Of a stretch of DNA of 64,000 bases, positions 1 to 64,000 are shown one piece after another. The translations under genes were made by a program, and so were the position numbers. Under the pieces are notes generated by a model. That model saw only the letters and a program-made list of their open reading frames with translations. It searched no databases and was not told the DNA's origin. Source of the stretch: Ignavibacteriales bacterium (GTDB taxonomy: Bacteria > Bacteroidota > Ignavibacteria > Ignavibacteriales > SURF-24); contig JAPLFH010000006.1 of the NCBI GenBank assembly GCA_026390815.1, forward strand, positions 1-64,000. Direction: 5' to 3'. Each line of letters opens with the position of its first letter. Position 1 is the stretch's first letter.

Positions 1-2
1 CA

Positions 3-77
3 GATGAAATAATAATGCAGTATATAGAAAATCAAGAATTGGAACGAGAGGATGGAGATTTTAAGATTTCAGAATAA
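3..77 (+). CDS. C-terminal end of an upstream gene (partial)
   Basis: An open frame enters from the left edge and ends with TAA at 75-77. It encodes about 24 charged residues ending in GDFKISE. The polar, acidic composition and the hairpins just downstream fit the end of a real gene, but too little is present to name a family. Reading this as coding is an inference. Confidence 0.45.
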   Translation, partial: DEIIMQYIENQELEREDGDFKISE

Positions 78-108
78 ACCTTTAGTCGTCCTTTAGACGA
101 AAACGAAG

Positions 109-130
109 CTACCGCCTTCGTAGGCGGTAG
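109..130 (+). terminator. Hairpin after the upstream gene, possible terminator
   Basis: A perfect 9-bp GC-rich stem (CTACCGCCT pairing with AGGCGGTAG) closes a 4-nt loop. It sits between the stop at 77 and the next start at 180. A weaker 5-bp stem lies just upstream at 86-100. No T-run follows, so this may be an RNA-end structure rather than a classical intrinsic terminator. Confidence 0.4.
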
Positions 131-179
131 TAATTCACTTATAAGTTTGCGTTAGTTAAAAATTAACTTCTGGATGTCG

Positions 180-1844
180 ATGAAAAAAATCTACTTTTTA
201 TTATTATTGTTGATTTCTGCTTCAAATATTATTTATTCGCAATCGGTTACACTTTCTGGAAAAGTTACAGACAAAAGTGAATCAACTCCAATTCAATCCG
301 CAGCGGTTGATATTATAAATAAAAATAATCCATTAGAAAAATATTCAACGCTAACTGATGGTTATGGCGAATGGAAATATATATTTCAACCAAGCGATGT
401 AAGCGGAGGTTTTGATAAACCCAGTACGATTCATCTATCACAGAATTATCCAAATCCATTTAATCCATCAACTAAAATTGATTTTTCTTTAAATCAGCCC
501 GGGCAAGTTAGATTTACAGCTTACTCCATTCTTGGTGAGCAGATAGATTCGAAAACTTTCTTTTTATCTGAAGGGAATTTTTCAATTAATTGGTTTAGCC
601 AGGGAAGTGCTGGCGTTGTTATTTATTCAATTGAAATGAACAATACTGTAGTTTCAAAAAAAATGGTTCAGCTGGATGGCGGCGGAAATGGCGGTTGGGG
701 AAGTGTAAATTCTTCAAATAATTCTGCAACGGTTCATTCAATGCCTAAAATTACTACAGAAGAATTTTATGTTATTGCATATAAACTTGGTTATGAACCT
801 GATACTATAACTGTAACACCAGTAAATAATGAACAAATAAATTTTGATTTGGAAACAGTTCATAACAATGCTTTTGTAATCGATTTGCACAACGATGTTC
901 TTGAAAAATTAATAGTTGATGGATACGATCTTGCGAGCGATCTTTCCAATTCCCCACCAAATGATAATGATAAGTACCAGTCGGATTTGCCGCGATTTAG
1001 AAAAGGTGGTGTGGATGCCCAGATGTTTGCATTGTGGGCGGATGTTGGTAGCCAGCCAAGTGGTGGATACCAGGAAACCATTGATATGATTAATTTATTT
1101 CAAACTCAGATTTCAAAAAATCAAAGTATTTTTACTCAGGCTAAAAATTCATCAGAAATAAAACAAGCAATGGTTAATAAAAAGTTAGCAGGCATTTTGG
1201 CTATAGAGGGTGGAAACATCATAGAAAATGATCTTGAAAAACTAAAGACGCTTTATAGTAAAGGAATTCGTTACCTAACTATTACCTGGAATAATAGTAC
1301 AAATTGGGCAGTCTCAGCAAAAGATGCGCAGAGTGCTACAAAAGGTTTAACTGAATTTGGTAAATCAGTTATTCGGATGATGGATTCACTTGGAATAATT
1401 ATCGATGTTTCTCACACTGGTAAAAAAACGATTGACGATATTCTTATAATTACAAAGAATCCAATTATTGCAAGCCATTCAGGTGTGTGGAATCTTAATC
1501 ATCATTACAGGAATTTAACAGATAATCAAATTATTAATATTGCTAAAAGTGGTGGAATAATTGGGGTTGTGTTTTATACTTCTTTCTTATCTAAATTCAG
1601 AAGTGTAAACATTGATACAGTAATCAAACATATTGATTATATAAAAAATCTTGTTGGCGTAGATTATATTTCTCTCGGTTCCGATTTTGATGGAGGGATT
1701 GATGCACCCGATGGGTTAGAAGATGTTTCTAAGTTTCCAAATCTTACGCTTGCTTTGTTAAAGCATGGTTATACCATTCCAGAAGTGAAAAAAATATTGG
1801 GAGAAAATTATCTTAGAGTATTTAAGAAAGTTTGCGATAAATAA
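180..1844 (+). CDS. Secreted M19 membrane dipeptidase with nested T9SS sorting domain
   Basis: Zinc dipeptidase of the renal dipeptidase (M19) family, predicted to cleave dipeptides outside the cytoplasm. Residue numbers count from the alternative ATG at 174. Residues 1-23 are a signal peptide. A carboxypeptidase-regulatory-like segment begins near 25 and seems to resume near 198-228. Between these lies a complete T9SS type A sorting domain (84-167, with QNYPNPFNP). The M19 domain runs from 233 to the end with the expected metal ligands: HND at 239-241, E345 in AIEGG, H414 in DVSH, H435 in ASHS, and the GSDFDG motif at 502-507. There is no sorting domain at the C-terminus, where it normally sits. 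The ATG at 180 gives a standard MKK signal start with GGA about 5 nt upstream. The family call is firm; the role of the internal sorting domain is unknown. Confidence 0.9.
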   Translation: MKKIYFLLLLLISASNIIYSQSVTLSGKVTDKSESTPIQSAAVDIINKNNPLEKYSTLTDGYGEWKYIFQPSDVSGGFDKPSTIHLSQNYPNPFNPSTKIDFSLNQPGQVRFTAYSILGEQIDSKTFFLSEGNFSINWFSQGSAGVVIYSIEMNNTVVSKKMVQLDGGGNGGWGSVNSSNNSATVHSMPKITTEEFYVIAYKLGYEPDTITVTPVNNEQINFDLETVHNNAFVIDLHNDVLEKLIVDGYDLASDLSNSPPNDNDKYQSDLPRFRKGGVDAQMFALWADVGSQPSGGYQETIDMINLFQTQISKNQSIFTQAKNSSEIKQAMVNKKLAGILAIEGGNIIENDLEKLKTLYSKGIRYLTITWNNSTNWAVSAKDAQSATKGLTEFGKSVIRMMDSLGIIIDVSHTGKKTIDDILIITKNPIIASHSGVWNLNHHYRNLTDNQIINIAKSGGIIGVVFYTSFLSKFRSVNIDTVIKHIDYIKNLVGVDYISLGSDFDGGIDAPDGLEDVSKFPNLTLALLKHGYTIPEVKKILGENYLRVFKKVCDK

Positions 1845-1869
1845 TAGTCTTTTAATTTACGGGGTAAAA

Positions 1870-2379
1870 ATGAGTAAAATATTTTTCTTTCTGAGTTTGT
1901 GTGTTATTCTTTTTTCCGGTTGTTCTCACATTTATATTCGAGAAGATTACAGTTCAGATGAATTATTTATCGAAGATATAAACCAGCAGTGTGAGAGACG
2001 AAATGTTCTAATCACTAAAAAGAATAATGAAAAAACTTACGCAACTGAACTAAATGTACAATCAGATACGATTATTTTCAAGACAATAGATGAGAGTAGT
2101 TTTTTAACTAATAAAAGTAGTATCCTACTTCCTTTAAAAGATGTTGAATCCCTAAAGTATAATGATCACTTTGACGGTGGAGTTAAAGGCTTCTGCTTTG
2201 GTTTTCTATCTGGTTCTTTATTGGGTCCGGCTTTTATCAAATATTCTAAAGAAGGAACACCAAGTTTACCAGTGAAAAGTATGATGGTTGGAAGTTTAGT
2301 TGGATGTTTAACAGGTATAATTTTAGGTACGATTATAGGTTGCGAAACAACATTTATTCTTGATATAAATAATAAATGA
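1870..2379 (+). CDS. Small lipoprotein with glycine-rich hydrophobic tail
   Basis: 169 residues. The N-terminus is a lipoprotein signal with lipobox LFSGC near residue 18. A polar middle with several short beta-like stretches follows. The C-terminal third has two glycine-rich hydrophobic segments separated by a short polar loop, similar to glycine-zipper membrane hairpins. The gene follows the dipeptidase gene by 25 bp on the same strand and may be co-transcribed. I do not recognise the family. Confidence 0.65.
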   Translation: MSKIFFFLSLCVILFSGCSHIYIREDYSSDELFIEDINQQCERRNVLITKKNNEKTYATELNVQSDTIIFKTIDESSFLTNKSSILLPLKDVESLKYNDHFDGGVKGFCFGFLSGSLLGPAFIKYSKEGTPSLPVKSMMVGSLVGCLTGIILGTIIGCETTFILDINNK

Positions 2380-2385
2380 GGATTT

Positions 2386-2763
2386 TTTTTCAAAAGCGTA
2401 ATGGTTCTTCCAATTTTATTTTCGGAAGTAGCGAAATTCATTTATAGTACAAAGAACCTAATTTAAATAATGTTACTTAAAATTCAATTTACATTTATCT
2501 CTGAGATTAATGATAAAATGTATACTGGGCAGGTTATCATTTATAAAATAAAACTGCTATTAGGTACTCCAATAAATTGGGTAACAGAAATTAAAAATAT
2601 ATAGGAAAACGAATTTTTTATAGATGAACAAAGGTTTGGTCCGTTAAAGTTCTAGTATTATCTACATCATTTTAGTGCCCTTGATGACGGGGTTGAAATG
2701 ACAGATTTGGTTCTCTATGCGTTGCCGCTTGGTAATATCTATAAAAAAGTTTATTATATATAA
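2386..2763 (+). pseudogene. Decayed SRPBCC-family (ligand-binding START-like) gene
   Basis: One frame (codons in phase with 2401) reads as a degraded SRPBCC protein interrupted by in-frame stops at 2464, 2602, 2653 and 2761. Recognisable pieces in the right order are SEVAKFIYSTKNL (helix after strand 1), IIYKIKLLLGTPINWVTEI, FIDEQRFGPLKF and DDGVEMTDLVLYALPLG. These follow the family pattern of IDYxIKLxGIPxxWxTEI, then FVDEQxxGPYxxW, then DGGTxMTDxVxYxxPxG. Start and C-terminus are lost. It begins directly after the preceding lipoprotein stop. The identification rests on my reading of the family pattern, not on a search. Confidence 0.7.
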
Positions 2764-2888
2764 AGCATTGGCTTTTGAAAAATTTTTGGTTAGTTAACGA
2801 AATTACTAATGAAAAAATACGGTAGAATGTAATCATTATGTTTGTTATGGCGATGGAAATAAAATTTAATTCAATAGGTATTTGAAAA

Positions 2889-4184
2889 ATGGAAATACAA
2901 CTGAAAATTCCTTTTTCTAACCGGTTGATTAAAAAGATAATAATTTCCATTATCATTCTGAATTTAATAATGATGATTGGTACCTACACTTTCTCGGTTT
3001 CATTCCGCTCATTAACAGTTCCCTGGGAGCACTCAAGCCGTTTTTTAAGATACTTTCTGGTTCAGTTTAACCTGGCTACGGAAAATGTTATTGCAAGTTG
3101 GTATTCATCAATGCTGCTCTTATCAGTTTCAATAATATCTATAATTTGTTTTTGGGTAGATAGACAGGAACAAAAACCCGGACGATCACAAATTTTAAGT
3201 TTCGGGTGGCTAATAATTGCCCTAATTTTTGCAGGGTTGTCTTTGGATGAAGTTGGTTCTTTTCACGAAAGATTGGGTCATTTAGCTTCTCTAAATATTT
3301 TTGGTAATTACATCGGTGGTTGGATTTATGTCCTGGTTATCCCAATCGTGGTGGTTGCCATATTTTTACTAATATTTGGTTTAATACACCTAAGAAAATT
3401 TCCCAAAGTTCTCATCTTTTTAATTTTAGGATTAGGCTTTTTTCTTCTCAATCCAATTTTAGAACAAATAGAAATGAATTTGCTTCATGCTGAATCCGGG
3501 ATACTTGACTGGAGAACACACGATTTTAATATTCTGATTGAAGAAGGAATGGAAATATTCGGCTCTTTCATGTTCATTCTAACCGGGATATTCTATGTCT
3601 TATCAATTAAGAAAAGCAAAAATTTAATTTTGGAATTTAGATTTGAAAAAGAAATTGCTAAAAAGATTACAATTGGCTTACTAATTTTATTAACACTTAG
3701 CTTGGGTTTGGCAGATACTTTTATCAATTACTTTCCAATTGGTGATACAGGAATAGCACATAATTGGTTTCCTTCGGCAGCAGCATTTATTGTTTTTATA
3801 TTATCCTTAATTCTTTTCCAAAACTCCAGGCTAAATAATAAAAGAAATAGTTTTGGTTTTCTTTTACTTGGAATTTGCAGCTTATTTTTGTCTGCCTATT
3901 TTGGAGCATATTTATATCCATATTTAGATTGGGATCGATTAGGAGTATTTAGATTTATATCAAAAGGAGTTTTAATAGTTTTTGTGGTAGCTAATAGCAA
4001 TATTTTAATGAAAGAGAAAGTTCAAACAAGCAAATTTTATCTTTCATTATGGATGATATTATTGAGTGTAGGAATAATTTTAGGGCAAATTTATGTTGTA
4101 ATTGCCGGATATACAGGTTTTATTTTTTTACTCTACTACTTAATAATTCACCGGCTAAGTTCTTCAGGAATAAGAACTGAATAA
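2889..4184 (+). CDS. Polytopic membrane protein of unknown function
   Basis: 431 residues, almost entirely hydrophobic, with roughly ten or eleven membrane segments. Two features stand out: SLDEVGSFHERLG at the end of one helix, and EEGMEIFGSF about 100 residues later, so acidic and histidine residues are placed at membrane boundaries. This pattern recurs in uncharacterised bacterial membrane proteins, but I cannot attach a reaction. The gene stands alone between the SRPBCC remnant and secA. A TAnnTTTG box lies at 2837-2844, but I see no matching upstream TTG. Confidence 0.75.
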   Translation: MEIQLKIPFSNRLIKKIIISIIILNLIMMIGTYTFSVSFRSLTVPWEHSSRFLRYFLVQFNLATENVIASWYSSMLLLSVSIISIICFWVDRQEQKPGRSQILSFGWLIIALIFAGLSLDEVGSFHERLGHLASLNIFGNYIGGWIYVLVIPIVVVAIFLLIFGLIHLRKFPKVLIFLILGLGFFLLNPILEQIEMNLLHAESGILDWRTHDFNILIEEGMEIFGSFMFILTGIFYVLSIKKSKNLILEFRFEKEIAKKITIGLLILLTLSLGLADTFINYFPIGDTGIAHNWFPSAAAFIVFILSLILFQNSRLNNKRNSFGFLLLGICSLFLSAYFGAYLYPYLDWDRLGVFRFISKGVLIVFVVANSNILMKEKVQTSKFYLSLWMILLSVGIILGQIYVVIAGYTGFIFLLYYLIIHRLSSSGIRTE

Positions 4185-4379
4185 CCTGTTCGATTCTGGT
4201 AAATAGATTAAATTTTTCATCATCGATTTATTTTGCTATTAAAGCAACAATCACTCCTTCCAATAAACAATAACGAAAAATTATTATATTTTATCTGCAA
4301 GGTAAATCGTGTTTCATTGTAATTCTAAGGCTATTTATTTAATTTTGAACCACTATTTAAGAAAAAGGGAAATTTGTAG

Positions 4380-7300
4380 ATGCTAAATATTATCAAAAAG
4401 ATTTTCGGCGATAAGAATACGAAAGCGATGAAAGAGCTGTGGCCCGTTATTGATGAGATTAACGAACATACAGCTAAATTGATGGATTTAAGTGATGACC
4501 AGTTGCGTGCAAAGACAGTTGAATTCAAAGAAAAACTTCAGAATGAAACTGCAGAGTTACGCCAAAAAATTAATGAATTGAAAGAAAAATTAAAATCGAA
4601 TGAAGAAATTGATCGTCAAGCTATTTATGATGAACTGGATAATTTGGAAGAAGAGTTAGATCAAAAGTATGAAGATATTCTTGATGAAATTCTCCCCGAA
4701 GCTTTTGCTGTTGTTAAAGATACTTGCCGAAGATTATTTGGTAAATCGTGGGATGCTTCCGGAAATAAAATAACCTGGGATATGATTCCTTATGATGTTC
4801 AGTTGATTGGTGGAATGGTTCTGCACCAGGGAAAGATTGCGGAAATGGCAACTGGTGAAGGTAAAACTCTTGTTGCAACACTTCCAATTTATTTGAATGC
4901 GCTTACAGGCCGGGGAGTGCATCTTGTTACTGTAAATGATTATTTAGCAAAACGCGATAGCGAATGGATGGGTGAGATTTACAAATTCCATGGACTAACA
5001 GTTGGATGTATTATTAACACAATGGATACCGAACAGCGTAAAATTCAGTATAGCTGCGATATTACTTACGGAACAAACAACGAGTTTGGCTTCGATTACT
5101 TGCGCGATAATATGACAATTGATAAGGATGGAATGGTGCAGCGCGGGCATAATTATGCTATTGTTGATGAAGTTGATTCTGTTTTAATTGATGAAGCAAG
5201 AACACCGCTTATTATTTCAGGTCCAGTCGATAACCCCGATCAAAAGTTTAATGAAATGAAACCAGGAATTGAAAGATTGGTGCGGCTTCAGACAAATTTT
5301 GTTTCTAAACTTGCGCAGGATGCTGAAGATTTATTAAACTCAAGTGAAAAGAACAGCGACACCCAAGCCGGTGTGTTCCTATTAAGAGCTTACCGTGGTT
5401 CACCAAAAAATAAAAAACTCACAAAACTTTTAAGCGAACCTTCAAATAAAAGACTAATGCAGCAGACAGAACTTGAGTATTTACGTGAACAGGCTAAAAG
5501 AATGCACGAAATTGATGATGAACTTTATTTTGCGATTGATGAAAAAAATAATACCATAGATTTAACTGATAAAGGACGTGAGGAACTTTCGCGGGGTAGC
5601 AGCGAAGGAAAGCAATATTTTGTACTTCCCGATCTTGGAATGGAAATAAGTCATATTGAAAATGATCCATCATTAACTACTGAAGAACTGGTAAAAAGGA
5701 AAGATGCGCTTTATCATGTTTATTCAGAAAGAAGTGATCGCATTCATACGCTTCATCAATTGCTAAAGGCTTATTCTCTATTTGAAAAAGATGTTGAATA
5801 TGTTATTACAGAAGAAGGTAAGATTGCTATCGTTGATGAATTCACCGGTCGTGTACTTCCTGGAAGAAGATATTCCGATGGTTTACATCAGGCAATTGAA
5901 GCTAAAGAGAATGTAAAAGTTGAAAGAGATACACAAACTTTAGCTACAATTACTCTTCAAAATTATTTCCGTCTCTATAAAAAACTTGCTGGTATGACAG
6001 GTACTGCAGAAACCGAAGAAGGCGAGTTCTACGAAATTTATAAATTGGAAGTAGTTGTTATTCCAACTAATAAACCTGTTACAAGAAGTGATGACGATGA
6101 TGCGATATTTAAGACAAGAAGAGAAAAACTTAATGCGGTAATAGATGAATTAGAAAAACTTAGAAATGAAAGGAGACCTGTACTTGTTGGTACAACCTCC
6201 GTAGATGTTTCAGAAACAATTAGCAGAATGCTAAAGCGAAAAGGGATTCCGCATAATGTTTTAAATGCAAAGCAGCACCAGCGCGAAGCAGAAGTGATTG
6301 CTTATGCCGGACAGCCCGGTGCCGTTACAATAGCAACAAATATGGCAGGTAGAGGTACTGATATTAAACTTGGAGCCGGCGTAGTAGATAAAGGAGGATT
6401 ATTTATTCTTGGTACTGAGCGCCACGAATCTCGACGTATCGATCGACAGTTACGTGGTCGTTCGGGTCGTCAGGGAGATCCAGGTACTACCAAATTCTTT
6501 CTTTCACTTGAAGATGATTTAATGCGGCTCTTTGGAAGTGACCGGATATCTTCAGTTATGGAACGAATGGGAATTAAGGAAGGTGAAGTTATTCAACATC
6601 CACTTATTACACGTTCTGTAGAAAGAGCGCAGAAAAAAGTTGAAGAGAACAACTTTTCCATCAGGAAAAGACTTCTTGAGTATGATAACGTAATGAATCA
6701 ACAGAGAGAAGTAATTTATAACAGAAGAAAACACGCTCTGGAAGGTGAAAGATTGAAGAGCGATATTTTCGGTTTACTTGATGAATATGTTCACGAAGTT
6801 GTTGATAAGCATTATGAAGAAGCTGAGATCGATGCAATTAAAGAAGAAATTCTTCAAAACCTTTTAGTTGAATTTAAAATTACACCTGAAGAGTTCGAAA
6901 CTCTTGGTAAAGATGGTGTTGCAGATAGAATAATTGAAGCTGGTAAGGAATTTTACAGACGCAAAGAAGAAATGATTTCAACTGAGCTTATGGCACGACT
7001 TGAACGGTATGCTGTACTTAGCGTTATCGATGAAAAATGGAAAGAACATTTACGCGAAATGGATGATCTTAAAGAAGGAATTGGATTAAGAGCATACGGA
7101 CAGAAAGATCCGCTCATCGAGTATAAAGGTGAAGCGTTTAATATGTTTGTTAACTTACTTGGTCAAATTAGGAATGATGTGGTTTCATTCTGCTTCAAGT
7201 TTTGGCCTGCTGCTCCGGAAGATGTTCAGGAAAAAAGAAGGAGAAGCACTCAAAGATTCAGAGAGATAAAAGACAGCGTTGATAATATGGGACTTTCACG

Positions 7301-7433
7301 CAATGATAGTGCTCAATCAGCTTCAAGAGATGGACAGAAACTTCAGCCAATTAAAGTTGAAGAGAAAGTTGGAAGAAACGAGCCTTGTCCTTGTGGAAGC
7401 GGAAAGAAGTACAAAAACTGTCATGGGAAATGA
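4380..7433 (+). CDS. secA: Protein translocase subunit SecA
   Basis: ATPase motor that drives unfolded preproteins through SecYEG. Visible elements are Walker A (ATGEGKT, 157-163), the DEVD box (263-266), the preprotein cross-linking region, the second helicase domain (TNMAGRGTDIKL, then RQLRGRSGRQGDPG), and the C-terminal zinc motif CPCGSGKKYKNCHGK. The protein is 1017 residues, against about 900 in E. coli. The extra length comes from a charged, coiled-coil-like insertion near residues 50-100 and another in the first nucleotide-binding domain, as is usual in Bacteroidota. AAAGGGA lies about 9 nt before the ATG. In this organism SecA also feeds T9SS cargo into the periplasm. Confidence 0.98.
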   Translation: MLNIIKKIFGDKNTKAMKELWPVIDEINEHTAKLMDLSDDQLRAKTVEFKEKLQNETAELRQKINELKEKLKSNEEIDRQAIYDELDNLEEELDQKYEDILDEILPEAFAVVKDTCRRLFGKSWDASGNKITWDMIPYDVQLIGGMVLHQGKIAEMATGEGKTLVATLPIYLNALTGRGVHLVTVNDYLAKRDSEWMGEIYKFHGLTVGCIINTMDTEQRKIQYSCDITYGTNNEFGFDYLRDNMTIDKDGMVQRGHNYAIVDEVDSVLIDEARTPLIISGPVDNPDQKFNEMKPGIERLVRLQTNFVSKLAQDAEDLLNSSEKNSDTQAGVFLLRAYRGSPKNKKLTKLLSEPSNKRLMQQTELEYLREQAKRMHEIDDELYFAIDEKNNTIDLTDKGREELSRGSSEGKQYFVLPDLGMEISHIENDPSLTTEELVKRKDALYHVYSERSDRIHTLHQLLKAYSLFEKDVEYVITEEGKIAIVDEFTGRVLPGRRYSDGLHQAIEAKENVKVERDTQTLATITLQNYFRLYKKLAGMTGTAETEEGEFYEIYKLEVVVIPTNKPVTRSDDDDAIFKTRREKLNAVIDELEKLRNERRPVLVGTTSVDVSETISRMLKRKGIPHNVLNAKQHQREAEVIAYAGQPGAVTIATNMAGRGTDIKLGAGVVDKGGLFILGTERHESRRIDRQLRGRSGRQGDPGTTKFFLSLEDDLMRLFGSDRISSVMERMGIKEGEVIQHPLITRSVERAQKKVEENNFSIRKRLLEYDNVMNQQREVIYNRRKHALEGERLKSDIFGLLDEYVHEVVDKHYEEAEIDAIKEEILQNLLVEFKITPEEFETLGKDGVADRIIEAGKEFYRRKEEMISTELMARLERYAVLSVIDEKWKEHLREMDDLKEGIGLRAYGQKDPLIEYKGEAFNMFVNLLGQIRNDVVSFCFKFWPAAPEDVQEKRRRSTQRFREIKDSVDNMGLSRNDSAQSASRDGQKLQPIKVEEKVGRNEPCPCGSGKKYKNCHGK

Positions 7434-7578
7434 AATGTAGATTGAAGTTTGTAGATTGCTAAATTTGTTTTATTTTTTACAAGTAAATATCGATCGTAAT
7501 GAATTGAAATAAAGGGAAATATTTTTTACTGGACAAATAACTAAATCTGTTGAATCTTTAATCTGAAATCAGCATTAA

Positions 7579-7929
<351 letters not shown>

Positions 7930-7975
7930 AATATTTTACCTTTTTACCAACAATAACTTTTTATAGTTTTTTGCC

Positions 7976-10255
7976 ATGAAAAAATATTATCATTTCCCAG
8001 GAGTTAAATCTCTATCCATTTCCATTTTATTTATAGCCGTTTTATTTAGCGGTTGTTCAATCTGGAATAACTTTACTACATACTTTAATCTGTACTATAA
8101 CGCTTCCAGAAAGTTTGATGAAGCTGAAGACCAAATAAAAAGCCAGAAAAAAGAACTCTTTACTTTGGATGATGTAAAAGCCAGCACTTCGAACAAATCA
8201 TTAACTGAAGTGATTGAGAAATTATCCCGGTTGTTACAATTCTATTCCGAATCCACCTATGTAGATGATGCATTATTAATGATTGGAAAATCATTTTACT
8301 ATCAGGCTAATTTCCAGAAAGCCTTGCGTAAATTTAATGAGTTGATAACAAAATATCCGGAAAGCGATCTTGTACTTGAAGCAAAACTGTGGATTGGCAA
8401 AGCTGATTTCAGAACAAAAATGTTTGATGATGGAAATAAAATTTTTGAGGAAGTTAAGGAAGAGGCTGCTAAACAAGACGAAAAAGATATTTTGCTTGAA
8501 GTGTACAAAGAGCAGGTTAGCTATTTAATTACAATAGAAAACTACAACGAAGCGATTGATAATGCAAAGAAATTGATAGACGTTTCCGGCGATAAAGAAA
8601 TGAATGCTTCAATAATGTTTGAGCTTGGGAAATTATACTTGAAAATCGAGCAGCCCAAAAATGCTGCTCAGGCTTTTGCAGATGTTCAAAATTATTCGCC
8701 GGATTTTGAAACTGAATTCAATTCCAAAATTGAATATGGAAAAGTACAAAGACAACTTGGCAACGTTCAACCTTCACTTGAAATTTTTGAAGAAATAAAA
8801 TCCAAATCCATTTATAATGAATTCCTTGATCAAACGGATCTGCAAATTGGATTGTCTTTAATTGGTCTTAATAGGTATGAAGATGCATTTGCACAATTAA
8901 CTTTGGTTGATTCAACTTACAGACAATCTCCAAGTTCAGGGGCAGCCAAGTATTACCTTGGAGGAATAATGGAAAAAAATTATAAAAATTTTGACAGCGC
9001 CAATGTTTATTATTCAAGAGTACTATCATCTTCTGCCCCGGTAGAATTAATTGATAGTGCTAAAAAGAAAAATACATTGTTAAACAAGTATAAGGATCTG
9101 AAAGTATCAGTTGCAAAAAATTACCGTCAGTTGGTTTATATAACCAACCCGGAGGAATTTAAAAAGGATTCGACTTCATTTGCTATAGAACAGGCAGAGA
9201 TAGATAGCTTGAACAAAATTAATCAGGAACAAAGAGGGGAAGAAAACATTGGAGGTGCAAATACAAGAAACCGTCGTTCGAATGAAAAAACGGATACTAA
9301 ACTTCAAGCAAAAACTAATAAACTAACCGCTCCAATTAAACCAACAATCTCAGCGGATTCTGTTCATTCGATTATTAGTAAAGGAGAATATGATCTTGCT
9401 GGATTATTCTTTACAGAATTTAACCAAATCGATTCCGCATTATATTATTACCAAAACATTTTAAGCAATCATCCCAAATGCCCATACATTGGTAGAACAA
9501 AATATGCAATCGGATCTTGTTACCAAACATTAAATCAAAAGGAGAAGGCTGATAGTCTTTTCCAGGTTGTTTATGATAACTTTAAAAACGAAAGCATTGT
9601 TAATGCAGCAGCAGATAAATTGAAAAAGCCGTTGATCAATTTAAAATACGATCCAGCGCAAGAACAATTCCTTATAGCCGAAAATAAATTAAAAGAAGAA
9701 AAATTTGATGAAGCTCTTTTGGCGTTTAATGATGTTTATAAAAATTACCCCAAATCATTATTTGCTCCCAAAGCGTTATTTACTCAAGGGTGGATTCTTG
9801 AAAATAAATTGAAACTGCTGGATTCTGCAGCAGTTATTTATGACACGGTTGCGTCGAAATTCGCTGGTTCTCAATATGCTCTTAGGATTGGTTCAAAATT
9901 GATAGCGTACAAGAACGAGCAAAAAAGATTAAAAGCAGTTCAGGATTCTGCTAAAGCAAAAGATGATTTGAAAAATATTCAGCCGGCAATGAAGGATAGT
10001 ATATCAAAAGTAGATAGCCTAAAAGGAAATGCAGATAGAATTAACAAAGCGATAAATAAAGTTGAAATCAAAAAAGATTCAACCAATGCTAAAAATAAAA
10101 TGATTGATAAAACCGATGAAGAGTTTATGCCAAAGATACAACCATCGCAGGCTGATTCTTTGAATAAATCAATTAACAATGATATAATTGAAGAAAATAA
10201 AATAGAATTACCGGATACAACAAAGAATAAACCCAATGACCTAAAAATAAAATGA
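7976..10255 (+). CDS. TPR lipoprotein, PorW/SprE-like (putative T9SS component)
   Basis: 759 residues. A signal peptide ends in lipobox LFSGC (lipidated Cys27), followed by FTTYFNLYYNASRKFDEAE, which resembles the start of PorW/SprE-type lipoproteins. About ten tetratricopeptide-like repeats follow in two blocks, separated by a low-complexity charged linker (roughly 410-460). The C-terminal ~100 residues are rich in Lys, Asp and Asn and probably disordered. PorW/SprE is needed for type IX secretion and gliding in Bacteroidota, and five T9SS-type cargo genes occur in this window, so the match makes sense. The assignment is by pattern only; a general YfiO-type TPR lipoprotein is the alternative. 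The stop overlaps the next start by 4 nt. Confidence 0.6.
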   Translation: MKKYYHFPGVKSLSISILFIAVLFSGCSIWNNFTTYFNLYYNASRKFDEAEDQIKSQKKELFTLDDVKASTSNKSLTEVIEKLSRLLQFYSESTYVDDALLMIGKSFYYQANFQKALRKFNELITKYPESDLVLEAKLWIGKADFRTKMFDDGNKIFEEVKEEAAKQDEKDILLEVYKEQVSYLITIENYNEAIDNAKKLIDVSGDKEMNASIMFELGKLYLKIEQPKNAAQAFADVQNYSPDFETEFNSKIEYGKVQRQLGNVQPSLEIFEEIKSKSIYNEFLDQTDLQIGLSLIGLNRYEDAFAQLTLVDSTYRQSPSSGAAKYYLGGIMEKNYKNFDSANVYYSRVLSSSAPVELIDSAKKKNTLLNKYKDLKVSVAKNYRQLVYITNPEEFKKDSTSFAIEQAEIDSLNKINQEQRGEENIGGANTRNRRSNEKTDTKLQAKTNKLTAPIKPTISADSVHSIISKGEYDLAGLFFTEFNQIDSALYYYQNILSNHPKCPYIGRTKYAIGSCYQTLNQKEKADSLFQVVYDNFKNESIVNAAADKLKKPLINLKYDPAQEQFLIAENKLKEEKFDEALLAFNDVYKNYPKSLFAPKALFTQGWILENKLKLLDSAAVIYDTVASKFAGSQYALRIGSKLIAYKNEQKRLKAVQDSAKAKDDLKNIQPAMKDSISKVDSLKGNADRINKAINKVEIKKDSTNAKNKMIDKTDEEFMPKIQPSQADSLNKSINNDIIEENKIELPDTTKNKPNDLKIK

Positions 10256-10986
10256 CACAATTTTCTGAATGTGAACTTGGTGTGTTGTATGATAAATTTG
10301 CTGAAAGATTCCAGCAAAGAAAATTGTTGTTTTTAATAATATATCTTGGATTTGTATTTTACCTGAGCATCCCTTCCTTTTTAATTCCTGTTCTGGAGTA
10401 TAATAAATTTCGCATAACCGGGTTGATGGAACAAAGAGCCATAGAAAATTTTATGCTGTTCTATCCACACCAGTCCTGGGTTAACTATGCTGATGTAAAT
10501 CCAAATCTTTTCCGCTGTATTATTGGTTTAGAAGATGGTAAATTCTTTAAGCATAAGGGAATTGACTGGTATGAATTAGAAAAATCCATGCGGACAAATA
10601 AAAGAAGAAAACGGATTGCCCGCGGAGGTAGTACAATTACAATGCAGCTTGCAAAAAATCTTTTTCTTAGCACCGATAGAAATGTTTTTAGGAAAGCTAA
10701 AGAACTTTTAATAACCTGCAGGATGGAAAAAGAAATAAGCAAAGAAGCTATCTTAGAAAATTATATTAATGCAGTTGAATGGGGAGAAGGTATTTTTGGA
10801 GCAAAGGAATCTGCCAAAATATATTTCGGTAAAAAGCCGGGCGAATTGAATATAAGTGAATGCACAAGAATGGCGGCAGTAATCCCATCACCATTGCTGC
10901 ATGAACCATCAGAAAATTCCAGGTATGTTTCCCGAAGAGCATCAAGAAGTTGGGGACTTTATAACGATGTAATACTCCCTGAATAA
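10252..10986 (+). CDS. mtgA: Monofunctional peptidoglycan glycosyltransferase (GT51)
   Basis: Membrane-anchored transglycosylase that polymerises lipid II into glycan strands. It has one transmembrane helix (about 24-47), then the GT51 motifs EDGKFFKHKG with catalytic Glu94, RGGSTITMQLAKNLFLS (124-140), and a third motif in KELLITCRMEKEISKEAILENYIN. No transpeptidase domain follows, and the 244-residue length fits MtgA. Translation is probably coupled to the upstream TPR lipoprotein gene (ATGA overlap), and the downstream gene overlaps by 1 nt, so three genes form a tight operon. Confidence 0.92.
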   Translation: MTQFSECELGVLYDKFAERFQQRKLLFLIIYLGFVFYLSIPSFLIPVLEYNKFRITGLMEQRAIENFMLFYPHQSWVNYADVNPNLFRCIIGLEDGKFFKHKGIDWYELEKSMRTNKRRKRIARGGSTITMQLAKNLFLSTDRNVFRKAKELLITCRMEKEISKEAILENYINAVEWGEGIFGAKESAKIYFGKKPGELNISECTRMAAVIPSPLLHEPSENSRYVSRRASRSWGLYNDVILPE

Positions 10987-11642
10987 TGAGACGGAAAGAA
11001 CTTTTAAAATTGATTGAAGATGGGGAAAACCTTCACTGCGAATTTAAACAACGATTTTCTACTCACGAGAAAATTGCAAAAGAAATGATTGCATTTGCCA
11101 ACACTAAAGGAGGGTATTTAATTTTTGGAGTTGAGGATGACAAAAAAATAGTTGGTGTTGAGAGTGAAAAAGGTGAAGCCGAACTTGTAAAAGAAGTTAT
11201 TTCCAATTATTGTGAACCTCCAATTATTTGCAACATTGAGTTCATAAATATTTTTGATAAAGAACTTGTTGTTGTGGAAGTCCCGGAATCAAACAATAAA
11301 CCGCACCGTTTGCAGGATTATCTGAAGGACATAGATATTAATAAATCAGAAGTCTATGTTCGTGTGAATGATAAAAGTATGGTAGCCAGTAAAGAGATGG
11401 TAAGAATTCTGCATGCAAAATCAACTTCAGTTGAATTAAAGAAATATATAATTGGTCAGAATGAAAAAATAGTTTTTGATTACCTTGATAAAAACGAAAC
11501 AATAAACGTAAAGCAGTTAAGTCATATTGCCAATCTTTCAGAAAGAAGGGCTTCAAGAACATTGGTTAAAATGGTACGTGCAAACTTGCTTTTAATTCAC
11601 ACCAAGGATAATGGTGAAGAGTATTTTACTCAAGCTGGATAA
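10986..11642 (+). CDS. AlbA_2 (Schlafen-type) domain protein with winged helix
   Basis: 218 residues. The N-terminal AlbA_2 domain is recognised by ENLHCEFKQ (about 14-22) and the core FANTKGGYLIFGVEDDKK, shared with Schlafen-like and transcription-regulator-like bacterial proteins. The last ~60 residues (KIVFDYLDKNETINVKQL onward) look like a winged-helix domain. The usual central helicase-like region is absent, so this is a short form. It probably binds nucleic acid. It overlaps mtgA by one base (TAATG). Nothing else in the context explains why it belongs with cell-wall genes. Confidence 0.8.
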   Translation: MRRKELLKLIEDGENLHCEFKQRFSTHEKIAKEMIAFANTKGGYLIFGVEDDKKIVGVESEKGEAELVKEVISNYCEPPIICNIEFINIFDKELVVVEVPESNNKPHRLQDYLKDIDINKSEVYVRVNDKSMVASKEMVRILHAKSTSVELKKYIIGQNEKIVFDYLDKNETINVKQLSHIANLSERRASRTLVKMVRANLLLIHTKDNGEEYFTQAG

Positions 11643-11728
11643 ACATGGGATAATTTGGATTTAGCTTTTTATTGTTTTGATAATTATTTATTTTACAAAC
11701 AGACAAAATTATAATAGAGAAATTCAAA

Positions 11729-11938
11729 ATGGAATATATTCGTACACCAGAAGGAAAGGATATTAAAGTAATAATTCCTATTTCAGAGTATAAAAAAATT
11801 AAAAAAAAGATTAAGGTAATTGAGAAACTAGAAAAACTTGAGATTTCTCCTGAAGATATCTTAGATTATGCTCTAATAAAAAAAACAAGGGGCGAAGAAA
11901 CTATATCTCTTTCCGATTTCTTAAAGAATGAAAGTTGA
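11729..11938 (+). CDS. Probable antitoxin of a RelE/ParE-type pair
   Basis: 69-residue protein, basic and helical in the middle (a lysine-rich coiled region) with a short acidic C-terminal tail ending in SLSDFLKNES. The start MEYIRTPEGKDIKVIIPISEY resembles small type II antitoxins. It overlaps the next gene, a RelE-like toxin, by 11 nt, which is the main reason for the call. I see no clear DNA-binding motif. Confidence 0.65.
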   Translation: MEYIRTPEGKDIKVIIPISEYKKIKKKIKVIEKLEKLEISPEDILDYALIKKTRGEETISLSDFLKNES

Positions 11939-12173
11939 ATTAAGGAAATCCGTAATAAAAGATTTTAAAAAGATTCCTTCTAAGGAAAAACAGCAGATAT
12001 TAAATGCACTTATTTCTTTAGAACTTTATCCCAGAGTTTCCAATATTAAAAAACTCGTCAATTTCGATTATGCCTTCCGAATGAGAACAGGGAATTACCG
12101 AATACTTTTTGATTTAGTAAATGAAACTATTTTTGTATCGAGAATTTTAAAACGTAAAGATGCTTATAGATAG
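11928..12173 (+). CDS. RelE/ParE family toxin
   Basis: 81-residue toxin of the RelE/ParE superfamily. RelE members cleave mRNA on the ribosome and ParE members poison gyrase; the sequence does not settle which applies. It has the family order: a helical N-terminal half with VIKDFKKIPSKEKQQILNAL, then FRMRTGNYRILFDL, then the closing strand and tail IFVSRILKRKDAYR. The basic residues in the YRI strand and near the end match the usual RelE active surface. The start lies inside the antitoxin gene, as is typical for such pairs. Confidence 0.85.
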   Translation: MKVELRKSVIKDFKKIPSKEKQQILNALISLELYPRVSNIKKLVNFDYAFRMRTGNYRILFDLVNETIFVSRILKRKDAYR

Positions 12174-12179
12174 AAATTT

Positions 12180-12719
12180 TCAATCACTACAATCAAACAC
12201 TTTTCTTAGTTCAAAAATAGCAACGCCATAAGCTACAGCTACATTTAAAGATTGCTTAATTCCGTACTGTGGAATTTCAATTGAGAAGTCGCATAAGTCC
12301 AAAAGGTTTTGTGATACTCCGGTAATTTCATTCCCAACTAACAAACAAATTGGAAAAACTGAAGCTTTAATATTAAAATAAGGAACGCTTTTACTGGTTA
12401 ATTCAAGCGCACAGATTTTTATTCTTTCATCTTTCAATTTTAATATTACTTCTTTGGGATCTTTAACATATTCCCAGCTTACACTTTCGGTAGAACCAAG
12501 TGCGGTTTTTAAAATTTCTTTTTTAGGTGGATGAGGTGTATAACCGCACAAAAATAATTTTTCAATCATTACTCCGTCCGAGGTTCTAAATATTGATCCG
12601 ACATTGTAATTACTTCTTATATTATCAAGCAGTACATAAACAGGCAATTTCTTCACTTGATGGAGAGTGTCTATGGTACTTCTGTTCACAGAAATTTCAG
12701 CATGAGTTAATTTTTTCAT
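12180..12719 (-). CDS. SpoU/TrmH family RNA 2'-O-methyltransferase
   Basis: 179 residues, a SPOUT-fold methyltransferase without the extra N-terminal substrate-binding domain. Motif 1 is NYNVGSIFRT, motif 2 is LLVGNEITGVS, and motif 3 is IPQYGIKQSLNVAVAYGV. It probably modifies a tRNA or rRNA ribose; the exact target cannot be read from the sequence. It converges with the toxin gene, with only 6 bp between the two stops, and follows the SMR gene closely on the same strand. Confidence 0.9.
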   Translation of the reverse strand: MKKLTHAEISVNRSTIDTLHQVKKLPVYVLLDNIRSNYNVGSIFRTSDGVMIEKLFLCGYTPHPPKKEILKTALGSTESVSWEYVKDPKEVILKLKDERIKICALELTSKSVPYFNIKASVFPICLLVGNEITGVSQNLLDLCDFSIEIPQYGIKQSLNVAVAYGVAIFELRKVFDCSD

Positions 12720-12725
12720 TTCGGC

Positions 12726-13049
12726 TTAACTTTGTGAAGAAAAGAATTTTAATCCAATTACACCGCAAACTATAAGTAATATGGAAATAATTCTGATAAC
12801 TTCTTTGGATTCATCAAAGAAAAATATTCCATAAAGCGCTGTTCCTGCGGCTCCAATACCTGTCCAGATTGCGTACGCGGTACCAATGGGTAATTGTTTT
12901 GCTGCCTGCGACAGAAATACAAAACTAAGCAGCATAGCAACAACAGTAATTCCAGTTGGAACTGGTTTCGTTAATCCATTGGTGTATTTCAATCCTACAG
13001 CCCATGTAATTTCGAAAGCACTAGCAATTAATAGGTAAATCCAAGCCAT
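12726..13049 (-). CDS. SMR family exporter, SugE/Gdx-like
   Basis: 107 residues in four membrane helices, the length of small multidrug resistance proteins. The first helix has [14 protein letters not shown] with the essential glutamate, and the third has [20 protein letters not shown]. The first-helix pattern (FEI-WA-GLK) is that of the SugE/Gdx branch, which exports guanidinium, rather than EmrE. No guanidine riboswitch is apparent in the 35-bp space upstream, so substrate choice is by family resemblance only. Confidence 0.85.
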
Positions 13050-13083
13050 AAATTCTCACAAGCAAATGTTTGATTTTCTGTCA

Positions 13084-14151
13084 TCAATATTTAATAGCAA
13101 GCTGTCCGCAGGCTGCTGCAATATCATCACCTTGGGTTTGTCTAATCATAACCGTGATATTGTTGTTCCTTAATTTTTGAACGAACTCAAAAATTTTATC
13201 ATTCGAAGTCGGTTCAAGTGTGGAGGAAATTCCAGCGGGACTCATATGTGCAATTGAGTTAAAAGGAATAACATTTATTTTAGAAGGAATTTCATTGCAA
13301 AGTTTTGTAAGTGCTTTAATATCGTCCTGGTTGTCGTTAATTCCTTTCAACATTGTATATTCAAAAGTTGCTCGGGTTTTAGTTTTCTTTGTATAGTATT
13401 TAAGCGCGTTAAGATTTTCTTTAAGAGAATATTTTTTGTTGATCGGCATTATTGTACTTCTTGTATCTTCAAAACAAGAATGAAGTGAAAGAGCCAGCTT
13501 TACTCTAAGTTTAGAATCAGCAAGTTCTATAATTTTAGGTGCTATACCGGCAGTAGAAATTGTAATACGGTTTCTGCTTATTCCTTTTGTTAATTCATCA
13601 GTAAATATTGATAAAGATTTAATTGTATTGTTATAGTTAAGCAAAGGTTCACCCATTCCCATAAAAACAATGTTTGTTATGTTCTGCTTACCAATATTTT
13701 TTGCTGAAAGAAAATATTGATCAACTATCTCTCCAACTGTTAGATTTCTTTTATAGCCCATTAATCCTGTTGCACAAAACTTACAATCCAAAGGGCAGCC
13801 TACCTGGGTTGAAATACATAATGTAGCTCTGTCACTTTCAGGAATTATAACTGACTCAATTTTTTTGTCATCAATAGTTCTGAATAAAAACTTTTTAGTC
13901 TTTGTCTGCAAAGATTCCTGAACAGCAATTTGTTCTAAGGTATTTATTAGACAATTTTCTTTTAATCTTTCGCGCAATGATTTGGGAAAGTTTAACATTT
14001 CATCAAAGTCAGTTGCAAGATGATTGTAAATCCAATTGAATAATTGATCGCCTCTAAATGATTGCTCGCCAATTTTCTCAAAATAACTTTGTAACTCTTC
14101 CAGAGTTAACCCTTTTAGCTGATATTTTATTTTTTCAATTTGATTTTCCAT
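13084..14151 (-). CDS. rlmN: 23S rRNA (adenine2503-C2)-methyltransferase RlmN
   Basis: Radical SAM enzyme that methylates A2503 of 23S rRNA and A37 of some tRNAs. It carries the CxxxCxxC cluster in GCPLDCKFCATG, the GMGEPLLNY motif, RITISTAGI, and the late FNSIAHMSPAGI and CGQLA regions with the second mechanistic cysteine. I place the start at 14151 (MENQIEKIK); an in-frame ATG at 14178 would add nine residues (MEVFCIFTP) not expected in the family. It reads in the same direction as the SMR and SpoU genes. Confidence 0.95.
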   Translation of the reverse strand: MENQIEKIKYQLKGLTLEELQSYFEKIGEQSFRGDQLFNWIYNHLATDFDEMLNFPKSLRERLKENCLINTLEQIAVQESLQTKTKKFLFRTIDDKKIESVIIPESDRATLCISTQVGCPLDCKFCATGLMGYKRNLTVGEIVDQYFLSAKNIGKQNITNIVFMGMGEPLLNYNNTIKSLSIFTDELTKGISRNRITISTAGIAPKIIELADSKLRVKLALSLHSCFEDTRSTIMPINKKYSLKENLNALKYYTKKTKTRATFEYTMLKGINDNQDDIKALTKLCNEIPSKINVIPFNSIAHMSPAGISSTLEPTSNDKIFEFVQKLRNNNITVMIRQTQGDDIAAACGQLAIKY

Positions 14152-14289
14152 AGGTGTAAATATACAAAAGACTTCCATCTTGAAAGGAGAAATTATTTTG
14201 GTATAATGTGATAAAAATTCTTTTGTTCAATTCTTTGCTTGCAATCTCAAGTCTTTCCGATTATTTTACTAATAAAATAGAGGGCAATA

Positions 14290-15432
14290 ATGAATTTCAA
14301 TTTAACCGAAGATCAGCTTCTTATCCAACAAACAGTAAAAGAATTTTCTGAAGCAGAAATTGGTCCTTCATCTGTTTCCAGAGATAAGAATGAGGAATTT
14401 TCAACCGAAATAATTAATAAACTTGGTGAGCTTGGATTTATGGGAATGATGGTTTCCCCTGATTATGGTGGAGCAGGACTCGATACAATAAGTTATGTCC
14501 TTACTATTTCGGAAATATCTAAGATTGATGCCAGCGTTGGTGTAATATTATCAGTTAATAATTCTCTTGTTTGTCATGGATTGGAGAAATTTGGCTCAGA
14601 CTTTATTAAGAAAAAATACTTAACTCAACTTGCATCCGGTAAAAAACTTGGAGCATTTGCATTATCGGAACCTGAAGCGGGTAGTGATGCAACCAAACAA
14701 AAAACTATGGCAGAGAAGGATGGCGATTATTATATTTTGAACGGTATTAAAAATTGGATTACTAATGGGCAAAGTGCCGATTATTTTTTAGTTATGGCAA
14801 CTACAGATAAAGCAAAAGAGCATAAAGGTATTTCAACATTTGTAGTGGAAAAGGGAACACCTGGTTTTGAACACGGGAAAAAAGAAGACAAACTTGGTAT
14901 AAAAAGTTCAGATACCTGTTCCTTGACTTTTACTAATTGCAAAGTACCAAAAGAAAATCTTGTTTGGGAGGAAGGAAAAGGATTTAATTTTGCAATGGAT
15001 ACATTGAATGGAGGAAGAATAGGAATTGCCGCCCAGGCTTTAGGAATAGCTGAAGCTTGCCTAGAAGCTTCTATAAAATATTCCAAGCAGAGAAAAGCGT
15101 TCGGATCTGTAATTTCTGATTTACAGGCAATCCAGTTTAAGATTGCGGATATGGCAGTTAAAGTAGAATCAGCCAGGTTACTTACATTGCAGGCAGCCGC
15201 ACTTAAGGATGCTGGTAAAAAATATTTTAAGGAAGCTGCAATGGCAAAACTTTATTCATCAAAAGTTGCAGTTGAGTGTGCATTGGAAGCCATCCAAATC
15301 CATGGCGGTTATGGTTATGTTAGAGAATATCTTGTGGAAAGATATTTGCGCGATGCTAAGATAACAGAAATTTATGAAGGAACATCAGAAATTCAAAAAA
15401 TGGTTATCTCGCGGGCGCTTTTAAATAATTAG
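14290..15432 (+). CDS. Acyl-CoA dehydrogenase (short-chain type)
   Basis: 380-residue FAD enzyme that oxidises acyl-CoA to trans-2-enoyl-CoA, passing electrons to ETF. The N-terminal helical domain, the FALSEPEAGSDA and NWITNG motifs, and the C-terminal YEGTSEIQKMVISRAL with catalytic Glu363 place it with butyryl-CoA/short-chain dehydrogenases. It is divergent from rlmN and stands apart from other beta-oxidation genes, so the physiological substrate is uncertain. Confidence 0.93.
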   Translation: MNFNLTEDQLLIQQTVKEFSEAEIGPSSVSRDKNEEFSTEIINKLGELGFMGMMVSPDYGGAGLDTISYVLTISEISKIDASVGVILSVNNSLVCHGLEKFGSDFIKKKYLTQLASGKKLGAFALSEPEAGSDATKQKTMAEKDGDYYILNGIKNWITNGQSADYFLVMATTDKAKEHKGISTFVVEKGTPGFEHGKKEDKLGIKSSDTCSLTFTNCKVPKENLVWEEGKGFNFAMDTLNGGRIGIAAQALGIAEACLEASIKYSKQRKAFGSVISDLQAIQFKIADMAVKVESARLLTLQAAALKDAGKKYFKEAAMAKLYSSKVAVECALEAIQIHGGYGYVREYLVERYLRDAKITEIYEGTSEIQKMVISRALLNN

Positions 15433-15509
15433 CATTTAGAATTATGAATTACGAATTACGGATTACAGAATACAAAGTAAAAAGAAAATTCATAATTAAT
15501 ATTTACTTA

Positions 15510-15980
15510 TTGGAAGTTAAACGAACCTATTTAATTTTACTAATTTCAGTTATTTCTATTTTAACTCCGCTGAACATCCATTCGCAAACTGATTGGCAGC
15601 GATGGGAACCCAAAGAAATATCATATCAACTTCTTGTTCCAGAAAAAGCTGATTTACTTTTTGATAACACTTCAATCAGTAATTTTGTTCTTAGTGGAGC
15701 AAGAAACACTTATAAATTATTTATTAGTGATTTGGATGGTGATAATTGTCCATTCAATCCAACCTGCTCTTCTTTTTTTATTCAAGCTGTTAAGGAAACA
15801 AATATATTTCAGGGGGCGTTGATGTTTGGCGATAGATTCACGCGGGATTTCAATATATTTAAGCGGAAAGGTTTTTATCCTTTAGCAAAAAATAATCATT
15901 TTTATGATCCTGTGGATAATTACACTCTTCACCAGGAAAAAATTAGAATCATTCCTACTTCAGAAGTTGTAAATGAATAA
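15510..15980 (+). CDS. Exported YidD-domain protein
   Basis: The C-terminal ~80 residues form a YidD domain: CPFNPTCSSFFIQAVKE, then GALMFGDRFTRDF, then the late DPVDNY, matching the YidD pattern CxFxPSCSxY...RxxRC...DPV. YidD normally is a ~75-residue cytoplasmic factor aiding YidC. Here it is preceded by a hydrophobic leader ending in NIHSQTDW, suggesting export. The open frame begins at ATG 15444, but its first residues (MNYELRIT) come from a repetitive ATTATGAATTACG-type sequence, so I prefer TTG at 15510. It overlaps the next gene by 8 nt and heads a three-gene operon. Confidence 0.7.
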   Translation: MEVKRTYLILLISVISILTPLNIHSQTDWQRWEPKEISYQLLVPEKADLLFDNTSISNFVLSGARNTYKLFISDLDGDNCPFNPTCSSFFIQAVKETNIFQGALMFGDRFTRDFNIFKRKGFYPLAKNNHFYDPVDNYTLHQEKIRIIPTSEVVNE

Positions 15981-16866
15981 CCGAATAAATTTATTTTTCC
16001 TTTTGCTTCAATTTCTATTTCTAAATTTTCTTTCGTCTGAAAGTTATTGCCAAACTGATTCCATAAAAAACAACAATTTGTACTCAACACAAAATATTCT
16101 TTTGTTTGCCGATTTTCTTTTTTGTCAGCAGGATTATTTAAGAGCAATAAACGAATATGAAAAATATCTTAGCAGTAATGAGAGCGATTCAGTCCAATTC
16201 AAAATCAGCTTAGCTTATTTGTATATGGGAGAGTATAACGAAGCTGAGACAAAGTTTATAAAACTAATTACATCACCCACATTTTCAGAAGCCGCCCAAC
16301 TTGGAATTGCAAAATCAATTTTTATCAGAAAAGACTTTTTAGATTTGAAAAATTATTATTATGATGGAAATATATCTTCTAATCAAATTAAAGAGAGGGT
16401 AAAAAGTCTTCATTATTTTTCTATGCTTTACACCAGGCTAATCCTTCCCCAAGAAATTGAATTTACCAATGCTTTCCACGGTTCGCTTCAATCACCTGTT
16501 CTTGAGTTATACAATAAAAAAAAGAATTTACAGTACCGCTCTCCAATTGTAGCTACATTTCTTTCTGCTTTAATTCCCGGTGCTGGTAAAATCTATGCTG
16601 GAGAGTATTCTGATGGAATTACATCACTTGTTATAACTGGATTGCTTGCATTCCTTTCATATGATAATTTTAAGGCAAAGCATTTATTCCGTGGATGGTT
16701 GTGGGGTGGTATGGCAGCTTTCTTTTATGCTGGCAACATTTATGGGTCGGCTGCTGCAGCACAAATTTTTAATGCCCGAATTAATTTTGATTTTACAACT
16801 GAGCTGGATTTTTTTATAAAGACCAACAATTATTTTTCTCCTGATTATGATTTCATGTGCAAATAA
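15973..16866 (+). CDS. TPR protein with C-terminal PGAG membrane domain (copy 1)
   Basis: 297 residues. A signal peptide ends near SESYCQ. TPR-like helices (DYLRAINEYEKYL, GEYNEAETKFIKL) follow, then a membrane domain starting FLSALIPGAGKIYAGEYSDG. The PGAGxxYxG motif is typical of small TM2-like or DUF5683-type domains of unknown function. The next gene has the same architecture, so the two look like an old tandem duplication. Tight overlaps on both sides link it to the YidD-like gene. Function unknown; envelope location is inferred. Confidence 0.75.
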   Translation: MNNRINLFFLLLQFLFLNFLSSESYCQTDSIKNNNLYSTQNILLFADFLFCQQDYLRAINEYEKYLSSNESDSVQFKISLAYLYMGEYNEAETKFIKLITSPTFSEAAQLGIAKSIFIRKDFLDLKNYYYDGNISSNQIKERVKSLHYFSMLYTRLILPQEIEFTNAFHGSLQSPVLELYNKKKNLQYRSPIVATFLSALIPGAGKIYAGEYSDGITSLVITGLLAFLSYDNFKAKHLFRGWLWGGMAAFFYAGNIYGSAAAAQIFNARINFDFTTELDFFIKTNNYFSPDYDFMCK

Positions 16867-17689
16867 ATATTTTATCCTTTTCCTTTTTGTTTTGATTACA
16901 GGAAGTTGCTTTTCGCAGGATTATCTCGAAAAGCAATTCAATCTTGCAAACAACCTTTATGAACGAAAAGAATATTTTGATGCGATTACAGAATTCAAGC
17001 GGCTTATATTTTTTGATAAAGAAAAGAAATATTTCTTTTCGACATATTTAAATATTGGCAAATGTTATAAAGGTGGCGGTAAATTGAATGAAGCGATCAA
17101 GTATTATTCTCTTGCTTCTTACAGCTCCAAATCCGATGGAGATTATTTTCAATCCAAAATAGAAATAATCAAAGGTAACATTCTAAGAAGATCCACTGAC
17201 CAAGCGTTACTCATAATTGATGATCTTCAAAAAGATCCAAGATTTGTTGACAAAAAGAATGAATTACTTTACTGGCGCGGTTGGGCGCATATTTTTAATG
17301 ATGACTGGCAGAAAGCTTCGGAAGTGTTTTCTGAAATTGATTCTAATCATCCATTAAAAAAATTATGTGAAGATGTTGAAAATGAAAAATATTCCGTGAC
17401 TTTTGCAAAAGTAATTTCCTTCTTACTACCTGGGGCAGGGCAATTTTATTCCGGAAATTATTTATCAGGTGTATTTTCTTTAGCTTGGGGTGGATTGTTT
17501 ATTTATTTAAGTGTTAATTCATTTCTAGCGGACCGTGTTTTTGATGGATTTATAACAACCGGTTTATTCTTCAGATTCCATCGTGGTAATATGCAAAACG
17601 CAGAGAAATTTGCAAATGAAAAGAATTTAGAAATATCTAACAAGATGCTTAAATATTTGCAGGAAAATTTTATTGGTGAGAAACCATAG
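16847..17689 (+). CDS. TPR protein with C-terminal PGAG membrane domain (copy 2)
   Basis: 280 residues, with the same layout as its upstream neighbour: signal peptide (cleaved near GSCFSQ), TPR-like repeats (EYFDAITEFKRLIFF, GKLNEAIKYYSLA, WQKASEVFSEI), then a membrane domain starting FLLPGAGQFYSGNYLSG. The last ~45 residues are a charged tail. It begins inside the previous gene (20-nt overlap), consistent with one transcript. Sequence identity between the copies is low outside the PGAG motif, so the duplication is not recent. Confidence 0.75.
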   Translation: MISCANKYFILFLFVLITGSCFSQDYLEKQFNLANNLYERKEYFDAITEFKRLIFFDKEKKYFFSTYLNIGKCYKGGGKLNEAIKYYSLASYSSKSDGDYFQSKIEIIKGNILRRSTDQALLIIDDLQKDPRFVDKKNELLYWRGWAHIFNDDWQKASEVFSEIDSNHPLKKLCEDVENEKYSVTFAKVISFLLPGAGQFYSGNYLSGVFSLAWGGLFIYLSVNSFLADRVFDGFITTGLFFRFHRGNMQNAEKFANEKNLEISNKMLKYLQENFIGEKP

Positions 17690-17826
17690 AAATGAACTTT
17701 TTCTTAGATTATTAGCAAAATTTTGTCTAATTTCAGACAGTTACTTTCGTATGAAACTGATTGATTTGAAAATTGTCTTAAAAATTATGAACAATTAAAT
17801 TCCCAATTGATTAAACGGAGGAGTTA

Positions 17827-18432
17827 ATGAAAAAAGGGTTACTTATAGGGCTATCGATTGTTGGGGTAATTCTTATCTTCCTTGTTATTATAGTTGTGTG
17901 GGGAGTTGGAGTCTATAACAGTTTAGTAACTTTAAATGAATCAGTTAACCAAAGCTGGAGCCAGGTAGAGAATCAATACCAACGGAGGGCAGATTTAATT
18001 CCCAACCTTGTTAATACTGTTAAAGGATATGCAAATTTCGAAAAGGAAGTTTTAATCTCAGTAACTGAGGCAAGAGCAAGTGTTGGTCAAATGAAAATGA
18101 CCCCTGAATTGTTAAATAATCCGCAGGCTTTTCAAAAATTTGAAGCGGCTCAGGGTACACTGAGTGGAGCTTTATCACGGTTATTAGTTACAGTGGAAAA
18201 ATATCCGGATCTTAAGGCAAATGAAAATTTCTTGCAGCTTCAGGCACAATTAGAAGGAACAGAAAACAGGATCTCAGTAGAGAGAATGAAGTTTAACCAG
18301 GTAGTTCAGCAATACAATACAACAATTAAAAGATTTCCAGCAACATTTTTTGCTGGCATTGCTGGCTTTAGAGAAAAGCCATATTTCAAAGCTATCCAAG
18401 GTGCAGAAACACCTCCAAAAGTTGAATTTTAG
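17827..18432 (+). CDS. lemA: LemA family protein
   Basis: 201 residues: one N-terminal membrane helix (about 5-28), then the helical LemA domain with VNQSWSQVENQYQRRADLIPNLVNTVKGY, a highly conserved stretch, and a C-terminal FPATFFAGIAGFREKPYF. LemA proteins are envelope proteins of unclear function, commonly paired with TPM-domain proteins. An unusually strong ribosome site (GGAGGAG, 6 nt before ATG) stands out in a window where such sites are mostly weak. The TPM gene follows after 2 bp. Confidence 0.93.
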   Translation: MKKGLLIGLSIVGVILIFLVIIVVWGVGVYNSLVTLNESVNQSWSQVENQYQRRADLIPNLVNTVKGYANFEKEVLISVTEARASVGQMKMTPELLNNPQAFQKFEAAQGTLSGALSRLLVTVEKYPDLKANENFLQLQAQLEGTENRISVERMKFNQVVQQYNTTIKRFPATFFAGIAGFREKPYFKAIQGAETPPKVEF

Positions 18433-18434
18433 TA

Positions 18435-19169
18435 ATGAAAAAATTCTCTGTTTTTATATGGATTTTTATTTCTGTAATTTCATTTGCCCAGCCACAGGTA
18501 CCTGAACTTAAAAGCTGGGCAAATGATTTTTCCAATACGTTAAGTGTAGAAGAATTAAATTTTCTTAACAGAGATCTAAAAGAATTTACTGATTCAACTT
18601 CTACCCAGCTTATTTTACTGGTTATTCCAACCTTAAGCGATTACCCGATAGAAATGCTCGCCTACGAATTAGCTACCAAAAATAAAATTGGAACAGCAAA
18701 AAACAGTAATGGAATTCTGTTCCTGATAGCAAAAGACGATAAAAAAATGCGGATTGAAGTTGGTTATGGACTGGAAGGAGCATTGCCGGATGCCTTATGC
18801 AGTTCGATCCTAAGGAATGAAGTAAAGCCATATTTCAAACAAGGTGATTATTTTGAAGGAATAAAAGCTGGTTTAAATGCTATCAAATTAGCAACCCGGG
18901 GTGAATATACCGCCCCGAAAAATAGGGATAAAAGTAAGTTGAAAGGATTTGGATCTTTAGCTTTAATAATTATTTTCATTATTATAAGTTTTATAAGCAG
19001 AATTGGCAGAAGAGGTGGCGGAGGCGGAGGATTCATTTTCTTCCCTGGTGGTGGTTCTTTTGGAGGTAGAGGAGGAGGAAGCTGGGGCGGCAGCAGCGGT
19101 GGTGGCTTTGGTGGATTTAGTGGAGGTGGTGGTTCGTTTGGTGGTGGTGGTTCCAGCGGAAGTTGGTAA
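18435..19169 (+). CDS. TPM-domain membrane protein with glycine-rich tail
   Basis: 244 residues: signal peptide (cleaved near SFAQ), a TPM domain (formerly DUF477; ELKSWANDFSNTLS near 24 through about 150), one membrane helix (about 172-187), then a long Gly/Ser/Phe tail ending GGGSSGSW. The layout is that of YgcG/Psb32-like proteins that sit beside lemA. TPM domains are linked to assembly or repair of membrane complexes in plants; the bacterial role is unknown. The glycine tail produces long purine/GGT repeats in the DNA, which explains a shadow frame on the other strand. Confidence 0.9.
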   Translation: MKKFSVFIWIFISVISFAQPQVPELKSWANDFSNTLSVEELNFLNRDLKEFTDSTSTQLILLVIPTLSDYPIEMLAYELATKNKIGTAKNSNGILFLIAKDDKKMRIEVGYGLEGALPDALCSSILRNEVKPYFKQGDYFEGIKAGLNAIKLATRGEYTAPKNRDKSKLKGFGSLALIIIFIIISFISRIGRRGGGGGGFIFFPGGGSFGGRGGGSWGGSSGGGFGGFSGGGGSFGGGGSSGSW

Positions 19170-19194
19170 AAATTTTTGAACTTTTATAAATTTG
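19163..19194 (+). promoter_or_regulatory. Bacteroidota-type promoter upstream of ferredoxin
   Basis: TTG at 19163-19165 and TAAATTTG at 19187-19194, separated by 21 nt, match the Bacteroidota housekeeping consensus TTG-N~20-TAnnTTTG. The TTG overlaps the end of the TPM gene. This would give a leader of about 125 nt before the ferredoxin start. Confidence 0.45.
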
Positions 19195-19328
19195 CTTGTA
19201 ATTATCAAATCGATTTATTAATATATCCTGCAATGTTTTGGAACTAAGGATAAAATTTTCATTTTTAAAGTTATATATGACCTTTCTACAATTAATCTAA
19301 AGTTTTATAAAGAAAAGGAGTTTAAGAT

Positions 19329-19661
19329 ATGGCAATAATGATAACCTCCGAATGCATCAACTGTGGCGCTTGCGAACCCGAATGCCCCAACACAGCTATT
19401 TATGAAGGTGGAGCTGAATGGAGTTTAAGTGGAAAATCCTATGGTGAGAATGATGCTCCTCCCTCTGGTTCAAGTGGATTTTTCTCGAATGATTTTTTCT
19501 ATATAGTTCCTGACAAATGTACCGAATGCGTTGGTTTCCATGATGAACCACAATGTGCTGCGGTTTGTCCGGTTGATTGCTGCATTCCGGATCCTAAGCA
19601 TGTTGAAGATAAAGATACTTTATTAAAGCGAAAAGAATATTTGGATTCTTTAGGAAGATAA
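19329..19661 (+). CDS. 2[4Fe-4S] ferredoxin, Chlorobi/Alvin type
   Basis: 110-residue electron carrier. The first cluster motif is CINCGACEPECPNTA. The second is CTECVGFHDEPQCAAVCPVD, where the spacing between its second and third cysteines is enlarged. A 40-residue segment lies between them and a short helix at the end. These features fit the low-potential ferredoxins of Chlorobi and related groups, which serve pyruvate:ferredoxin oxidoreductase and similar enzymes. AAAGGAG lies 8 nt before the ATG. A good terminator follows, so it is probably a single-gene transcript. Confidence 0.93.
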   Translation: MAIMITSECINCGACEPECPNTAIYEGGAEWSLSGKSYGENDAPPSGSSGFFSNDFFYIVPDKCTECVGFHDEPQCAAVCPVDCCIPDPKHVEDKDTLLKRKEYLDSLGR

Positions 19662-19685
19662 ACCAGATTCATCTTTAAAATTATT

Positions 19686-19726
19686 ACCGTAACCATCATT
19701 ATTTTATTGGTGGTTGCGGTTTTTTA
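19686..19726 (+). terminator. Intrinsic terminator after ferredoxin
   Basis: A 12-bp stem (CCGTAACCATCA with TGGTGGTTGCGG, two G-U pairs) encloses a 9-nt loop and is followed by six T residues at 19720-19725. This is a classical Rho-independent terminator 25 bp after the ferredoxin stop. Confidence 0.88.
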
Positions 19727-19765
19727 TTTTTAGCTGTAACGTTTTAATCACAAATAATTAGTTAA

Positions 19766-20608
19766 ATGAAAATTGGCAAATATAAAATTCAATTAATTGA
19801 AACAGGTACATTTGCTTTAGATGGCGGTGCCATGTTTGGAATTATTCCCAAACCACTCTGGGAAAAAAATAATCCTGCCGATAATGCAAACAGAGTTTCA
19901 CTTACTGCGCGTTGCCTGCTGCTATCTTATGAAAAGAAAAATATTTTAATAGATACCGGTTTTGGTAATAAGTGGGATGAAAAATCCAATTCGATTTATA
20001 ACTTCAACCAGCAAAGCGCAAATTTAAATAAATCTCTTAAATTAGCTGGAGTTGATCGGGAAGCAATTACCGATGTCATTCTTACCCATTTACACTTCGA
20101 TCATACAGGTGGTTCAACAACAGTGGAAAATGGAAAAATTGTTCCGAGTTTTCCCAATGCAACATATTTTGTTCAAAAGCAAAATTTTGATTGGGCAATG
20201 AATCCATCCGAAAAAGATCGTGGCAGTTACATTAAGGATAATTTTTTACCACTTTATGAAAAAGGTGTTTTAAAATTTATTAATGGGAATGAACCTTTTG
20301 ATGATGAGATAGAATTTATTCAAATCAATGGTCATACTTTTGGACAGCAGCTTGTTAAAATCAGCGATTCCTTACAAACGCTACTTTATTGTGGCGATCT
20401 GCTTCCATTTTCTTCTCACATCCATTTGCCATTTATAATGGGCTACGATCTTCAGCCGTTAGTTACCCTGAATGAAAAAAAGAAAATTCTTAATCAGGCT
20501 GTTGATGAAGAATGGAAATTGATTTTTGAGCACGATCCATTCTTGCCTGCTGTAACAATTCAAAAAATCGGTGAAAAGTTTTTAATAAAAGAAAAAATTA
20601 AAATATGA
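19766..20608 (+). CDS. MBL-fold metallo-hydrolase
   Basis: 280-residue metallo-beta-lactamase-fold hydrolase with zinc motif THLHFDH (108-113 for HLHFDH), later HTFGQQ, YCGDLLPF and the final HDP. The long early region with IDTGFGNKW and the overall length resemble the lactonase-like (AiiA/YtnP) group, but the substrate is unknown. It overlaps the Rieske gene by 4 nt, and queG follows, so they are probably one transcript. Confidence 0.88.
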   Translation: MKIGKYKIQLIETGTFALDGGAMFGIIPKPLWEKNNPADNANRVSLTARCLLLSYEKKNILIDTGFGNKWDEKSNSIYNFNQQSANLNKSLKLAGVDREAITDVILTHLHFDHTGGSTTVENGKIVPSFPNATYFVQKQNFDWAMNPSEKDRGSYIKDNFLPLYEKGVLKFINGNEPFDDEIEFIQINGHTFGQQLVKISDSLQTLLYCGDLLPFSSHIHLPFIMGYDLQPLVTLNEKKKILNQAVDEEWKLIFEHDPFLPAVTIQKIGEKFLIKEKIKI

Positions 20609-20943
20609 ATCCTGAATCTGACGGTTTTGAAAAAGTATGTAAGGTTGACCAACTTATAGAAAATACTGGTAAGAGATTTATTGTTGATGATGTAGAAGTG
20701 GCTCTCTTTAAAATTGGAGAAAAAGTTTATGCAGTTAGTAACATTTGTCCTCACCAGCATACTGCACTAATTTATGATGGATTCATAGAAGATGGTCATG
20801 TAATTTGTCCTGTACACGGATGGGAATTTAATCTGGCAACCGGTAGAATGAGAACAGGAGGGAAAGGATTAGATACATACCCGGTCTTAATTGTTGGTGA
20901 TGAAGTACTTGTGAAAGTTTTTAAGAAGAAAATTCTTTGGTAA
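20605..20943 (+). CDS. Rieske [2Fe-2S] ferredoxin-like protein
   Basis: 112 residues with the Rieske ligands Cys48/His50 in CPHQH and Cys68/His71 in CPVHGW, followed by GxxxxGGKGLDTYPV. There is no membrane helix or catalytic domain, so it is a small soluble electron carrier like NirD or the BphA3-type ferredoxins. Its partner oxygenase or reductase is not nearby. Confidence 0.9.
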   Translation: MNPESDGFEKVCKVDQLIENTGKRFIVDDVEVALFKIGEKVYAVSNICPHQHTALIYDGFIEDGHVICPVHGWEFNLATGRMRTGGKGLDTYPVLIVGDEVLVKVFKKKILW

Positions 20944-20949
20944 CCTTTT

Positions 20950-21870
20950 ATGATTTTAACTAACAAAATAATTGCGGATACTGCTAAGAAAATTGGTTTC
21001 AATTTGGTTGGATTTGCAAAAGCTGAGGACCTAATAAAAGAAAGCACTCATCTGGAACAATGGCTTAATCGGAATTATAATGCAGAAATGGAATACATGC
21101 AAAGAAATTTTGAAAAACGAAACGAGATAAGATTAATTTTAGAGGATGCAAAAAGTGTAATTTCTCTTGGTGTAAATTATTATTGTGATGAAGAATATTC
21201 TAATAATTCTGGCAGTGGAAAAGTCTCGCGTTATGCATGGGGAAAAGATTATCATCTGGTTATCTGGGAAATGCTTGATAAGTTTGTAGAAAAATTGCAG
21301 CAAATGGATTTATACTTTTCTGCTAAAACTTATATTGATACCGGTCCTGTTATGGATAAAGCTTGGGCAGTTAAAGCGGGATTAGGATGGCAGGGGAAAC
21401 ACACAAATGTAATTAACAAAGATTTCGGAAGCTGGTTCTTTATTGCAACAGTAATTACCAACTATGAATTTGATTACTTAATTCCAGTTCCTGATTATTG
21501 CGGCACTTGTAAACGATGCATAGATGCTTGTCCAACCAATGCGATAATTGATGATTATGTTCTGGATTCAAATAAATGTATTTCCTATCTAACCATTGAA
21601 AATAAAAAGGAAATTCCGAATGAGTTTGCAGGTAAATTAGATAATTGGCTTTTTGGTTGCGATATTTGTCAGGATGTTTGTCCATGGAATAATAAATTTG
21701 CACAACCGACTCAAGAACCAGTTTTTTATCCTAAACCCGGGCATAAAGAAATTCCTGTTGATGAAATTATTTTGATGGAAAAAGAAGATTTTGACGAAAG
21801 ATTTTTTGACAGCCCGATTAGAAGAACAAAGTTGAAAGGATTGAAAAGGAATGCACTATTTTTAAAGTAG
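20950..21870 (+). CDS. queG: Epoxyqueuosine reductase
   Basis: 306 residues. Cobalamin- and iron-sulfur-dependent enzyme for the last step of queuosine synthesis in tRNA. The family signatures AGLGWQGKHTNVI, and two 4Fe-4S motifs CGTCKRCIDACPTNAI and CDICQDVCPWN, are intact. The C-terminus ends soon after RRTKLKGLKRNALF, so this is the short form without HEAT repeats. It follows the Rieske gene by 6 bp. Confidence 0.95.
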   Translation: MILTNKIIADTAKKIGFNLVGFAKAEDLIKESTHLEQWLNRNYNAEMEYMQRNFEKRNEIRLILEDAKSVISLGVNYYCDEEYSNNSGSGKVSRYAWGKDYHLVIWEMLDKFVEKLQQMDLYFSAKTYIDTGPVMDKAWAVKAGLGWQGKHTNVINKDFGSWFFIATVITNYEFDYLIPVPDYCGTCKRCIDACPTNAIIDDYVLDSNKCISYLTIENKKEIPNEFAGKLDNWLFGCDICQDVCPWNNKFAQPTQEPVFYPKPGHKEIPVDEIILMEKEDFDERFFDSPIRRTKLKGLKRNALFLK

Positions 21871-21915
21871 TTTTGCTAATTAATATATTTCTAAATAGTT
21901 ATACACAGGTAAAAA

Positions 21916-22374
21916 ATGAAAAATATTCTTAATGAAAAAGATCGGAATGAGGTTGTAAATCGTATTTCTAATGTATTAGCAGTAAACCAAAGGTTATGGG
22001 GCAAAATGAATGCAAACCAAATGATCTGTCATTCCACTGATCAAATCCGGCTTGCATTGGGGGAAATACCTCTAACATTTATTGGAAATGCTCTTCAAAC
22101 TTCTTTACTAAAGAGTTTGGTTTTATTGGGCATGCCGGCTCCAAAAGGAAAAGTTGAGACGTATAAAGAAATAAAGCAAGGTGCCGGTGGAACTCCACCT
22201 ACCACTATTGAAAATGATAAACAAATACTTATTAATTCAATTGAAAAATTCATAAATAAAAAAGATATAAGTGAAATTATAACTCATCCCAATTTTGGAA
22301 AGTTAAGTTTTAAACAGTGGGGCAGATTAATTTATATTCATCTCGATTATCATTTAAAGCAATTTGGTGTATAA
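21916..22374 (+). CDS. DUF1569 (DinB-like) family protein
   Basis: 152 residues, mostly helical, with LWGKMNANQMICHSTDQIR near the N-terminus and HLDYHLKQFGV at the end. Both match the DUF1569 family, a DinB-like four-helix metal-binding fold in which histidines at these two places bind the metal. The function is unknown. It stands alone between queG and trxB. Confidence 0.8.
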   Translation: MKNILNEKDRNEVVNRISNVLAVNQRLWGKMNANQMICHSTDQIRLALGEIPLTFIGNALQTSLLKSLVLLGMPAPKGKVETYKEIKQGAGGTPPTTIENDKQILINSIEKFINKKDISEIITHPNFGKLSFKQWGRLIYIHLDYHLKQFGV

Positions 22375-22499
22375 TTACGCAATAAAGCGATTTGGAAATT
22401 ATTGATTTGATCTTCAAAATGATTCGGGAATTATTCCTGGAATCTTTTTCGTAATTTTATCATCAAAATATAAAGTGATTTTATTTTTAAGAGGAAATA

Positions 22500-23459
22500 A
22501 TGAACGACAATCATTTCAAAGTTTTAATAATTGGTTCTGGTCCCGCTGGTTTAACAGCCGCAATTTATAATGGCAGAGCCAACTTAAATCCAGTTGTGTT
22601 TGAAGGAATGCAACCTGGCGGACAACTGACAATTACAACCGAAGTGGAAAATTATCCCGGTTTTGAAGAAGGAATAATGGGTCCAAAGTTGATGGATATT
22701 ATGCGTAAGCAAGCTGAAAGATTTGGTGCAAAATGTTTTTTTAAGGAAGTTACTGAAGTTGATTTTTCTGCGAGACCATTTGTTATAAAATCTTATGACG
22801 AAGTTTATACTGCTGATGCCGTAATTATTTCTACAGGTGCTTCGGCAATGCTTCTGGATATTCCAAGTTTGAACAAATATATGGGTTACGGTGTTTCTGC
22901 CTGCGCAACCTGTGATGGATTCTTTTTTAAGAATCAAAAGGTGCTGGTTATTGGCGGAGGTGATACTGCAATGGAAGAAGCCGACTATTTAACAAAACAC
23001 GCTGCAGAAGTTACGGTTATACATAGACGTGATGAATTTAGAGCTTCCAAAATTATGGTAGAGCGAGTGAAAAGAAATCCAAAAATTAAATTTGCATTAA
23101 ACAGCGTACTAAAAGAAGTATTAGGTAAGGAAGAAAACGGTAGAAAAACAGTTACCGGTTCAGTATTAGAAAATACTAAAAATGGAAGCTTAACAGAGAT
23201 TCCTGCTGACGGAGTTTTTGTGGCAATTGGGCATAAACCCAACACCGATCTATTTAAGGGAATTCTTGATATGGATGAAACCGGTTATTTGTTAGTGAAA
23301 CCAGGAACAACAAGAACAAATATCGAAGGTGTATTTGCGGCAGGAGATGTTTGCGATAAGCATTACCGTCAGGCAGTAACCGCTGCGGGGATGGGCTGCC
23401 AGGCAGCACTTGATGTAGAAAGATGGCTGTCTATGCAGGAAGTTGAATTACACGTTTAA
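22500..23459 (+). CDS. trxB: Thioredoxin reductase
   Basis: 319-residue FAD/NADPH enzyme that reduces thioredoxin. It has the FAD motif GSGPAG, redox-active CATCDG (Cys-Ala-Thr-Cys), the NADPH motif GGGDTAMEEA followed by HRRDEFRA, and the C-terminal VFAAGDVCDKHYRQAVTAAG. Length and order are standard. A convergent hairpin follows the stop. Confidence 0.96.
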   Translation: MNDNHFKVLIIGSGPAGLTAAIYNGRANLNPVVFEGMQPGGQLTITTEVENYPGFEEGIMGPKLMDIMRKQAERFGAKCFFKEVTEVDFSARPFVIKSYDEVYTADAVIISTGASAMLLDIPSLNKYMGYGVSACATCDGFFFKNQKVLVIGGGDTAMEEADYLTKHAAEVTVIHRRDEFRASKIMVERVKRNPKIKFALNSVLKEVLGKEENGRKTVTGSVLENTKNGSLTEIPADGVFVAIGHKPNTDLFKGILDMDETGYLLVKPGTTRTNIEGVFAAGDVCDKHYRQAVTAAGMGCQAALDVERWLSMQEVELHV

Positions 23460-23491
23460 AAATAAAAGAGACGGCTGATTCAGGTCGTCTC
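23458..23491 (-). terminator. Terminator between trxB and the DUF6249 gene
   Basis: GAGACG (23468-23473) pairs with CGTCTC (23486-23491), extended by two wobble pairs and one C-G pair. Read on the minus strand the stem is followed by TTTTATTTTT, a proper T tract. It therefore serves the minus-strand gene ending at 23522, and may also stop trxB read-through. Confidence 0.65.
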
Positions 23492-23521
23492 CAAACTTTT
23501 AAATAAAATTTAATGCTTAAA

Positions 23522-23890
23522 TCATTTTTCCTTGTTGCCATTGCTTAATTTTTTTGCTACTAAGTTTGCAACTATAAATCCAGCACCTGTAAATGTAAAG
23601 ATGAAAAGAACATTCCAATAATCTTTACTTGTCCAATCTTCAAGCATTAATCCAATTCCAATACCTATTCCAAAAAAGACAGATATTATTCCCACTTGCA
23701 ATAAAATATAAGAATCTTTTTTAGCGATAATCTTATCTTTAAAAAACTCTCTTATTTGTTCTGCAGAAAGTCCTTTTTCAATTAACATTTGTCTTTCTCT
23801 TGAACGATAATAAATTGCTGCTATTACAATCAGACCACTAACTAATAAAAATATTATTGGAATAAATACGCCGATTATTTCTACTTGCAT
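23522..23890 (-). CDS. DUF6249 family membrane protein
   Basis: 122 residues: an N-terminal membrane helix (about 8-27), a basic amphipathic segment RSRERQMLIEKGLSAEQIREFF, then two more membrane helices. The 'RERQ-LIEKGL' segment followed by a helix pair is what defines the DUF6249 group. It is divergent from the ECF sigma gene; in Bacteroidota such proteins often sit beside an ECF sigma/anti-sigma pair. Function unknown. Confidence 0.78.
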   Translation of the reverse strand: MQVEIIGVFIPIIFLLVSGLIVIAAIYYRSRERQMLIEKGLSAEQIREFFKDKIIAKKDSYILLQVGIISVFFGIGIGIGLMLEDWTSKDYWNVLFIFTFTGAGFIVANLVAKKLSNGNKEK

Positions 23891-23936
23891 TGTTCGCTCC
23901 TTTTGTTTTTCTATTTGACTAAATTCTTTTTATTAA

Positions 23937-24088
23937 GGTTACACTCAAGCTATTTTCCTTCATCTTAAAAACCTTTTTTCTCTATCACTTCTGACTAAAT
24001 TATTTCTTGGTAGGTTACAGGAATTTAATTTGCTATCAGAATATTTTTTTACAATCTTTCATTTGGTTTGTAACCATTTAGGTTAAAC
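23937..24088 (+). promoter_or_regulatory. Repeated GGTTACA-type motifs in the DUF6249/sigma intergenic region
   Basis: GGTTACA occurs at 23937-23943 and 24013-24019, its reverse complement TGTAACC at 24069-24075, and GGTTAAAC at 24081-24088. The last two form an imperfect inverted repeat 18 bp before the sigma gene start. They may be recognition sites for the ECF sigma factor or another regulator of the divergent genes. This is inference from repetition alone. Confidence 0.35.
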
Positions 24089-24105
24089 TTTGGTCATAAG
24101 TTATA

Positions 24106-24672
24106 ATGAAAAATCTTGGCGATATAGAAATAATTGAATCCGTAAAACGAGGTAACATTGCAGATTTTTCTCTGCTTGTAAATCGATATAAAGATAAAGG
24201 TTTTACGCTGTTAAGAAGGATGCTTAAAAACGAGTTGGATGCAGAAGAAGTATTGCAGGATTGTTTCGTAAATGCTTTTCAATCATTACATTCATTTAGG
24301 CAGGAATCGAAATTCTCTACTTGGTTTTATAGAATTGTATATAACTCCGCTCTTTCTTTTTTATCAAGTAAAAGAAGAAAGCAGGAAAAAGAACTTATAT
24401 CAATAGATGATGAACTGGAATTACGGAATTTTGATGATCAGATTTATTCTGAATCTGAAAACATTGTTGAATATTTAAAAAAATTGATTGATAAATTACC
24501 CGCAAAATTTGCAAGTATTATTAATATGTTTTACTTAGATGAAATGTCACTTGATGAGATAAGTAAAGTTACAGGGTTATCAATTGTAAATGTAAAAGTT
24601 ATTTTACATCGTTCAAGAAATGCTTTGCGGGATCTTATCCTAAAGCATAATTATCAGGAGGAACTACTTTGA
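24106..24672 (+). CDS. ECF-type RNA polymerase sigma factor
   Basis: 188 residues with sigma region 2 (DAEEVLQDCFVNAFQSL, then FRQESKFSTWFYRIVYNSAL) and region 4 (MFYLDEMSLDEISKVTGLSIVNVKVILHRSRNALR). There are no regions 1 or 3, so it is an extracytoplasmic-function sigma factor. Its stop overlaps the start of the anti-sigma gene by 4 nt, and the intergenic region upstream has repeated motifs that could be its own target. Confidence 0.95.
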   Translation: MKNLGDIEIIESVKRGNIADFSLLVNRYKDKGFTLLRRMLKNELDAEEVLQDCFVNAFQSLHSFRQESKFSTWFYRIVYNSALSFLSSKRRKQEKELISIDDELELRNFDDQIYSESENIVEYLKKLIDKLPAKFASIINMFYLDEMSLDEISKVTGLSIVNVKVILHRSRNALRDLILKHNYQEELL

Positions 24673-25196
24673 ATCATATTAACGATGAAATACTAAATCG
24701 TTATTTTGATAACGATTTAACAATGCCTGAAATTACATTAGTTACGGAACATATAAAAGACTGTGCCGAATGCCTGGCAAAATTAAAAGCCCAGAAACTT
24801 GCTGATATTAATTTAAAAAGATTAGACACATTTCAGACTTCCTTTAATTTCGCTGAAAAAGTGATGCAAAAAATTTCCTTATCAGCTTTTAAGTTCAAGC
24901 CAAAGAAAAGCTATTTTTTCAGAGTTGTATTTTCAACATTTATATTAGCATCGCTGGCAGTGGTAGTTTTTGCTTTTGCAAGTCTTCCTATGAATGCTTC
25001 CGAAAGTAGTTCAGACAAGTGGATTGAATACATCAATAATATTTTAACAAATGCTTTTTCTGCTTACAAGAATACATTTGGTAAAATCAACATTTCTTTA
25101 ATTGGAACAATTCTAACCTTCGTATTATTTATAAGCGGTTATTTCGTTTTTGAATCTCACAGGAAAATTAAAAACCAAATTGAAAAGCTAAGATAA
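24669..25196 (+). CDS. Transmembrane anti-sigma factor (zinc-finger type)
   Basis: 175 residues. The N-terminal cytoplasmic part has HIKDCAECLAKLK, the HxxxCxxC zinc motif of ZAS anti-sigma domains. Two membrane helices follow (about 78-100 and 139-160) with a ~40-residue segment between them that would face the periplasm. It most likely holds the upstream sigma factor inactive until an envelope signal arrives. The membrane part, with two helices instead of one, is a little unusual. Confidence 0.85.
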   Translation: MNHINDEILNRYFDNDLTMPEITLVTEHIKDCAECLAKLKAQKLADINLKRLDTFQTSFNFAEKVMQKISLSAFKFKPKKSYFFRVVFSTFILASLAVVVFAFASLPMNASESSSDKWIEYINNILTNAFSAYKNTFGKINISLIGTILTFVLFISGYFVFESHRKIKNQIEKLR

Positions 25197-25395
25197 TTTT
25201 TCAGCTACTTTTTAAAAACAGACGAAAGCCTTGAATGTAAAAATTATTTTACCAACAAATTTGAACGATCATCTATCTTCCATAAAACATCAACCATCAC
25301 CCTTCATCCATTTCCCACCCTCTATCATCCACCAGTAACTTTGCCTTTCGCTTTCTCTTTCGATATATTTCTTACAATAAAAATAAGTGAATAGA

Positions 25396-26304
25396 ATGAG
25401 TATTAAATCTGGATACGTTGCAATTATTGGTAAACCTAATGTTGGTAAATCCACTTTGTTGAATTCATTACTTGGTGAGAAACTATCTATAACAACTAGT
25501 AAACCGCAAACAACAAGAAAAAAAATTTTAGGGATACTCTCTTCAGCTGATCATCAGATTATTTTTATGGATACACCTGGAATTCTTAAACCAGATTACC
25601 TGCTTCAACAAAAGATGTTGGATTTTGTTGGTCGATCTGTAAAAGATGCTGACGTTCTGCTTTTTATAATAGATATTGATGCTGATCCTGAAGGTAAATA
25701 TACTTTTGAAGATGACCAGGTTAAAGAAATTCTTGCAAGTATAAACAGAAAAAAAATTCTGCTTATAAATAAAGTTGATTTATCGAATGAAGAGAATGTT
25801 AAACGATTGATGAAAAAATTTGAAGATGATAATCAGTTCGATAAAATCTTTCCAATTTCTGCCCTGCTGAATTTTAACATGGAAAATATCCTTGTAACTA
25901 TTTTGGAATACTTACCAGAGCATCCAAAGTATTATCCGGATGATCAAATCTCCGATGTGAACGAGCGTTTTTTTGTTTCTGATATAATCCGCGAGAAAAT
26001 TTTAGAAAGATATTATGACGAAGTTCCTTACAGCGTTGAAGTTGTAATTGAGGATTTTAAGGAAAGGGAAGGGCGTAAAGATTTTATTCAAGCCACAATT
26101 TTAGTAGAAAAGGAATCGCAGAAACCAATCATTATTGGAAAAGGTGGTAATGCAATTAAGGATTTGGGACAATCCGCACGCGAAAGTATAGAAGTATTTC
26201 TTCAACGCCCGGTTTATTTGGAATTACGTGTTAAGGTAAAGGAAAAATGGCGCTCAGATCCAAAATCTCTTAAATCTTTCGGTTACAGTTCGGATGATGA
26301 ATAA
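25396..26304 (+). CDS. era: GTPase Era
   Basis: Ribosome-assembly GTPase that binds the 3' end of 16S rRNA. The G1 motif GKPNVGKS, G3 DTPG, G4 NKVD and G5 SAL are intact. The C-terminal KH domain carries IIIGKGGNAIKDLGQSARE and VYLELRVKVKEKWR. I start at ATG 25396 (MSIKSGYVAI); GTG at 25387 would add three residues. The last 11 nt overlap the transporter gene. Confidence 0.96.
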   Translation: MSIKSGYVAIIGKPNVGKSTLLNSLLGEKLSITTSKPQTTRKKILGILSSADHQIIFMDTPGILKPDYLLQQKMLDFVGRSVKDADVLLFIIDIDADPEGKYTFEDDQVKEILASINRKKILLINKVDLSNEENVKRLMKKFEDDNQFDKIFPISALLNFNMENILVTILEYLPEHPKYYPDDQISDVNERFFVSDIIREKILERYYDEVPYSVEVVIEDFKEREGRKDFIQATILVEKESQKPIIIGKGGNAIKDLGQSARESIEVFLQRPVYLELRVKVKEKWRSDPKSLKSFGYSSDDE

Positions 26305-27226
26305 TAGTCAGGTTAAACACGGCTATAGAAAATATATTGGGGAAAGTGCACTCCTGCTTGTAACATTAATTTGGGGTGGAACATTTACAATCATCAAAGT
26401 TTCACTTGATAATATTTCCACAATGCTTTTTGTTGGAATAAGATTTTTTATTGCAACGTTAATTCTGCTTCCCTTTGTTTTTAGCAAATTAAAGCTTTTA
26501 AAAAGCATCCAAATTAAAAAAGGAATTATTTTAAGTGTTCTGTTATTTATTGGGTTTGCGACCCAAACTATTGGTTTGAAATATACGACTGCAAGCAAAT
26601 CTGGATTTATAACTGGATCGCTTGTTCTGTTCACGCCGATATTCCAGATTATCATTGAAAAGAAAAAACCATCTAAAAGCGCTCTGGCTGGAGCTTTCCT
26701 GGTTTTATGCGGATTGCTTTTTCTATCTGTCAAAGAAACTTCTTTAGCAAATTTCTTTAGTGATCTTGGCAGTAATTTTAATTTAGGTGATTTCTTAACA
26801 TTACTTGGTGCGGTAGCTTATGCCTTATATATTGTTTACTTAGATATGTTCAGCCGGGAAATTGATACATCAAGCTTAGTATTTCTCCAGGTAAGTTCAA
26901 CAACAATATTAGCTTTTTTGTTTTCAATATTTCTTTCTTCTTTCGGAATAGAATCTTACAAACTAAATCTTTCTGGAAATTTAGTACTGAGTCTATTGTA
27001 TACATCTTTACTTGCAACTGTGGTTACAACATACCTGCAAACAAAATATCAGAAAGAAATAACACCAACCAATGCTGGAATTATTTTTTCATTTGAACCT
27101 GTCTTTGCCGCATTGATTGCAATTATTTTTATTAACGAAGTAGTATCAGGATTTGGAATTGTTGGATGTATTTTGATTTTTCTTGGTTTATTAGTTTCAG
27201 AATTATTTAATTCCCGCACTAATTAA
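26294..27226 (+). CDS. EamA/DMT family transporter
   Basis: 310 residues with ten predicted membrane helices arranged as two EamA repeats. The first contains ALLLVTLIWGGTFTIIK and the second LGDFLTLLGAVAYALYIVYLD; the last pair has ITPTNAGIIFSFEPVFAALIA. Drug/metabolite transporters move small metabolites or amino acids; the substrate cannot be told. It overlaps era by 11 nt, so the two are probably co-transcribed without a functional link. Confidence 0.9.
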   Translation: MMNNSQVKHGYRKYIGESALLLVTLIWGGTFTIIKVSLDNISTMLFVGIRFFIATLILLPFVFSKLKLLKSIQIKKGIILSVLLFIGFATQTIGLKYTTASKSGFITGSLVLFTPIFQIIIEKKKPSKSALAGAFLVLCGLLFLSVKETSLANFFSDLGSNFNLGDFLTLLGAVAYALYIVYLDMFSREIDTSSLVFLQVSSTTILAFLFSIFLSSFGIESYKLNLSGNLVLSLLYTSLLATVVTTYLQTKYQKEITPTNAGIIFSFEPVFAALIAIIFINEVVSGFGIVGCILIFLGLLVSELFNSRTN

Positions 27227-27406
27227 TTAATCTTCTCTTAATTAATATTCAAAAACAATTTAACAAATGACAAATTGAACAATTTTATAAAGTAAATTCA
27301 AAAACCAGCGAACGTACAATATTAACATTCATCTTTGAAATGAAACTAAGCATACTTATTTTTATTGCGAAAGATTAATAACTTTCCTTAAGGGCAAAAG
27401 TAATAA

Positions 27407-27682
27407 ATGTTCAGAGCCGAAATTATAGCTAAAGGAATGGTGCAAGGTGTTGGCTTTAGATATTTTATTTTAAGGCATTCTCTTAAACTTGGATTGAAAG
27501 GGTATACCAAAAATTTATATAATGATGATGAAATATTAACTGTTGTTGAAGGTGAAAAATTTGCGATTGAAGAATTATTCAATCTTATTAGAATCGGTCC
27601 CATCTCTGCAACGGTTAATTCCTGCAATATTATTTGGACTGAATACAAAAACGAATTTAAAACTTTTGAAGTAAAATTTTAG
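27407..27682 (+). CDS. acyP: Acylphosphatase
   Basis: 91 residues, the full family length. The active-site loop GMVQGVGFRYF holds the catalytic arginine, and GYTKNL holds the catalytic asparagine. It hydrolyses acyl phosphates such as carbamoyl or acetyl phosphate. It stands alone; some residues normally conserved near VEG are present (VVEGEKFAIEEL). Confidence 0.9.
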   Translation: MFRAEIIAKGMVQGVGFRYFILRHSLKLGLKGYTKNLYNDDEILTVVEGEKFAIEELFNLIRIGPISATVNSCNIIWTEYKNEFKTFEVKF

Positions 27683-27765
27683 ATAATGAATGCTTGAATA
27701 TCAGTTTGTATGATTAATTGAGAAATTAATTCAACCATTCATTTATAAACTGGTTTAAAATATCT

Positions 27766-28269
27766 ATGCGGATGAAAATGATTCAACCTTTCAGAATAGG
27801 TTATGGTTACGATGTTCATGCCTTTGCAGAAAATCGTAGTTTAATTCTTGGCGGTGTAGAAATTCCTTATACTAAAGGTTTAGCCGGGCACTCCGATGCG
27901 GATGTTTTGGTTCATGCTATTTGTGATGCTTTATTGGGTACATTATCACTTGGGGATATTGGTCATTACTTTCCCGATACCGATATGAAATATAAAAATG
28001 CTGACAGCAAAAATTTATTATCAGAAGTATATTCGTTGATAAAAAAAGAAGGTTATGTATTAGGTAATCTTGATTCTGTTCTTGCACTTCAAAATCCAAA
28101 GATTGGTCCTTTTGTAAATAAAATGAAAGAAACAATAGCTGAATTATTGGAATCGGAACCCGGACAAATTTCTATTAAAGCTACTACAACAGAAAGGCTG
28201 GGATTTGTTGGTAGAGAAGAGGGTGTTGAGGCTTCCGCAGTTGTTTTGATCGTTAGGGAATCTGTTTGA
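27766..28269 (+). CDS. ispF: 2-C-methyl-D-erythritol 2,4-cyclodiphosphate synthase
   Basis: Fifth-step enzyme of the MEP isoprenoid pathway. It has the metal-binding GYDVHAF, LAGHSDADVLVHAICDALLG, GDIGHYFPDTD and the C-terminal TTTERLGFVGREEGVEA. Length is about 160 residues from the conserved part; the in-frame ATG codons at 27766, 27772 and 27778 make the exact start uncertain. The dedA gene starts in its stop codon (TGATG). Confidence 0.96.
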   Translation: MRMKMIQPFRIGYGYDVHAFAENRSLILGGVEIPYTKGLAGHSDADVLVHAICDALLGTLSLGDIGHYFPDTDMKYKNADSKNLLSEVYSLIKKEGYVLGNLDSVLALQNPKIGPFVNKMKETIAELLESEPGQISIKATTTERLGFVGREEGVEASAVVLIVRESV

Positions 28270-28886
28270 TGCTTGAAGAAATAATAGCCTACATTAGTTC
28301 ATTAAGCCCACTATGGATTTACTTCGCACTTTTTTTCTTTTCATTTATAGAAAATATTTTTCCGCCATCTCCCAGCGATGTGGTTGTTGTTTTTGGCGCC
28401 ACATTAATTTCCCACGGAAATGAGATTCACTTTTTGCCAGTACTATTAATTACAAGTCTTGGCAGCTCATTAGGATTTATGCTTATGTATTTTATAGGTA
28501 AATTGTTTGGTGAAAAAATAATCCGAGCTCACAAACTAAAATTTATAACTCCAGAATCAATTTCCAAAACTGATGTTTGGTTTGCAAAGTACGGGTACAA
28601 ATTAATTGCTGCCAACAGGTTCTTACCAGGAACACGATCTGTTATTAGTTTCTTTGCTGGTTTTACTGAGCTTGTTTTCTTTAAAACATTTTTATACGCT
28701 GCTATTAGCGCTTTTTTATGGAACACACTCATCATTTATGGCGGAGTTCTCCTTGGTAACAACATCCCACTTATTGATAAATATTTAAGAATGTACAGCG
28801 ATATTGGTTTAGGAATAACAGTTCTTGTTATTATTGTAATACTCGTTCGATATTTTATTTTAAAGAAGAAGGCAAAGAAAAATTGA
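28269..28886 (+). CDS. DedA family membrane protein
   Basis: About 205 residues. Polytopic protein of the DedA/VTT family, whose members act in polyprenyl-phosphate or phospholipid flipping. Visible motifs are FIENIFPPSPSD (conserved acidic and proline region), GSSLGFMLMYFIGKLFG, and FLPGTRSVISFFAG with the essential arginines. I start at ATG 28269, overlapping ispF by one base. The lnt gene overlaps the end by 4 nt. Confidence 0.92.
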   Translation: MLEEIIAYISSLSPLWIYFALFFFSFIENIFPPSPSDVVVVFGATLISHGNEIHFLPVLLITSLGSSLGFMLMYFIGKLFGEKIIRAHKLKFITPESISKTDVWFAKYGYKLIAANRFLPGTRSVISFFAGFTELVFFKTFLYAAISAFLWNTLIIYGGVLLGNNIPLIDKYLRMYSDIGLGITVLVIIVILVRYFILKKKAKKN

Positions 28887-30586
28887 AGATTTTTAAACGC
28901 TGGCAGAAGATTGAACTAACCCAACAAGAAAAAAAAGTAAGAAGTAAACATCGATGGCTTGGGGTTTTAAGCGGAGTTTTACTTGGACTTGCGTTTCCAC
29001 CAATTCCAATTCCTGCAACGCTTTTAATCTTTATTGGATTGATACCATACTTTTTTGTTATTGATAAAAAAGAAAAATTAATTGATCTAAACAGGTTTAC
29101 ATACTTAACTGCTTTTATTTTTAATCTGGTTACAGTTTATTGGGTTGGCGGATGGGGAGCAGAAACTGATCCCTTTTTGATGATTGCCGGTGTATTGCTT
29201 CTTTTTATTAATCCAGCTTTCTTTTTGATTCCATCAACTTTGTTTTACTTTGCCAAACAAATTTTTAACAGGAAGACTGCCTTTTATCTTTTCCCTTTCT
29301 TTTGGGTAACGTATGAATATTTTTATATGATTACTGATGCAAGCTTCCCGTGGCTTACACTTGCCAATGGTTTACCGTACTTTCTTACTTTCATTCAAAT
29401 TGCCGATATAATTGGTGCGCTTGGAATTTCTTTACTTGTCGTATATATAAATCTCTTTCTGTTCTTAGCAATAAAAGAATTTAATTCAAGAAAAGGTAAT
29501 TCTGCCTCACCCGATTCAAAAATTTCTTTCACCTTTAACTTGATCTCAGCTTTGTTGCTTTTTATCATTCCATTAATTTATGGAATAATGAAGGAAACTA
29601 ATTACAGACTTTCAGACAAAAAAATTAAGGTTGGACTTATTCAACCCAACTTAAATCCTTGGGACAAATGGAAAGGAGGAGGAATCTGGAACCTCGCAAA
29701 TATTTATTTTGATCTTTCTAACCAGGCTATGAATAATAAAGCAGAAGTAATCTTCTGGCCTGAAACTGCTTTTCCAGTTTACTTGTTGGATGGTTCTCAT
29801 CAAAACATTGTTGATTCAATCTATAATTTTGTAAACAGGCACAAAGTTACCTTGATTACCGGAATGCCGGACTTTAGAATTTATTGGGATAAAAAATCCG
29901 CTCCACCTGACGCAAAGCATAATAAATTGAATGACTATTATTATACAACGTATAATGGGATACTTTCATTTTCGCCAGTTACTGCAAAGATTGAGCATTA
30001 CGGAAAGATGAAGCTTGTTCCGTTTAGTGAACGTGTTCCGTTTGTTGATGCTCTTCCGTTCCTTGGCGATTTGATTAAATGGGAAGTTGGCTTATCAGGC
30101 TGGAATAAAGGAAGAGATACGATTTTATTTAAAGTGCTTACGCAAAATAATAAACTTGAAAAACCTGATACAGTGAAAATAAATTCGCTTGTCTGCTATG
30201 AATCAATCTATCCAACGTTTGTTGCCCAATTTGTTCAGAAAGGTGCCCAATTAATTTCTGTCGTAACAAATGATAGCTGGTTCGGTAACTCCAGCGGACC
30301 TTACCAGCATAAAGAAATTGCTGTTCTACGTGCAATTGAAAATAGGAGAACTGTTGTTCGTGCTGCTAATGGCGGGATTAGTACAATCATCGATCCGCTT
30401 GGCAGAACATTGATAGAAACAAAGATGTATACAAAAACTTTTATTACAGGATATGCACCGCTTGAGACCAAAATTACTTTCTTCACAAAGAATCCTTTTA
30501 TAGTTCCTGTAGTTTCTTCAATGATTTCTCTGTTTGTTGTTGGAATGTTTTTTCTAGGTAAGTTGAAAAAGACTTTAAACATTTAA
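28883..30586 (+). CDS. lnt: Apolipoprotein N-acyltransferase
   Basis: 567 residues. The last enzyme of lipoprotein maturation, adding the third acyl chain at the inner membrane. Several N-terminal membrane helices are followed by a nitrilase-like domain with the catalytic Glu in FWPETAFP, Lys in YGKMKLVPFSE and Cys in LVCYESIYP, and a closing membrane helix. The start appears to be TTG at 28883, overlapping dedA by 4 nt. Many lipoproteins in this window would be its substrates. Confidence 0.94.
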   Translation: MKIFKRWQKIELTQQEKKVRSKHRWLGVLSGVLLGLAFPPIPIPATLLIFIGLIPYFFVIDKKEKLIDLNRFTYLTAFIFNLVTVYWVGGWGAETDPFLMIAGVLLLFINPAFFLIPSTLFYFAKQIFNRKTAFYLFPFFWVTYEYFYMITDASFPWLTLANGLPYFLTFIQIADIIGALGISLLVVYINLFLFLAIKEFNSRKGNSASPDSKISFTFNLISALLLFIIPLIYGIMKETNYRLSDKKIKVGLIQPNLNPWDKWKGGGIWNLANIYFDLSNQAMNNKAEVIFWPETAFPVYLLDGSHQNIVDSIYNFVNRHKVTLITGMPDFRIYWDKKSAPPDAKHNKLNDYYYTTYNGILSFSPVTAKIEHYGKMKLVPFSERVPFVDALPFLGDLIKWEVGLSGWNKGRDTILFKVLTQNNKLEKPDTVKINSLVCYESIYPTFVAQFVQKGAQLISVVTNDSWFGNSSGPYQHKEIAVLRAIENRRTVVRAANGGISTIIDPLGRTLIETKMYTKTFITGYAPLETKITFFTKNPFIVPVVSSMISLFVVGMFFLGKLKKTLNI

Positions 30587-30661
30587 TCGGAGGCAAATTC
30601 TCGTTTACTTTAAACAAGTAAATTTTTAGATTGCTTTCGGAATAATCTTTTGGGTGGGAAA

Positions 30662-32134
30662 ATGTTAAATATAATTCCTCTTCTATTGACTCTATTCTAT
30701 TTTAGTATATTCGTTTCAACATTTAGTACTAATTTGCTTGCCGCTGATCCCTATGTTGAATTAAGAGTTAATATGAAAATCAAAATCAAGAAAGATTTTT
30801 TTGATCCTAAAACACAATTAGTTTATGTGGTGGGGAATTTTAATAATTGGAAGATGACCACAATAATGCAAGACCCGGATGGAGATTCCATTTATACGTT
30901 TAAATTATTTGATCAGAATAAAGGGAGCGAATTGAAATTCAAATTCGCTATTAGAGATTGTTATTTGGAAAACTCTCCCGAAAGAAAATTAATCTTAATT
31001 AATGAAAGAACTGTTTATGAAGATTTCTTTGATGGTGATTCTGTTTATTCTGCTCCATTATTAATCGATTTTATTTTTTCTGTAAATATGGTATATGAAA
31101 TAGTTTTAAATAGACTTAATCCTAAAAAAGATACGGTAATTGTGAGAAGCAATTTTGGCAAGTGTTTTAGCAATATTGATAGAATGCAAGCAAATCCAAC
31201 AAGTCCTAATTTTTATGAACAGGTAAAACAAAGAGTTATCTTTGGAGTTGATGAAAAAGTTTGGTATAAATTCGGCTTTGTGTCTGGCAAAGATACTATA
31301 TGGGAAAACGAAATTCATTATTATTCAATTGGGCAAGATGATATTAACTATAGGGCATCTTTTTGCGAAAGAACATTTAATGATTTGAATCTTGAGGTTG
31401 TTTTAAACCGGGATTGCACTATTAAATTTCATGTTGATGTAAAAACAGCAATATCTGATTCTTCTTTGGGCGGAGAACCATTTGATTCAATTAAAAATGT
31501 AGTTATTGCAGGTACCCCTCCTCCTTTAAAATGGCCTCAGGAAAATTGGCCTGATTCTGACAGTAACAAGGTGATTTTTCTTTATGATGATCGAACTAAT
31601 GGTGATGAAATAGCGAACGATAATATTTGGAGTAAAGAAATAATACTCCCAATGTATTCTCTTCTCAGAGTAGAGTACAGATTTGGAATTAATTTTGGCT
31701 TACAAGGATTGAATAAAGGTAGTAACAATAATGAATCATTGAACCAAACTCATTTTTTTGACCTTTATCCATGGGAAACTAATGTTTATGCTATGGACTT
31801 TTTTGGAAAAATGGGTGAAAATCGAATTATTTTTGATAATATTGAAGAACCTTGTACTGCAATTATTTCTGACAATTTTCAACTATCTCAAAACTATCCT
31901 AATCCTTTCAATCCAACAACAAAAATTAGATACACATTACCAAGTTCAGGATATGTTACTCTAAAGGTTTTCGATGTTCTTGGAAAAGAAGTAGCTACTC
32001 TTGTCAAGGAAGAAAAACCAGCAGGAGAATATATTGCTGAATTTAATGCTTCTGTTCTAAGTAGTGGAATATATTTTTATCAATTAAAAGCAGGTAGTTT
32101 TATACAAACAAAAAAGATGATAGTGTTACGATAA
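30662..32134 (+). CDS. T9SS-sorted secreted protein with glycogen-binding-like domain
   Basis: About 490 residues. Signal peptide (cleaved near LLAADP), then VYVVGNFNNWKM and later FKFKFAIRD, which resemble the CBM48/E-set domain that binds glycogen or starch. The middle (about 150-400) contains similar beta-rich segments that I cannot name. The last ~85 residues are a standard T9SS type A sorting domain: LSQNYPNPFNPTTKIRY, GKEVATLV, SSGIYFYQL and the final KKMIVLR. I start at ATG 30662; a TTG 12 nt upstream is less likely. Confidence 0.8.
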   Translation: MLNIIPLLLTLFYFSIFVSTFSTNLLAADPYVELRVNMKIKIKKDFFDPKTQLVYVVGNFNNWKMTTIMQDPDGDSIYTFKLFDQNKGSELKFKFAIRDCYLENSPERKLILINERTVYEDFFDGDSVYSAPLLIDFIFSVNMVYEIVLNRLNPKKDTVIVRSNFGKCFSNIDRMQANPTSPNFYEQVKQRVIFGVDEKVWYKFGFVSGKDTIWENEIHYYSIGQDDINYRASFCERTFNDLNLEVVLNRDCTIKFHVDVKTAISDSSLGGEPFDSIKNVVIAGTPPPLKWPQENWPDSDSNKVIFLYDDRTNGDEIANDNIWSKEIILPMYSLLRVEYRFGINFGLQGLNKGSNNNESLNQTHFFDLYPWETNVYAMDFFGKMGENRIIFDNIEEPCTAIISDNFQLSQNYPNPFNPTTKIRYTLPSSGYVTLKVFDVLGKEVATLVKEEKPAGEYIAEFNASVLSSGIYFYQLKAGSFIQTKKMIVLR

Positions 32135-32239
32135 ATCAGTTAGAAAAATTCTTTTAATTTAGAATAGAAATAGTCATCTCACTATTCAAATATTCCCGAA
32201 TTAGTTTTACTTTTACATCGTCAATTAAGGAAAAGTATA

Positions 32240-33268
32240 ATGAAATTTATTGATCTCCGTTCTGACACAGTTACTCGTCCATCCGAAGCAATGCGTAAAG
32301 CAATGTACGAAGCTGAAGTTGGCGATGATGTTTTTAAAGAAGATCCTACAGTGAATAAACTTCAAAGCTATGCAGCAGAACTTCTTGGTAAAGAAGCTGC
32401 TTTGTTTGTGCCAAGCGGAACGATGGCTAACCAGGTTTGCCTGAACGTTCTTACAAATCCAGGTGATGAAGTTATTTGCGAAAAAGATTCTCACATTTTC
32501 AATTACGAATCCGGTTCGCCAGCAGCATTAAGTGGAATTCAGCTTAACACAATTGAAGGAAAATTAGGTGTAATTACTCCTGAGCAAGTTGAAGATGCGA
32601 TTCGTCCCGTGAGTGCTTATTATATGCCAAAGACAAAAGTTATTGAAGTGGAAAATACTCACAACCGGGCTGGCGGCGCAATTCATCCAATAGAAAATAT
32701 AATTGCCTTAAGCGCTTTAGCAAAGAAACACAATTTACTTTTTCATCTTGATGGTGCACGTATTTGGAATGCTTCTGTTGCAACCGGAATTCCTGTAAAA
32801 GAATACGCTAAGTATTTCGATTCAGTTTCCTGCTGCCTTTCCAAAGGATTGGGCGCACCGGTTGGTTCAATAATTTCCGGAACAAAAGAATTTATTGAAA
32901 AAGCATTCCGTGTTCGCAAAGCCTGGGGCGGAGGTATGCGGCAGGTTGGAGTAATTGCAGCGGCGGGACTTTATGCCATCCAGAATAACATCGAACGATT
33001 AAAAGAAGATCACGAAAAAACAAGAATGATTGCTGAATCAATTTCTAAAAATCACAACCTGGAAATCAATATGAATTCTGTTCAGACAAATATTCTCATA
33101 TTCAAACCATTCAAAGTAAAAGTTGAAGATGCAATTGTAAAATGTAAAGAAAAAGGATTGCTTGTTTCGATGGGAAAAATTGATTCTATTCGCGCAGTCA
33201 CTCATCTTGATGTTAGCTTTGATGAAACTGCTAAGGCAATTATGATTATGGAGGAAGTATTTAATTGA
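32240..33268 (+). CDS. ltaE: Low-specificity L-threonine aldolase
   Basis: 342-residue PLP enzyme cleaving L-threonine or L-allo-threonine to glycine and acetaldehyde. It shows the N-terminal DLRSDTVTRPSEAMR, FVPSGTMANQ, VENTHNRAGG, HLDGARIWNA and CCLSKGLGAPVGS, with the PLP lysine in SKG. All regions expected for the beta-eliminating lyase family are intact. Confidence 0.94.
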   Translation: MKFIDLRSDTVTRPSEAMRKAMYEAEVGDDVFKEDPTVNKLQSYAAELLGKEAALFVPSGTMANQVCLNVLTNPGDEVICEKDSHIFNYESGSPAALSGIQLNTIEGKLGVITPEQVEDAIRPVSAYYMPKTKVIEVENTHNRAGGAIHPIENIIALSALAKKHNLLFHLDGARIWNASVATGIPVKEYAKYFDSVSCCLSKGLGAPVGSIISGTKEFIEKAFRVRKAWGGGMRQVGVIAAAGLYAIQNNIERLKEDHEKTRMIAESISKNHNLEINMNSVQTNILIFKPFKVKVEDAIVKCKEKGLLVSMGKIDSIRAVTHLDVSFDETAKAIMIMEEVFN

Positions 33269-33295
33269 ACTGGAAGTTGGGATAAATGCTGAACC

Positions 33296-33391
33296 GGAGA
33301 ATGGGGGAATCGGCGAACCTGTCTGTTGAAAGGCAAGATCGGTGATTTAAATGCTTAAGTCTCCGATTCACCGTTTCTCCGATTCATTAGG
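33296..33391. repeat. Dispersed intergenic repeat, copy A
   Basis: The core at 33315-33346 matches the reverse complement of 35342-35373 at 28 of 32 positions. Both copies are flanked by similar runs such as CCGTTTCTCC and CCGATTC. It lies between the threonine aldolase and exonuclease genes. No coding potential is seen. It looks like a dispersed non-autonomous repeat family. Confidence 0.7.
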
Positions 33392-33431
33392 CATATAAAA
33401 TTATTAATAAAACAACAATAGGGTAAGTGCT

Positions 33432-34124
33432 ATGAGAAAAATAGTTTTTGATATTGAAACCTGCGGATGTGAGATGAAGGAATTATCCGAAAGTCAGCAG
33501 GAGTATTTATTACGCGATGCTTTAAAGGAACCTGATCCTGAATTAAGAGAACAAAAAGCCCAGGATGCTGAAAGGTTTCTGAGTCTTTATCCTTTAACTG
33601 CTAAAGTTGTTGCAATTGGAATGTATGATATTACTAAAGAAAAAGTTTTGGTTTATTATGAAAGTGAAAACGAAGAAGAATGGAAGGCTGAAGATAAACC
33701 CGCTCATTACAAGGGAATGAGTGAAGTGGAAATGATTAAAAAATTCTGGGAGATTGCCGATAAAGTTGATCAGGTAATAACATTTAATGGAAGAAATTTT
33801 GATGTTCCTTTTCTAATGATGCGATCAGCTTTCCTAAAAATTAAACCATCAAAGAATTTCCTTGGCTACCGTTACGATGCAAAAACTCATGTTGATCTGC
33901 TCGAGCAATTTACTTTTTATGGCATCACACGCAAATTTAACCTGGATTTTTACTGTTATGGATTTGGTGTAAAATCACCAAAGTCGAAAGAAGTTAGCGG
34001 GATGGAAGTGAAGAATCTTTATGAAGCAGGGAAAGTAAAAGACATTGCCATCTACTGTGGTGAAGATGTTACAGCGACATATAAACTGTACAAAATCTGG
34101 GATGAGTTTTTGAACATCAAATAA
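33432..34124 (+). CDS. PolB-like 3'-5' exonuclease (DnaQ fold)
   Basis: 230 residues. The three acidic exonuclease motifs are DIET (Exo I), TFNGRNFDVPFL (Exo II) and IYCGEDVTAT (Exo III), with a helix-rich insertion between I and II. There is no polymerase domain, so it belongs to the stand-alone PolB-like exonuclease group. Its substrate and pathway are not known from context. Confidence 0.88.
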   Translation: MRKIVFDIETCGCEMKELSESQQEYLLRDALKEPDPELREQKAQDAERFLSLYPLTAKVVAIGMYDITKEKVLVYYESENEEEWKAEDKPAHYKGMSEVEMIKKFWEIADKVDQVITFNGRNFDVPFLMMRSAFLKIKPSKNFLGYRYDAKTHVDLLEQFTFYGITRKFNLDFYCYGFGVKSPKSKEVSGMEVKNLYEAGKVKDIAIYCGEDVTATYKLYKIWDEFLNIK

Positions 34125-34198
34125 AAAGCTGAATAATCGGTTATGTGAATTAGTCGATTAGTTCTTAAATCTCATGCAAGATGGTTAAAAATTGTTCG

Positions 34199-34256
34199 AT
34201 TGTTAAATTGTTGGAGTACCACTTCTTTTGCTTTAGCAATTCAACAATTTAGCAAT
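34199..34256. repeat. 15-bp inverted repeat in intergenic space
   Basis: ATTGTTAAATTGTTG (34199-34213) pairs with CAACAATTTAGCAAT (34242-34256) with one wobble and a 28-nt loop. Further CAATT-type units follow to about 34275. It could form a stem-loop at the end of the exonuclease transcript, but there is no T tract, and AT-rich hairpins of this kind are frequent. Confidence 0.5.
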
Positions 34257-34348
34257 GCAGCAATTAAACAATTGAATGACTTCCATTAAACCAAAATTGA
34301 TGGTAAATTAATTTCTGAATTTAATCTATCTTTTTAAGGTTTACCACA

Positions 34349-35230
34349 ATGAATCATCCAAAGTTCATTTTACTATTTTTGTTTTCTGTTTTAACAAACC
34401 TGTTTGGGCAGGAACCAAATGAAGGGAAATCAAATTTTGAATTTCTTCCATCTGGTTTACATTTCCAAAGCCTCAAAGCAAATTACCAGGAAGCAAAAAT
34501 TGGCGTGCTCTACTTTCCGTCAAATAAAAATCTTAAAATAGATCTGGGAAACTCAATCGATTTATTTTCATTTCACTTTCCGCAAGATGATGTTCGTGTT
34601 ACAATGGGAATTGATTTTTTTGCATATGCTTTATCCACCAGCTTTGCAGGTAACAGGCTGCAGATTGATGCTCTGGATGGACTCTTCGGAGGTAATACAG
34701 TCATTTCAAAAAAAATGGGCGAAGACCGCATCGTTGCACACTTAAGAGTTTTGCATAACAGCGCGCATTTGGTTGATGGACATTTCAATCAGGTAACAAA
34801 TTCATGGATCGGAAATAAAAAACCAATTCCTTATACAAAAGACTTTGGTGAATTGGTTTTTGCTTATGAACATAATTCATACTCAGTTTTGCTAAAAAGC
34901 TATGGCGGATTTTCTTATGCTTCATTGATAAGACCATCAACATTAAAACGGTGGAATTTTCTCCTTGGTTTTGAAACAGCATTTCCTTCTTTGATTGGAA
35001 AAGTTTTTGATAAACCGGCAAACTTATTTATTGCATACAACCTTTTGTTGAACGGTGAAAATACTTATAACGGAAATTCTGATTTAATGGCAGGAATAAA
35101 ATTCGGAAGCTGGAAAGAAAAGGGAATAACACTTTATGCTGAATATTATCTTGGTCAAAGAAGATTTGATGAGTATTACAAAGAAAGAGTTAAAGAGTTT
35201 GGAATTGGTTTTTATGTTGACTTCTTTTAG
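34349..35230 (+). CDS. DUF1207-type outer-membrane protein
   Basis: 293 residues: signal peptide (cleaved near LFGQ), then alternating amphipathic strands throughout and a C-terminal aromatic end FYVDFF, as in outer-membrane barrels. The early FLPSGLHFQSLKANYQEAK and the repeated VLHNSAHLVDGH / FGELVFAYEHNS segments resemble the DUF1207 family. The function is unknown. The family name is given with moderate confidence. Confidence 0.65.
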   Translation: MNHPKFILLFLFSVLTNLFGQEPNEGKSNFEFLPSGLHFQSLKANYQEAKIGVLYFPSNKNLKIDLGNSIDLFSFHFPQDDVRVTMGIDFFAYALSTSFAGNRLQIDALDGLFGGNTVISKKMGEDRIVAHLRVLHNSAHLVDGHFNQVTNSWIGNKKPIPYTKDFGELVFAYEHNSYSVLLKSYGGFSYASLIRPSTLKRWNFLLGFETAFPSLIGKVFDKPANLFIAYNLLLNGENTYNGNSDLMAGIKFGSWKEKGITLYAEYYLGQRRFDEYYKERVKEFGIGFYVDFF

Positions 35231-35311
35231 GAAAAGCAAGGAAGCGAAGGTGTAAATCTTGCGCAAAATTGCAAATACATTTTAGTGATGAATATTCTTC
35301 AAGTTGCAGAA

Positions 35312-35384
35312 TCGGGGAATGGGAGAAACGGGGAATGGGTGATCGCCGATCTTGCCTATCGGCAGACAGGTTCACAGATTCACT
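35312..35384. repeat. Dispersed intergenic repeat, copy B (inverted)
   Basis: Inverted copy of the 33.3-kb repeat (28/32 matches in the core at 35342-35373). The core holds its own 6-bp inverted repeat, GCCGAT with ATCGGC. Its inner edge lies about 40 bp from the point where a minus-strand FKBP reading frame stops. A shorter degenerate relative (GAATCGGTGAAT and AAACGGGGAAT) is at 47962-47990. Confidence 0.7.
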
Positions 35385-35423
35385 CCTTCTTATTTACATC
35401 TGGTGATCTCTATTAACTGAATT

Positions 35424-35579
35424 TCAAATAACTGCGTTACTAAAGCCCTGAATTAAACTTCCATCACCGATTGTGAACTCAAATGGATTGCTGTTTTTGG
35501 ATGAATCAAAAATTTGTCCCGATTCTAATCTGCCGGTATAATGAACTTTAACTTTATTGCCAATTTGTGCTGATGCCAT
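35424..35579 (-). pseudogene. FKBP-type peptidyl-prolyl isomerase, N-terminal fragment
   Basis: A 51-residue frame starting [20 protein letters not shown] and continuing [19 protein letters not shown] and [10 protein letters not shown], then a stop. This is the first half of a SlyD/FKBP domain, ending just where the family continues with GMKVGEKR. AAAGGA lies before the ATG, so the start looks genuine. The missing C-terminal half is not found nearby; a dispersed repeat lies beyond the break. It is too short for most ORF filters. A truncated, probably non-functional gene is the best reading. Confidence 0.75.
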
Positions 35580-35836
35580 TTTTATCCTTTCTTTGTTTTA
35601 GTTTTTTGCGAAATAAAATTAACCCTATCACCTTTTAATGTAAAGGAAAATTTGCAGAGAGAGTATTTATTGTCCGGTAAATTCATTTCTTCTCCGGATG
35701 TCACACCGACTACTCCGTGACAGAGGTAAACATTATATGGAAATAATATTGGAGTTATTACATGGTAAAAGATTAACAGAATATTGCGGCTTAATTGTTT
35801 TTTATTTAGTTTATGTTAAGAAAAAGGGTGTTGGTT
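35580..35836. other. Intergenic stretch without an assignable gene
   Basis: On the minus strand a frame without a clear start runs into the FKBP fragment and ends KTKTKKG just before its ATG; its only internal Met would give a 34-residue peptide starting MNLPDNKYSL. I cannot match it to any family. It may be the tail of a lost gene upstream of the FKBP gene. Otherwise I see nothing in this stretch. Confidence 0.4.
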
Positions 35837-36013
35837 ATGACTTATACAATTAGCTACGAAAAAATTAACGATCCTTCTTTTGAAGAAGGTTGCTATTATC
35901 CCGCACTTGACCTTACAACACATGGCTATGGCATTGAAGGTGCAAAAGCAGCCGCCTTAGATTTATTGAAACTTTGGTTTGAAGAAAAAAAGCGAATGGT
36001 GAAAAAATCATAA
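35837..36013 (+). CDS. HicB-like small protein (orphan antitoxin)
   Basis: 58 residues from ATG 35837 (an in-frame ATG lies 24 nt upstream, but AAAAAGGG about 10 nt before 35837 favours the later one). MTYTISYEKIND, GCYYPALDLTTHGYG and EGAKAAALDLLKLWF follow the HicB partial RNase H-like fold. There is no HicA toxin before or after it, so it is an orphan or a diverged regulator. Confidence 0.6.
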   Translation: MTYTISYEKINDPSFEEGCYYPALDLTTHGYGIEGAKAAALDLLKLWFEEKKRMVKKS

Positions 36014-36097
36014 CATAATATTTGACATGCTTTGCTTAGGCTGTGTTGGGATTGTCGAATTGTATTTTTTATTTTATCAGCAAAATAGGAATATTTT

Positions 36098-36307
36098 ATG
36101 CTTGCCCTCCGAAAAAAAGAAAAAGTTGTAAATAAAATGATAACAATAGATATTCCCGAAAATTTTGGGAATGAAGTTGAGATTATTATCCTTTCTGACG
36201 CCGATGAAAAAAAGGGAGTGTATTGGAGTGAATCGGAAATTGCTTTAATGGGATCGATTCCATTGCTCGTTAAAGATATTGATAACGAGGATTATTCGGC
36301 ATGGTAA
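36098..36307 (+). CDS. Probable antitoxin of a MazF/PemK-type pair
   Basis: 69 residues. The segment MITIDIPENFGNEVEIIIL, an acidic middle, WSESEIALMG and the final DIDNEDYSAW resemble short antitoxins found directly before MazF-like toxins. The conserved part begins at the internal ATG 36137; the first 13 residues may not be translated. It overlaps the toxin gene by 7 nt. Confidence 0.65.
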   Translation: MLALRKKEKVVNKMITIDIPENFGNEVEIIILSDADEKKGVYWSESEIALMGSIPLLVKDIDNEDYSAW

Positions 36308-36627
36308 GAAAACTTTCCCTCGCTAAAATTTTCTTTACGGACCTCTCGGGCTATAAACTTAGACCGGTTTTACTAATCAAAGAATATAAAGACGAGGATT
36401 TTCTCTACCTGCCATTAACAACTAACCTCGAACTTAAAGGAATTAATATCAATAATGATGATATGGAAAAAGGGACGCTAAAGCATGCCTCTGCAGTTAT
36501 CGTTCCGAAGATTGGTATTCTGCACAAAAAGTTTTTAGTTAAAGAAATTGGTATTGTTAAAAAAGAAATATTTGGCAAGGTAATGAAAGAATTTTGTTCT
36601 CAATTTAACTGCAAAGAGTTTGCATAA
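36301..36627 (+). CDS. MazF/PemK-family toxin
   Basis: 108 residues. FTDLSGYKLRPVLLIKEY at the N-terminus is the PemK/MazF substrate-loop pattern (phospho-binding and RPxLV), followed by FLYLPLTTNLE and SAVIVPKIGILHKK. Such toxins are endoribonucleases. It begins in the end of the antitoxin gene, as is normal for the pairs. The structured RNA at 36.7 kb follows downstream. Confidence 0.82.
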   Translation: MVRKLSLAKIFFTDLSGYKLRPVLLIKEYKDEDFLYLPLTTNLELKGININNDDMEKGTLKHASAVIVPKIGILHKKFLVKEIGIVKKEIFGKVMKEFCSQFNCKEFA

Positions 36628-36700
36628 GCTTGAACTGGAAAGAAATTTATAAATAACAGAGAGAATTGATCGGTTACTAAGTTCTTAAATAATAATTAAA

Positions 36701-36864
36701 CGCAGCTATTGCGTTGTTCTTAACTGAAAACTGGTAATTTTTAAACACACAAGAACAAGCATAGAAGGCTGCGTCCAGAAATGGACGCGCTTTCTTATGT
36801 CTTTGTGTGTAGGCATACCAGTGCCTCAGTTAAGGATGTAATGAAAGTTGCGTCCTTTTTTTTT
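36701..36864 (+). ncRNA. Strongly structured RNA with its own terminator
   Basis: Four nested or adjacent helices can be read directly. P0: 36701-36704 with 36710-36713. P1: 36719-36727 with 36826-36834 (9 bp perfect) continuing as 36730-36735 with 36817-36822 (6 bp perfect). P2 inside P1: 36745-36752 with 36803-36810 (8 bp), then 36760-36763 with 36796-36799, and the apex 36771-36776 with 36783-36788 (GCGTCC/GGACGC, loop AGAAAT). P3 is a 9-bp terminator stem followed by nine T. P1 and P3 share bases 36833-36834. There is no coding frame here. It could be a small RNA or the leader of the secreted-protein gene that starts at 36975. I recognise no known RNA family. Confidence 0.6.
36833..36864 (+). 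terminator. Intrinsic terminator of the structured RNA
   Basis: AGGATGTAA (36833-36841) pairs with TTGCGTCCT (36848-36856) in 9 bp including two G-U pairs; the loop is TGAAAG. Nine T residues (36856-36864) follow. It lies 110 bp before the next gene start, so read-through would be needed if the RNA is a leader. The last base pair competes with helix P1. Confidence 0.85.
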
Positions 36865-36974
36865 ATTTAAAAAGACACGTTCAAAAATTGAAATACATTC
36901 CAACCCGCCGGGATGGTATTAATAAATATTGGCGGGAGAGTAGTAGTAAATCATTCAATAAATGGGAGTTCAAA

Positions 36975-39128
36975 ATGAAAAGGTTACTGTTACAAATAGT
37001 GTTTTTACTTGTCTCTGTTTCTCTTAATGCACAAAATTTTTGGGAACAAACTAATGGACCGTTTGGTGGTACTGTTTCTGCCCTTGCAATAAATAGTAGT
37101 GGAAATATTTTTGCAGGAAGTGCTGGTAATGGAGTATTTCGGTCGGTAGATAATGGTAATAATTGGACTTGGACAGGCTTACCAAATATTCATGTTAATT
37201 TCATTGCAATAAATAATAGTGGGCATATTTTTGCGGGAACTAATGGTAGTGGGGTATTTCGTTCAACAGATAATGGTAATAACTGGACCCCAACAGGCTT
37301 GACAAATAGTTTTACTTATGCCATAGCAATAAATAGTGATGGAGTTATTTTTGCAGGGGCCAATGGAGTAATGCGTTCAACTGATAATGGAAATAGCTGG
37401 ACTCAAACAGGGTTGCCGAATTCAACTATTCTTTCACTTGTAATAAATGGTAGTGGCGATATTTTTGCAGGGAAATCAGTTTCCAATAATAATTATGGAT
37501 CTGGAGGAATATATCGCTCAACCGATAATGGGAATAACTGGAATTTGATGGGCTCTGGAAGAGATTATTTGTCGGATAAAACTGTTTACTCACTTGCGAT
37601 AAATGGTAGTGGTGATATATTTGCGGGAACTGATTATCCTTTTTGGTCATCATCAGCTGCAGTAATTAGTTCAACTGATAATGGGATTACATGGTATCCC
37701 AAAGATACTGGTTTGCCAACAAATACTTTTTTTTCTTCCCTCGCAATAAATAGCAGTGGAGATATTTTTGTCGGAACTACTGAAGGAGTCTTTCGTTCAA
37801 CAGATAAGGGTGTTAAATGGGCTAAAACAGGATTAATAAATAATTGGGCTAAATCTATTGCAATAAATAACAGTGGAAATATTTTTGCAGGGGCTATAGA
37901 TGAAGGCATATTTCGTTCAACGGATAATGGGGATAACTGGGATCAAATAAATAATGGCTTGACAGCTAATGAAGTTACATCCCTTGTAATAAATAATAAC
38001 GGAAATATTTTTGCGTCGGTTTTGTACGGTGGTGTATTTCGTACTACCGATAATGGGAATAACTGGACAAAAATAAATAATGGTTTGATAAATAATGACG
38101 TTGCTCCACTCGCAATAAATAATAGTGGTCATATTTTTGCAGGATCGCAGAGTAGTGGTGTATTTCGTTCAACGGATAATGGGAATAATTGGTCTCAAAT
38201 AAATAATGGTTTGACAAATACTGAGATTCTTTCTCTTGTAATAAATAGTAGTGGCGATATTTTTGCTGGAAACAATGGTGGTGGAGTAGTTCGTTCAACG
38301 GATAATGGGAATAATTGGTCTCAAACGGGATTGACAACTAGAAGTGTTACTTCCCTTGCAATAAAAAGCAACGGATATGTTTTTGCAGGGACTTCTGATG
38401 AAGGAGTATTTCGTTCGATGGATAATGGGAATAATTGGACTAAAAAGATTTCAGGTATGCCAACAAATACTTATGTGTCTTCTTTTGCAATAAATAGTAG
38501 CGGCGATATCTTTGCGGGCACAGGGGCGAGTGGAGTAGTTCGTTCAACAGATAATGGAAATAACTGGACCAAAATAAGTACTGGTTTAGCTAATGAAGTT
38601 CTTTCTCTTGCAATAAATAGTAGTGGACATATTTTTGCAGGAACTTATGGCTATGGGGTATTTCGTTCAACAAATAATGGAACTAATTGGACTAAAATAA
38701 ATGATGGCTTGACAACAAATCATGCTATTTCTCTTGCAATAAATAGTAACGGATATATCTTTGTAGGGACTATCGGCAGCAGTGTGTTCCGTAGTGTAAG
38801 TACAACAACTTCAGTAAAAGATGGTAGAGAAAATATACCAACTAAATTTTTGCTTTCACAAAATTATCCTAATCCATTTAATCCAAGTACAAATATTTCG
38901 TATTCAATTCCCAAAGCAAGCAAAGTCACTTTAAAAATATTTGATATTCTTGGAAAAGAAATTACCACTCTAATTAATGAAGAGAAAACGGCAGGTAATT
39001 ATATTGTTGAATTTGACTCAGCGAAGTTTAATCTTCCAAGCGGCGTATATTTTTACAGGTTAAGTGCAAGGTCACGGGAAGATTCCCAGGTATTTGATAA
39101 AACGGTTAAACTAATTCTTCTTAAATAA
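36975..39128 (+). CDS. T9SS-sorted protein with 13-14 beta-propeller-like repeats
   Basis: About 717 residues from ATG 36975 (MKRLLLQIVF; GGGAG lies 6 nt upstream, while the longer frame from 36888 adds an unlikely charged extension). After the signal peptide (cleaved near NAQN) come 13 to 14 repeats of about 42 residues with core LAINSSGDIFAGT...GVFRSTDNGNNWT, like the BNR/Ycf48 type of beta-propeller or sortilin-like repeat. The final ~85 residues are a T9SS sorting domain (LSQNYPNPFNPSTNISY ... LILLK). It is probably a surface or secreted binding protein; the ligand is unknown. Confidence 0.88.
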   Translation: MKRLLLQIVFLLVSVSLNAQNFWEQTNGPFGGTVSALAINSSGNIFAGSAGNGVFRSVDNGNNWTWTGLPNIHVNFIAINNSGHIFAGTNGSGVFRSTDNGNNWTPTGLTNSFTYAIAINSDGVIFAGANGVMRSTDNGNSWTQTGLPNSTILSLVINGSGDIFAGKSVSNNNYGSGGIYRSTDNGNNWNLMGSGRDYLSDKTVYSLAINGSGDIFAGTDYPFWSSSAAVISSTDNGITWYPKDTGLPTNTFFSSLAINSSGDIFVGTTEGVFRSTDKGVKWAKTGLINNWAKSIAINNSGNIFAGAIDEGIFRSTDNGDNWDQINNGLTANEVTSLVINNNGNIFASVLYGGVFRTTDNGNNWTKINNGLINNDVAPLAINNSGHIFAGSQSSGVFRSTDNGNNWSQINNGLTNTEILSLVINSSGDIFAGNNGGGVVRSTDNGNNWSQTGLTTRSVTSLAIKSNGYVFAGTSDEGVFRSMDNGNNWTKKISGMPTNTYVSSFAINSSGDIFAGTGASGVVRSTDNGNNWTKISTGLANEVLSLAINSSGHIFAGTYGYGVFRSTNNGTNWTKINDGLTTNHAISLAINSNGYIFVGTIGSSVFRSVSTTTSVKDGRENIPTKFLLSQNYPNPFNPSTNISYSIPKASKVTLKIFDILGKEITTLINEEKTAGNYIVEFDSAKFNLPSGVYFYRLSARSREDSQVFDKTVKLILLK

Positions 39129-39158
39129 ATTGTTTAGTATTATAAAAAAGTGATTACA

Positions 39159-39184
39159 TGCCGGGGCGTGCAAATGCCCCGGTA
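39159..39184 (+). terminator. GC-rich hairpin after the repeat protein, possible terminator
   Basis: CCGGGGC (39161-39167) pairs with GCCCCGG (39176-39182), extended by two further pairs, with an 8-nt loop. It lies 30 bp after the stop. Only TAATATTT follows, so the T tract is poor. Termination is likely but not certain. Confidence 0.5.
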
Positions 39185-39332
39185 ATATTTAAATCCTCAC
39201 ACATAAAAATTTTGTATTTATTTCAATTTTGCATTTCATATGCTTACCATAAATTCCCTTCTTCTAATACAATCCTAAAAGTGTTATATTTCTTGCAGTA
39301 AATTCTTAAAATAATCAATTAGAAAGATAAAA

Positions 39333-41573
39333 ATGAAAGAACCGGAAGTAACTTTAGCAACAGCCTTAGAGCACGGATTAACCGAAGAAGAGTTCGCAAA
39401 GATATCTAAAAGACTCGGCAGAAAACCAAACTACACGGAGCTTGGAATTATTTCAGTAATGTGGAGTGAGCATTGCAGTTATAAAAACTCAATTGCATTG
39501 CTAAAAACACTCCCTCGGAGCGGAGGTAAGCTGCTTGTTGGCGCAGGAGAAGAAAATGCCGGGCTGGTTGATATTGGTGACGGTTTTGCAATAGCATTCA
39601 AGATCGAAAGTCATAATCATCCATCCGCTGTTGAACCATACCAGGGTGCCGCTACAGGAGTTGGTGGAATTCTTCGCGATATTTTTACAATGGGCGCCCG
39701 TCCTATTGCTTCATTAAACTCATTGCGCTTTGGAACTCTTGATGATGCACGAACACGTTACTTATTCGATGGTGTTGTTAAAGGAATTGCTGATTATGGA
39801 AATTGTTTCGGAGTTCCAACTGTTGCCGGTGAAGTTTATTTTGATAAATGCTACAGAGACAATCCATTGATTAATGCTATGGCAGTTGGAATCGTCCGGA
39901 CAGACAGAGTTGCTTCCGCAGTTGCAAAAGGAGAAGGAAATCCAATAATGATTGTCGGCTCATCTACCGGCAGAGATGGAATACACGGCGCCACATTTGC
40001 CTCCGAAGAAATTTCAGAAAAGTCAGAAGCAAAACGCCCGTCCGTTCAGGTTGGTGATCCATTCACAGAAAAATTACTTCTTGAAGCAACGCTTGAAATT
40101 ATTAAAGAAGATTTGATTGTTGGCATTCAGGATATGGGCGCCGCCGGAATATCCTGCTCAACTTCTGAGATGAGCGCTAAAGGTGAATCAGGAATGAAGA
40201 TTGACCTGAGCAAAGTTCCTCTTAGAGAAAAAGGAATGACCGCTTATGAGATTATGCTTTCCGAAAGCCAGGAAAGAATGCTCGTTTGTGTTAAAAAAGG
40301 AAACGAGAAACGAATAAAAGAAATTTTTAAAAAGTGGGATTTGAATTGCGAAATTGTCGGCTATGTTACAAACGATGGCATTCTCTCGATTGATTATCTG
40401 GGTGAACGGAAAGCTGATTTGCCTTCATTCGATTTGGTCCTTGGCGGAGGTGCTCCTGTTTACACCAGGGAAACTAAAGAACCGGAATATCTGAAACAAA
40501 CACGCGAATTTGATTTTTCAAAATTGCCTCAGCCGAATAATTTAATTGTTGTTTTTGAAAAGATATTTTCTTCTCCAAACATTGCATCTAAAAAATGGGT
40601 TTATGAACAATACGATTCCATGGTTAGAACGAATACTATTGTTGGTCCCGGCTGCGATGCCGCAGTTATTTTTATTAAGGATACAAACAAAGCCATCGCG
40701 GTAAAAACCGATTGCAACGGAAAATATGTTTACTTAAATCCGAAAGAAGGTGCTAAGATTGCGGTTGCAGAATCAGCGCGTAATATAGTTTGCTCCGGCG
40801 GAGTGCCGCTTGCGATTACTAACTGTTTAAATTTTGGCAATCCTTACAAACCAGAAGTTTATTGGCAGTTCAAGCAAGCTATTGAAGGAATGGGAGATGC
40901 CTGCAGATTTTTCGATACGCCGGTTACAGGCGGCAATGTTAGTTTCTACAATGAATCGCCTGATGCAGCAGTTTATCCAACACCAGTTATAGGTATGCTT
41001 GGTTTGATTGAAAATCTTGAGAACATTACTACTTCTTATTTTAAACAAGAAGATGATTTAATTTATCTTCTTGGAGAAGACTTTGAGGAAATTGGTGGAA
41101 GTGAATATCTTCAGGCAATTCACGGAATAGTTGCGGGAAATGCACCGGCAATTGATCTGCAAAGAGAAAAAGATTTACATACTGTTGTTCTAAAATTGAT
41201 TGAAAATAAATTAATCAACTCCGCACACGATGTTACAGAAGGTGGGATTCTTTCCTGTTTAGCTGAGTGTTGCATTTTAGATAAGGAAAAATTAATTGGA
41301 GCTATAGTAACTGTTCCAGTTAAGTCCAGGGAAGATTTTTCTTTCTTCTCCGAATCGCAATCGAGAATTGTTGTTTCAGTTCCAATGGAAAAGAAAGACC
41401 AGTTTGAAAAACATTTTCCATCAGGTAAAATTTCCTGCAATTTATTAGGCAAAACAACCAGCAGCGCTCTTAGTGTAAATGATAAATATAAATTCAATTT
41501 GGAAAGACTCGCTGATTTATACTATAATTCAATTACTAAAATAATGAATATTCCGGTTGAGGAATATCAGTAG
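39333..41573 (+). CDS. purL: Phosphoribosylformylglycinamidine synthase subunit PurL
   Basis: 746 residues, the small PurL form that works with separate PurS and PurQ subunits in purine synthesis. It has [20 protein letters not shown] near the start, the ATP-binding [36 protein letters not shown], and the second AIRS-like half with [16 protein letters not shown] and AHDVTEGG. purS and purQ are not in the window. Codon use is slightly richer in G and C than its neighbours, as expected for a highly expressed gene. Confidence 0.97.
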
Positions 41574-41576
41574 TAT

Positions 41577-42527
41577 ATGAAGGTTAACAAATTTAGATTT
41601 ATTAGAATTCCACCAGCTTATGAAATCAAGGATTTTTTTAAGCATTATCTTGGTGGTTTATATAACCGAGTAGATGAACATCATATTTTTCTTTTTGGAA
41701 GCGGGCTTGCATTTTCACTTTTTCTCTGCATCATTCCATTCATTTTAATTATCTTTTCAATCCTTGGAAGTATATTACAAGCCTCATCCGTTGAACAACA
41801 GATATACACGTTCATAGACACCATAATACCGTATAAAGAATATGCTGATTACGCCAAACAGATTATTTTTTCGCGCATAGCAGAATTTATTGAATACAAA
41901 ACTCTTGCTGGAGTGATTGGTGGTTTAGGTTTACTTTTTGCCGCAAGTGGATTGTTCAGCAGTATGAGAACAGTGCTAAATAAAGTTTTTGGAGTTACGA
42001 AAGATAAAAGTGCAGTCGTTGGTATCCTCCGCGATTTAGGTATGGTTCTTTTTATTGTCGTTTTTATCCTGATGGCTACAATCATTCTTCCAGCTATTGA
42101 TATTATGAAAAATGTAATACATGAGTGGGCAATATTAAATTTCTTTCAGCTAAGTGAATTTGAACATTTGTTCATTACGGTTATTTCCTTCATTATCATA
42201 TTTGTTACTTTTTTTGTTTTGTACAGTTTTATTCCTTATGCAAAACTTGGTAGAAAGGTGCCGGCAGTAAGCGCATTTTGGGCTGCTGTTTTTTGGGAGA
42301 TTGCAAAGAGGTTGTTTGGCTACTATCTCTATAACCTTGCATCACTGAATAAAATTTATGGTACTTACACTTTAGTTGTTGTACTCGCTTTTTGGATTTA
42401 CTACTCATCGGTTTTATTTATTATCGGGGCAGAAATTGGGCAGTTGTACCGCGAGAGGTTGGAGCTTAAAGCGAATGTGGAAAGATTAACCAAATCAAAG
42501 TATAAACAAATCAAAAAATCAAAATAG
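41577..42527 (+). CDS. YihY/BrkB family inner-membrane protein
   Basis: 316 residues with six predicted membrane helices and the family features: GLAFSLFLCIIPFILIIFSI in the first helix, an amphipathic SSMRTVLNKVFGV segment, YSFIPYAKLGRKVPAVSAFW, and IYGTYTLVVVLAFWIYYSSV near the end. It is often mislabelled RNase BN. The function is unknown, possibly transport. It follows purL by 3 bp and converges with the next gene, overlapping it by 9 bp. Confidence 0.92.
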   Translation: MKVNKFRFIRIPPAYEIKDFFKHYLGGLYNRVDEHHIFLFGSGLAFSLFLCIIPFILIIFSILGSILQASSVEQQIYTFIDTIIPYKEYADYAKQIIFSRIAEFIEYKTLAGVIGGLGLLFAASGLFSSMRTVLNKVFGVTKDKSAVVGILRDLGMVLFIVVFILMATIILPAIDIMKNVIHEWAILNFFQLSEFEHLFITVISFIIIFVTFFVLYSFIPYAKLGRKVPAVSAFWAAVFWEIAKRLFGYYLYNLASLNKIYGTYTLVVVLAFWIYYSSVLFIIGAEIGQLYRERLELKANVERLTKSKYKQIKKSK

Positions 42528-43682
42528 ATTGTAAGACAAAGTTAAACTTGTTGATATTCTATTTGGTGTTTCCGCAAATTTTTCAAAAGCAGTATTTATT
42601 CCCAGATAAATATTATTTTCGATATAAAATAGAAATGAAGCATTAAGGCTATTATCAATCTTTGTTTTATCATTGAATGGTTTGAAAGCTTGTAGACGAT
42701 AGCTGGCTATAAAATTTACCCTGTTACTAAGTTCATAAATAAAATCTATGTTTGCATTGGCAGTTAATTTTTTAACAAATGCACTGTCCAGTGGTGTAAA
42801 TGCTTCTGCTGTAAAATTAACCTGTGTTCTCCAGCTAAGTGGAAAAGAATATCTTCCGATCAATGAAAAACTTGGTGAACCAGCTTTTGATTTATCTCGT
42901 GTACTGATGGTGAATAATGTTCCACCTGAAAGATCCCAACCATAATAACGTTGGTTTACTTTTTCATTTATTTCAAACAGCACTTGCCGCATCCGTAAAG
43001 TCCCGATTGCACCTATACTGTAACCAACAAGCACTCCGGAAAGTCGTATCTCACTTTCAATATCTTCAAACCACTGTGTTTCATAAACCTCACCATAAAG
43101 ATTCTGATACTCATCAACTCTTTCAATTATTTTAGCAATGTTTATAATTGTTTCTTTTGGCAGATGATCGGTAAGAACATTTTCTCTTATAAGATGTTCT
43201 TCAATCCTTACTGCTTTTGCCAGTGCTGTTGCATTTATATATCTTCCAAAACCACCACCAACAGTTACATCAGAAGCTATTTGCTGGTATTCATTATTCT
43301 CTTGCACAGTCATCCTGGAAAATAGAAACCAGTTCTTGTTATTCCAGATATATTTTCTTGCACTTGCATCAATTCTAATATCATGTCTAAATCCCAAATT
43401 TAACCAGCCCTGGGAATAAACTTTACCCTGGTCTTTTCCTCCGGTAGCATTTATATCAATAAACCATGCAAAAGGAAGTGATGTGAAGAATCTACGGTAA
43501 ATCAAATTTCCTGTAAGCGTATTTGCAGTTACGCTATCGCCAACCTGTGCCCAATTCCAGAATCCATTTAATCTAAAATTGGAAGCATAACTTATCGGAA
43601 CATCGTAATCTGTTACACTTACATTTTGGGAAAACACATTTGATGCAATAATAAGAAAAGTAAGAAATGCTATTTTTTTCAT
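42519..43682 (-). CDS. Outer-membrane beta-barrel protein, unknown family
   Basis: 387 residues: signal peptide MKKIAFLTFLIIASNVFSQ, then strands alternating in hydrophobicity throughout, and a terminal aromatic residue in LSLTLSYNLF, the usual barrel end. A helical stretch at about 155-195 (IEEHLIRENVLTDHLPKET) interrupts the strands and might be a loop or periplasmic part. I do not recognise the family. Its stop overlaps the BrkB gene end. Confidence 0.72.
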   Translation of the reverse strand: MKKIAFLTFLIIASNVFSQNVSVTDYDVPISYASNFRLNGFWNWAQVGDSVTANTLTGNLIYRRFFTSLPFAWFIDINATGGKDQGKVYSQGWLNLGFRHDIRIDASARKYIWNNKNWFLFSRMTVQENNEYQQIASDVTVGGGFGRYINATALAKAVRIEEHLIRENVLTDHLPKETIINIAKIIERVDEYQNLYGEVYETQWFEDIESEIRLSGVLVGYSIGAIGTLRMRQVLFEINEKVNQRYYGWDLSGGTLFTISTRDKSKAGSPSFSLIGRYSFPLSWRTQVNFTAEAFTPLDSAFVKKLTANANIDFIYELSNRVNFIASYRLQAFKPFNDKTKIDNSLNASFLFYIENNIYLGINTAFEKFAETPNRISTSLTLSYNLF

Positions 43683-43774
43683 GTTTACCGATTATAAAAT
43701 TTTACTGGTTTAGAAATACAAAAATTAAGCTTAATAAGCAATCATTTGATTTTTATGTTGGAAAGAAAAAATAC

Positions 43775-43803
43775 TTGACAAACCGGGATATTAATAATAT
43801 TTT
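43775..43803 (+). promoter_or_regulatory. Promoter and palindrome before the Rrf2 gene
   Basis: TTGACA at 43775-43780 and TATTTT at 43798-43803 are separated by 17 nt. Overlapping the second box is the perfect odd palindrome ATATTAATAATAT (43788-43800), a possible site for Rrf2 autorepression. The region is AT-rich, so chance palindromes are expected. Confidence 0.35.
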
Positions 43804-43827
43804 TAATTCAGAATTTTTGGTCTGATT

Positions 43828-44265
43828 ATGACGGTTATATTTTCTAAAAAATGCGAATATGGAATCCAAGCGGTACTTTACCTTGCAGCTCATCTTTCCG
43901 ATGAGGTAGTTCGGGTTGATGTTATCGCAAAAGCTTTAAAAATTCCTAAGGAATTTGTTTCCAAAATTCTTCAAAGTTTGCGGGAGCATGGAATAATTGA
44001 ATCCAAGAAGGGGAAAGCCGGAGGATTTAGTCTTGCAAAATCACCAACCAAAATTAAGCTGATTGAAATAGTAGAAGCGATTGATGGCTTGGATGTGTTC
44101 AATACTTGTGTGCTGGGATTTCCGCATTGTCATCCCGATCATCCATGTCCATTACATAACAAGTGGGGGAAACTTAGAACCGAAGCTTATAATATGTTAA
44201 GCGAAGAAACCCTTGATCAATTTAAAGAAAAGACTTTAAGCAAAATTAAAACGATAAAGAAGTAA
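43828..44265 (+). CDS. Rrf2 family transcriptional regulator, likely Fe-S sensing
   Basis: 145 residues with an N-terminal winged helix (CEYGIQAVLYLAAH, IPKEFVSKILQSLREHGII, KGKAGGFSLAKSP) and Cys94, Cys101 and Cys107 in the spacing region C-x6-C-x5-C. Those three cysteines bind an iron-sulfur cluster in IscR, NsrR and relatives. It lies directly before a NapH-like Fe-S membrane protein, so it may sense redox, NO or iron state for that gene. The specific signal is not visible. Confidence 0.88.
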   Translation: MTVIFSKKCEYGIQAVLYLAAHLSDEVVRVDVIAKALKIPKEFVSKILQSLREHGIIESKKGKAGGFSLAKSPTKIKLIEIVEAIDGLDVFNTCVLGFPHCHPDHPCPLHNKWGKLRTEAYNMLSEETLDQFKEKTLSKIKTIKK

Positions 44266-44320
44266 AATTTTTTTTAATACTAAATCGGAGTTTAAATTCC
44301 GAAAATAATTAAGATTAATA

Positions 44321-45424
44321 ATGGCTGTTAAGGAAAAGATAATTCGGAATAAAGAAAAACCGATTCAAAAGTATCGATTCATAATCCAAAGTTTATTTGT
44401 ATTGCTTTGTACTTGGATTGGAATTGAGTTTTTCTTGTTCGTCCGTTATTTGGAAACTAATGGTACGGCGGCTTTTTATAATCGTCCGCCGGGAGTTGAA
44501 GGATTCTTACCAATCAGCTCTATGATGAGCTTGTACTACTTTTTTATTACAGGTGAAATTCATTCTGCACATCCAGCCGGACTATTTATATTTGCAGCAA
44601 TAATTTTAGTCTCTCTAACTTTTGGCAAAGCATTTTGCAGTTGGTTATGTCCAATTGGATTTCTTTCCGAGTTAATTGGTGATTTTGGTGAAAAACTCTT
44701 TAAAAGAAAAATACAGTTACCCAGGTTCTTGGATTATCCACTCCGCAGTTTAAAATATATCCTGCTTGCATTTTTTGTTTATGCAATCTTCTTTTTGATG
44801 AGCGAAATTGCCATCAAAGCATTTCTTGATAGCCCGTACAATATAGTTGCAGATATTAAGATGTTTCAATTCTTCGCTAAGATTTCCCGGCTCTCTTTAG
44901 TCGTGCTTTCAGTTTTATTTCTACTATCAATTCCAATCAGAGGATTCTGGTGCAGGTTTTTATGCCCATATGGAGCACTGCTTGGTTTGGTATCTTTCTT
45001 AAGTCCAACTAAAATTAAAAGGAATGCAAACAGTTGTATTGATTGCGGCAAATGTTCAAAAGTTTGTCCATCTGCTATAAAAGTTGATAAGGTAATTACA
45101 GTTCTATCTGATGAATGCACAAGCTGCCTTAATTGTGTTGATGTTTGTCCGGTTGAAAATACTTTAGATATCCGAACCGTTATTGGTAAGAAAAAGATTT
45201 CCAAAAAAATAGTTGCAGTCGGAGTTGCTTTCATTTTTATAATAGTTACTGGTTTGGGAATATTGACCGGACATTGGCAGAATAAAATTTCTAAAGAAGA
45301 ATATTTGATTCATTACCAGAATATGGAAAGTTATGGTCATCCAACCGGAGTTGAAGCTACTAAAAAATTTGATAAAGAAGCAAACGATTATTATAATGAA
45401 AATAAATATGGTAACAAGAAATGA
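44321..45424 (+). CDS. NapH/NosR-like 4Fe-4S membrane protein
   Basis: 367 residues. Membrane helices alternate with the cysteine motifs CSWLCPIG and CRFLCPYG, as in NapH and the NosR C-terminus. Two 4Fe-4S motifs follow on the cytoplasmic side: CIDCGKCSKVCP and CTSCLNCVDVCP. A last membrane helix and a charged tail end the protein. Such proteins pass electrons from the quinol pool to periplasmic enzymes. No nitrate or nitrous oxide reductase gene is nearby, so its partner is unknown. A methyltransferase gene overlaps its end by 4 nt. Confidence 0.85.
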   Translation: MAVKEKIIRNKEKPIQKYRFIIQSLFVLLCTWIGIEFFLFVRYLETNGTAAFYNRPPGVEGFLPISSMMSLYYFFITGEIHSAHPAGLFIFAAIILVSLTFGKAFCSWLCPIGFLSELIGDFGEKLFKRKIQLPRFLDYPLRSLKYILLAFFVYAIFFLMSEIAIKAFLDSPYNIVADIKMFQFFAKISRLSLVVLSVLFLLSIPIRGFWCRFLCPYGALLGLVSFLSPTKIKRNANSCIDCGKCSKVCPSAIKVDKVITVLSDECTSCLNCVDVCPVENTLDIRTVIGKKKISKKIVAVGVAFIFIIVTGLGILTGHWQNKISKEEYLIHYQNMESYGHPTGVEATKKFDKEANDYYNENKYGNKK

Positions 45425-46170
45425 CTGTACAATCTAATCAAGAATTTTTTGATGACATTTCTGAGTTTTATGATGGAATGATTGGTTTTAGCTTTGCACT
45501 TTCAAGAAGAAAAGAAATGCTTAAAAAATTTTTAAAAGATGAATTTAAAAGTGTTGCTGATTTAGGCTGCGGAAGCGGATTAGATTCGATTTCATTGGCA
45601 TCACTTGGATTGGAAGTAACCGGCTTTGACTTATCCCAAAAGATGATAGATAATGCAAAAAAGAATTCCATTAGTGCCGGGTTTGATATTTCATTTCAGC
45701 AATCAAGCCTGGATAAAATTGATCGGGCATTCTATGGTAAATTTAATGTTGCTTTTTCTATGGGGAACACATTTGCTAATTTAAACTTATCACAGTTAAA
45801 ACTTGCCCTTAAGAAAATTTCATTGTTGCTAAAGATGAATGGAAGGGTTGTAATTCAAATCTTAAACTACAGTCAAATAATTAAAACTGGTGATAGGATT
45901 GTAAATATTAATAATCGGGAAGGTTTTACATTCATCCGTTTTTATGATTTCTTTCCAACACACTTTAATTTTAATATCATCAAATTCAAATCTGATAATC
46001 CAGGCGAAAGAGAATTATACACCACAAAATTGTACCCGCATAATAAGGAAGCATTTCAATATCTGTTAAGGAAAGAAGGATTTAGGAAAATCAAATTTTA
46101 TGGAAGTCTTTCGCTGGACAAATTTATTCAAAACCAATCAAAAGATTTAATTATAGTAGCTGATAAATAA
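45421..46170 (+). CDS. Class I SAM-dependent methyltransferase
   Basis: 249 residues with motif I VADLGCGSGLDSISLA, the acidic end of strand 2 in VTGFDLSQKMID, and motif IV region NVAFSMGNTFANL. The second half is a beta-rich domain of the type found in glycine/sarcosine-like methyltransferases. The substrate is unknown. Translational overlap with the NapH-like gene hints at a shared role. Confidence 0.85.
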   Translation: MTVQSNQEFFDDISEFYDGMIGFSFALSRRKEMLKKFLKDEFKSVADLGCGSGLDSISLASLGLEVTGFDLSQKMIDNAKKNSISAGFDISFQQSSLDKIDRAFYGKFNVAFSMGNTFANLNLSQLKLALKKISLLLKMNGRVVIQILNYSQIIKTGDRIVNINNREGFTFIRFYDFFPTHFNFNIIKFKSDNPGERELYTTKLYPHNKEAFQYLLRKEGFRKIKFYGSLSLDKFIQNQSKDLIIVADK

Positions 46171-46375
46171 TTGGTTTAAGCGATAAAAGAACAGAATATT
46201 TTATTCAATCTACCCTTTAGAAATATTAAAATGAAATTAAACAATATTCATTATTTTACGACAATTAAATAATAAAATGCTCTTGACTTAGCAATAACTT
46301 CCAAATAAATTAAGAATGTAATTTCTAAGTTGCAGATAAGTTTAATTATCAGATATAAACTATCGAGGATGAATG

Positions 46376-47767
46376 ATGAAAAAGTTATTAATTTATATTC
46401 CTCTTGTTTTATTATTTCTTGGTCTATCCATTAGTTGTAATAAAATTTCCAATCCTGTAGATCCAGGTACCCCTTTTGTTGAAACCACAACGCTTACAGG
46501 TCAGGTTGTTGATGAAAGTACAGGTTTACCATTGCAAAATGCAGCGGTTGTAGTCCTAAATGGAAAAACAGCAACGGATGCCTTTGTTGATGATAATGGT
46601 TTATTCAGAGTTAATGTTCCATTAGAAAATGGTAAGAAGTTAAATGTAATAGCAGTTAAAGAAGGATATTATCAGGATTCTCTTTCAGTGGATGGCAGTT
46701 CTGGAAAAGAAGTAATACTTGCAAAGCTGTTGCTAAAAAAAGGAAATTCAACTTATGCAGCGATGGGAGCTGCTTCTATAATTTTAAAAACGCAATCTGT
46801 AAGATTTATTGGAGTTAAAGAAAGCGGTTCTAATGAAATAGCACGTGTTACATTTGAAGTTCAGGATTCAACAGGTAGTCCAATTGATTTTAGCCATTCC
46901 TCAATTGTTAGTTTTAGATTTGGCAGCAAACCTAATGGTGGTGAGTATCTTTCTACCGGATATGTAAGAACTGATTATTCAGGGAAAGCTACTGTAAGTA
47001 TTGTGAGCGGAACTAAAGCAGGCTCAATTCAATTGGTAGCAGAAATTGTTCTTGGTTCTAAAAAAGTTGTTTCCAAGCCTGTAAATATTGCCATACATGG
47101 TGGTTTACCAAACGAGGCTCATTTTTCAGTTGCACCTCAGTTTGTAAATATTCCAGGATTGATAAGATATGGAGATAAAGATGTTATTACAGCTTATGTT
47201 GGTGATAAGTATGGTAATCCTGTAAAAAAAGGAACAGTAGTTTATTTTACAACAACCGGTGGATATGTGGAAGGTTCCGGAGCAACAGATAGTTTAGGTA
47301 TAGCCAGTGTTATTTTATTATCAGCTAAACCAGAACCTGTTCATCCAACGTTAGGACCAGGTTTTGCAATAGTTACTGCTCAAACTGCAGATGAAAACCT
47401 TAATACAATTTCAACTACTGCAACTGTACTTTTTTCTGGCTCACCGCTTTTTATAGAAGTAACTCCATCTACTTTCGATATTCCAAATAGAGGTTCAGAA
47501 GAATTTAGCTATATAATAAAAGATTTATACAATAATCCGATGTCCTTTGGACAAACTATTTCTGTAACTGCAGAAGGTGAAGGTATTAAAACAACTGGGG
47601 AAGTTGACTTAAATTTTCCGGATACTCAAAGTCCTTCCTGGACGCAATTTGCATTTGCGATTGCAGATGCTGATACAAGTAATAAAGCGAGAAAAGTTAT
47701 AGTTACAATTAGAACTGACGGTCCAAATGGATCGACCAAGAGATCATTCAGTGGAATAGTTAATTGA
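46376..47767 (+). CDS. Lipoprotein with carboxypeptidase-like and Ig-like domains
   Basis: About 463 residues. A lipoprotein signal (SISC) precedes a carboxypeptidase-regulatory-like domain (TLTGQVVDESTGLPLQNAAV onward, residues ~45-110). Further segments resemble bacterial Ig-like (Big_1/invasin) domains, with YGNPVKKGTVVYFTTTGGYV and later LYNNPMSFGQTISVTAEGEG as the pattern. GAGGA lies 6 nt before ATG 46376. It is probably an outer-surface lipoprotein. A strong terminator follows. Confidence 0.8.
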   Translation: MKKLLIYIPLVLLFLGLSISCNKISNPVDPGTPFVETTTLTGQVVDESTGLPLQNAAVVVLNGKTATDAFVDDNGLFRVNVPLENGKKLNVIAVKEGYYQDSLSVDGSSGKEVILAKLLLKKGNSTYAAMGAASIILKTQSVRFIGVKESGSNEIARVTFEVQDSTGSPIDFSHSSIVSFRFGSKPNGGEYLSTGYVRTDYSGKATVSIVSGTKAGSIQLVAEIVLGSKKVVSKPVNIAIHGGLPNEAHFSVAPQFVNIPGLIRYGDKDVITAYVGDKYGNPVKKGTVVYFTTTGGYVEGSGATDSLGIASVILLSAKPEPVHPTLGPGFAIVTAQTADENLNTISTTATVLFSGSPLFIEVTPSTFDIPNRGSEEFSYIIKDLYNNPMSFGQTISVTAEGEGIKTTGEVDLNFPDTQSPSWTQFAFAIADADTSNKARKVIVTIRTDGPNGSTKRSFSGIVN

Positions 47768-47794
47768 TGACAAACATTATTTTAGGATGAATTT

Positions 47795-47822
47795 AGCCGC
47801 ACCAATTATGTGCGGCTTTTTT
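47795..47822 (+). terminator. Intrinsic terminator after the Ig-like lipoprotein
   Basis: AGCCGCAC (47795-47802) pairs with GTGCGGCT (47810-47817) in 8 perfect base pairs with loop CAATTAT, and six T follow (47817-47822). It lies 28 bp after the stop. Confidence 0.9.
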
Positions 47823-48059
47823 ATAATTGAATTTTAAAATCATATTACCATCCAGCTTAGTCAAAAACTAACCTATTTGCAATTTGAAAATCCCATACTG
47901 AACAAGGAATATTGAACGCTGAAGTTATTCCTAAACCGGATGAGTCTGAACCAAGTATTAAAGAATCGGTGAATCTACCAAACGGGGAATTTCAATTCTG
48001 CAATTTTAAAATATTTATTGCCGAATACTTTTACCATTTTATACTTGTATGATGGTAGA
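47823..48059. other. Intergenic stretch with repeat remnants
   Basis: No gene is seen. Around 47962-47990 are GAATCGGTGAAT and AAACGGGGAAT, degenerate pieces of the dispersed repeat found at 33.3 and 35.3 kb. The stretch before it (AAGGAATATTGAACGC) looks like other low-information intergenic sequence. Confidence 0.4.
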
Positions 48060-48112
48060 GTTTGTTGCAGAAACCAGTTATCTCATTCAGGATAAAAAGT
48101 TCTGCAACAGAC
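48060..48112. repeat. 13-bp inverted repeat (stem-loop) in intergenic space
   Basis: GTTTGTTGCAGAA (48060-48072) pairs with TTCTGCAACAGAC (48100-48112), 12 of 13 positions with one wobble; the loop is 27 nt. A 54-codon frame passes through it, but I do not believe it is coding. It may be a mobile repeat of the REP type or a transcript-end structure. Confidence 0.5.
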
Positions 48113-48196
48113 TAAACAGACGGGAAAAATTTATCAACAAATTAAGTAATTCCTTTTCTAATTTTTACAATGCCCGCTTAAGTACTTCCTATTGCA

Positions 48197-48229
48197 AAAT
48201 AAAAAACCCAGCATAGCTGTGCTGGGTTT
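48197..48229 (-). terminator. Terminator of the Ig-repeat lipoprotein
   Basis: AAACCCAGCA (48204-48213) pairs with TGCTGGGTTT (48220-48229), 10 perfect base pairs with a 6-nt loop. On the minus strand it is followed by TTTTTTATTTT. It lies 25 bp beyond the stop of the minus-strand gene. Confidence 0.9.
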
Positions 48230-48253
48230 GATAAATTCGATTGATAATAATAT

Positions 48254-51200
48254 CTACTTAATGATTGTAAAAGGTTTACTCTTTACCGAGAATATACCAT
48301 CAGAGTCAGTTACTTTTATAACCACTTTACCAGATAAGTTTTGATTATTCATCCATTGATATTTGTTTATCTGTTTCCATTTGCTGGTAACATTATCCGC
48401 AATTTTCAGCCAGCTTTTTCCATTGTCTAAAGAATACTCCAGCTTAACTGAATTTATTTTATCAGAACTAATCCATGAAATTGTTGGATTTGATCCAGCC
48501 GATACTTTCTGACTATTATCACCCGGAGATAATAATCTTATTCCAGGTTTCGGAATATTCAAATAGAAATAAGAATCGCTCATATCGCTGAAATTAGGAT
48601 CACCTGGATCTTCTATTTTAATCCTTGCTAAAGATGAAACAACGCTTAAAGGTGGAATTTCCCACCTATAAGCTCCGGTTGATAGGATTGGAGAAGATGT
48701 TATGGGAAGCCAATTACCGCCATTATCTATTGAAAGAGAAATTACAACGCTTGAAATACCAGCAGAAACCCAGGTAATGTTTGCTGTTCCATTTTCAGTT
48801 ATATTGTTAATAATTTCATCTCCACCATTTGGGGATATTAATCTTAATAACTTAGTCTGTGGATGAATGGAGAATAGTCCGTCGGATACATCAGAGTAAT
48901 CTCCCCTGGTATTACTAACTCTTATTTTGCACAAGTCTGATCTGAAACGAATACTACCTGGAATTTGCCAATTATAAATTCCATTGCTTACAGTGCTATT
49001 AGTAATATCAATCCAATCGTATCCATTGTTCAAAGTATATTCTATTTTAACGCTGTCAATTTTTGTTGAGATCCATTTTATTTCACTATTAGTTCCAGTC
49101 AGCCAATTCTCACCGCCATTTGGTGTAATAACAGTTATTTGAGGCGCTTCCGCTACAATAAAAGTTCCATCGCTTTCATCTATTGGAGAACTAAGTTCGC
49201 TATCGCTTATCTTTATTTTATAAAACTTGGATGCAAGAGTGAAACTTGCTTCGTACTCTCCATCACTTGGCGTTTTCTTTACAACTGGTTGCCAGGTTAA
49301 CCCATTATCAACCGAGGATTCAATTAAAACATTTTCAACACCGATAGATACCCATTTTATTGTATCAATTTTTCCGGCTGTCCAAACTTCACCACCATTA
49401 GGTTTCAATACTTTTATCATTGGTACTGGTTTTATTTTGAAAGTAGCATTGCTTTCATCAGAAGGTTGTCCATCTATTGCATCACTAATTCTTACTTTGC
49501 ATTGTGTTGAAGTAATGTTTGGAACATTCCATTCATATGCACCGGTACTTTTAACATTACCAACAATTGTATTCCATTCCAACCCATTATTTGTAGTGTA
49601 TTCAATTTTTACATTATTAATACCGGATGCTGACCATGTAATAACTTGCCCAGTTCCCGCTTGCCATTGTTCACCACCATTAGGGCTAGTCAGTTCAATT
49701 CCTTGAACTATTTGGTTATAAATAATAAAATTATTGTTTGAAATATCGAACGGAACACCATCATCAGAATCACTTATTCTTACACGGCATAAGCTTGAGT
49801 TTATATCCGGAATATTAGCCCACTCAAAAACTCCATCACTTGGTGTGCTTTCAGAAATTACTGACCAGGTAGCTCCGTTATTTATTGTATACTCAATTTT
49901 AACATTAGCAATATTAGTTGATGTCCAAGTGATATTATTGGAAGTTCCTGTTAAGAAACTTTCTCCACCATTAGGCGTAAGAACTGTAATTTCCGGTTCG
50001 GGAGAAATAGAGAAGAATGCATTGCTTTCATCCATTGGTGAACCATCAACAACATCACTTATTTTAACTTTGCAATTTGTAGAAGCAAAATTTGGTATTT
50101 GCGACCAGTTATAAAAACCATCGCTTGGTGTGTTTTCAGCAATTGCATTCCAATTTACACCGTTGTTAGTTGTATATTCAATCTTAACAGCAGTTACACC
50201 GGAGCTATTCCATTTTATTAACTGGCTTGTTCCAGCTTCCCATATTTCGCTTCCATTTGGAGATGTAACAACAATATCCTGTGGTATTTGATCGTAAATA
50301 ACAAACGATTGGTCCGACTCATCAGCGGGATTGCCGTCTACTGCATTACTAACTCTAATTTTGCATAAAGCAGAATTGATTACAGGAATGCTGTTCCATA
50401 AGTATAAACCATTATTCGGTGTACTTTCTGAAATCGTATTCCACGTTGCTCCATTATTAGAACTAAATTCTATTTTAACATCTTTTATGCTGGAACTAAT
50501 TGTTGTTTTATGTAGAAGGTTTGCATTTGCTATATCCTCAAAACTAACCTTCAAATCTTTTATGCTTTTGAATGTTTTAATTCCTTCTTTAAGATTAGTT
50601 TTTTTAATTGCGCCATTTGGAACATTCCCACCACCTGCTGAAGTCCATTTAATATAATTACTTGAACCTGATAGCCAGTATTCTCCGCCATTTGGGGATA
50701 TAACAACAATGTTAGGTTGAGGTGTAATTGTAAAAACAGTGTCGCTTTCTGCGCTTGGGTATCCATCAACTGCATCAGAAATTCTTACTTTTGCATTTGT
50801 TGAATTGGTTATAGGTACCGGGTTCCAAATATAAAAACCATTGCTTGGAGTGCTGGCAGCAATTGTTGCCCATTCAACTCCGTTGTTTGTTGTATATTCA
50901 ATTTTAACATCAGATACTTGCTGGCTGTACCACGTAATTATCTGGCTTGAATTACTTGACCAGATCTCATTACCAATCGGACTGGTAACTTTTAATGTTT
51001 GTGCTAAAGTGATTGTAAAAGATGAATTACTTACATCAAAAAGAGTGTCTGAACCAGTATCACTTATTTTTAACAAGCACGCTATGGAGGGGAAGTTTGG
51101 AATTGGAGACCATTCAAATTTTCCACTATCTGCAACAGTGCCGGCTGTTATGATATTCCAAGTTGAGCCATTATTAGTAGAGAATTCTATTTTAACATTG

Positions 51201-51673
51201 CTTATCCCGGTTGATGTCCATTTAACATCAAACATTTTACCAACAAAAAGAACTTCACCGCCATTGGGATTTAGAAGTGCTAAACTCTTTTTGTTTGTTT
51301 CAACAATTTTGAATAAGTCATCGCTTTCATCAGTTAATTTCAATGTATCTAACGTAGTTATTTTTATTTTGCATTGTTCTGATTTTGTGTTTGGAATCGG
51401 GGACCAGGTAAAACTGCCATCATTACTTGTAGAACTTGTTAAAGTAAGCCATGTGGATCCGTTATTTAGCGTATATTCAATCTTAAGGCTTGATGCAGTA
51501 TTGCTTGACCAGGTAATAACCTGGCTTGTACCTACCATAAAGTTCTCACCACCGTTCGGTGAAGTAATCTTCAATGTCGTTTCAGTTGGAGTTTCCGGTT
51601 CTGTTGTTGATTTGCAGGTAAGTCCAATAAGTACAATTAATGCAATCATCGAAAAGTATAATAAGCGCTTCAT
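48254..51673 (-). CDS. Large lipoprotein with 11 Kre9/KNH-like Ig repeats
   Basis: 1139 residues. A lipoprotein signal ends at IGLTC (Cys about 20). Eleven repeats of about 90-95 residues follow. Each opens with a version of ITSPNGGE and a TW box, then VKIEYTTNNG..W and a closing CKVRISD...DES. This is the Ser-Thr-rich GPI-anchored (Kre9/KNH) type of domain common in Bacteroidota surface proteins. Repeat 4 has about 48 extra residues (GGNVPNGAIKKTNLKEGIKT onward) not found in the others. There is no T9SS domain; the lipid anchor probably holds it at the outer membrane. The function is unknown, possibly adhesion. Confidence 0.87.
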   Translation of the reverse strand: MKRLLYFSMIALIVLIGLTCKSTTEPETPTETTLKITSPNGGENFMVGTSQVITWSSNTASSLKIEYTLNNGSTWLTLTSSTSNDGSFTWSPIPNTKSEQCKIKITTLDTLKLTDESDDLFKIVETNKKSLALLNPNGGEVLFVGKMFDVKWTSTGISNVKIEFSTNNGSTWNIITAGTVADSGKFEWSPIPNFPSIACLLKISDTGSDTLFDVSNSSFTITLAQTLKVTSPIGNEIWSSNSSQIITWYSQQVSDVKIEYTTNNGVEWATIAASTPSNGFYIWNPVPITNSTNAKVRISDAVDGYPSAESDTVFTITPQPNIVVISPNGGEYWLSGSSNYIKWTSAGGGNVPNGAIKKTNLKEGIKTFKSIKDLKVSFEDIANANLLHKTTISSSIKDVKIEFSSNNGATWNTISESTPNNGLYLWNSIPVINSALCKIRVSNAVDGNPADESDQSFVIYDQIPQDIVVTSPNGSEIWEAGTSQLIKWNSSGVTAVKIEYTTNNGVNWNAIAENTPSDGFYNWSQIPNFASTNCKVKISDVVDGSPMDESNAFFSISPEPEITVLTPNGGESFLTGTSNNITWTSTNIANVKIEYTINNGATWSVISESTPSDGVFEWANIPDINSSLCRVRISDSDDGVPFDISNNNFIIYNQIVQGIELTSPNGGEQWQAGTGQVITWSASGINNVKIEYTTNNGLEWNTIVGNVKSTGAYEWNVPNITSTQCKVRISDAIDGQPSDESNATFKIKPVPMIKVLKPNGGEVWTAGKIDTIKWVSIGVENVLIESSVDNGLTWQPVVKKTPSDGEYEASFTLASKFYKIKISDSELSSPIDESDGTFIVAEAPQITVITPNGGENWLTGTNSEIKWISTKIDSVKIEYTLNNGYDWIDITNSTVSNGIYNWQIPGSIRFRSDLCKIRVSNTRGDYSDVSDGLFSIHPQTKLLRLISPNGGDEIINNITENGTANITWVSAGISSVVISLSIDNGGNWLPITSSPILSTGAYRWEIPPLSVVSSLARIKIEDPGDPNFSDMSDSYFYLNIPKPGIRLLSPGDNSQKVSAGSNPTISWISSDKINSVKLEYSLDNGKSWLKIADNVTSKWKQINKYQWMNNQNLSGKVVIKVTDSDGIFSVKSKPFTIIK

Positions 51674-51998
51674 AATTTCCTCTATGAAATTATTTTTGTA
51701 AAATTAAGATAGCTATTTATTGCCGGTATTATCGAACATTTCGTTTTTTAGTTAAACTGAAATAAAATGTTCTGATCAATAAAAAAAAATACTACGATAG
51801 ATAAAATATTACCACAAAATTCTATAGCTGAATATAGTATATTTTAAGAAAATTAACATTAGAAATTAGTTGTGGTTTGAACTTGAAATAGGTTCGGTTT
51901 AGTATTGTGGAAAGTAATTAACCTGGATTGAAATAAATCCAATCAATATTTTTATAATGTGAATATTAATCTAATACTTTCATTATAAGTTTTTTATT
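51674..51998. other. AT-rich intergenic stretch
   Basis: Divergent space between the minus-strand lipoprotein and the creatininase gene. It is AT-rich with no open frame of note. Only the promoter at its right end is recognisable. Confidence 0.5.
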
Positions 51999-52029
51999 TT
52001 GATTTACAAATCTCCACTTCTTAACTTTG
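51999..52029 (+). promoter_or_regulatory. Bacteroidota-type promoter for the creatininase gene
   Basis: TTG at 51999-52001 and TAACTTTG at 52022-52029, separated by 20 nt, match TTG-N~20-TAnnTTTG exactly. The start codon is at 52064, giving a leader of about 28 nt. Confidence 0.6.
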
Positions 52030-52063
52030 ACATAAATATTAACAACTTTGTGAGATACATTAA

Positions 52064-52972
52064 ATGAAAACGATTTTTATTGCAAGTCTCTTTATTGGTG
52101 TTTCAATTTTCATAATTTCCAATAAAATCATTGCACAGGAAGAAGTAAAAGATGATCTGGTATTTAAATATGAGGAGCTAACTTCACCTGATTTTAAGGA
52201 TGCGGTAACTAAATCTGAAGGTACAGTTATTATTCCATTTGGGATTTTAGAGAAGCATGGACCACATCTTCCACTTGGCACTGATTTGTTAGATGCAAGA
52301 GAGCTTTCCATAAGAGCAGTCAATAGTGAATACTCAATAATTTTTCCACAATATTATTTTGGACAAATCTTTGAGGCTAAACATCAACCAGGAACAATTG
52401 CATACAGCAGTAAAATAATATGGGATCTGCTTCAGGAAACCTGCTCTGAACTTTCCCGGAATGGATTAAAGAAAATAATTATTGTGAACGGACATGGTGG
52501 TAATAATAATTTTCTGAAATATTTTTGCCAGGCTCAGTTAGAGAGTAGGAAGGATTATGCCGTTTATTTATACACGCCAACTAACGATCCTGTAGTTGAA
52601 AAAAAAATTGCAGAGATGCGTAAAACTACGGGGGATAATCATGCAGGTGAAACGGAAACAGCTACAATGTTAGCGAATAGACCGGACTTAGTTCAACTTG
52701 ATAAATCTAATAGTCAGAGTGGTGAAGATCAAAATCGTTTAGGTGATTTCAAAGATGGGTTTACCGGGATATGGTGGTATGCAAAATATCCAAATCATTA
52801 TGCCGGCGATGGAAGTAAAGCTACTAAGGAATTGGGTGAATTTATATTAAATACCAGTGTGGTTCAACTAACAAAATTTATTAAACAAGTAAAGCAGGAT
52901 ACAAAAGCATTAGAGTTGCAGAAAGAATTCTTTAATGAAACTGAAAATCCGCTGAAGACAAAAGATAAATAG
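52064..52972 (+). CDS. Secreted creatininase-family amidohydrolase
   Basis: 302 residues with a signal peptide (cleaved near IIAQ). The family metal motifs are present: FGILEKHGPHLPLGTD, HQPGT, VNGHGGN and the later HAGETETA. The creatininase family covers creatinine amidohydrolase and relatives such as MftE and FAPy deformylase, which are cytoplasmic in most cases. Export makes this member unusual, and its substrate is unknown. Confidence 0.87.
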   Translation: MKTIFIASLFIGVSIFIISNKIIAQEEVKDDLVFKYEELTSPDFKDAVTKSEGTVIIPFGILEKHGPHLPLGTDLLDARELSIRAVNSEYSIIFPQYYFGQIFEAKHQPGTIAYSSKIIWDLLQETCSELSRNGLKKIIIVNGHGGNNNFLKYFCQAQLESRKDYAVYLYTPTNDPVVEKKIAEMRKTTGDNHAGETETATMLANRPDLVQLDKSNSQSGEDQNRLGDFKDGFTGIWWYAKYPNHYAGDGSKATKELGEFILNTSVVQLTKFIKQVKQDTKALELQKEFFNETENPLKTKDK

Positions 52973-53033
52973 TTTGTTTATTCATTCTAATTAAACATTA
53001 GCACTTTACAGTTGAAGTGCTGTAGCGTGTTAA

Positions 53034-53064
53034 TTGACAAACTGTTAATGTATCTGTATATTTG
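53034..53064 (+). promoter_or_regulatory. Promoter of the initiator tRNA gene
   Basis: TTG at 53034-53036 and TATATTTG at 53057-53064, separated by 20 nt, match the Bacteroidota consensus. The tRNA begins 15 nt after the second box. A stem-loop (53000-53006 with 53015-53021) lies just upstream and might end the creatininase transcript. Confidence 0.65.
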
Positions 53065-53079
53065 TACCACAAAATACAT

Positions 53080-53152
<73 letters not shown>

Positions 53153-53169
53153 CAAAGAAAAAACTTAAG

Positions 53170-53202
53170 TCCTTGTAACTGAAATGGTTGCAAGGATTTT
53201 TT
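53170..53202 (+). terminator. Intrinsic terminator of the tRNA gene
   Basis: TCCTTGTAAC (53170-53179) pairs with GTTGCAAGGA (53187-53196) in 10 bp with one wobble and a 7-nt loop; six T follow at 53197-53202, then GTTTTTT. Confidence 0.9.
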
Positions 53203-53209
53203 GTTTTTT

Positions 53210-53566
53210 ACATACACATTAAATGCAAAACCGTTGATTTTATTGCCTGGTTTAATGCTTGTATCTATTTAATTATTTACTGGTTAGCTGTAAGAAATAA
53301 TTCTCTTTCTTTTTTGATCAATCGTGAGAGGCAATGAAATAACTAGTGGGTATTATCTTTCATAAGTCTGATTAGGTTCCAATGCTTTATTAGGGGAGAG
53401 GTAATTAGCCTATCTTTTATCATTAGTATCAATATTTAAATTGGTTTGTGTTGGAAATACTTTTAAATAAATAAACTTTATATTTCAGGAGCGAAATGTT
53501 GTCCTCATTGTTACTATGCATTTTAGTCGAAGACTAATTTTATTAGTTTAATTAAGGGAAAGATTT
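53210..53566. other. Intergenic stretch without recognisable features
   Basis: About 350 bp between the tRNA terminator and the next gene. It is AT-rich. I see no gene, no strong hairpin and no clear promoter box. AAGGGAAAG just before 53567 is probably the ribosome site of the next gene. Confidence 0.5.
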
Positions 53567-55657
53567 TTGAATAGAATATTTGCATTTATAATTTTTGTAA
53601 ACATTGTTGGCATTACAAACGCACAATGGGATTGGCAAAATCCATTACCACAGGGAAATTTGCTTAATAGCGTAACATTTATTTCTACAACGACGGGCTG
53701 GGCTGTCGGAAATGAAGGCACTATTATAAAGACGACAAACGGTGGTTCAACATGGACTTCACAATCGAGTGAAACCACAAACCATTTGTGTGGTGTCACT
53801 TTTATTGATGAAATCAATGGGACAGCTGTTGGTTGGAACGGTACAATCATAAAAACTACTGATGGAGGAATAAACTGGAATAAACAAGAAAGTGACCCTA
53901 CGCTCATTGTTTACGGAGTCTCTTTTGTCGATACGGATAATGGGCTTGCAGTTGGTTGGAATGGTATAATTATAAAAACAACAAATGGTGGAAAAACATG
54001 GGAATTACAACATAGTGGGACAACAAATGCTTTATTAAGCGTTTCTTTTATCGACTTGAATAATGGGATTGCTGTCGGTGTTAATGGTACAATTCTAAAA
54101 ACCATAAATGGTGGAAAAACATGGGAACTACAACCAATTGGAACAACAAACAATTTAACTGGAGTCTCATTTACAGATGCAAATAACGGGACATCTGTTG
54201 GTGCTGCTGGTCCAATCCTAAAAACAACTAATGGCGGAACAACATGGACTTCACAATCCAGCGGAACAACAGAATATTTATTTGGAGTCTCTTTTATCGA
54301 TGCAAATAATGGAACAGCTGTTGGTTCTAACGGAACAATCCTAAAAACCATTAATGAAGGAATAACTTGGGATAAACAATTTAGTGGAACTACGCTCGAT
54401 GTTTACGGCGTTTCTTTCACTGATGCAAATAATGGAACTGTCGTCGGTATGAACGGTACTATCATTAGAACTACAAATGGTGGTATAACATGGGAATTAC
54501 AACCAAGTGGAACAATCAATTATCTATATGATATATCTTTTACTGATACAAATAATTGCATAGCAGTTGGCGATAATGGAATAATACTTAAAACTACAGA
54601 CAAAGGAAATCACTGGATAAAACAAATAAGTGGTATGACAAACAAATTACTTGGTGTTTCCTTTACAAATAAAAATGATGGGATCGTCGTTGGTTCCGGA
54701 GGTACAATCCTTAAAACAACAGACGGTGGAATAACTTGGAAACAACAAGAAAGTGGAACTACAAATTATTTGTTTGATGTCAGCTTTAGTGATGTAAATG
54801 ATGGGATAATAGTTGGTTCAAATAGTGTTATTCTTAGAACAACCAATGGAGGTATAACATGGAATAAGCCTTTCATCGATGCAACCATTTCCTTTTATGG
54901 GGTCTCATTTATCTCTCAAAGTGGGAAAAGTGTTGCAACTATTGTTGGTTTGTATGGAGCAATATTCAAAAGTACAAATGGTGGAGTAGACTGGAAATAC
55001 CAATTAAGCGGTACAGGTCGTATTTTGAATAGTGTCTCTTTTACCGATATAAATAACGGGACAGTTGTTGGTCTTAATGGGACAATCTTAAGAACAACTA
55101 ATGGGGGACTAACTTGGATTATGCAAACAAGTGGGACAACAAACGATCTATTTGGAGTCTCCTTTACCGATGCAAATAATGGGACTGCTGTTGGTGATTA
55201 TGGCACAATCTTGAAAACTACAAACGGAGGAACAATCTGGACTTCACAATCAAGTGGAACAGAAGAATATTTGCATAGTGTTTCTTTTAAAGATGCAAGT
55301 AATGGGATAGTTGTAGGTGATCATGGAACAATTCTAAGAACCACAAATGGTGGTGCTACTTTCGTCGGTGAAGAAAATAGCAGCACTAAACCACAAGAGT
55401 TTATACTTGAACAAAATTATCCCAATCCATTCAACCCACTCACAACTATTCGATATCAAATCCCTCATGTAGGATTTGTCTCATTAAAAGTTTATGATGC
55501 ACTGTGCAGAGAAGTGGCTACGTTAGTGAATGAAGAAAAACTAAAGGGATATTATGAAATGGAATTTGATGCTAACAATCTTTCAAGCGGAATTTATTTT
55601 TATCACCTGAGAACAGATGATTTTATCCAAACTAAAAAGATGATATTGTTGAAGTAA
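53567..55657 (+). CDS. T9SS-sorted protein with 14 Ycf48-like repeats
   Basis: 696 residues, apparently starting at TTG 53567 with AAGGGAAAG upstream; the signal peptide is cleaved near NAQW. Fourteen repeats of about 43 residues follow, with the pattern VSFTDANNGTAVGxNGTILKTTNGGTTW, as in Ycf48/HCF136 beta-propellers. The end is a T9SS sorting domain: LEQNYPNPFNPLTTIRY ... KKMILLK. Note CREVATLV in place of GKEVATLV. The repeats differ from those of the 36975 gene, so the two proteins are separate families rather than copies. The ligand is unknown. Confidence 0.87.
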   Translation: MNRIFAFIIFVNIVGITNAQWDWQNPLPQGNLLNSVTFISTTTGWAVGNEGTIIKTTNGGSTWTSQSSETTNHLCGVTFIDEINGTAVGWNGTIIKTTDGGINWNKQESDPTLIVYGVSFVDTDNGLAVGWNGIIIKTTNGGKTWELQHSGTTNALLSVSFIDLNNGIAVGVNGTILKTINGGKTWELQPIGTTNNLTGVSFTDANNGTSVGAAGPILKTTNGGTTWTSQSSGTTEYLFGVSFIDANNGTAVGSNGTILKTINEGITWDKQFSGTTLDVYGVSFTDANNGTVVGMNGTIIRTTNGGITWELQPSGTINYLYDISFTDTNNCIAVGDNGIILKTTDKGNHWIKQISGMTNKLLGVSFTNKNDGIVVGSGGTILKTTDGGITWKQQESGTTNYLFDVSFSDVNDGIIVGSNSVILRTTNGGITWNKPFIDATISFYGVSFISQSGKSVATIVGLYGAIFKSTNGGVDWKYQLSGTGRILNSVSFTDINNGTVVGLNGTILRTTNGGLTWIMQTSGTTNDLFGVSFTDANNGTAVGDYGTILKTTNGGTIWTSQSSGTEEYLHSVSFKDASNGIVVGDHGTILRTTNGGATFVGEENSSTKPQEFILEQNYPNPFNPLTTIRYQIPHVGFVSLKVYDALCREVATLVNEEKLKGYYEMEFDANNLSSGIYFYHLRTDDFIQTKKMILLK

Positions 55658-55719
55658 AGAATGAATAGCCTCCTCCATCGCAGATGTCATTTATAAAAAT
55701 ATTTAACAAACCCCTTGAT

Positions 55720-58700
55720 TTATTTTAATATTATCATTTTCTTAACCGACCTGTAACTTTCTTTCCCACTAATTGATGATGCATTCATTGAATAGAAATA
55801 TATACCCGAGGATAATTTAGATCCATCGAATGTTGTCTGATATTGACCAGCTTGTCTGATGCCATTTACTAATTCCTTAACAATTTGTCCAATCGAATTG
55901 TAAACAATCACTTTTATATTACTTTCAAAAGGAAGAGAATATTTTATGGTTGTGCCTGGATTAAAAGGATTAGGAAAATTTTGTTCGAGTACAAATTCCT
56001 TTGGTAAAACTTTTTCCGATTTTATTTCTATACTTGTTAATATATTTGATTTACCAGGTGAACCGCCTGCCAGTGTTGATTTTGTCCAATTGTTTGGTTG
56101 TGAATGATCCTTTTTTGGATCAATAATTATCAGGCTGTATCCTTTTCCATCTGCTTCAACAGGCCATGGCAACGAATTTTTATAGGCAACACTATCAATT
56201 ATTTGTCCAGTTGATTTGAAAACGCGAACCTGGTCATTATTCCCAAATCCAAAAGGAATGTTTCCAGAAAAATTTTTCACATCAGGATAAATTTGTTTGA
56301 ATGTAATTGAATCCTCACACACAACCCAGTATCCTCCTGCTGGAATTATCGTATTGGATGGGATTTGAAACGAATGTGTGCTGTCTTCATCTTTAATAAT
56401 CCAACCAGAAATATCCTGGTCTTCTGCCTTTGGATTATACAGCTCAATCCAGTCCTTGGAATTCATAGCAGACGAAGCGTTATACATTATTTCATTAATC
56501 ACCAAAGAACTTAAATTGATTTCTGAAGAATCAATTCTTCCCAAATTTGTTCCGCGAATTCCCATATTGATTCCCGGCGAGCCAGATACAAGATAATAGT
56601 ATGGATCGAATTGCGGCACACCAGTAATGCAATCAGGTGAATTATTATAGTCGGCATCATTTGTCATTGAATAAGAAATATCAAGAGCGCCAGCAAGCGG
56701 AGCGTGGGTGCTGTTAAGGTAGTTCCAAATATTATCTTTGTTATTATAAATGATAGAGTTAGTTACTTTCATAAAATCTTTATAAGTCCAATCATAACTA
56801 TCGCCAATTCTTAAACCAACATTATTATCAACAGCAACGCAATGATCTATAAATACAAATGGACCTTTGTTAACGCCGCTTTCAGTCCATCCAGCTTCAA
56901 ATCCCTGATCGTTTTTTAGAGAAACTGTATTAAATATTTTTACCGTATCACCACCTGATGCAGCAACACCTTCATGAATAAAATCTTCCAGCCAGCAGTT
57001 TGAAATTTTAAGTCTTGCATAATGATGATCAATCGCATCATCTTTTCCGGTAATAAAATAGCAGTGATCAATAACTGAGAATTGTGGATAATTCGGATTA
57101 ACAAAATCGATGTGGAATCCATCTGTATCAATGTCCTCAGTATAAATGTGGTCATCATTCGGAAGATTCATCAAATGGCTGTCTTTGTAACTTAACAACA
57201 CACGATGAAATTCTCCACCCAACCAAACAAAAGATGTAACACAATTAGTTACATTTACTTTGCTATCCTGTGCGCCAAAAACTTTACCGGGTGAATACAA
57301 AAAGAAACATTCATCAAAATTAAATTCAGAATTATCCTTTCCGAAAAAAATATGCTGATGACCTGTATGCCAACCATCGCTTGTTGGATTGCCTTTGGAT
57401 TGATCGCCGCCTCCGTTAAGAACAATGCAATATCGGAAAGAAGCTACACCAGTTTTAAATTCCATTCCGCCCCAGGGCTCAGTCCATTTTTCAGAAGTAA
57501 TTACAACTGGTTCATTCTCTGTTCCTTCAACAGTTATTTTACCTTGCACATTAAAATTAATATACTTTTTAACCACAACCCAGGTACCTTGTTTTATAAT
57601 TAAATTACAACCTGCAGGAATATTTAAATTCCCAGTTATTAACCTGTCTGCCGTGTTATCCCACACAACATCACCAATTGGAAGAGTACCTGAGTAGGAG
57701 GTTGTTGGAATGGAAGAGATCTCAATTGTCTTTTGATTTGGTTGTGTGTTCCCATTTTGAACACTTAAAACAAAATCCGATGTAGAATTGATTTGAACAA
57801 CACCGGTACCTGCACCACGTTTTATTTTTATAGTAGTATCAGTGTGCGCTCCATTAAATAATATTTGCATCGGTGTCTGGTCAATAGGATTTATTTCCCA
57901 GTTATCGTCCCGCAACCGCACAATAAAAGGAAAATGTTGTCCGGGTCTAATTCGTTTTGGAGTTATAAGTTCTGCATTAGAATTCCCCAACTTTGTAAAA
58001 ATAGCTGCCAGAGTTTTATCTCCCGTTAAATTCAAAGTGATGGATTGGTTTGATGGTAATGAAGGATCTGACCATCCTACAAAACGGTAACCGGTGGATG
58101 GAATAGCTGTTACAGTAACCGGAATATTCTTAAAGTAATTTCCTGTCCACGGAAATTGACTAATGTTAACGGAATTGATTTGTATTGTTCCTTTACCACT
58201 GGAAATATCAACTGATAATTCTGCCAGTCCATTAAGATGAAAATAATTGTTCATTTGTTGACGAACAATAGCTGGTCTTTGACTTGCAAAGTTTCTAAGA
58301 TAGTCGACATTCTCATTCCATTTGGTAACACTATTATTCCACTTGCTAACTTCAGCCGGAATTTCTGGAGAAATGCTTTGCGCAAGCGAGTCAATGATTG
58401 AGTTTACATTCGAAGCTGAAAAAGTTGTATTTAATAAATCCGCTATTCGATTAATAAATTTAATTTTATAAGATTGATTCTGTAAAAGTTTTTTTGTTAT
58501 CAGGTTATCTAAAAATAATCCTACCGGATTATACTGATTAGTAAAACCATTCCAGTTAACATCATTATAAGAGCGGTCAGCATCCCAGATAGTCCATTGC
58601 CATTTAGCTGCATCAGTTTTTTCTCTGAACATAAAAACACCATATCCCCACGTATTATATTCTGAACCATTAACCAAAGCCTGAAGAGTTGTAAAGTTAT

Positions 58701-60195
58701 CTAAGTCTAAAATCTTTCCAGCTTCAACAATTTTCTCATCACTTACAAAAGTATTATTCTGAAAAAAGCTTACCAATTCCTGCCATTTATTCCGGTTGCC
58801 ATAAACAAGTTCCGTAGAATCCCATCTTGTTCTAAAAATATCCATATCCAAATATTTTAAATGATCAGTGATAAAGTCGAAATCAATACTTTCTTTTATA
58901 TCGTAGATTCCATTAAATTTTTCATTCAAGTACAAAACACAAAAACTGCTTTGCGGAGTTAATCCACCAGTTTGCCTCCATAACTCAGTTACAATCGGAT
59001 CGCGGAGCAAATTCGCAGTAGCATTTTTTCCATCGGAAGTTGGTTCCATGCTATCATCGTAACCGGCTCTAAACACAAGTTGATTAAATGACTCAACCAA
59101 ATCATTTGGATAAAGTTGATAGTTCAGCATGTCTTCACCATATCCTTTCCGAAAATAAGCACGGAAAGATTTTTTCTTATAATCGTTTGGTCCAGTGTTT
59201 CCTTGTATTCGCAATCCAGCCGGAGAGTGGAATTCAAGAGATTTGTTTCTGAAATATTCTAACTCAGCAAACCTTTCCCATTCTCGCCCATCTTTATTGT
59301 TAACATAAATTCCTGTGGCAGGATCAAACAAATTTTTAGGATCAGTCATTAATGTAAGAACCGGCAAGGAATGATTTGCATTAACAAAAAACGTTTTGCT
59401 AATAATTTGGCTTGGCAGTAATCCAGGATTAATTGTTCTTGCTTTGAAAATTGATGTCTGACTAATTTGTACAGGAACTGTGTATTTAGATGATGTCCCA
59501 GATGGATCCGATCCGTCGAGCGTGTAGAAGATATTATCAGTATTTATATTTGGAGTAACTGAAACTGTTACATTGTTCGTATAAAATCCAGAGGCTTGTT
59601 CTATGCTGGGAGGATTTGCAAAACCAGTAAAACCTTGTTGATTTTTAGAACCATGAGAATTAATAATAAAATAATTCCAGTTTGCATAGCCGTCTGGAAA
59701 ACGTCCGAATGAAATATCTCTAAATTGATTTTGATAAGTAATGCTATCAAGAATTGTTGTACCATCTTTGTCAATTAAAAAAATCTTTTCCTTTTCATTA
59801 TCCAGCTTAAAGTTAAGATGAACTGCACCTTTCCCAGGTTTTCCATCGGCATAAAGAATTAAAAATCCTTTTGCCGGGATGGTTGTTAAACTTGGCTGTC
59901 CGGATGGTATCTTCCAGAAATTAATTGATTGAAGATCATCCGACAGATAATAGCCAGTAAGATCGATTGGCGCATCGCTGGAATTATAAATTTCTATCCA
60001 GTCTTCGTATTCACCAAGAGGATTTTTATATGATAATATATTGTTAGCCATAAATTCATTTATAAATAATTGTGAACTCTGGTTTTCTCTAATTAGCGGG
60101 GATTTATTTGTTAAAGAATGAATCTCTTGTGGAAATACGCTGCTGGCTAATATTGAGAATGAAATAATTATAAAGAGCAATTTTGTTTTGGACAT
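55720..60195 (-). CDS. Giant CotH/lamin-tail/beta-helix T9SS cargo protein
   Basis: About 1491 residues from ATG 60195 (MSKTKLLFII); TTG 60210 and ATG 60204 are alternatives. In order: signal peptide; a lamin-tail domain (FINEFMANN to ~115); a chitobiase/hexosaminidase C-terminal-like segment (FYTLDGSDPSGTSS); a CotH kinase-like domain (GLRIQGNTGPNDYKKKSFR through about 640); an InlB-type beta-repeat (GYRFVGWSDPSLPSNQ); a right-handed beta-helix with short strands (KVNVTNCVTSFVW, FSVIDHCYFITGKDDAIDHH); a second lamin-tail domain (LVINEIMYNASSAMNSKDW); and a T9SS sorting domain (LEQNFPNPFNPGTTIKY ... KKMIILK). The CotH domain may phosphorylate proteins, but the activity of this one is unproven. 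Confidence 0.87.
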   Translation of the reverse strand: MSKTKLLFIIISFSILASSVFPQEIHSLTNKSPLIRENQSSQLFINEFMANNILSYKNPLGEYEDWIEIYNSSDAPIDLTGYYLSDDLQSINFWKIPSGQPSLTTIPAKGFLILYADGKPGKGAVHLNFKLDNEKEKIFLIDKDGTTILDSITYQNQFRDISFGRFPDGYANWNYFIINSHGSKNQQGFTGFANPPSIEQASGFYTNNVTVSVTPNINTDNIFYTLDGSDPSGTSSKYTVPVQISQTSIFKARTINPGLLPSQIISKTFFVNANHSLPVLTLMTDPKNLFDPATGIYVNNKDGREWERFAELEYFRNKSLEFHSPAGLRIQGNTGPNDYKKKSFRAYFRKGYGEDMLNYQLYPNDLVESFNQLVFRAGYDDSMEPTSDGKNATANLLRDPIVTELWRQTGGLTPQSSFCVLYLNEKFNGIYDIKESIDFDFITDHLKYLDMDIFRTRWDSTELVYGNRNKWQELVSFFQNNTFVSDEKIVEAGKILDLDNFTTLQALVNGSEYNTWGYGVFMFREKTDAAKWQWTIWDADRSYNDVNWNGFTNQYNPVGLFLDNLITKKLLQNQSYKIKFINRIADLLNTTFSASNVNSIIDSLAQSISPEIPAEVSKWNNSVTKWNENVDYLRNFASQRPAIVRQQMNNYFHLNGLAELSVDISSGKGTIQINSVNISQFPWTGNYFKNIPVTVTAIPSTGYRFVGWSDPSLPSNQSITLNLTGDKTLAAIFTKLGNSNAELITPKRIRPGQHFPFIVRLRDDNWEINPIDQTPMQILFNGAHTDTTIKIKRGAGTGVVQINSTSDFVLSVQNGNTQPNQKTIEISSIPTTSYSGTLPIGDVVWDNTADRLITGNLNIPAGCNLIIKQGTWVVVKKYINFNVQGKITVEGTENEPVVITSEKWTEPWGGMEFKTGVASFRYCIVLNGGGDQSKGNPTSDGWHTGHQHIFFGKDNSEFNFDECFFLYSPGKVFGAQDSKVNVTNCVTSFVWLGGEFHRVLLSYKDSHLMNLPNDDHIYTEDIDTDGFHIDFVNPNYPQFSVIDHCYFITGKDDAIDHHYARLKISNCWLEDFIHEGVAASGGDTVKIFNTVSLKNDQGFEAGWTESGVNKGPFVFIDHCVAVDNNVGLRIGDSYDWTYKDFMKVTNSIIYNNKDNIWNYLNSTHAPLAGALDISYSMTNDADYNNSPDCITGVPQFDPYYYLVSGSPGINMGIRGTNLGRIDSSEINLSSLVINEIMYNASSAMNSKDWIELYNPKAEDQDISGWIIKDEDSTHSFQIPSNTIIPAGGYWVVCEDSITFKQIYPDVKNFSGNIPFGFGNNDQVRVFKSTGQIIDSVAYKNSLPWPVEADGKGYSLIIIDPKKDHSQPNNWTKSTLAGGSPGKSNILTSIEIKSEKVLPKEFVLEQNFPNPFNPGTTIKYSLPFESNIKVIVYNSIGQIVKELVNGIRQAGQYQTTFDGSKLSSGIYFYSMNASSISGKESYRSVKKMIILK

Positions 60196-60473
60196 TATTT
60201 TCATTTCCAATTTTGTGAATGAGTTAATTTATAACTGATAATTGTCTTAAGAAGTAAGCTTGATTAAATTCCCAAATACTTCTCGCAAATATTTTGTCTA
60301 ACAATAATCGTTAGAAAGATAACTTTAAGGAGATAGAAATACCACACTATTTAATCGCATTGAATTTGAAAAATATTCTCTGGAAAACTTTATTCTTCTT
60401 TTCATCCATTTTTTCTTCTTTCAATTTCATCTTAATTAAATTAAATTTCCGAAAGGAATAATTAAAAGGGCTG

Positions 60474-62174
60474 ATGCTTAAATCTCTTCAAATACAAGAC
60501 TATGCTCTGATTGAAAAAATCAATGTTGATTTTGGCGCAGGATTGAATATTATAACCGGTGAAACCGGTGCTGGTAAGTCCATCCTGATAGATGCCATGA
60601 GTTTGCTGCTTGGAGAACGAGCGACCACTGAAGTAATTAGAAAGTATGCTTCTAAAACAGTTGTGGAAGGAATTTTTGATGTAACTGGAAACGATAACGT
60701 AAAAAAGCTGATTGAAGAGAATGATTTGGAAGTGCAGCCTGAATTAATAATGCGGAGAGAAATCTCTCTTAAAGGTTCTAACCGATGTTTTATAAATGAC
60801 ACTCCGGTTTCTCTTTCATTGATTAAGGATGTAGGAAATTTTTTAGTCGATCTTCACGGGCAGCATGAACATCAATCACTGCTGCGAAGTGAAACGCATA
60901 TTGAAACCTTGGATGACTTTGGAAATTATAAAGATGATTTGATTGAGTATAATTCAAGAAGGCAAAATTTACTTTCCTTGTTGAACGATTTAAAAATCTT
61001 AAAAGCTAAGGAAGCAATACTTAGCGAAAAGAAAGAGTTTTATGCCTATCAAATAAAGGAGATTGATTCCGTTTCGCCAGTTGAAGGCGAAGAAGAAAAA
61101 TTGGTTGAAGAATTAAAAATTCTTGAAAATGCAGAACGGCTTCTGCAATCAACAAATGAGATTTACCAAAATATATACGACAAAGATAACGCCGTATATA
61201 ATTCTTTGGTAAAAATAAAAAATGAATTGATTGAATTAGCTAAAATTGATAAATCATTTTCTGATTCCAGAGATGAATGTGAATCAGTCCTAACTCAAAT
61301 AAAAGATATAGCTGAGTTTGTAAGAACCTATAAAGAAAAAATTGATTTGGAACCGGAACGATTGGAAGAAGTGAGGGACAGATTAGGTGCAATAAGCTTG
61401 TTAAAGAAAAAGTATGGCGGATCTTTAAAAAGTGTAATTGAGCATAGATATAAAATTGGTGAAGAGTTCAATCTTGCAGAAAATTTTGCTCAGAGAATTT
61501 CGGAATTGGATAATGAAATAATAGAAGTGCAGAATGAATGTGGAAAGGTTGCTGGTCGTTTATCAAAAAAGCGTTTGGAAACTTCTCAGATCATCAAATC
61601 GGAAGCTATAAAAGCATTAAGCTTTCTTGGAATTTCTGATGCGCAGTTTGAAGTAAAGATTGAACAACAATCAGCAGAACCGTCTGACAATTTTATTTTG
61701 TTTAATAATAAAAAATACAAATTCAATAATCGTGGAATTGATGAAGTTGAATTTTATATTTCTACTAACAAAGGTGAAGATCCAAAACCGCTTGTAAAGG
61801 TAGCCTCTGGTGGTGAGGTTTCCCGAATTATGCTTGCCTTAAAGTCCATCCTTGCCAAGAACGAACAACTTCCGCTCCTTATCTTTGATGAAATTGATAC
61901 CGGAGTAAGCGGACGAGTTGCACAAAAAGTTGGGCTGAATCTTAAATCGTTAGCTTCTTTTCATCAGATAATTGCAATCACACATTTGCCGCAAATCGCC
62001 GGATTAGCGGACCATCATTACGGTGTTGAAAAAATTCAAAACGAAGAACGAGTAACGAGTTCGATAAGGAAATTATCAAAAGAAGAAAGAGTTCGCGAAG
62101 TTGCAAAACTTTTAAGCGGCGAAGAGATCACAACTGCAAGTCTTAAAAGCGCTAAAGAATTGATGGGAATATGA
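60474..62174 (+). CDS. recN: DNA repair protein RecN
   Basis: 566-residue SMC-like ATPase for double-strand-break repair. It has Walker A ITGETGAGKSILIDAM, a long coiled-coil middle (about 155-380), the ABC signature KVASGGEVSRIMLALK, Walker B LPLLIFDEIDTGVSG, and HLPQIAGLADHH. The length and order are standard. Confidence 0.97.
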   Translation: MLKSLQIQDYALIEKINVDFGAGLNIITGETGAGKSILIDAMSLLLGERATTEVIRKYASKTVVEGIFDVTGNDNVKKLIEENDLEVQPELIMRREISLKGSNRCFINDTPVSLSLIKDVGNFLVDLHGQHEHQSLLRSETHIETLDDFGNYKDDLIEYNSRRQNLLSLLNDLKILKAKEAILSEKKEFYAYQIKEIDSVSPVEGEEEKLVEELKILENAERLLQSTNEIYQNIYDKDNAVYNSLVKIKNELIELAKIDKSFSDSRDECESVLTQIKDIAEFVRTYKEKIDLEPERLEEVRDRLGAISLLKKKYGGSLKSVIEHRYKIGEEFNLAENFAQRISELDNEIIEVQNECGKVAGRLSKKRLETSQIIKSEAIKALSFLGISDAQFEVKIEQQSAEPSDNFILFNNKKYKFNNRGIDEVEFYISTNKGEDPKPLVKVASGGEVSRIMLALKSILAKNEQLPLLIFDEIDTGVSGRVAQKVGLNLKSLASFHQIIAITHLPQIAGLADHHYGVEKIQNEERVTSSIRKLSKEERVREVAKLLSGEEITTASLKSAKELMGI

Positions 62175-62412
62175 GAAAATTTATCTTGAATCATTTAATA
62201 TGAAACACCAATGTTAAAACCATCTACGAAGATGATATTCTTAATAATGATTTTTGTACACACAAAAAGGGAAGATTTAAGCTTAGTGTAAAAAAAGGGA
62301 TCTGGATTACATATAACGTTTTTTGTTTAAGTGATTCTAACTAAACTATTTCCACTTTACGATATAGTATATTGCAATCTGCTTCCTGACAAAAATTCTA
62401 AGGGAACTAATA

Positions 62413-62895
62413 TTGAAGAAAATAAGTTGTGGAATTTTAATATATCGCATTGAATTGAAAAAATTGAAATTGTTTCTAGTTCACCCAGGCGGTCCATTCT
62501 TTAAAAACAAGGATGATGGACATTGGGGAATTCCTAAAGGTGAAGTGCATGATGGTGAAGATTATTTGATCTGTGCTTTGCGCGAAGTAAAGGAAGAAAT
62601 TGGAATTGATTTTAATGGCAGAGAATTTCTACCACTTGGATCAATCATTCAAAAAAATGGCAAAGTGGTTCATGCCTGGGCTTGTGAAGAAAATTCTGAT
62701 TTTAAAGTTGATAATTCCGGAAGTATGGTGGAACTTCAATGGCCCCCGCTTTTTGGTAAAAAGATTCGATTCCCGGAGATTGATCAGGCACAGTTTTTCT
62801 CAGTACAGGATGCAAGGAAAAAAATAAAAGCTGCACAAATAAAATTGATTGAGAGGTTGGAACTTCATTTACAGAATCTCGGATTGTTGGAGTGA
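62413..62895 (+). CDS. Nudix hydrolase
   Basis: 160 residues, apparently from TTG 62413. The Nudix box GEVHDGEDYLICALREVKEE followed by IGI fits GX5EX7REUXEEXGU exactly. The ending with FSVQDARKKIKAAQIKLIERL and the early VHPGGPFFKNKDDGHWGIPK resemble predicted NTP pyrophosphohydrolases of the YfcD/MutT-like group. Its substrate, a nucleoside diphosphate derivative, cannot be named. Confidence 0.9.
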   Translation: MKKISCGILIYRIELKKLKLFLVHPGGPFFKNKDDGHWGIPKGEVHDGEDYLICALREVKEEIGIDFNGREFLPLGSIIQKNGKVVHAWACEENSDFKVDNSGSMVELQWPPLFGKKIRFPEIDQAQFFSVQDARKKIKAAQIKLIERLELHLQNLGLLE

Positions 62896-63062
62896 TGGAA
62901 AGATTAGTTTCTTGAAAAACTAAATTATACTTCATTCATTCAATAAAAATTGAATCGGAAATAAAAAGATCAAGATCAAGAGCAGAGTTATTTCTTAGTT
63001 AGCATAAGTTCGTTTGTTTACTGTTTATTTGTACTAATTTCTGATTATAGAGAGGAAATTTT

Positions 63063-64000
63063 TTGAAAGAATCCGCCTTATATGTACATATTCCATTCTG
63101 CGACCATAAATGTATTTACTGCGATTTTTATTCTATTGTTACAAAAGATAATGTTGCAAATTATCTTGGTGCAATTACAAAAGAGATAATAAATTATTCT
63201 AATGAATTTCAGAAAGGAAGAAATTTTACTTCAATATTTTTCGGCGGTGGAACACCATCGCTGATGGAACCTGATTATTTAGGTGATTTAATTTCCTGTC
63301 TTAAAAATTATTATCCTGTTTCAGATGATGCCGAAATTACTCTTGAAACTAATCCCGGTACAGTTGATAAATCAAAACTTAAAAAAATTAAGGAAGTTGG
63401 ATTTAATAGAATTAGTATTGGTGTGCAATCCTTTAATGATGATGAATTAAAATTTCTAACAAGAATACACGACAGACAATTAGCTTTAACAACAATCAAC
63501 GATGCTTCGGAAGTCGGCTTCGAAAATATTAGTATCGATTTGATTTTTAATATCCCGGGGCAAACTAAGGATATGTGGCTTAGAAATCTGGAAACAGCAG
63601 TTTCTCTGCCCATCAAACACATCTCCGCTTACAGCTTAATCCTGGAAAAAGGAACGATCTTAAATAAAATGGTTCTTGATGGTAAAGTAGAATTGCAGGA
63701 TTCTGATTATGAAGGAGAGATTTATCATTTAACTATGGATTACCTGAATAAAAAAGGATTTATCCAGTACGAAGTTTCTAATTATGCAAAAACAGGTTAT
63801 GAATGCAGACACAATAATTCTTATTGGCATTACAAAGATTATCTTTCCTTTGGTACTTCTGCGCATTCATTTATAAACGGTAAAAGATGGTGGAATTTCT
63901 CCAGCTTGAAGCATTATCTTTTAAGCATCGATGAAAAAGGTAAGGCAATGGCAAACTCAGAAATATTAACCGAAGAGCAAATGTTAAGCGAATATGTAAT
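63063..64000 (+). CDS. hemW: HemW-like radical SAM protein (partial, cut by window end)
   Basis: The frame runs from TTG 63063 past the right edge without a stop, so at least 312 residues are present. GAGGAAA lies about 8 nt before the start. The N-terminus LYVHIPFCDHKCIYCDFYS carries CxxxCxxCx of radical SAM enzymes in the HemW/HemN form, then FFGGGTPSLM, RISIGVQSFND, and SAYSLILEKGT. HemW is a heme chaperone in bacteria and is often annotated as coproporphyrinogen III oxidase-like. The gene cannot be seen in full. Confidence 0.92.
   Translation, partial: MKESALYVHIPFCDHKCIYCDFYSIVTKDNVANYLGAITKEIINYSNEFQKGRNFTSIFFGGGTPSLMEPDYLGDLISCLKNYYPVSDDAEITLETNPGTVDKSKLKKIKEVGFNRISIGVQSFNDDELKFLTRIHDRQLALTTINDASEVGFENISIDLIFNIPGQTKDMWLRNLETAVSLPIKHISAYSLILEKGTILNKMVLDGKVELQDSDYEGEIYHLTMDYLNKKGFIQYEVSNYAKTGYECRHNNSYWHYKDYLSFGTSAHSFINGKRWWNFSSLKHYLLSIDEKGKAMANSEILTEEQMLSEYV

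Follow-up and report, generated by a model that had tools for sequence, protein, structure and literature searches.

The window analysed here, a stretch of 64,000 nucleotides from an Ignavibacteriales bacterium, contains a segment predicted to fold strongly as RNA between a toxin-like gene and a gene for a large secreted protein. The question is what this RNA is, and whether it serves the gene behind it. The RNA fold of positions 36701-36874 has an energy of -68.8 kcal/mol, compared with -36.9 +/- 3.7 kcal/mol in 200 dinucleotide shuffles (z -8.63, 0/200 as good), and the reverse complement reaches a z of -7.28. Beside the shuffle z, the fold goes beyond chance because of the covariation in 35 aligned copies, where both-side changes were found in 37 out of 58 pairs and the covariation score was 0.389, against 0.179 when shuffled (0/500). 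The search against the 4227 families of Rfam 15, including riboswitches, 6S, SRP, tmRNA and T-box, produced no match at the gathering score and none at relaxed thresholds either, and literature searches did not find a description of this RNA family. This is in agreement with an earlier note on the same DNA, which had proposed an undescribed structured RNA.

The genome of the window possesses a single copy of the RNA. With blastn, the RNA was found in twelve out of 59 relatives and in 29 out of 294 members of the class, with 70-90% identity and unrelated flanks. The covariance model R1 detected it in 54 out of the 294 genomes of the class, with one to eight copies each, and in 52 out of 395 genomes sampled from the phylum. 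A spaced DNA pattern derived from the core matched at least 119 stretches in named genomes, where about one is expected by chance according to our estimate, and all the stretches that were fetched and searched with R1 match along their full length. Among the matches listed, most belong to Flavobacteriia and Bacteroidia, with others in Fibrobacter and Lentisphaerae, and the genera named are Bacteroides, Flavobacterium, Chryseobacterium and Fibrobacter. Two loci, L184 (2883 and 3519) and L214 (3035 and 3700), carry two copies within 700 nt on one strand, the weaker copy being near an XRE-like gene. An association with phages was rejected: phage records searched with a Bacteroides copy gave no match, and eight stretches were found among 2.9 million viral contigs. 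The segment is apparently one copy of an undescribed family that is widespread in Bacteroidota.

The conserved span of the RNA corresponds to positions 36699-36864, and its parts are listed in Table 1 together with the neighbouring genes. In 99 homologues, the structure composed of P3, P4, P4', P5, PK1 and P7 has 90.3% of its cells paired and both-side changes in 47/47 pairs, and its covariation score is 0.667, versus 0.221 in shuffles and about 0.1 with slid partners. Alignments A3 and A4 were fitted to R1 and therefore lean to the structure of R1, from which P7, PK1 and P4' are absent; each of these three also crosses other helices. Compensatory changes in homologues, which the earlier note had named as the way to check its fold, were encountered many times over. 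The covariation is overwhelming and supports a predicted pseudoknotted core formed by P3, P4/P4', P5 and PK1.

Table 1. Parts of the RNA and neighbouring genes, in window coordinates.
Feature	Positions	Strand	Evidence or annotation
Upstream neighbour, PemK/MazF-like toxin gene, outside the element	36301..36627	+	Pfam PemK_toxin E 5e-4, under the curated cut-off
P1, 5' hairpin AACGCA-loop-UGCGUU	36699..36715	+	80.5% of cells paired, both-side changes in 4/5 pairs (35 aligned copies)
PK1 5' strand GUUC, pseudoknot partner GAAC 36753-36756	36716..36719	+	92.9% paired in alignment A2
P3 5' strand, partner 36826-36833	36720..36727	+	97.1% paired, up to 65 both-side changes per pair (99 sequences)
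P4 5' strand ACUGGUA, partner 36816-36822, within the near-invariant GAAAACUGG core	36730..36736	+	97.7% paired
P5 5' strand, partner 36803-36810	36745..36752	+	95.8% paired, both-side changes in 8/8 pairs
PK1 3' strand GAAC	36753..36756	+	Same as PK1 5' strand
P6 5' strand, apical hairpin	36759..36776	+	P6 92.2% paired; 0/500 shuffles
P6 3' strand GGACGCGCUUUCUUAUGUC, alternative partner of the tail (P7)	36783..36801	+	P7 duplex -23.1 kcal/mol in the window copy
P5 3' strand	36803..36810	+	Same as P5 5' strand
P4' hairpin GGCA-UACCAG-UGCC, loop contains P4 3' strand (loop-strand pseudoknot)	36812..36825	+	96.3% paired
P3 3' strand	36826..36833	+	Same as P3 5' strand
3' tail GGAUGUAAUGAAAGUUGCGUCC, mimic of P6 5' strand	36834..36855	+	P7 (18 pairs) or, in this lineage, local 8-bp terminator hairpin
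U-tract U9	36856..36864	+	U-rich tract after P7 in nearly all members
Downstream gene, BNR/beta-propeller protein with type IX secretion tail	36975..39128	+	Pfam BNR, Sortilin-Vps10, Por_Secre_tail

Among the helices of the core, P4 has both-side changes in 7/7 pairs of the 99 sequences. In P4', the pairs GGC/GCC, GGU/ACC and GCC/GGC alternate, and the hairpin is 99.7% paired in Bacteroidota. PK1 is 83.8% paired in alignment A4, with both-side changes in 4/4 pairs. The GUUC/GAAC of the window copy has other sequences as counterparts in Bacteroidota, where UCUCG/CGAGA, UCUUG/CAAGA and GUCCC/GGGAC were recognised by eye in raw sequences. In alignment A3, of Bacteroidota, PK1 and the tail are out of register, and both were therefore judged on the raw sequences. 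The core G-AAAACUGG-YA-AUUUUCAA ... GGYA-YRCCAGU-RCC is near-invariant across the family, as are the unpaired core bases GAAAAC and AAUUUUCAA. Since P3 and P5 are similar in length and tied at both ends, they would be packed side by side, a putative arrangement that would bring the tail beside P6.

The outer stem that the earlier note had drawn between the 5' end and the tail is present in the minimum-energy fold yet is not conserved, its native duplex being better than partner-swapped controls in only 52/98 and 35/88 sequences. The 5' end pairs instead with itself in the small hairpin P1, for which two registers were found, and which is GUAAG/CUUAC in loci L044 and L045. The tail resembles the 5' strand of P6, and therefore pairs with the 3' strand of P6 to give P7. 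In the window copy, P7 comprises GGACGC:GCGUCC, CUUUC:GAAAG and UUAUGUC:GAUGUAA. The mean energy of the P7 duplex in the family is -22.9 kcal/mol, versus about -10 kcal/mol with shuffled tails, the native duplex being better in 98/98 and 88/88 cases (186/186); swapped-tail controls gave -14.4 or -17.7 kcal/mol. Both-side changes were found in 18/18 pairs of P7 in the 99 sequences.

P6 and P7 both covary despite their common strand, and are mutually exclusive. The two are similar in stability in Ignavibacteria (P7 -22.9, P6 -22.7 kcal/mol), and P7 is the stronger in 67 out of 88 others. Exclusion together with similar stability would be the mark of a switch, which may act on expression. The proposal of competing helices at a terminator thus holds in so far as the tail bases are common to two helices, while the conserved competitor involves the apical hairpin and not the outer stem.

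A local hairpin, GGAUGUAA/UUGCGUCC, followed by U9, occupies positions 36834-36864. The terminator stem with nine T described previously is therefore present, with 8 bp in place of the 9 bp given. The local hairpin is 80% paired in the Ignavibacteria set and weak in other Bacteroidota, with a mean of -2.5 kcal/mol; loci L104, L124, L133 and L142 have a perfect top of P7 though their local hairpin is broken. An alternative to PK1 is a longer P3, in which GUUC pairs with the first bases of the tail; this extension is 85% paired in A4 and is incompatible with PK1 and with the initial pairs of the tail helices. In addition, two shortened copies from different genomes (L025 5056-5135, L026 4978-5046) are missing all that lies after the P6 5' strand up to where the tail ends, as would result from recombination between these near-identical sequences, and the partner of P7 would be lost in them. 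The universal helix before the U-tract is a long-range strand exchange, P7; this, the two further pseudoknots and the extension of the family across Bacteroidota go beyond what the earlier note had seen.

The position of the RNA relative to genes was scorable in 226 loci. The next ORF is on the strand of the RNA in 206 and on the opposite strand in 20, with ratios of 188:9 for ORFs of at least 100 aa and 151:1 for ORFs of at least 150 aa, and the strand of the upstream ORF is random (106:120). The start codon lies no more than 40 nt after the end of the RNA in 59 out of 198 loci. Of 91 Bacteroidota loci, 79 have a -7 promoter box, TANNTTTG, in the 110 nt that precede the RNA, versus 6.6 expected from shuffling, and two have it in the interval from the RNA to the ORF, versus 8.4 expected. 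A promoter at a fixed distance was invisible in simple column counts, and the box emerges once the distance is allowed to vary. In the Ignavibacteria set the box is only weakly enriched, and consequently no promoter could be assigned to the window copy. With the promoter box of Bacteroidota before the RNA and almost never between RNA and gene, expression of the gene would require RNA polymerase to read through the U-tract.

By its position and its promoter, the RNA has the 5' leader location of a riboswitch. The helices, their mutual exclusion, the leader position and, in Bacteroidota, the promoter position can be read from the sequences, and the family is strongly supported both as a structure and as a leader. 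The earlier suggestion that the RNA is a leader of the gene at 36975 agrees with the strand of the next ORF and with the promoter box of Bacteroidota, and the BNR/beta-propeller gene would be the one controlled in the window. A second inverted repeat, CCCGCC ... GGCGGG, is present at 36904-36937, between the U-tract and the start codon. The transcriptome of Flavobacterium psychrophilum is reported to include 64 structured 5' regions, likely regulatory (PMC9723704), and an unnamed copy of the leader may be among them.

The same data bear on two other readings. The RNA could be an independent small RNA acting in trans, with a promoter and a terminator of its own, the gene behind it being a mere neighbour; the promoter just upstream, the end at a U-tract, the compact conserved fold and the one to eight copies per genome would all fit. 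Such an RNA would nevertheless not account for a bias of 151:1 in the next gene and none in the previous one, and the gene, with no promoter between it and the RNA, would be unexpressed without read-through. We consider this reading improbable. A main function as small RNA, considered in the earlier note, is disfavoured because the downstream gene is nearly always on the same strand and without its own promoter, although the terminated leader could have a second life as a small RNA. A mobile DNA hairpin without RNA function, either a MITE-like element or an integron attC site, would agree with the patchy distribution and with 80-90% identity between different families with unrelated flanks. 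The compensatory changes in crossing helices, the strand bias of the next gene only, the promoter upstream and the U-tract all speak against it, and make it very improbable. A MITE was rejected on strand bias and covariation, and attC was rejected since integron cassettes would put the upstream gene on the same strand too. An RNA of a type III toxin-antitoxin system, for which tandem repeats before a ToxN-type toxin are expected, was also rejected; here a single unit is present and the downstream genes are unrelated.

The RNA is therefore best described, on the analysis of its sequence, as probably a cis-acting transcription-attenuating leader of a new family. Transcription would begin upstream of the RNA, and the 5' part would fold into the pseudoknotted core, in which P3 and P5 are joined by a junction, the loop of P4' pairs with an upstream strand (P4), PK1 ties the outer ends of P3 and P5, and P6 caps P5. 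The tail, a copy of the P6 5' strand, would then take the place of that strand opposite the P6 3' strand, and the resulting P7, a stable helix abutting the U-tract, would end transcription before the gene. If P6 is held, the core being stabilised by a ligand or protein, RNA polymerase would read into the gene, and the same would follow if the tail is captured otherwise, for example by the extension of P3. The state with P6 would accordingly be the ON state, with a signal presumably setting the balance. In this lineage, the local tail hairpin would offer a second route to termination. Against this reading, an intrinsic terminator is normally a local hairpin; P7 forms a pseudoknot with the P3-P5 stem, and termination by such a helix is assumed.

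The genes behind the leader encode SusC-type TonB receptors, ECF sigma factors, RibD_C reductases, response regulators, thioredoxins, DNA methyltransferases, BNR/WD40 proteins and lipoproteins. Searches with Pfam and PADLOC found no common function or pathway among them. The targets of a riboswitch usually share a pathway, though they need not; the diversity is unusual for a metabolite riboswitch, and it counts against an attenuating leader. In 97 out of 184 pairs of RNAs that are at least 85% identical, the proteins encoded behind the two RNAs are unrelated, from which we conclude that the RNA is kept apart from the gene. In Bacteroidales loci L254, L292 and L293, the leader and a dihydrofolate-reductase-family (RibD_C) gene are located between primase/helicase and topoisomerase III genes, in conjugative-type elements with RteC according to the annotated neighbours, and L254 has a match to the rteR sRNA near the leader. 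At least 25 flavobacterial copies of the leader have a divergent XRE/RstR-like repressor gene back to back with them, mostly 110-230 nt upstream of the RNA; L177, L241, L244, L188, L219, L227 and about 20 others are examples from Flavobacteriia.

What sets read-through in the attenuating leader may be a small molecule. As a strict riboswitch, the core of P3, P4, P4', P5 and PK1 would bind a metabolite or second messenger and hold P6 against the tail. The conserved core is aptamer-like and covaries, its unpaired bases GAAAAC and AAUUUUCAA are near-invariant, and the junction is tight with two pseudoknots; strand exchange also resembles that of the ZTP and fluoride transcriptional riboswitches (PMC10085676, PMC11077080). 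The lack of a common function downstream argues against it, as does the conservation of the platform (P7 and U-tract) along with the core, whereas riboswitch platforms usually vary. A strict riboswitch is a plausible possibility that we hold somewhat short of even.

Several known systems are comparable. The ZTP (pfl) and fluoride riboswitches (PMC10085676, PMC11077080) set a pseudoknotted leader core against a strand-displacement terminator before a U-tract; here, in contrast, the tail copies a whole strand of the apical hairpin, the helix is long-range, the genes are diverse and Rfam gives no match. The HMP-PP (thiS) riboswitch, with an aptamer embedded in the terminator, is similar in that its terminator strand belongs integrally to the folded unit and is conserved with it (PMC6478431), but the present RNA has no Rfam match, a core with PK1, P4/P4' and P7, and no thiamin genes downstream. 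Among c-di-GMP (GEMM) riboswitches, one class of leader precedes very diverse genes, with several copies per genome. The present family shares the diverse genes and the multiple copies, but it differs in size and core and had no match in the Rfam scans.

Read-through of the leader could also be set by a trans-acting protein or RNA, such as an antiterminator, an RNA-binding protein or a guide RNA, and unrelated genes under one leader would fit such a regulon. The loci that bear on this are seven flavobacterial ones (L255, L148, L205, L217, L239, L241 and L256), in which the leader is 5' of an ECF sigma gene and dCas12f. In L255 the operon region is 1855-4023, and its protein matches PDB 9n9c, a nuclease-deactivated Cas12f, over the full length with 541 bits. 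Conserved gRNA-like scaffolds ending in AUACAAC are present 3' of dCas12f. Guides could be read in five loci, and in four of these one guide finds its best match anywhere in the locus (12-16 nt) in the leader's P6 3' strand, in sense: 12/12 in L255, 14/16 in L205, 11/12 in L217 and 14/16 in L256. The leader variant GUGUGGG of L205 is present in its guide too, and in L239, the fifth locus, the guide match is ambiguous. SigmaE-dCas12f systems use a 5'-G motif, and their transcription starts at a fixed spacing from the target; the base preceding the guide match is G in three of the four loci.

Against a trans-acting factor of this kind, neither dCas12f nor any other Cas12f/TnpB-type protein was found in the genome of the window, where the leader must therefore work without dCas12f, and the P6 3' strand has no further copy there at up to three mismatches. 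In nine Ignavibacteria genomes, no convincing trans-acting copy of the strand was found outside leaders. Control by a trans-acting factor is a rather unlikely, though tangible, option. The leader itself as the gRNA of dCas12f was rejected, since the scaffold is a separate sequence after dCas12f and the genome of the window lacks dCas12f. The seven leaders before such operons and the four guides matching the apical strand are the likeness to the 9n9c family; as differences, leader and gRNA are separate sequences, and in most leader loci no such system is seen.

Tentatively, and with more doubt than confidence, we propose that a promiscuous leader gates accessory genes of Bacteroidota, and that in flavobacteria it is also a built-in target of sigmaE-dCas12f. 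SigmaE-dCas12f would bind, by way of its gRNA, the DNA of the P6 3' strand, transcription would start further downstream, and the transcript, without the first half of the attenuator, would not form P7. One guide would in this way switch on all leader-bearing genes of the genome, including its own operon.

A large, complex and well-supported family of regulatory RNAs has apparently been overlooked in a phylum that is among the best sampled, gut Bacteroides included. Its design, a terminator that would be made by swapping a whole hairpin strand, is testable. The leader may also help to explain which genes sigmaE-dCas12f systems address, and offers a direct link of leader RNAs to CRISPR-derived transcription factors.
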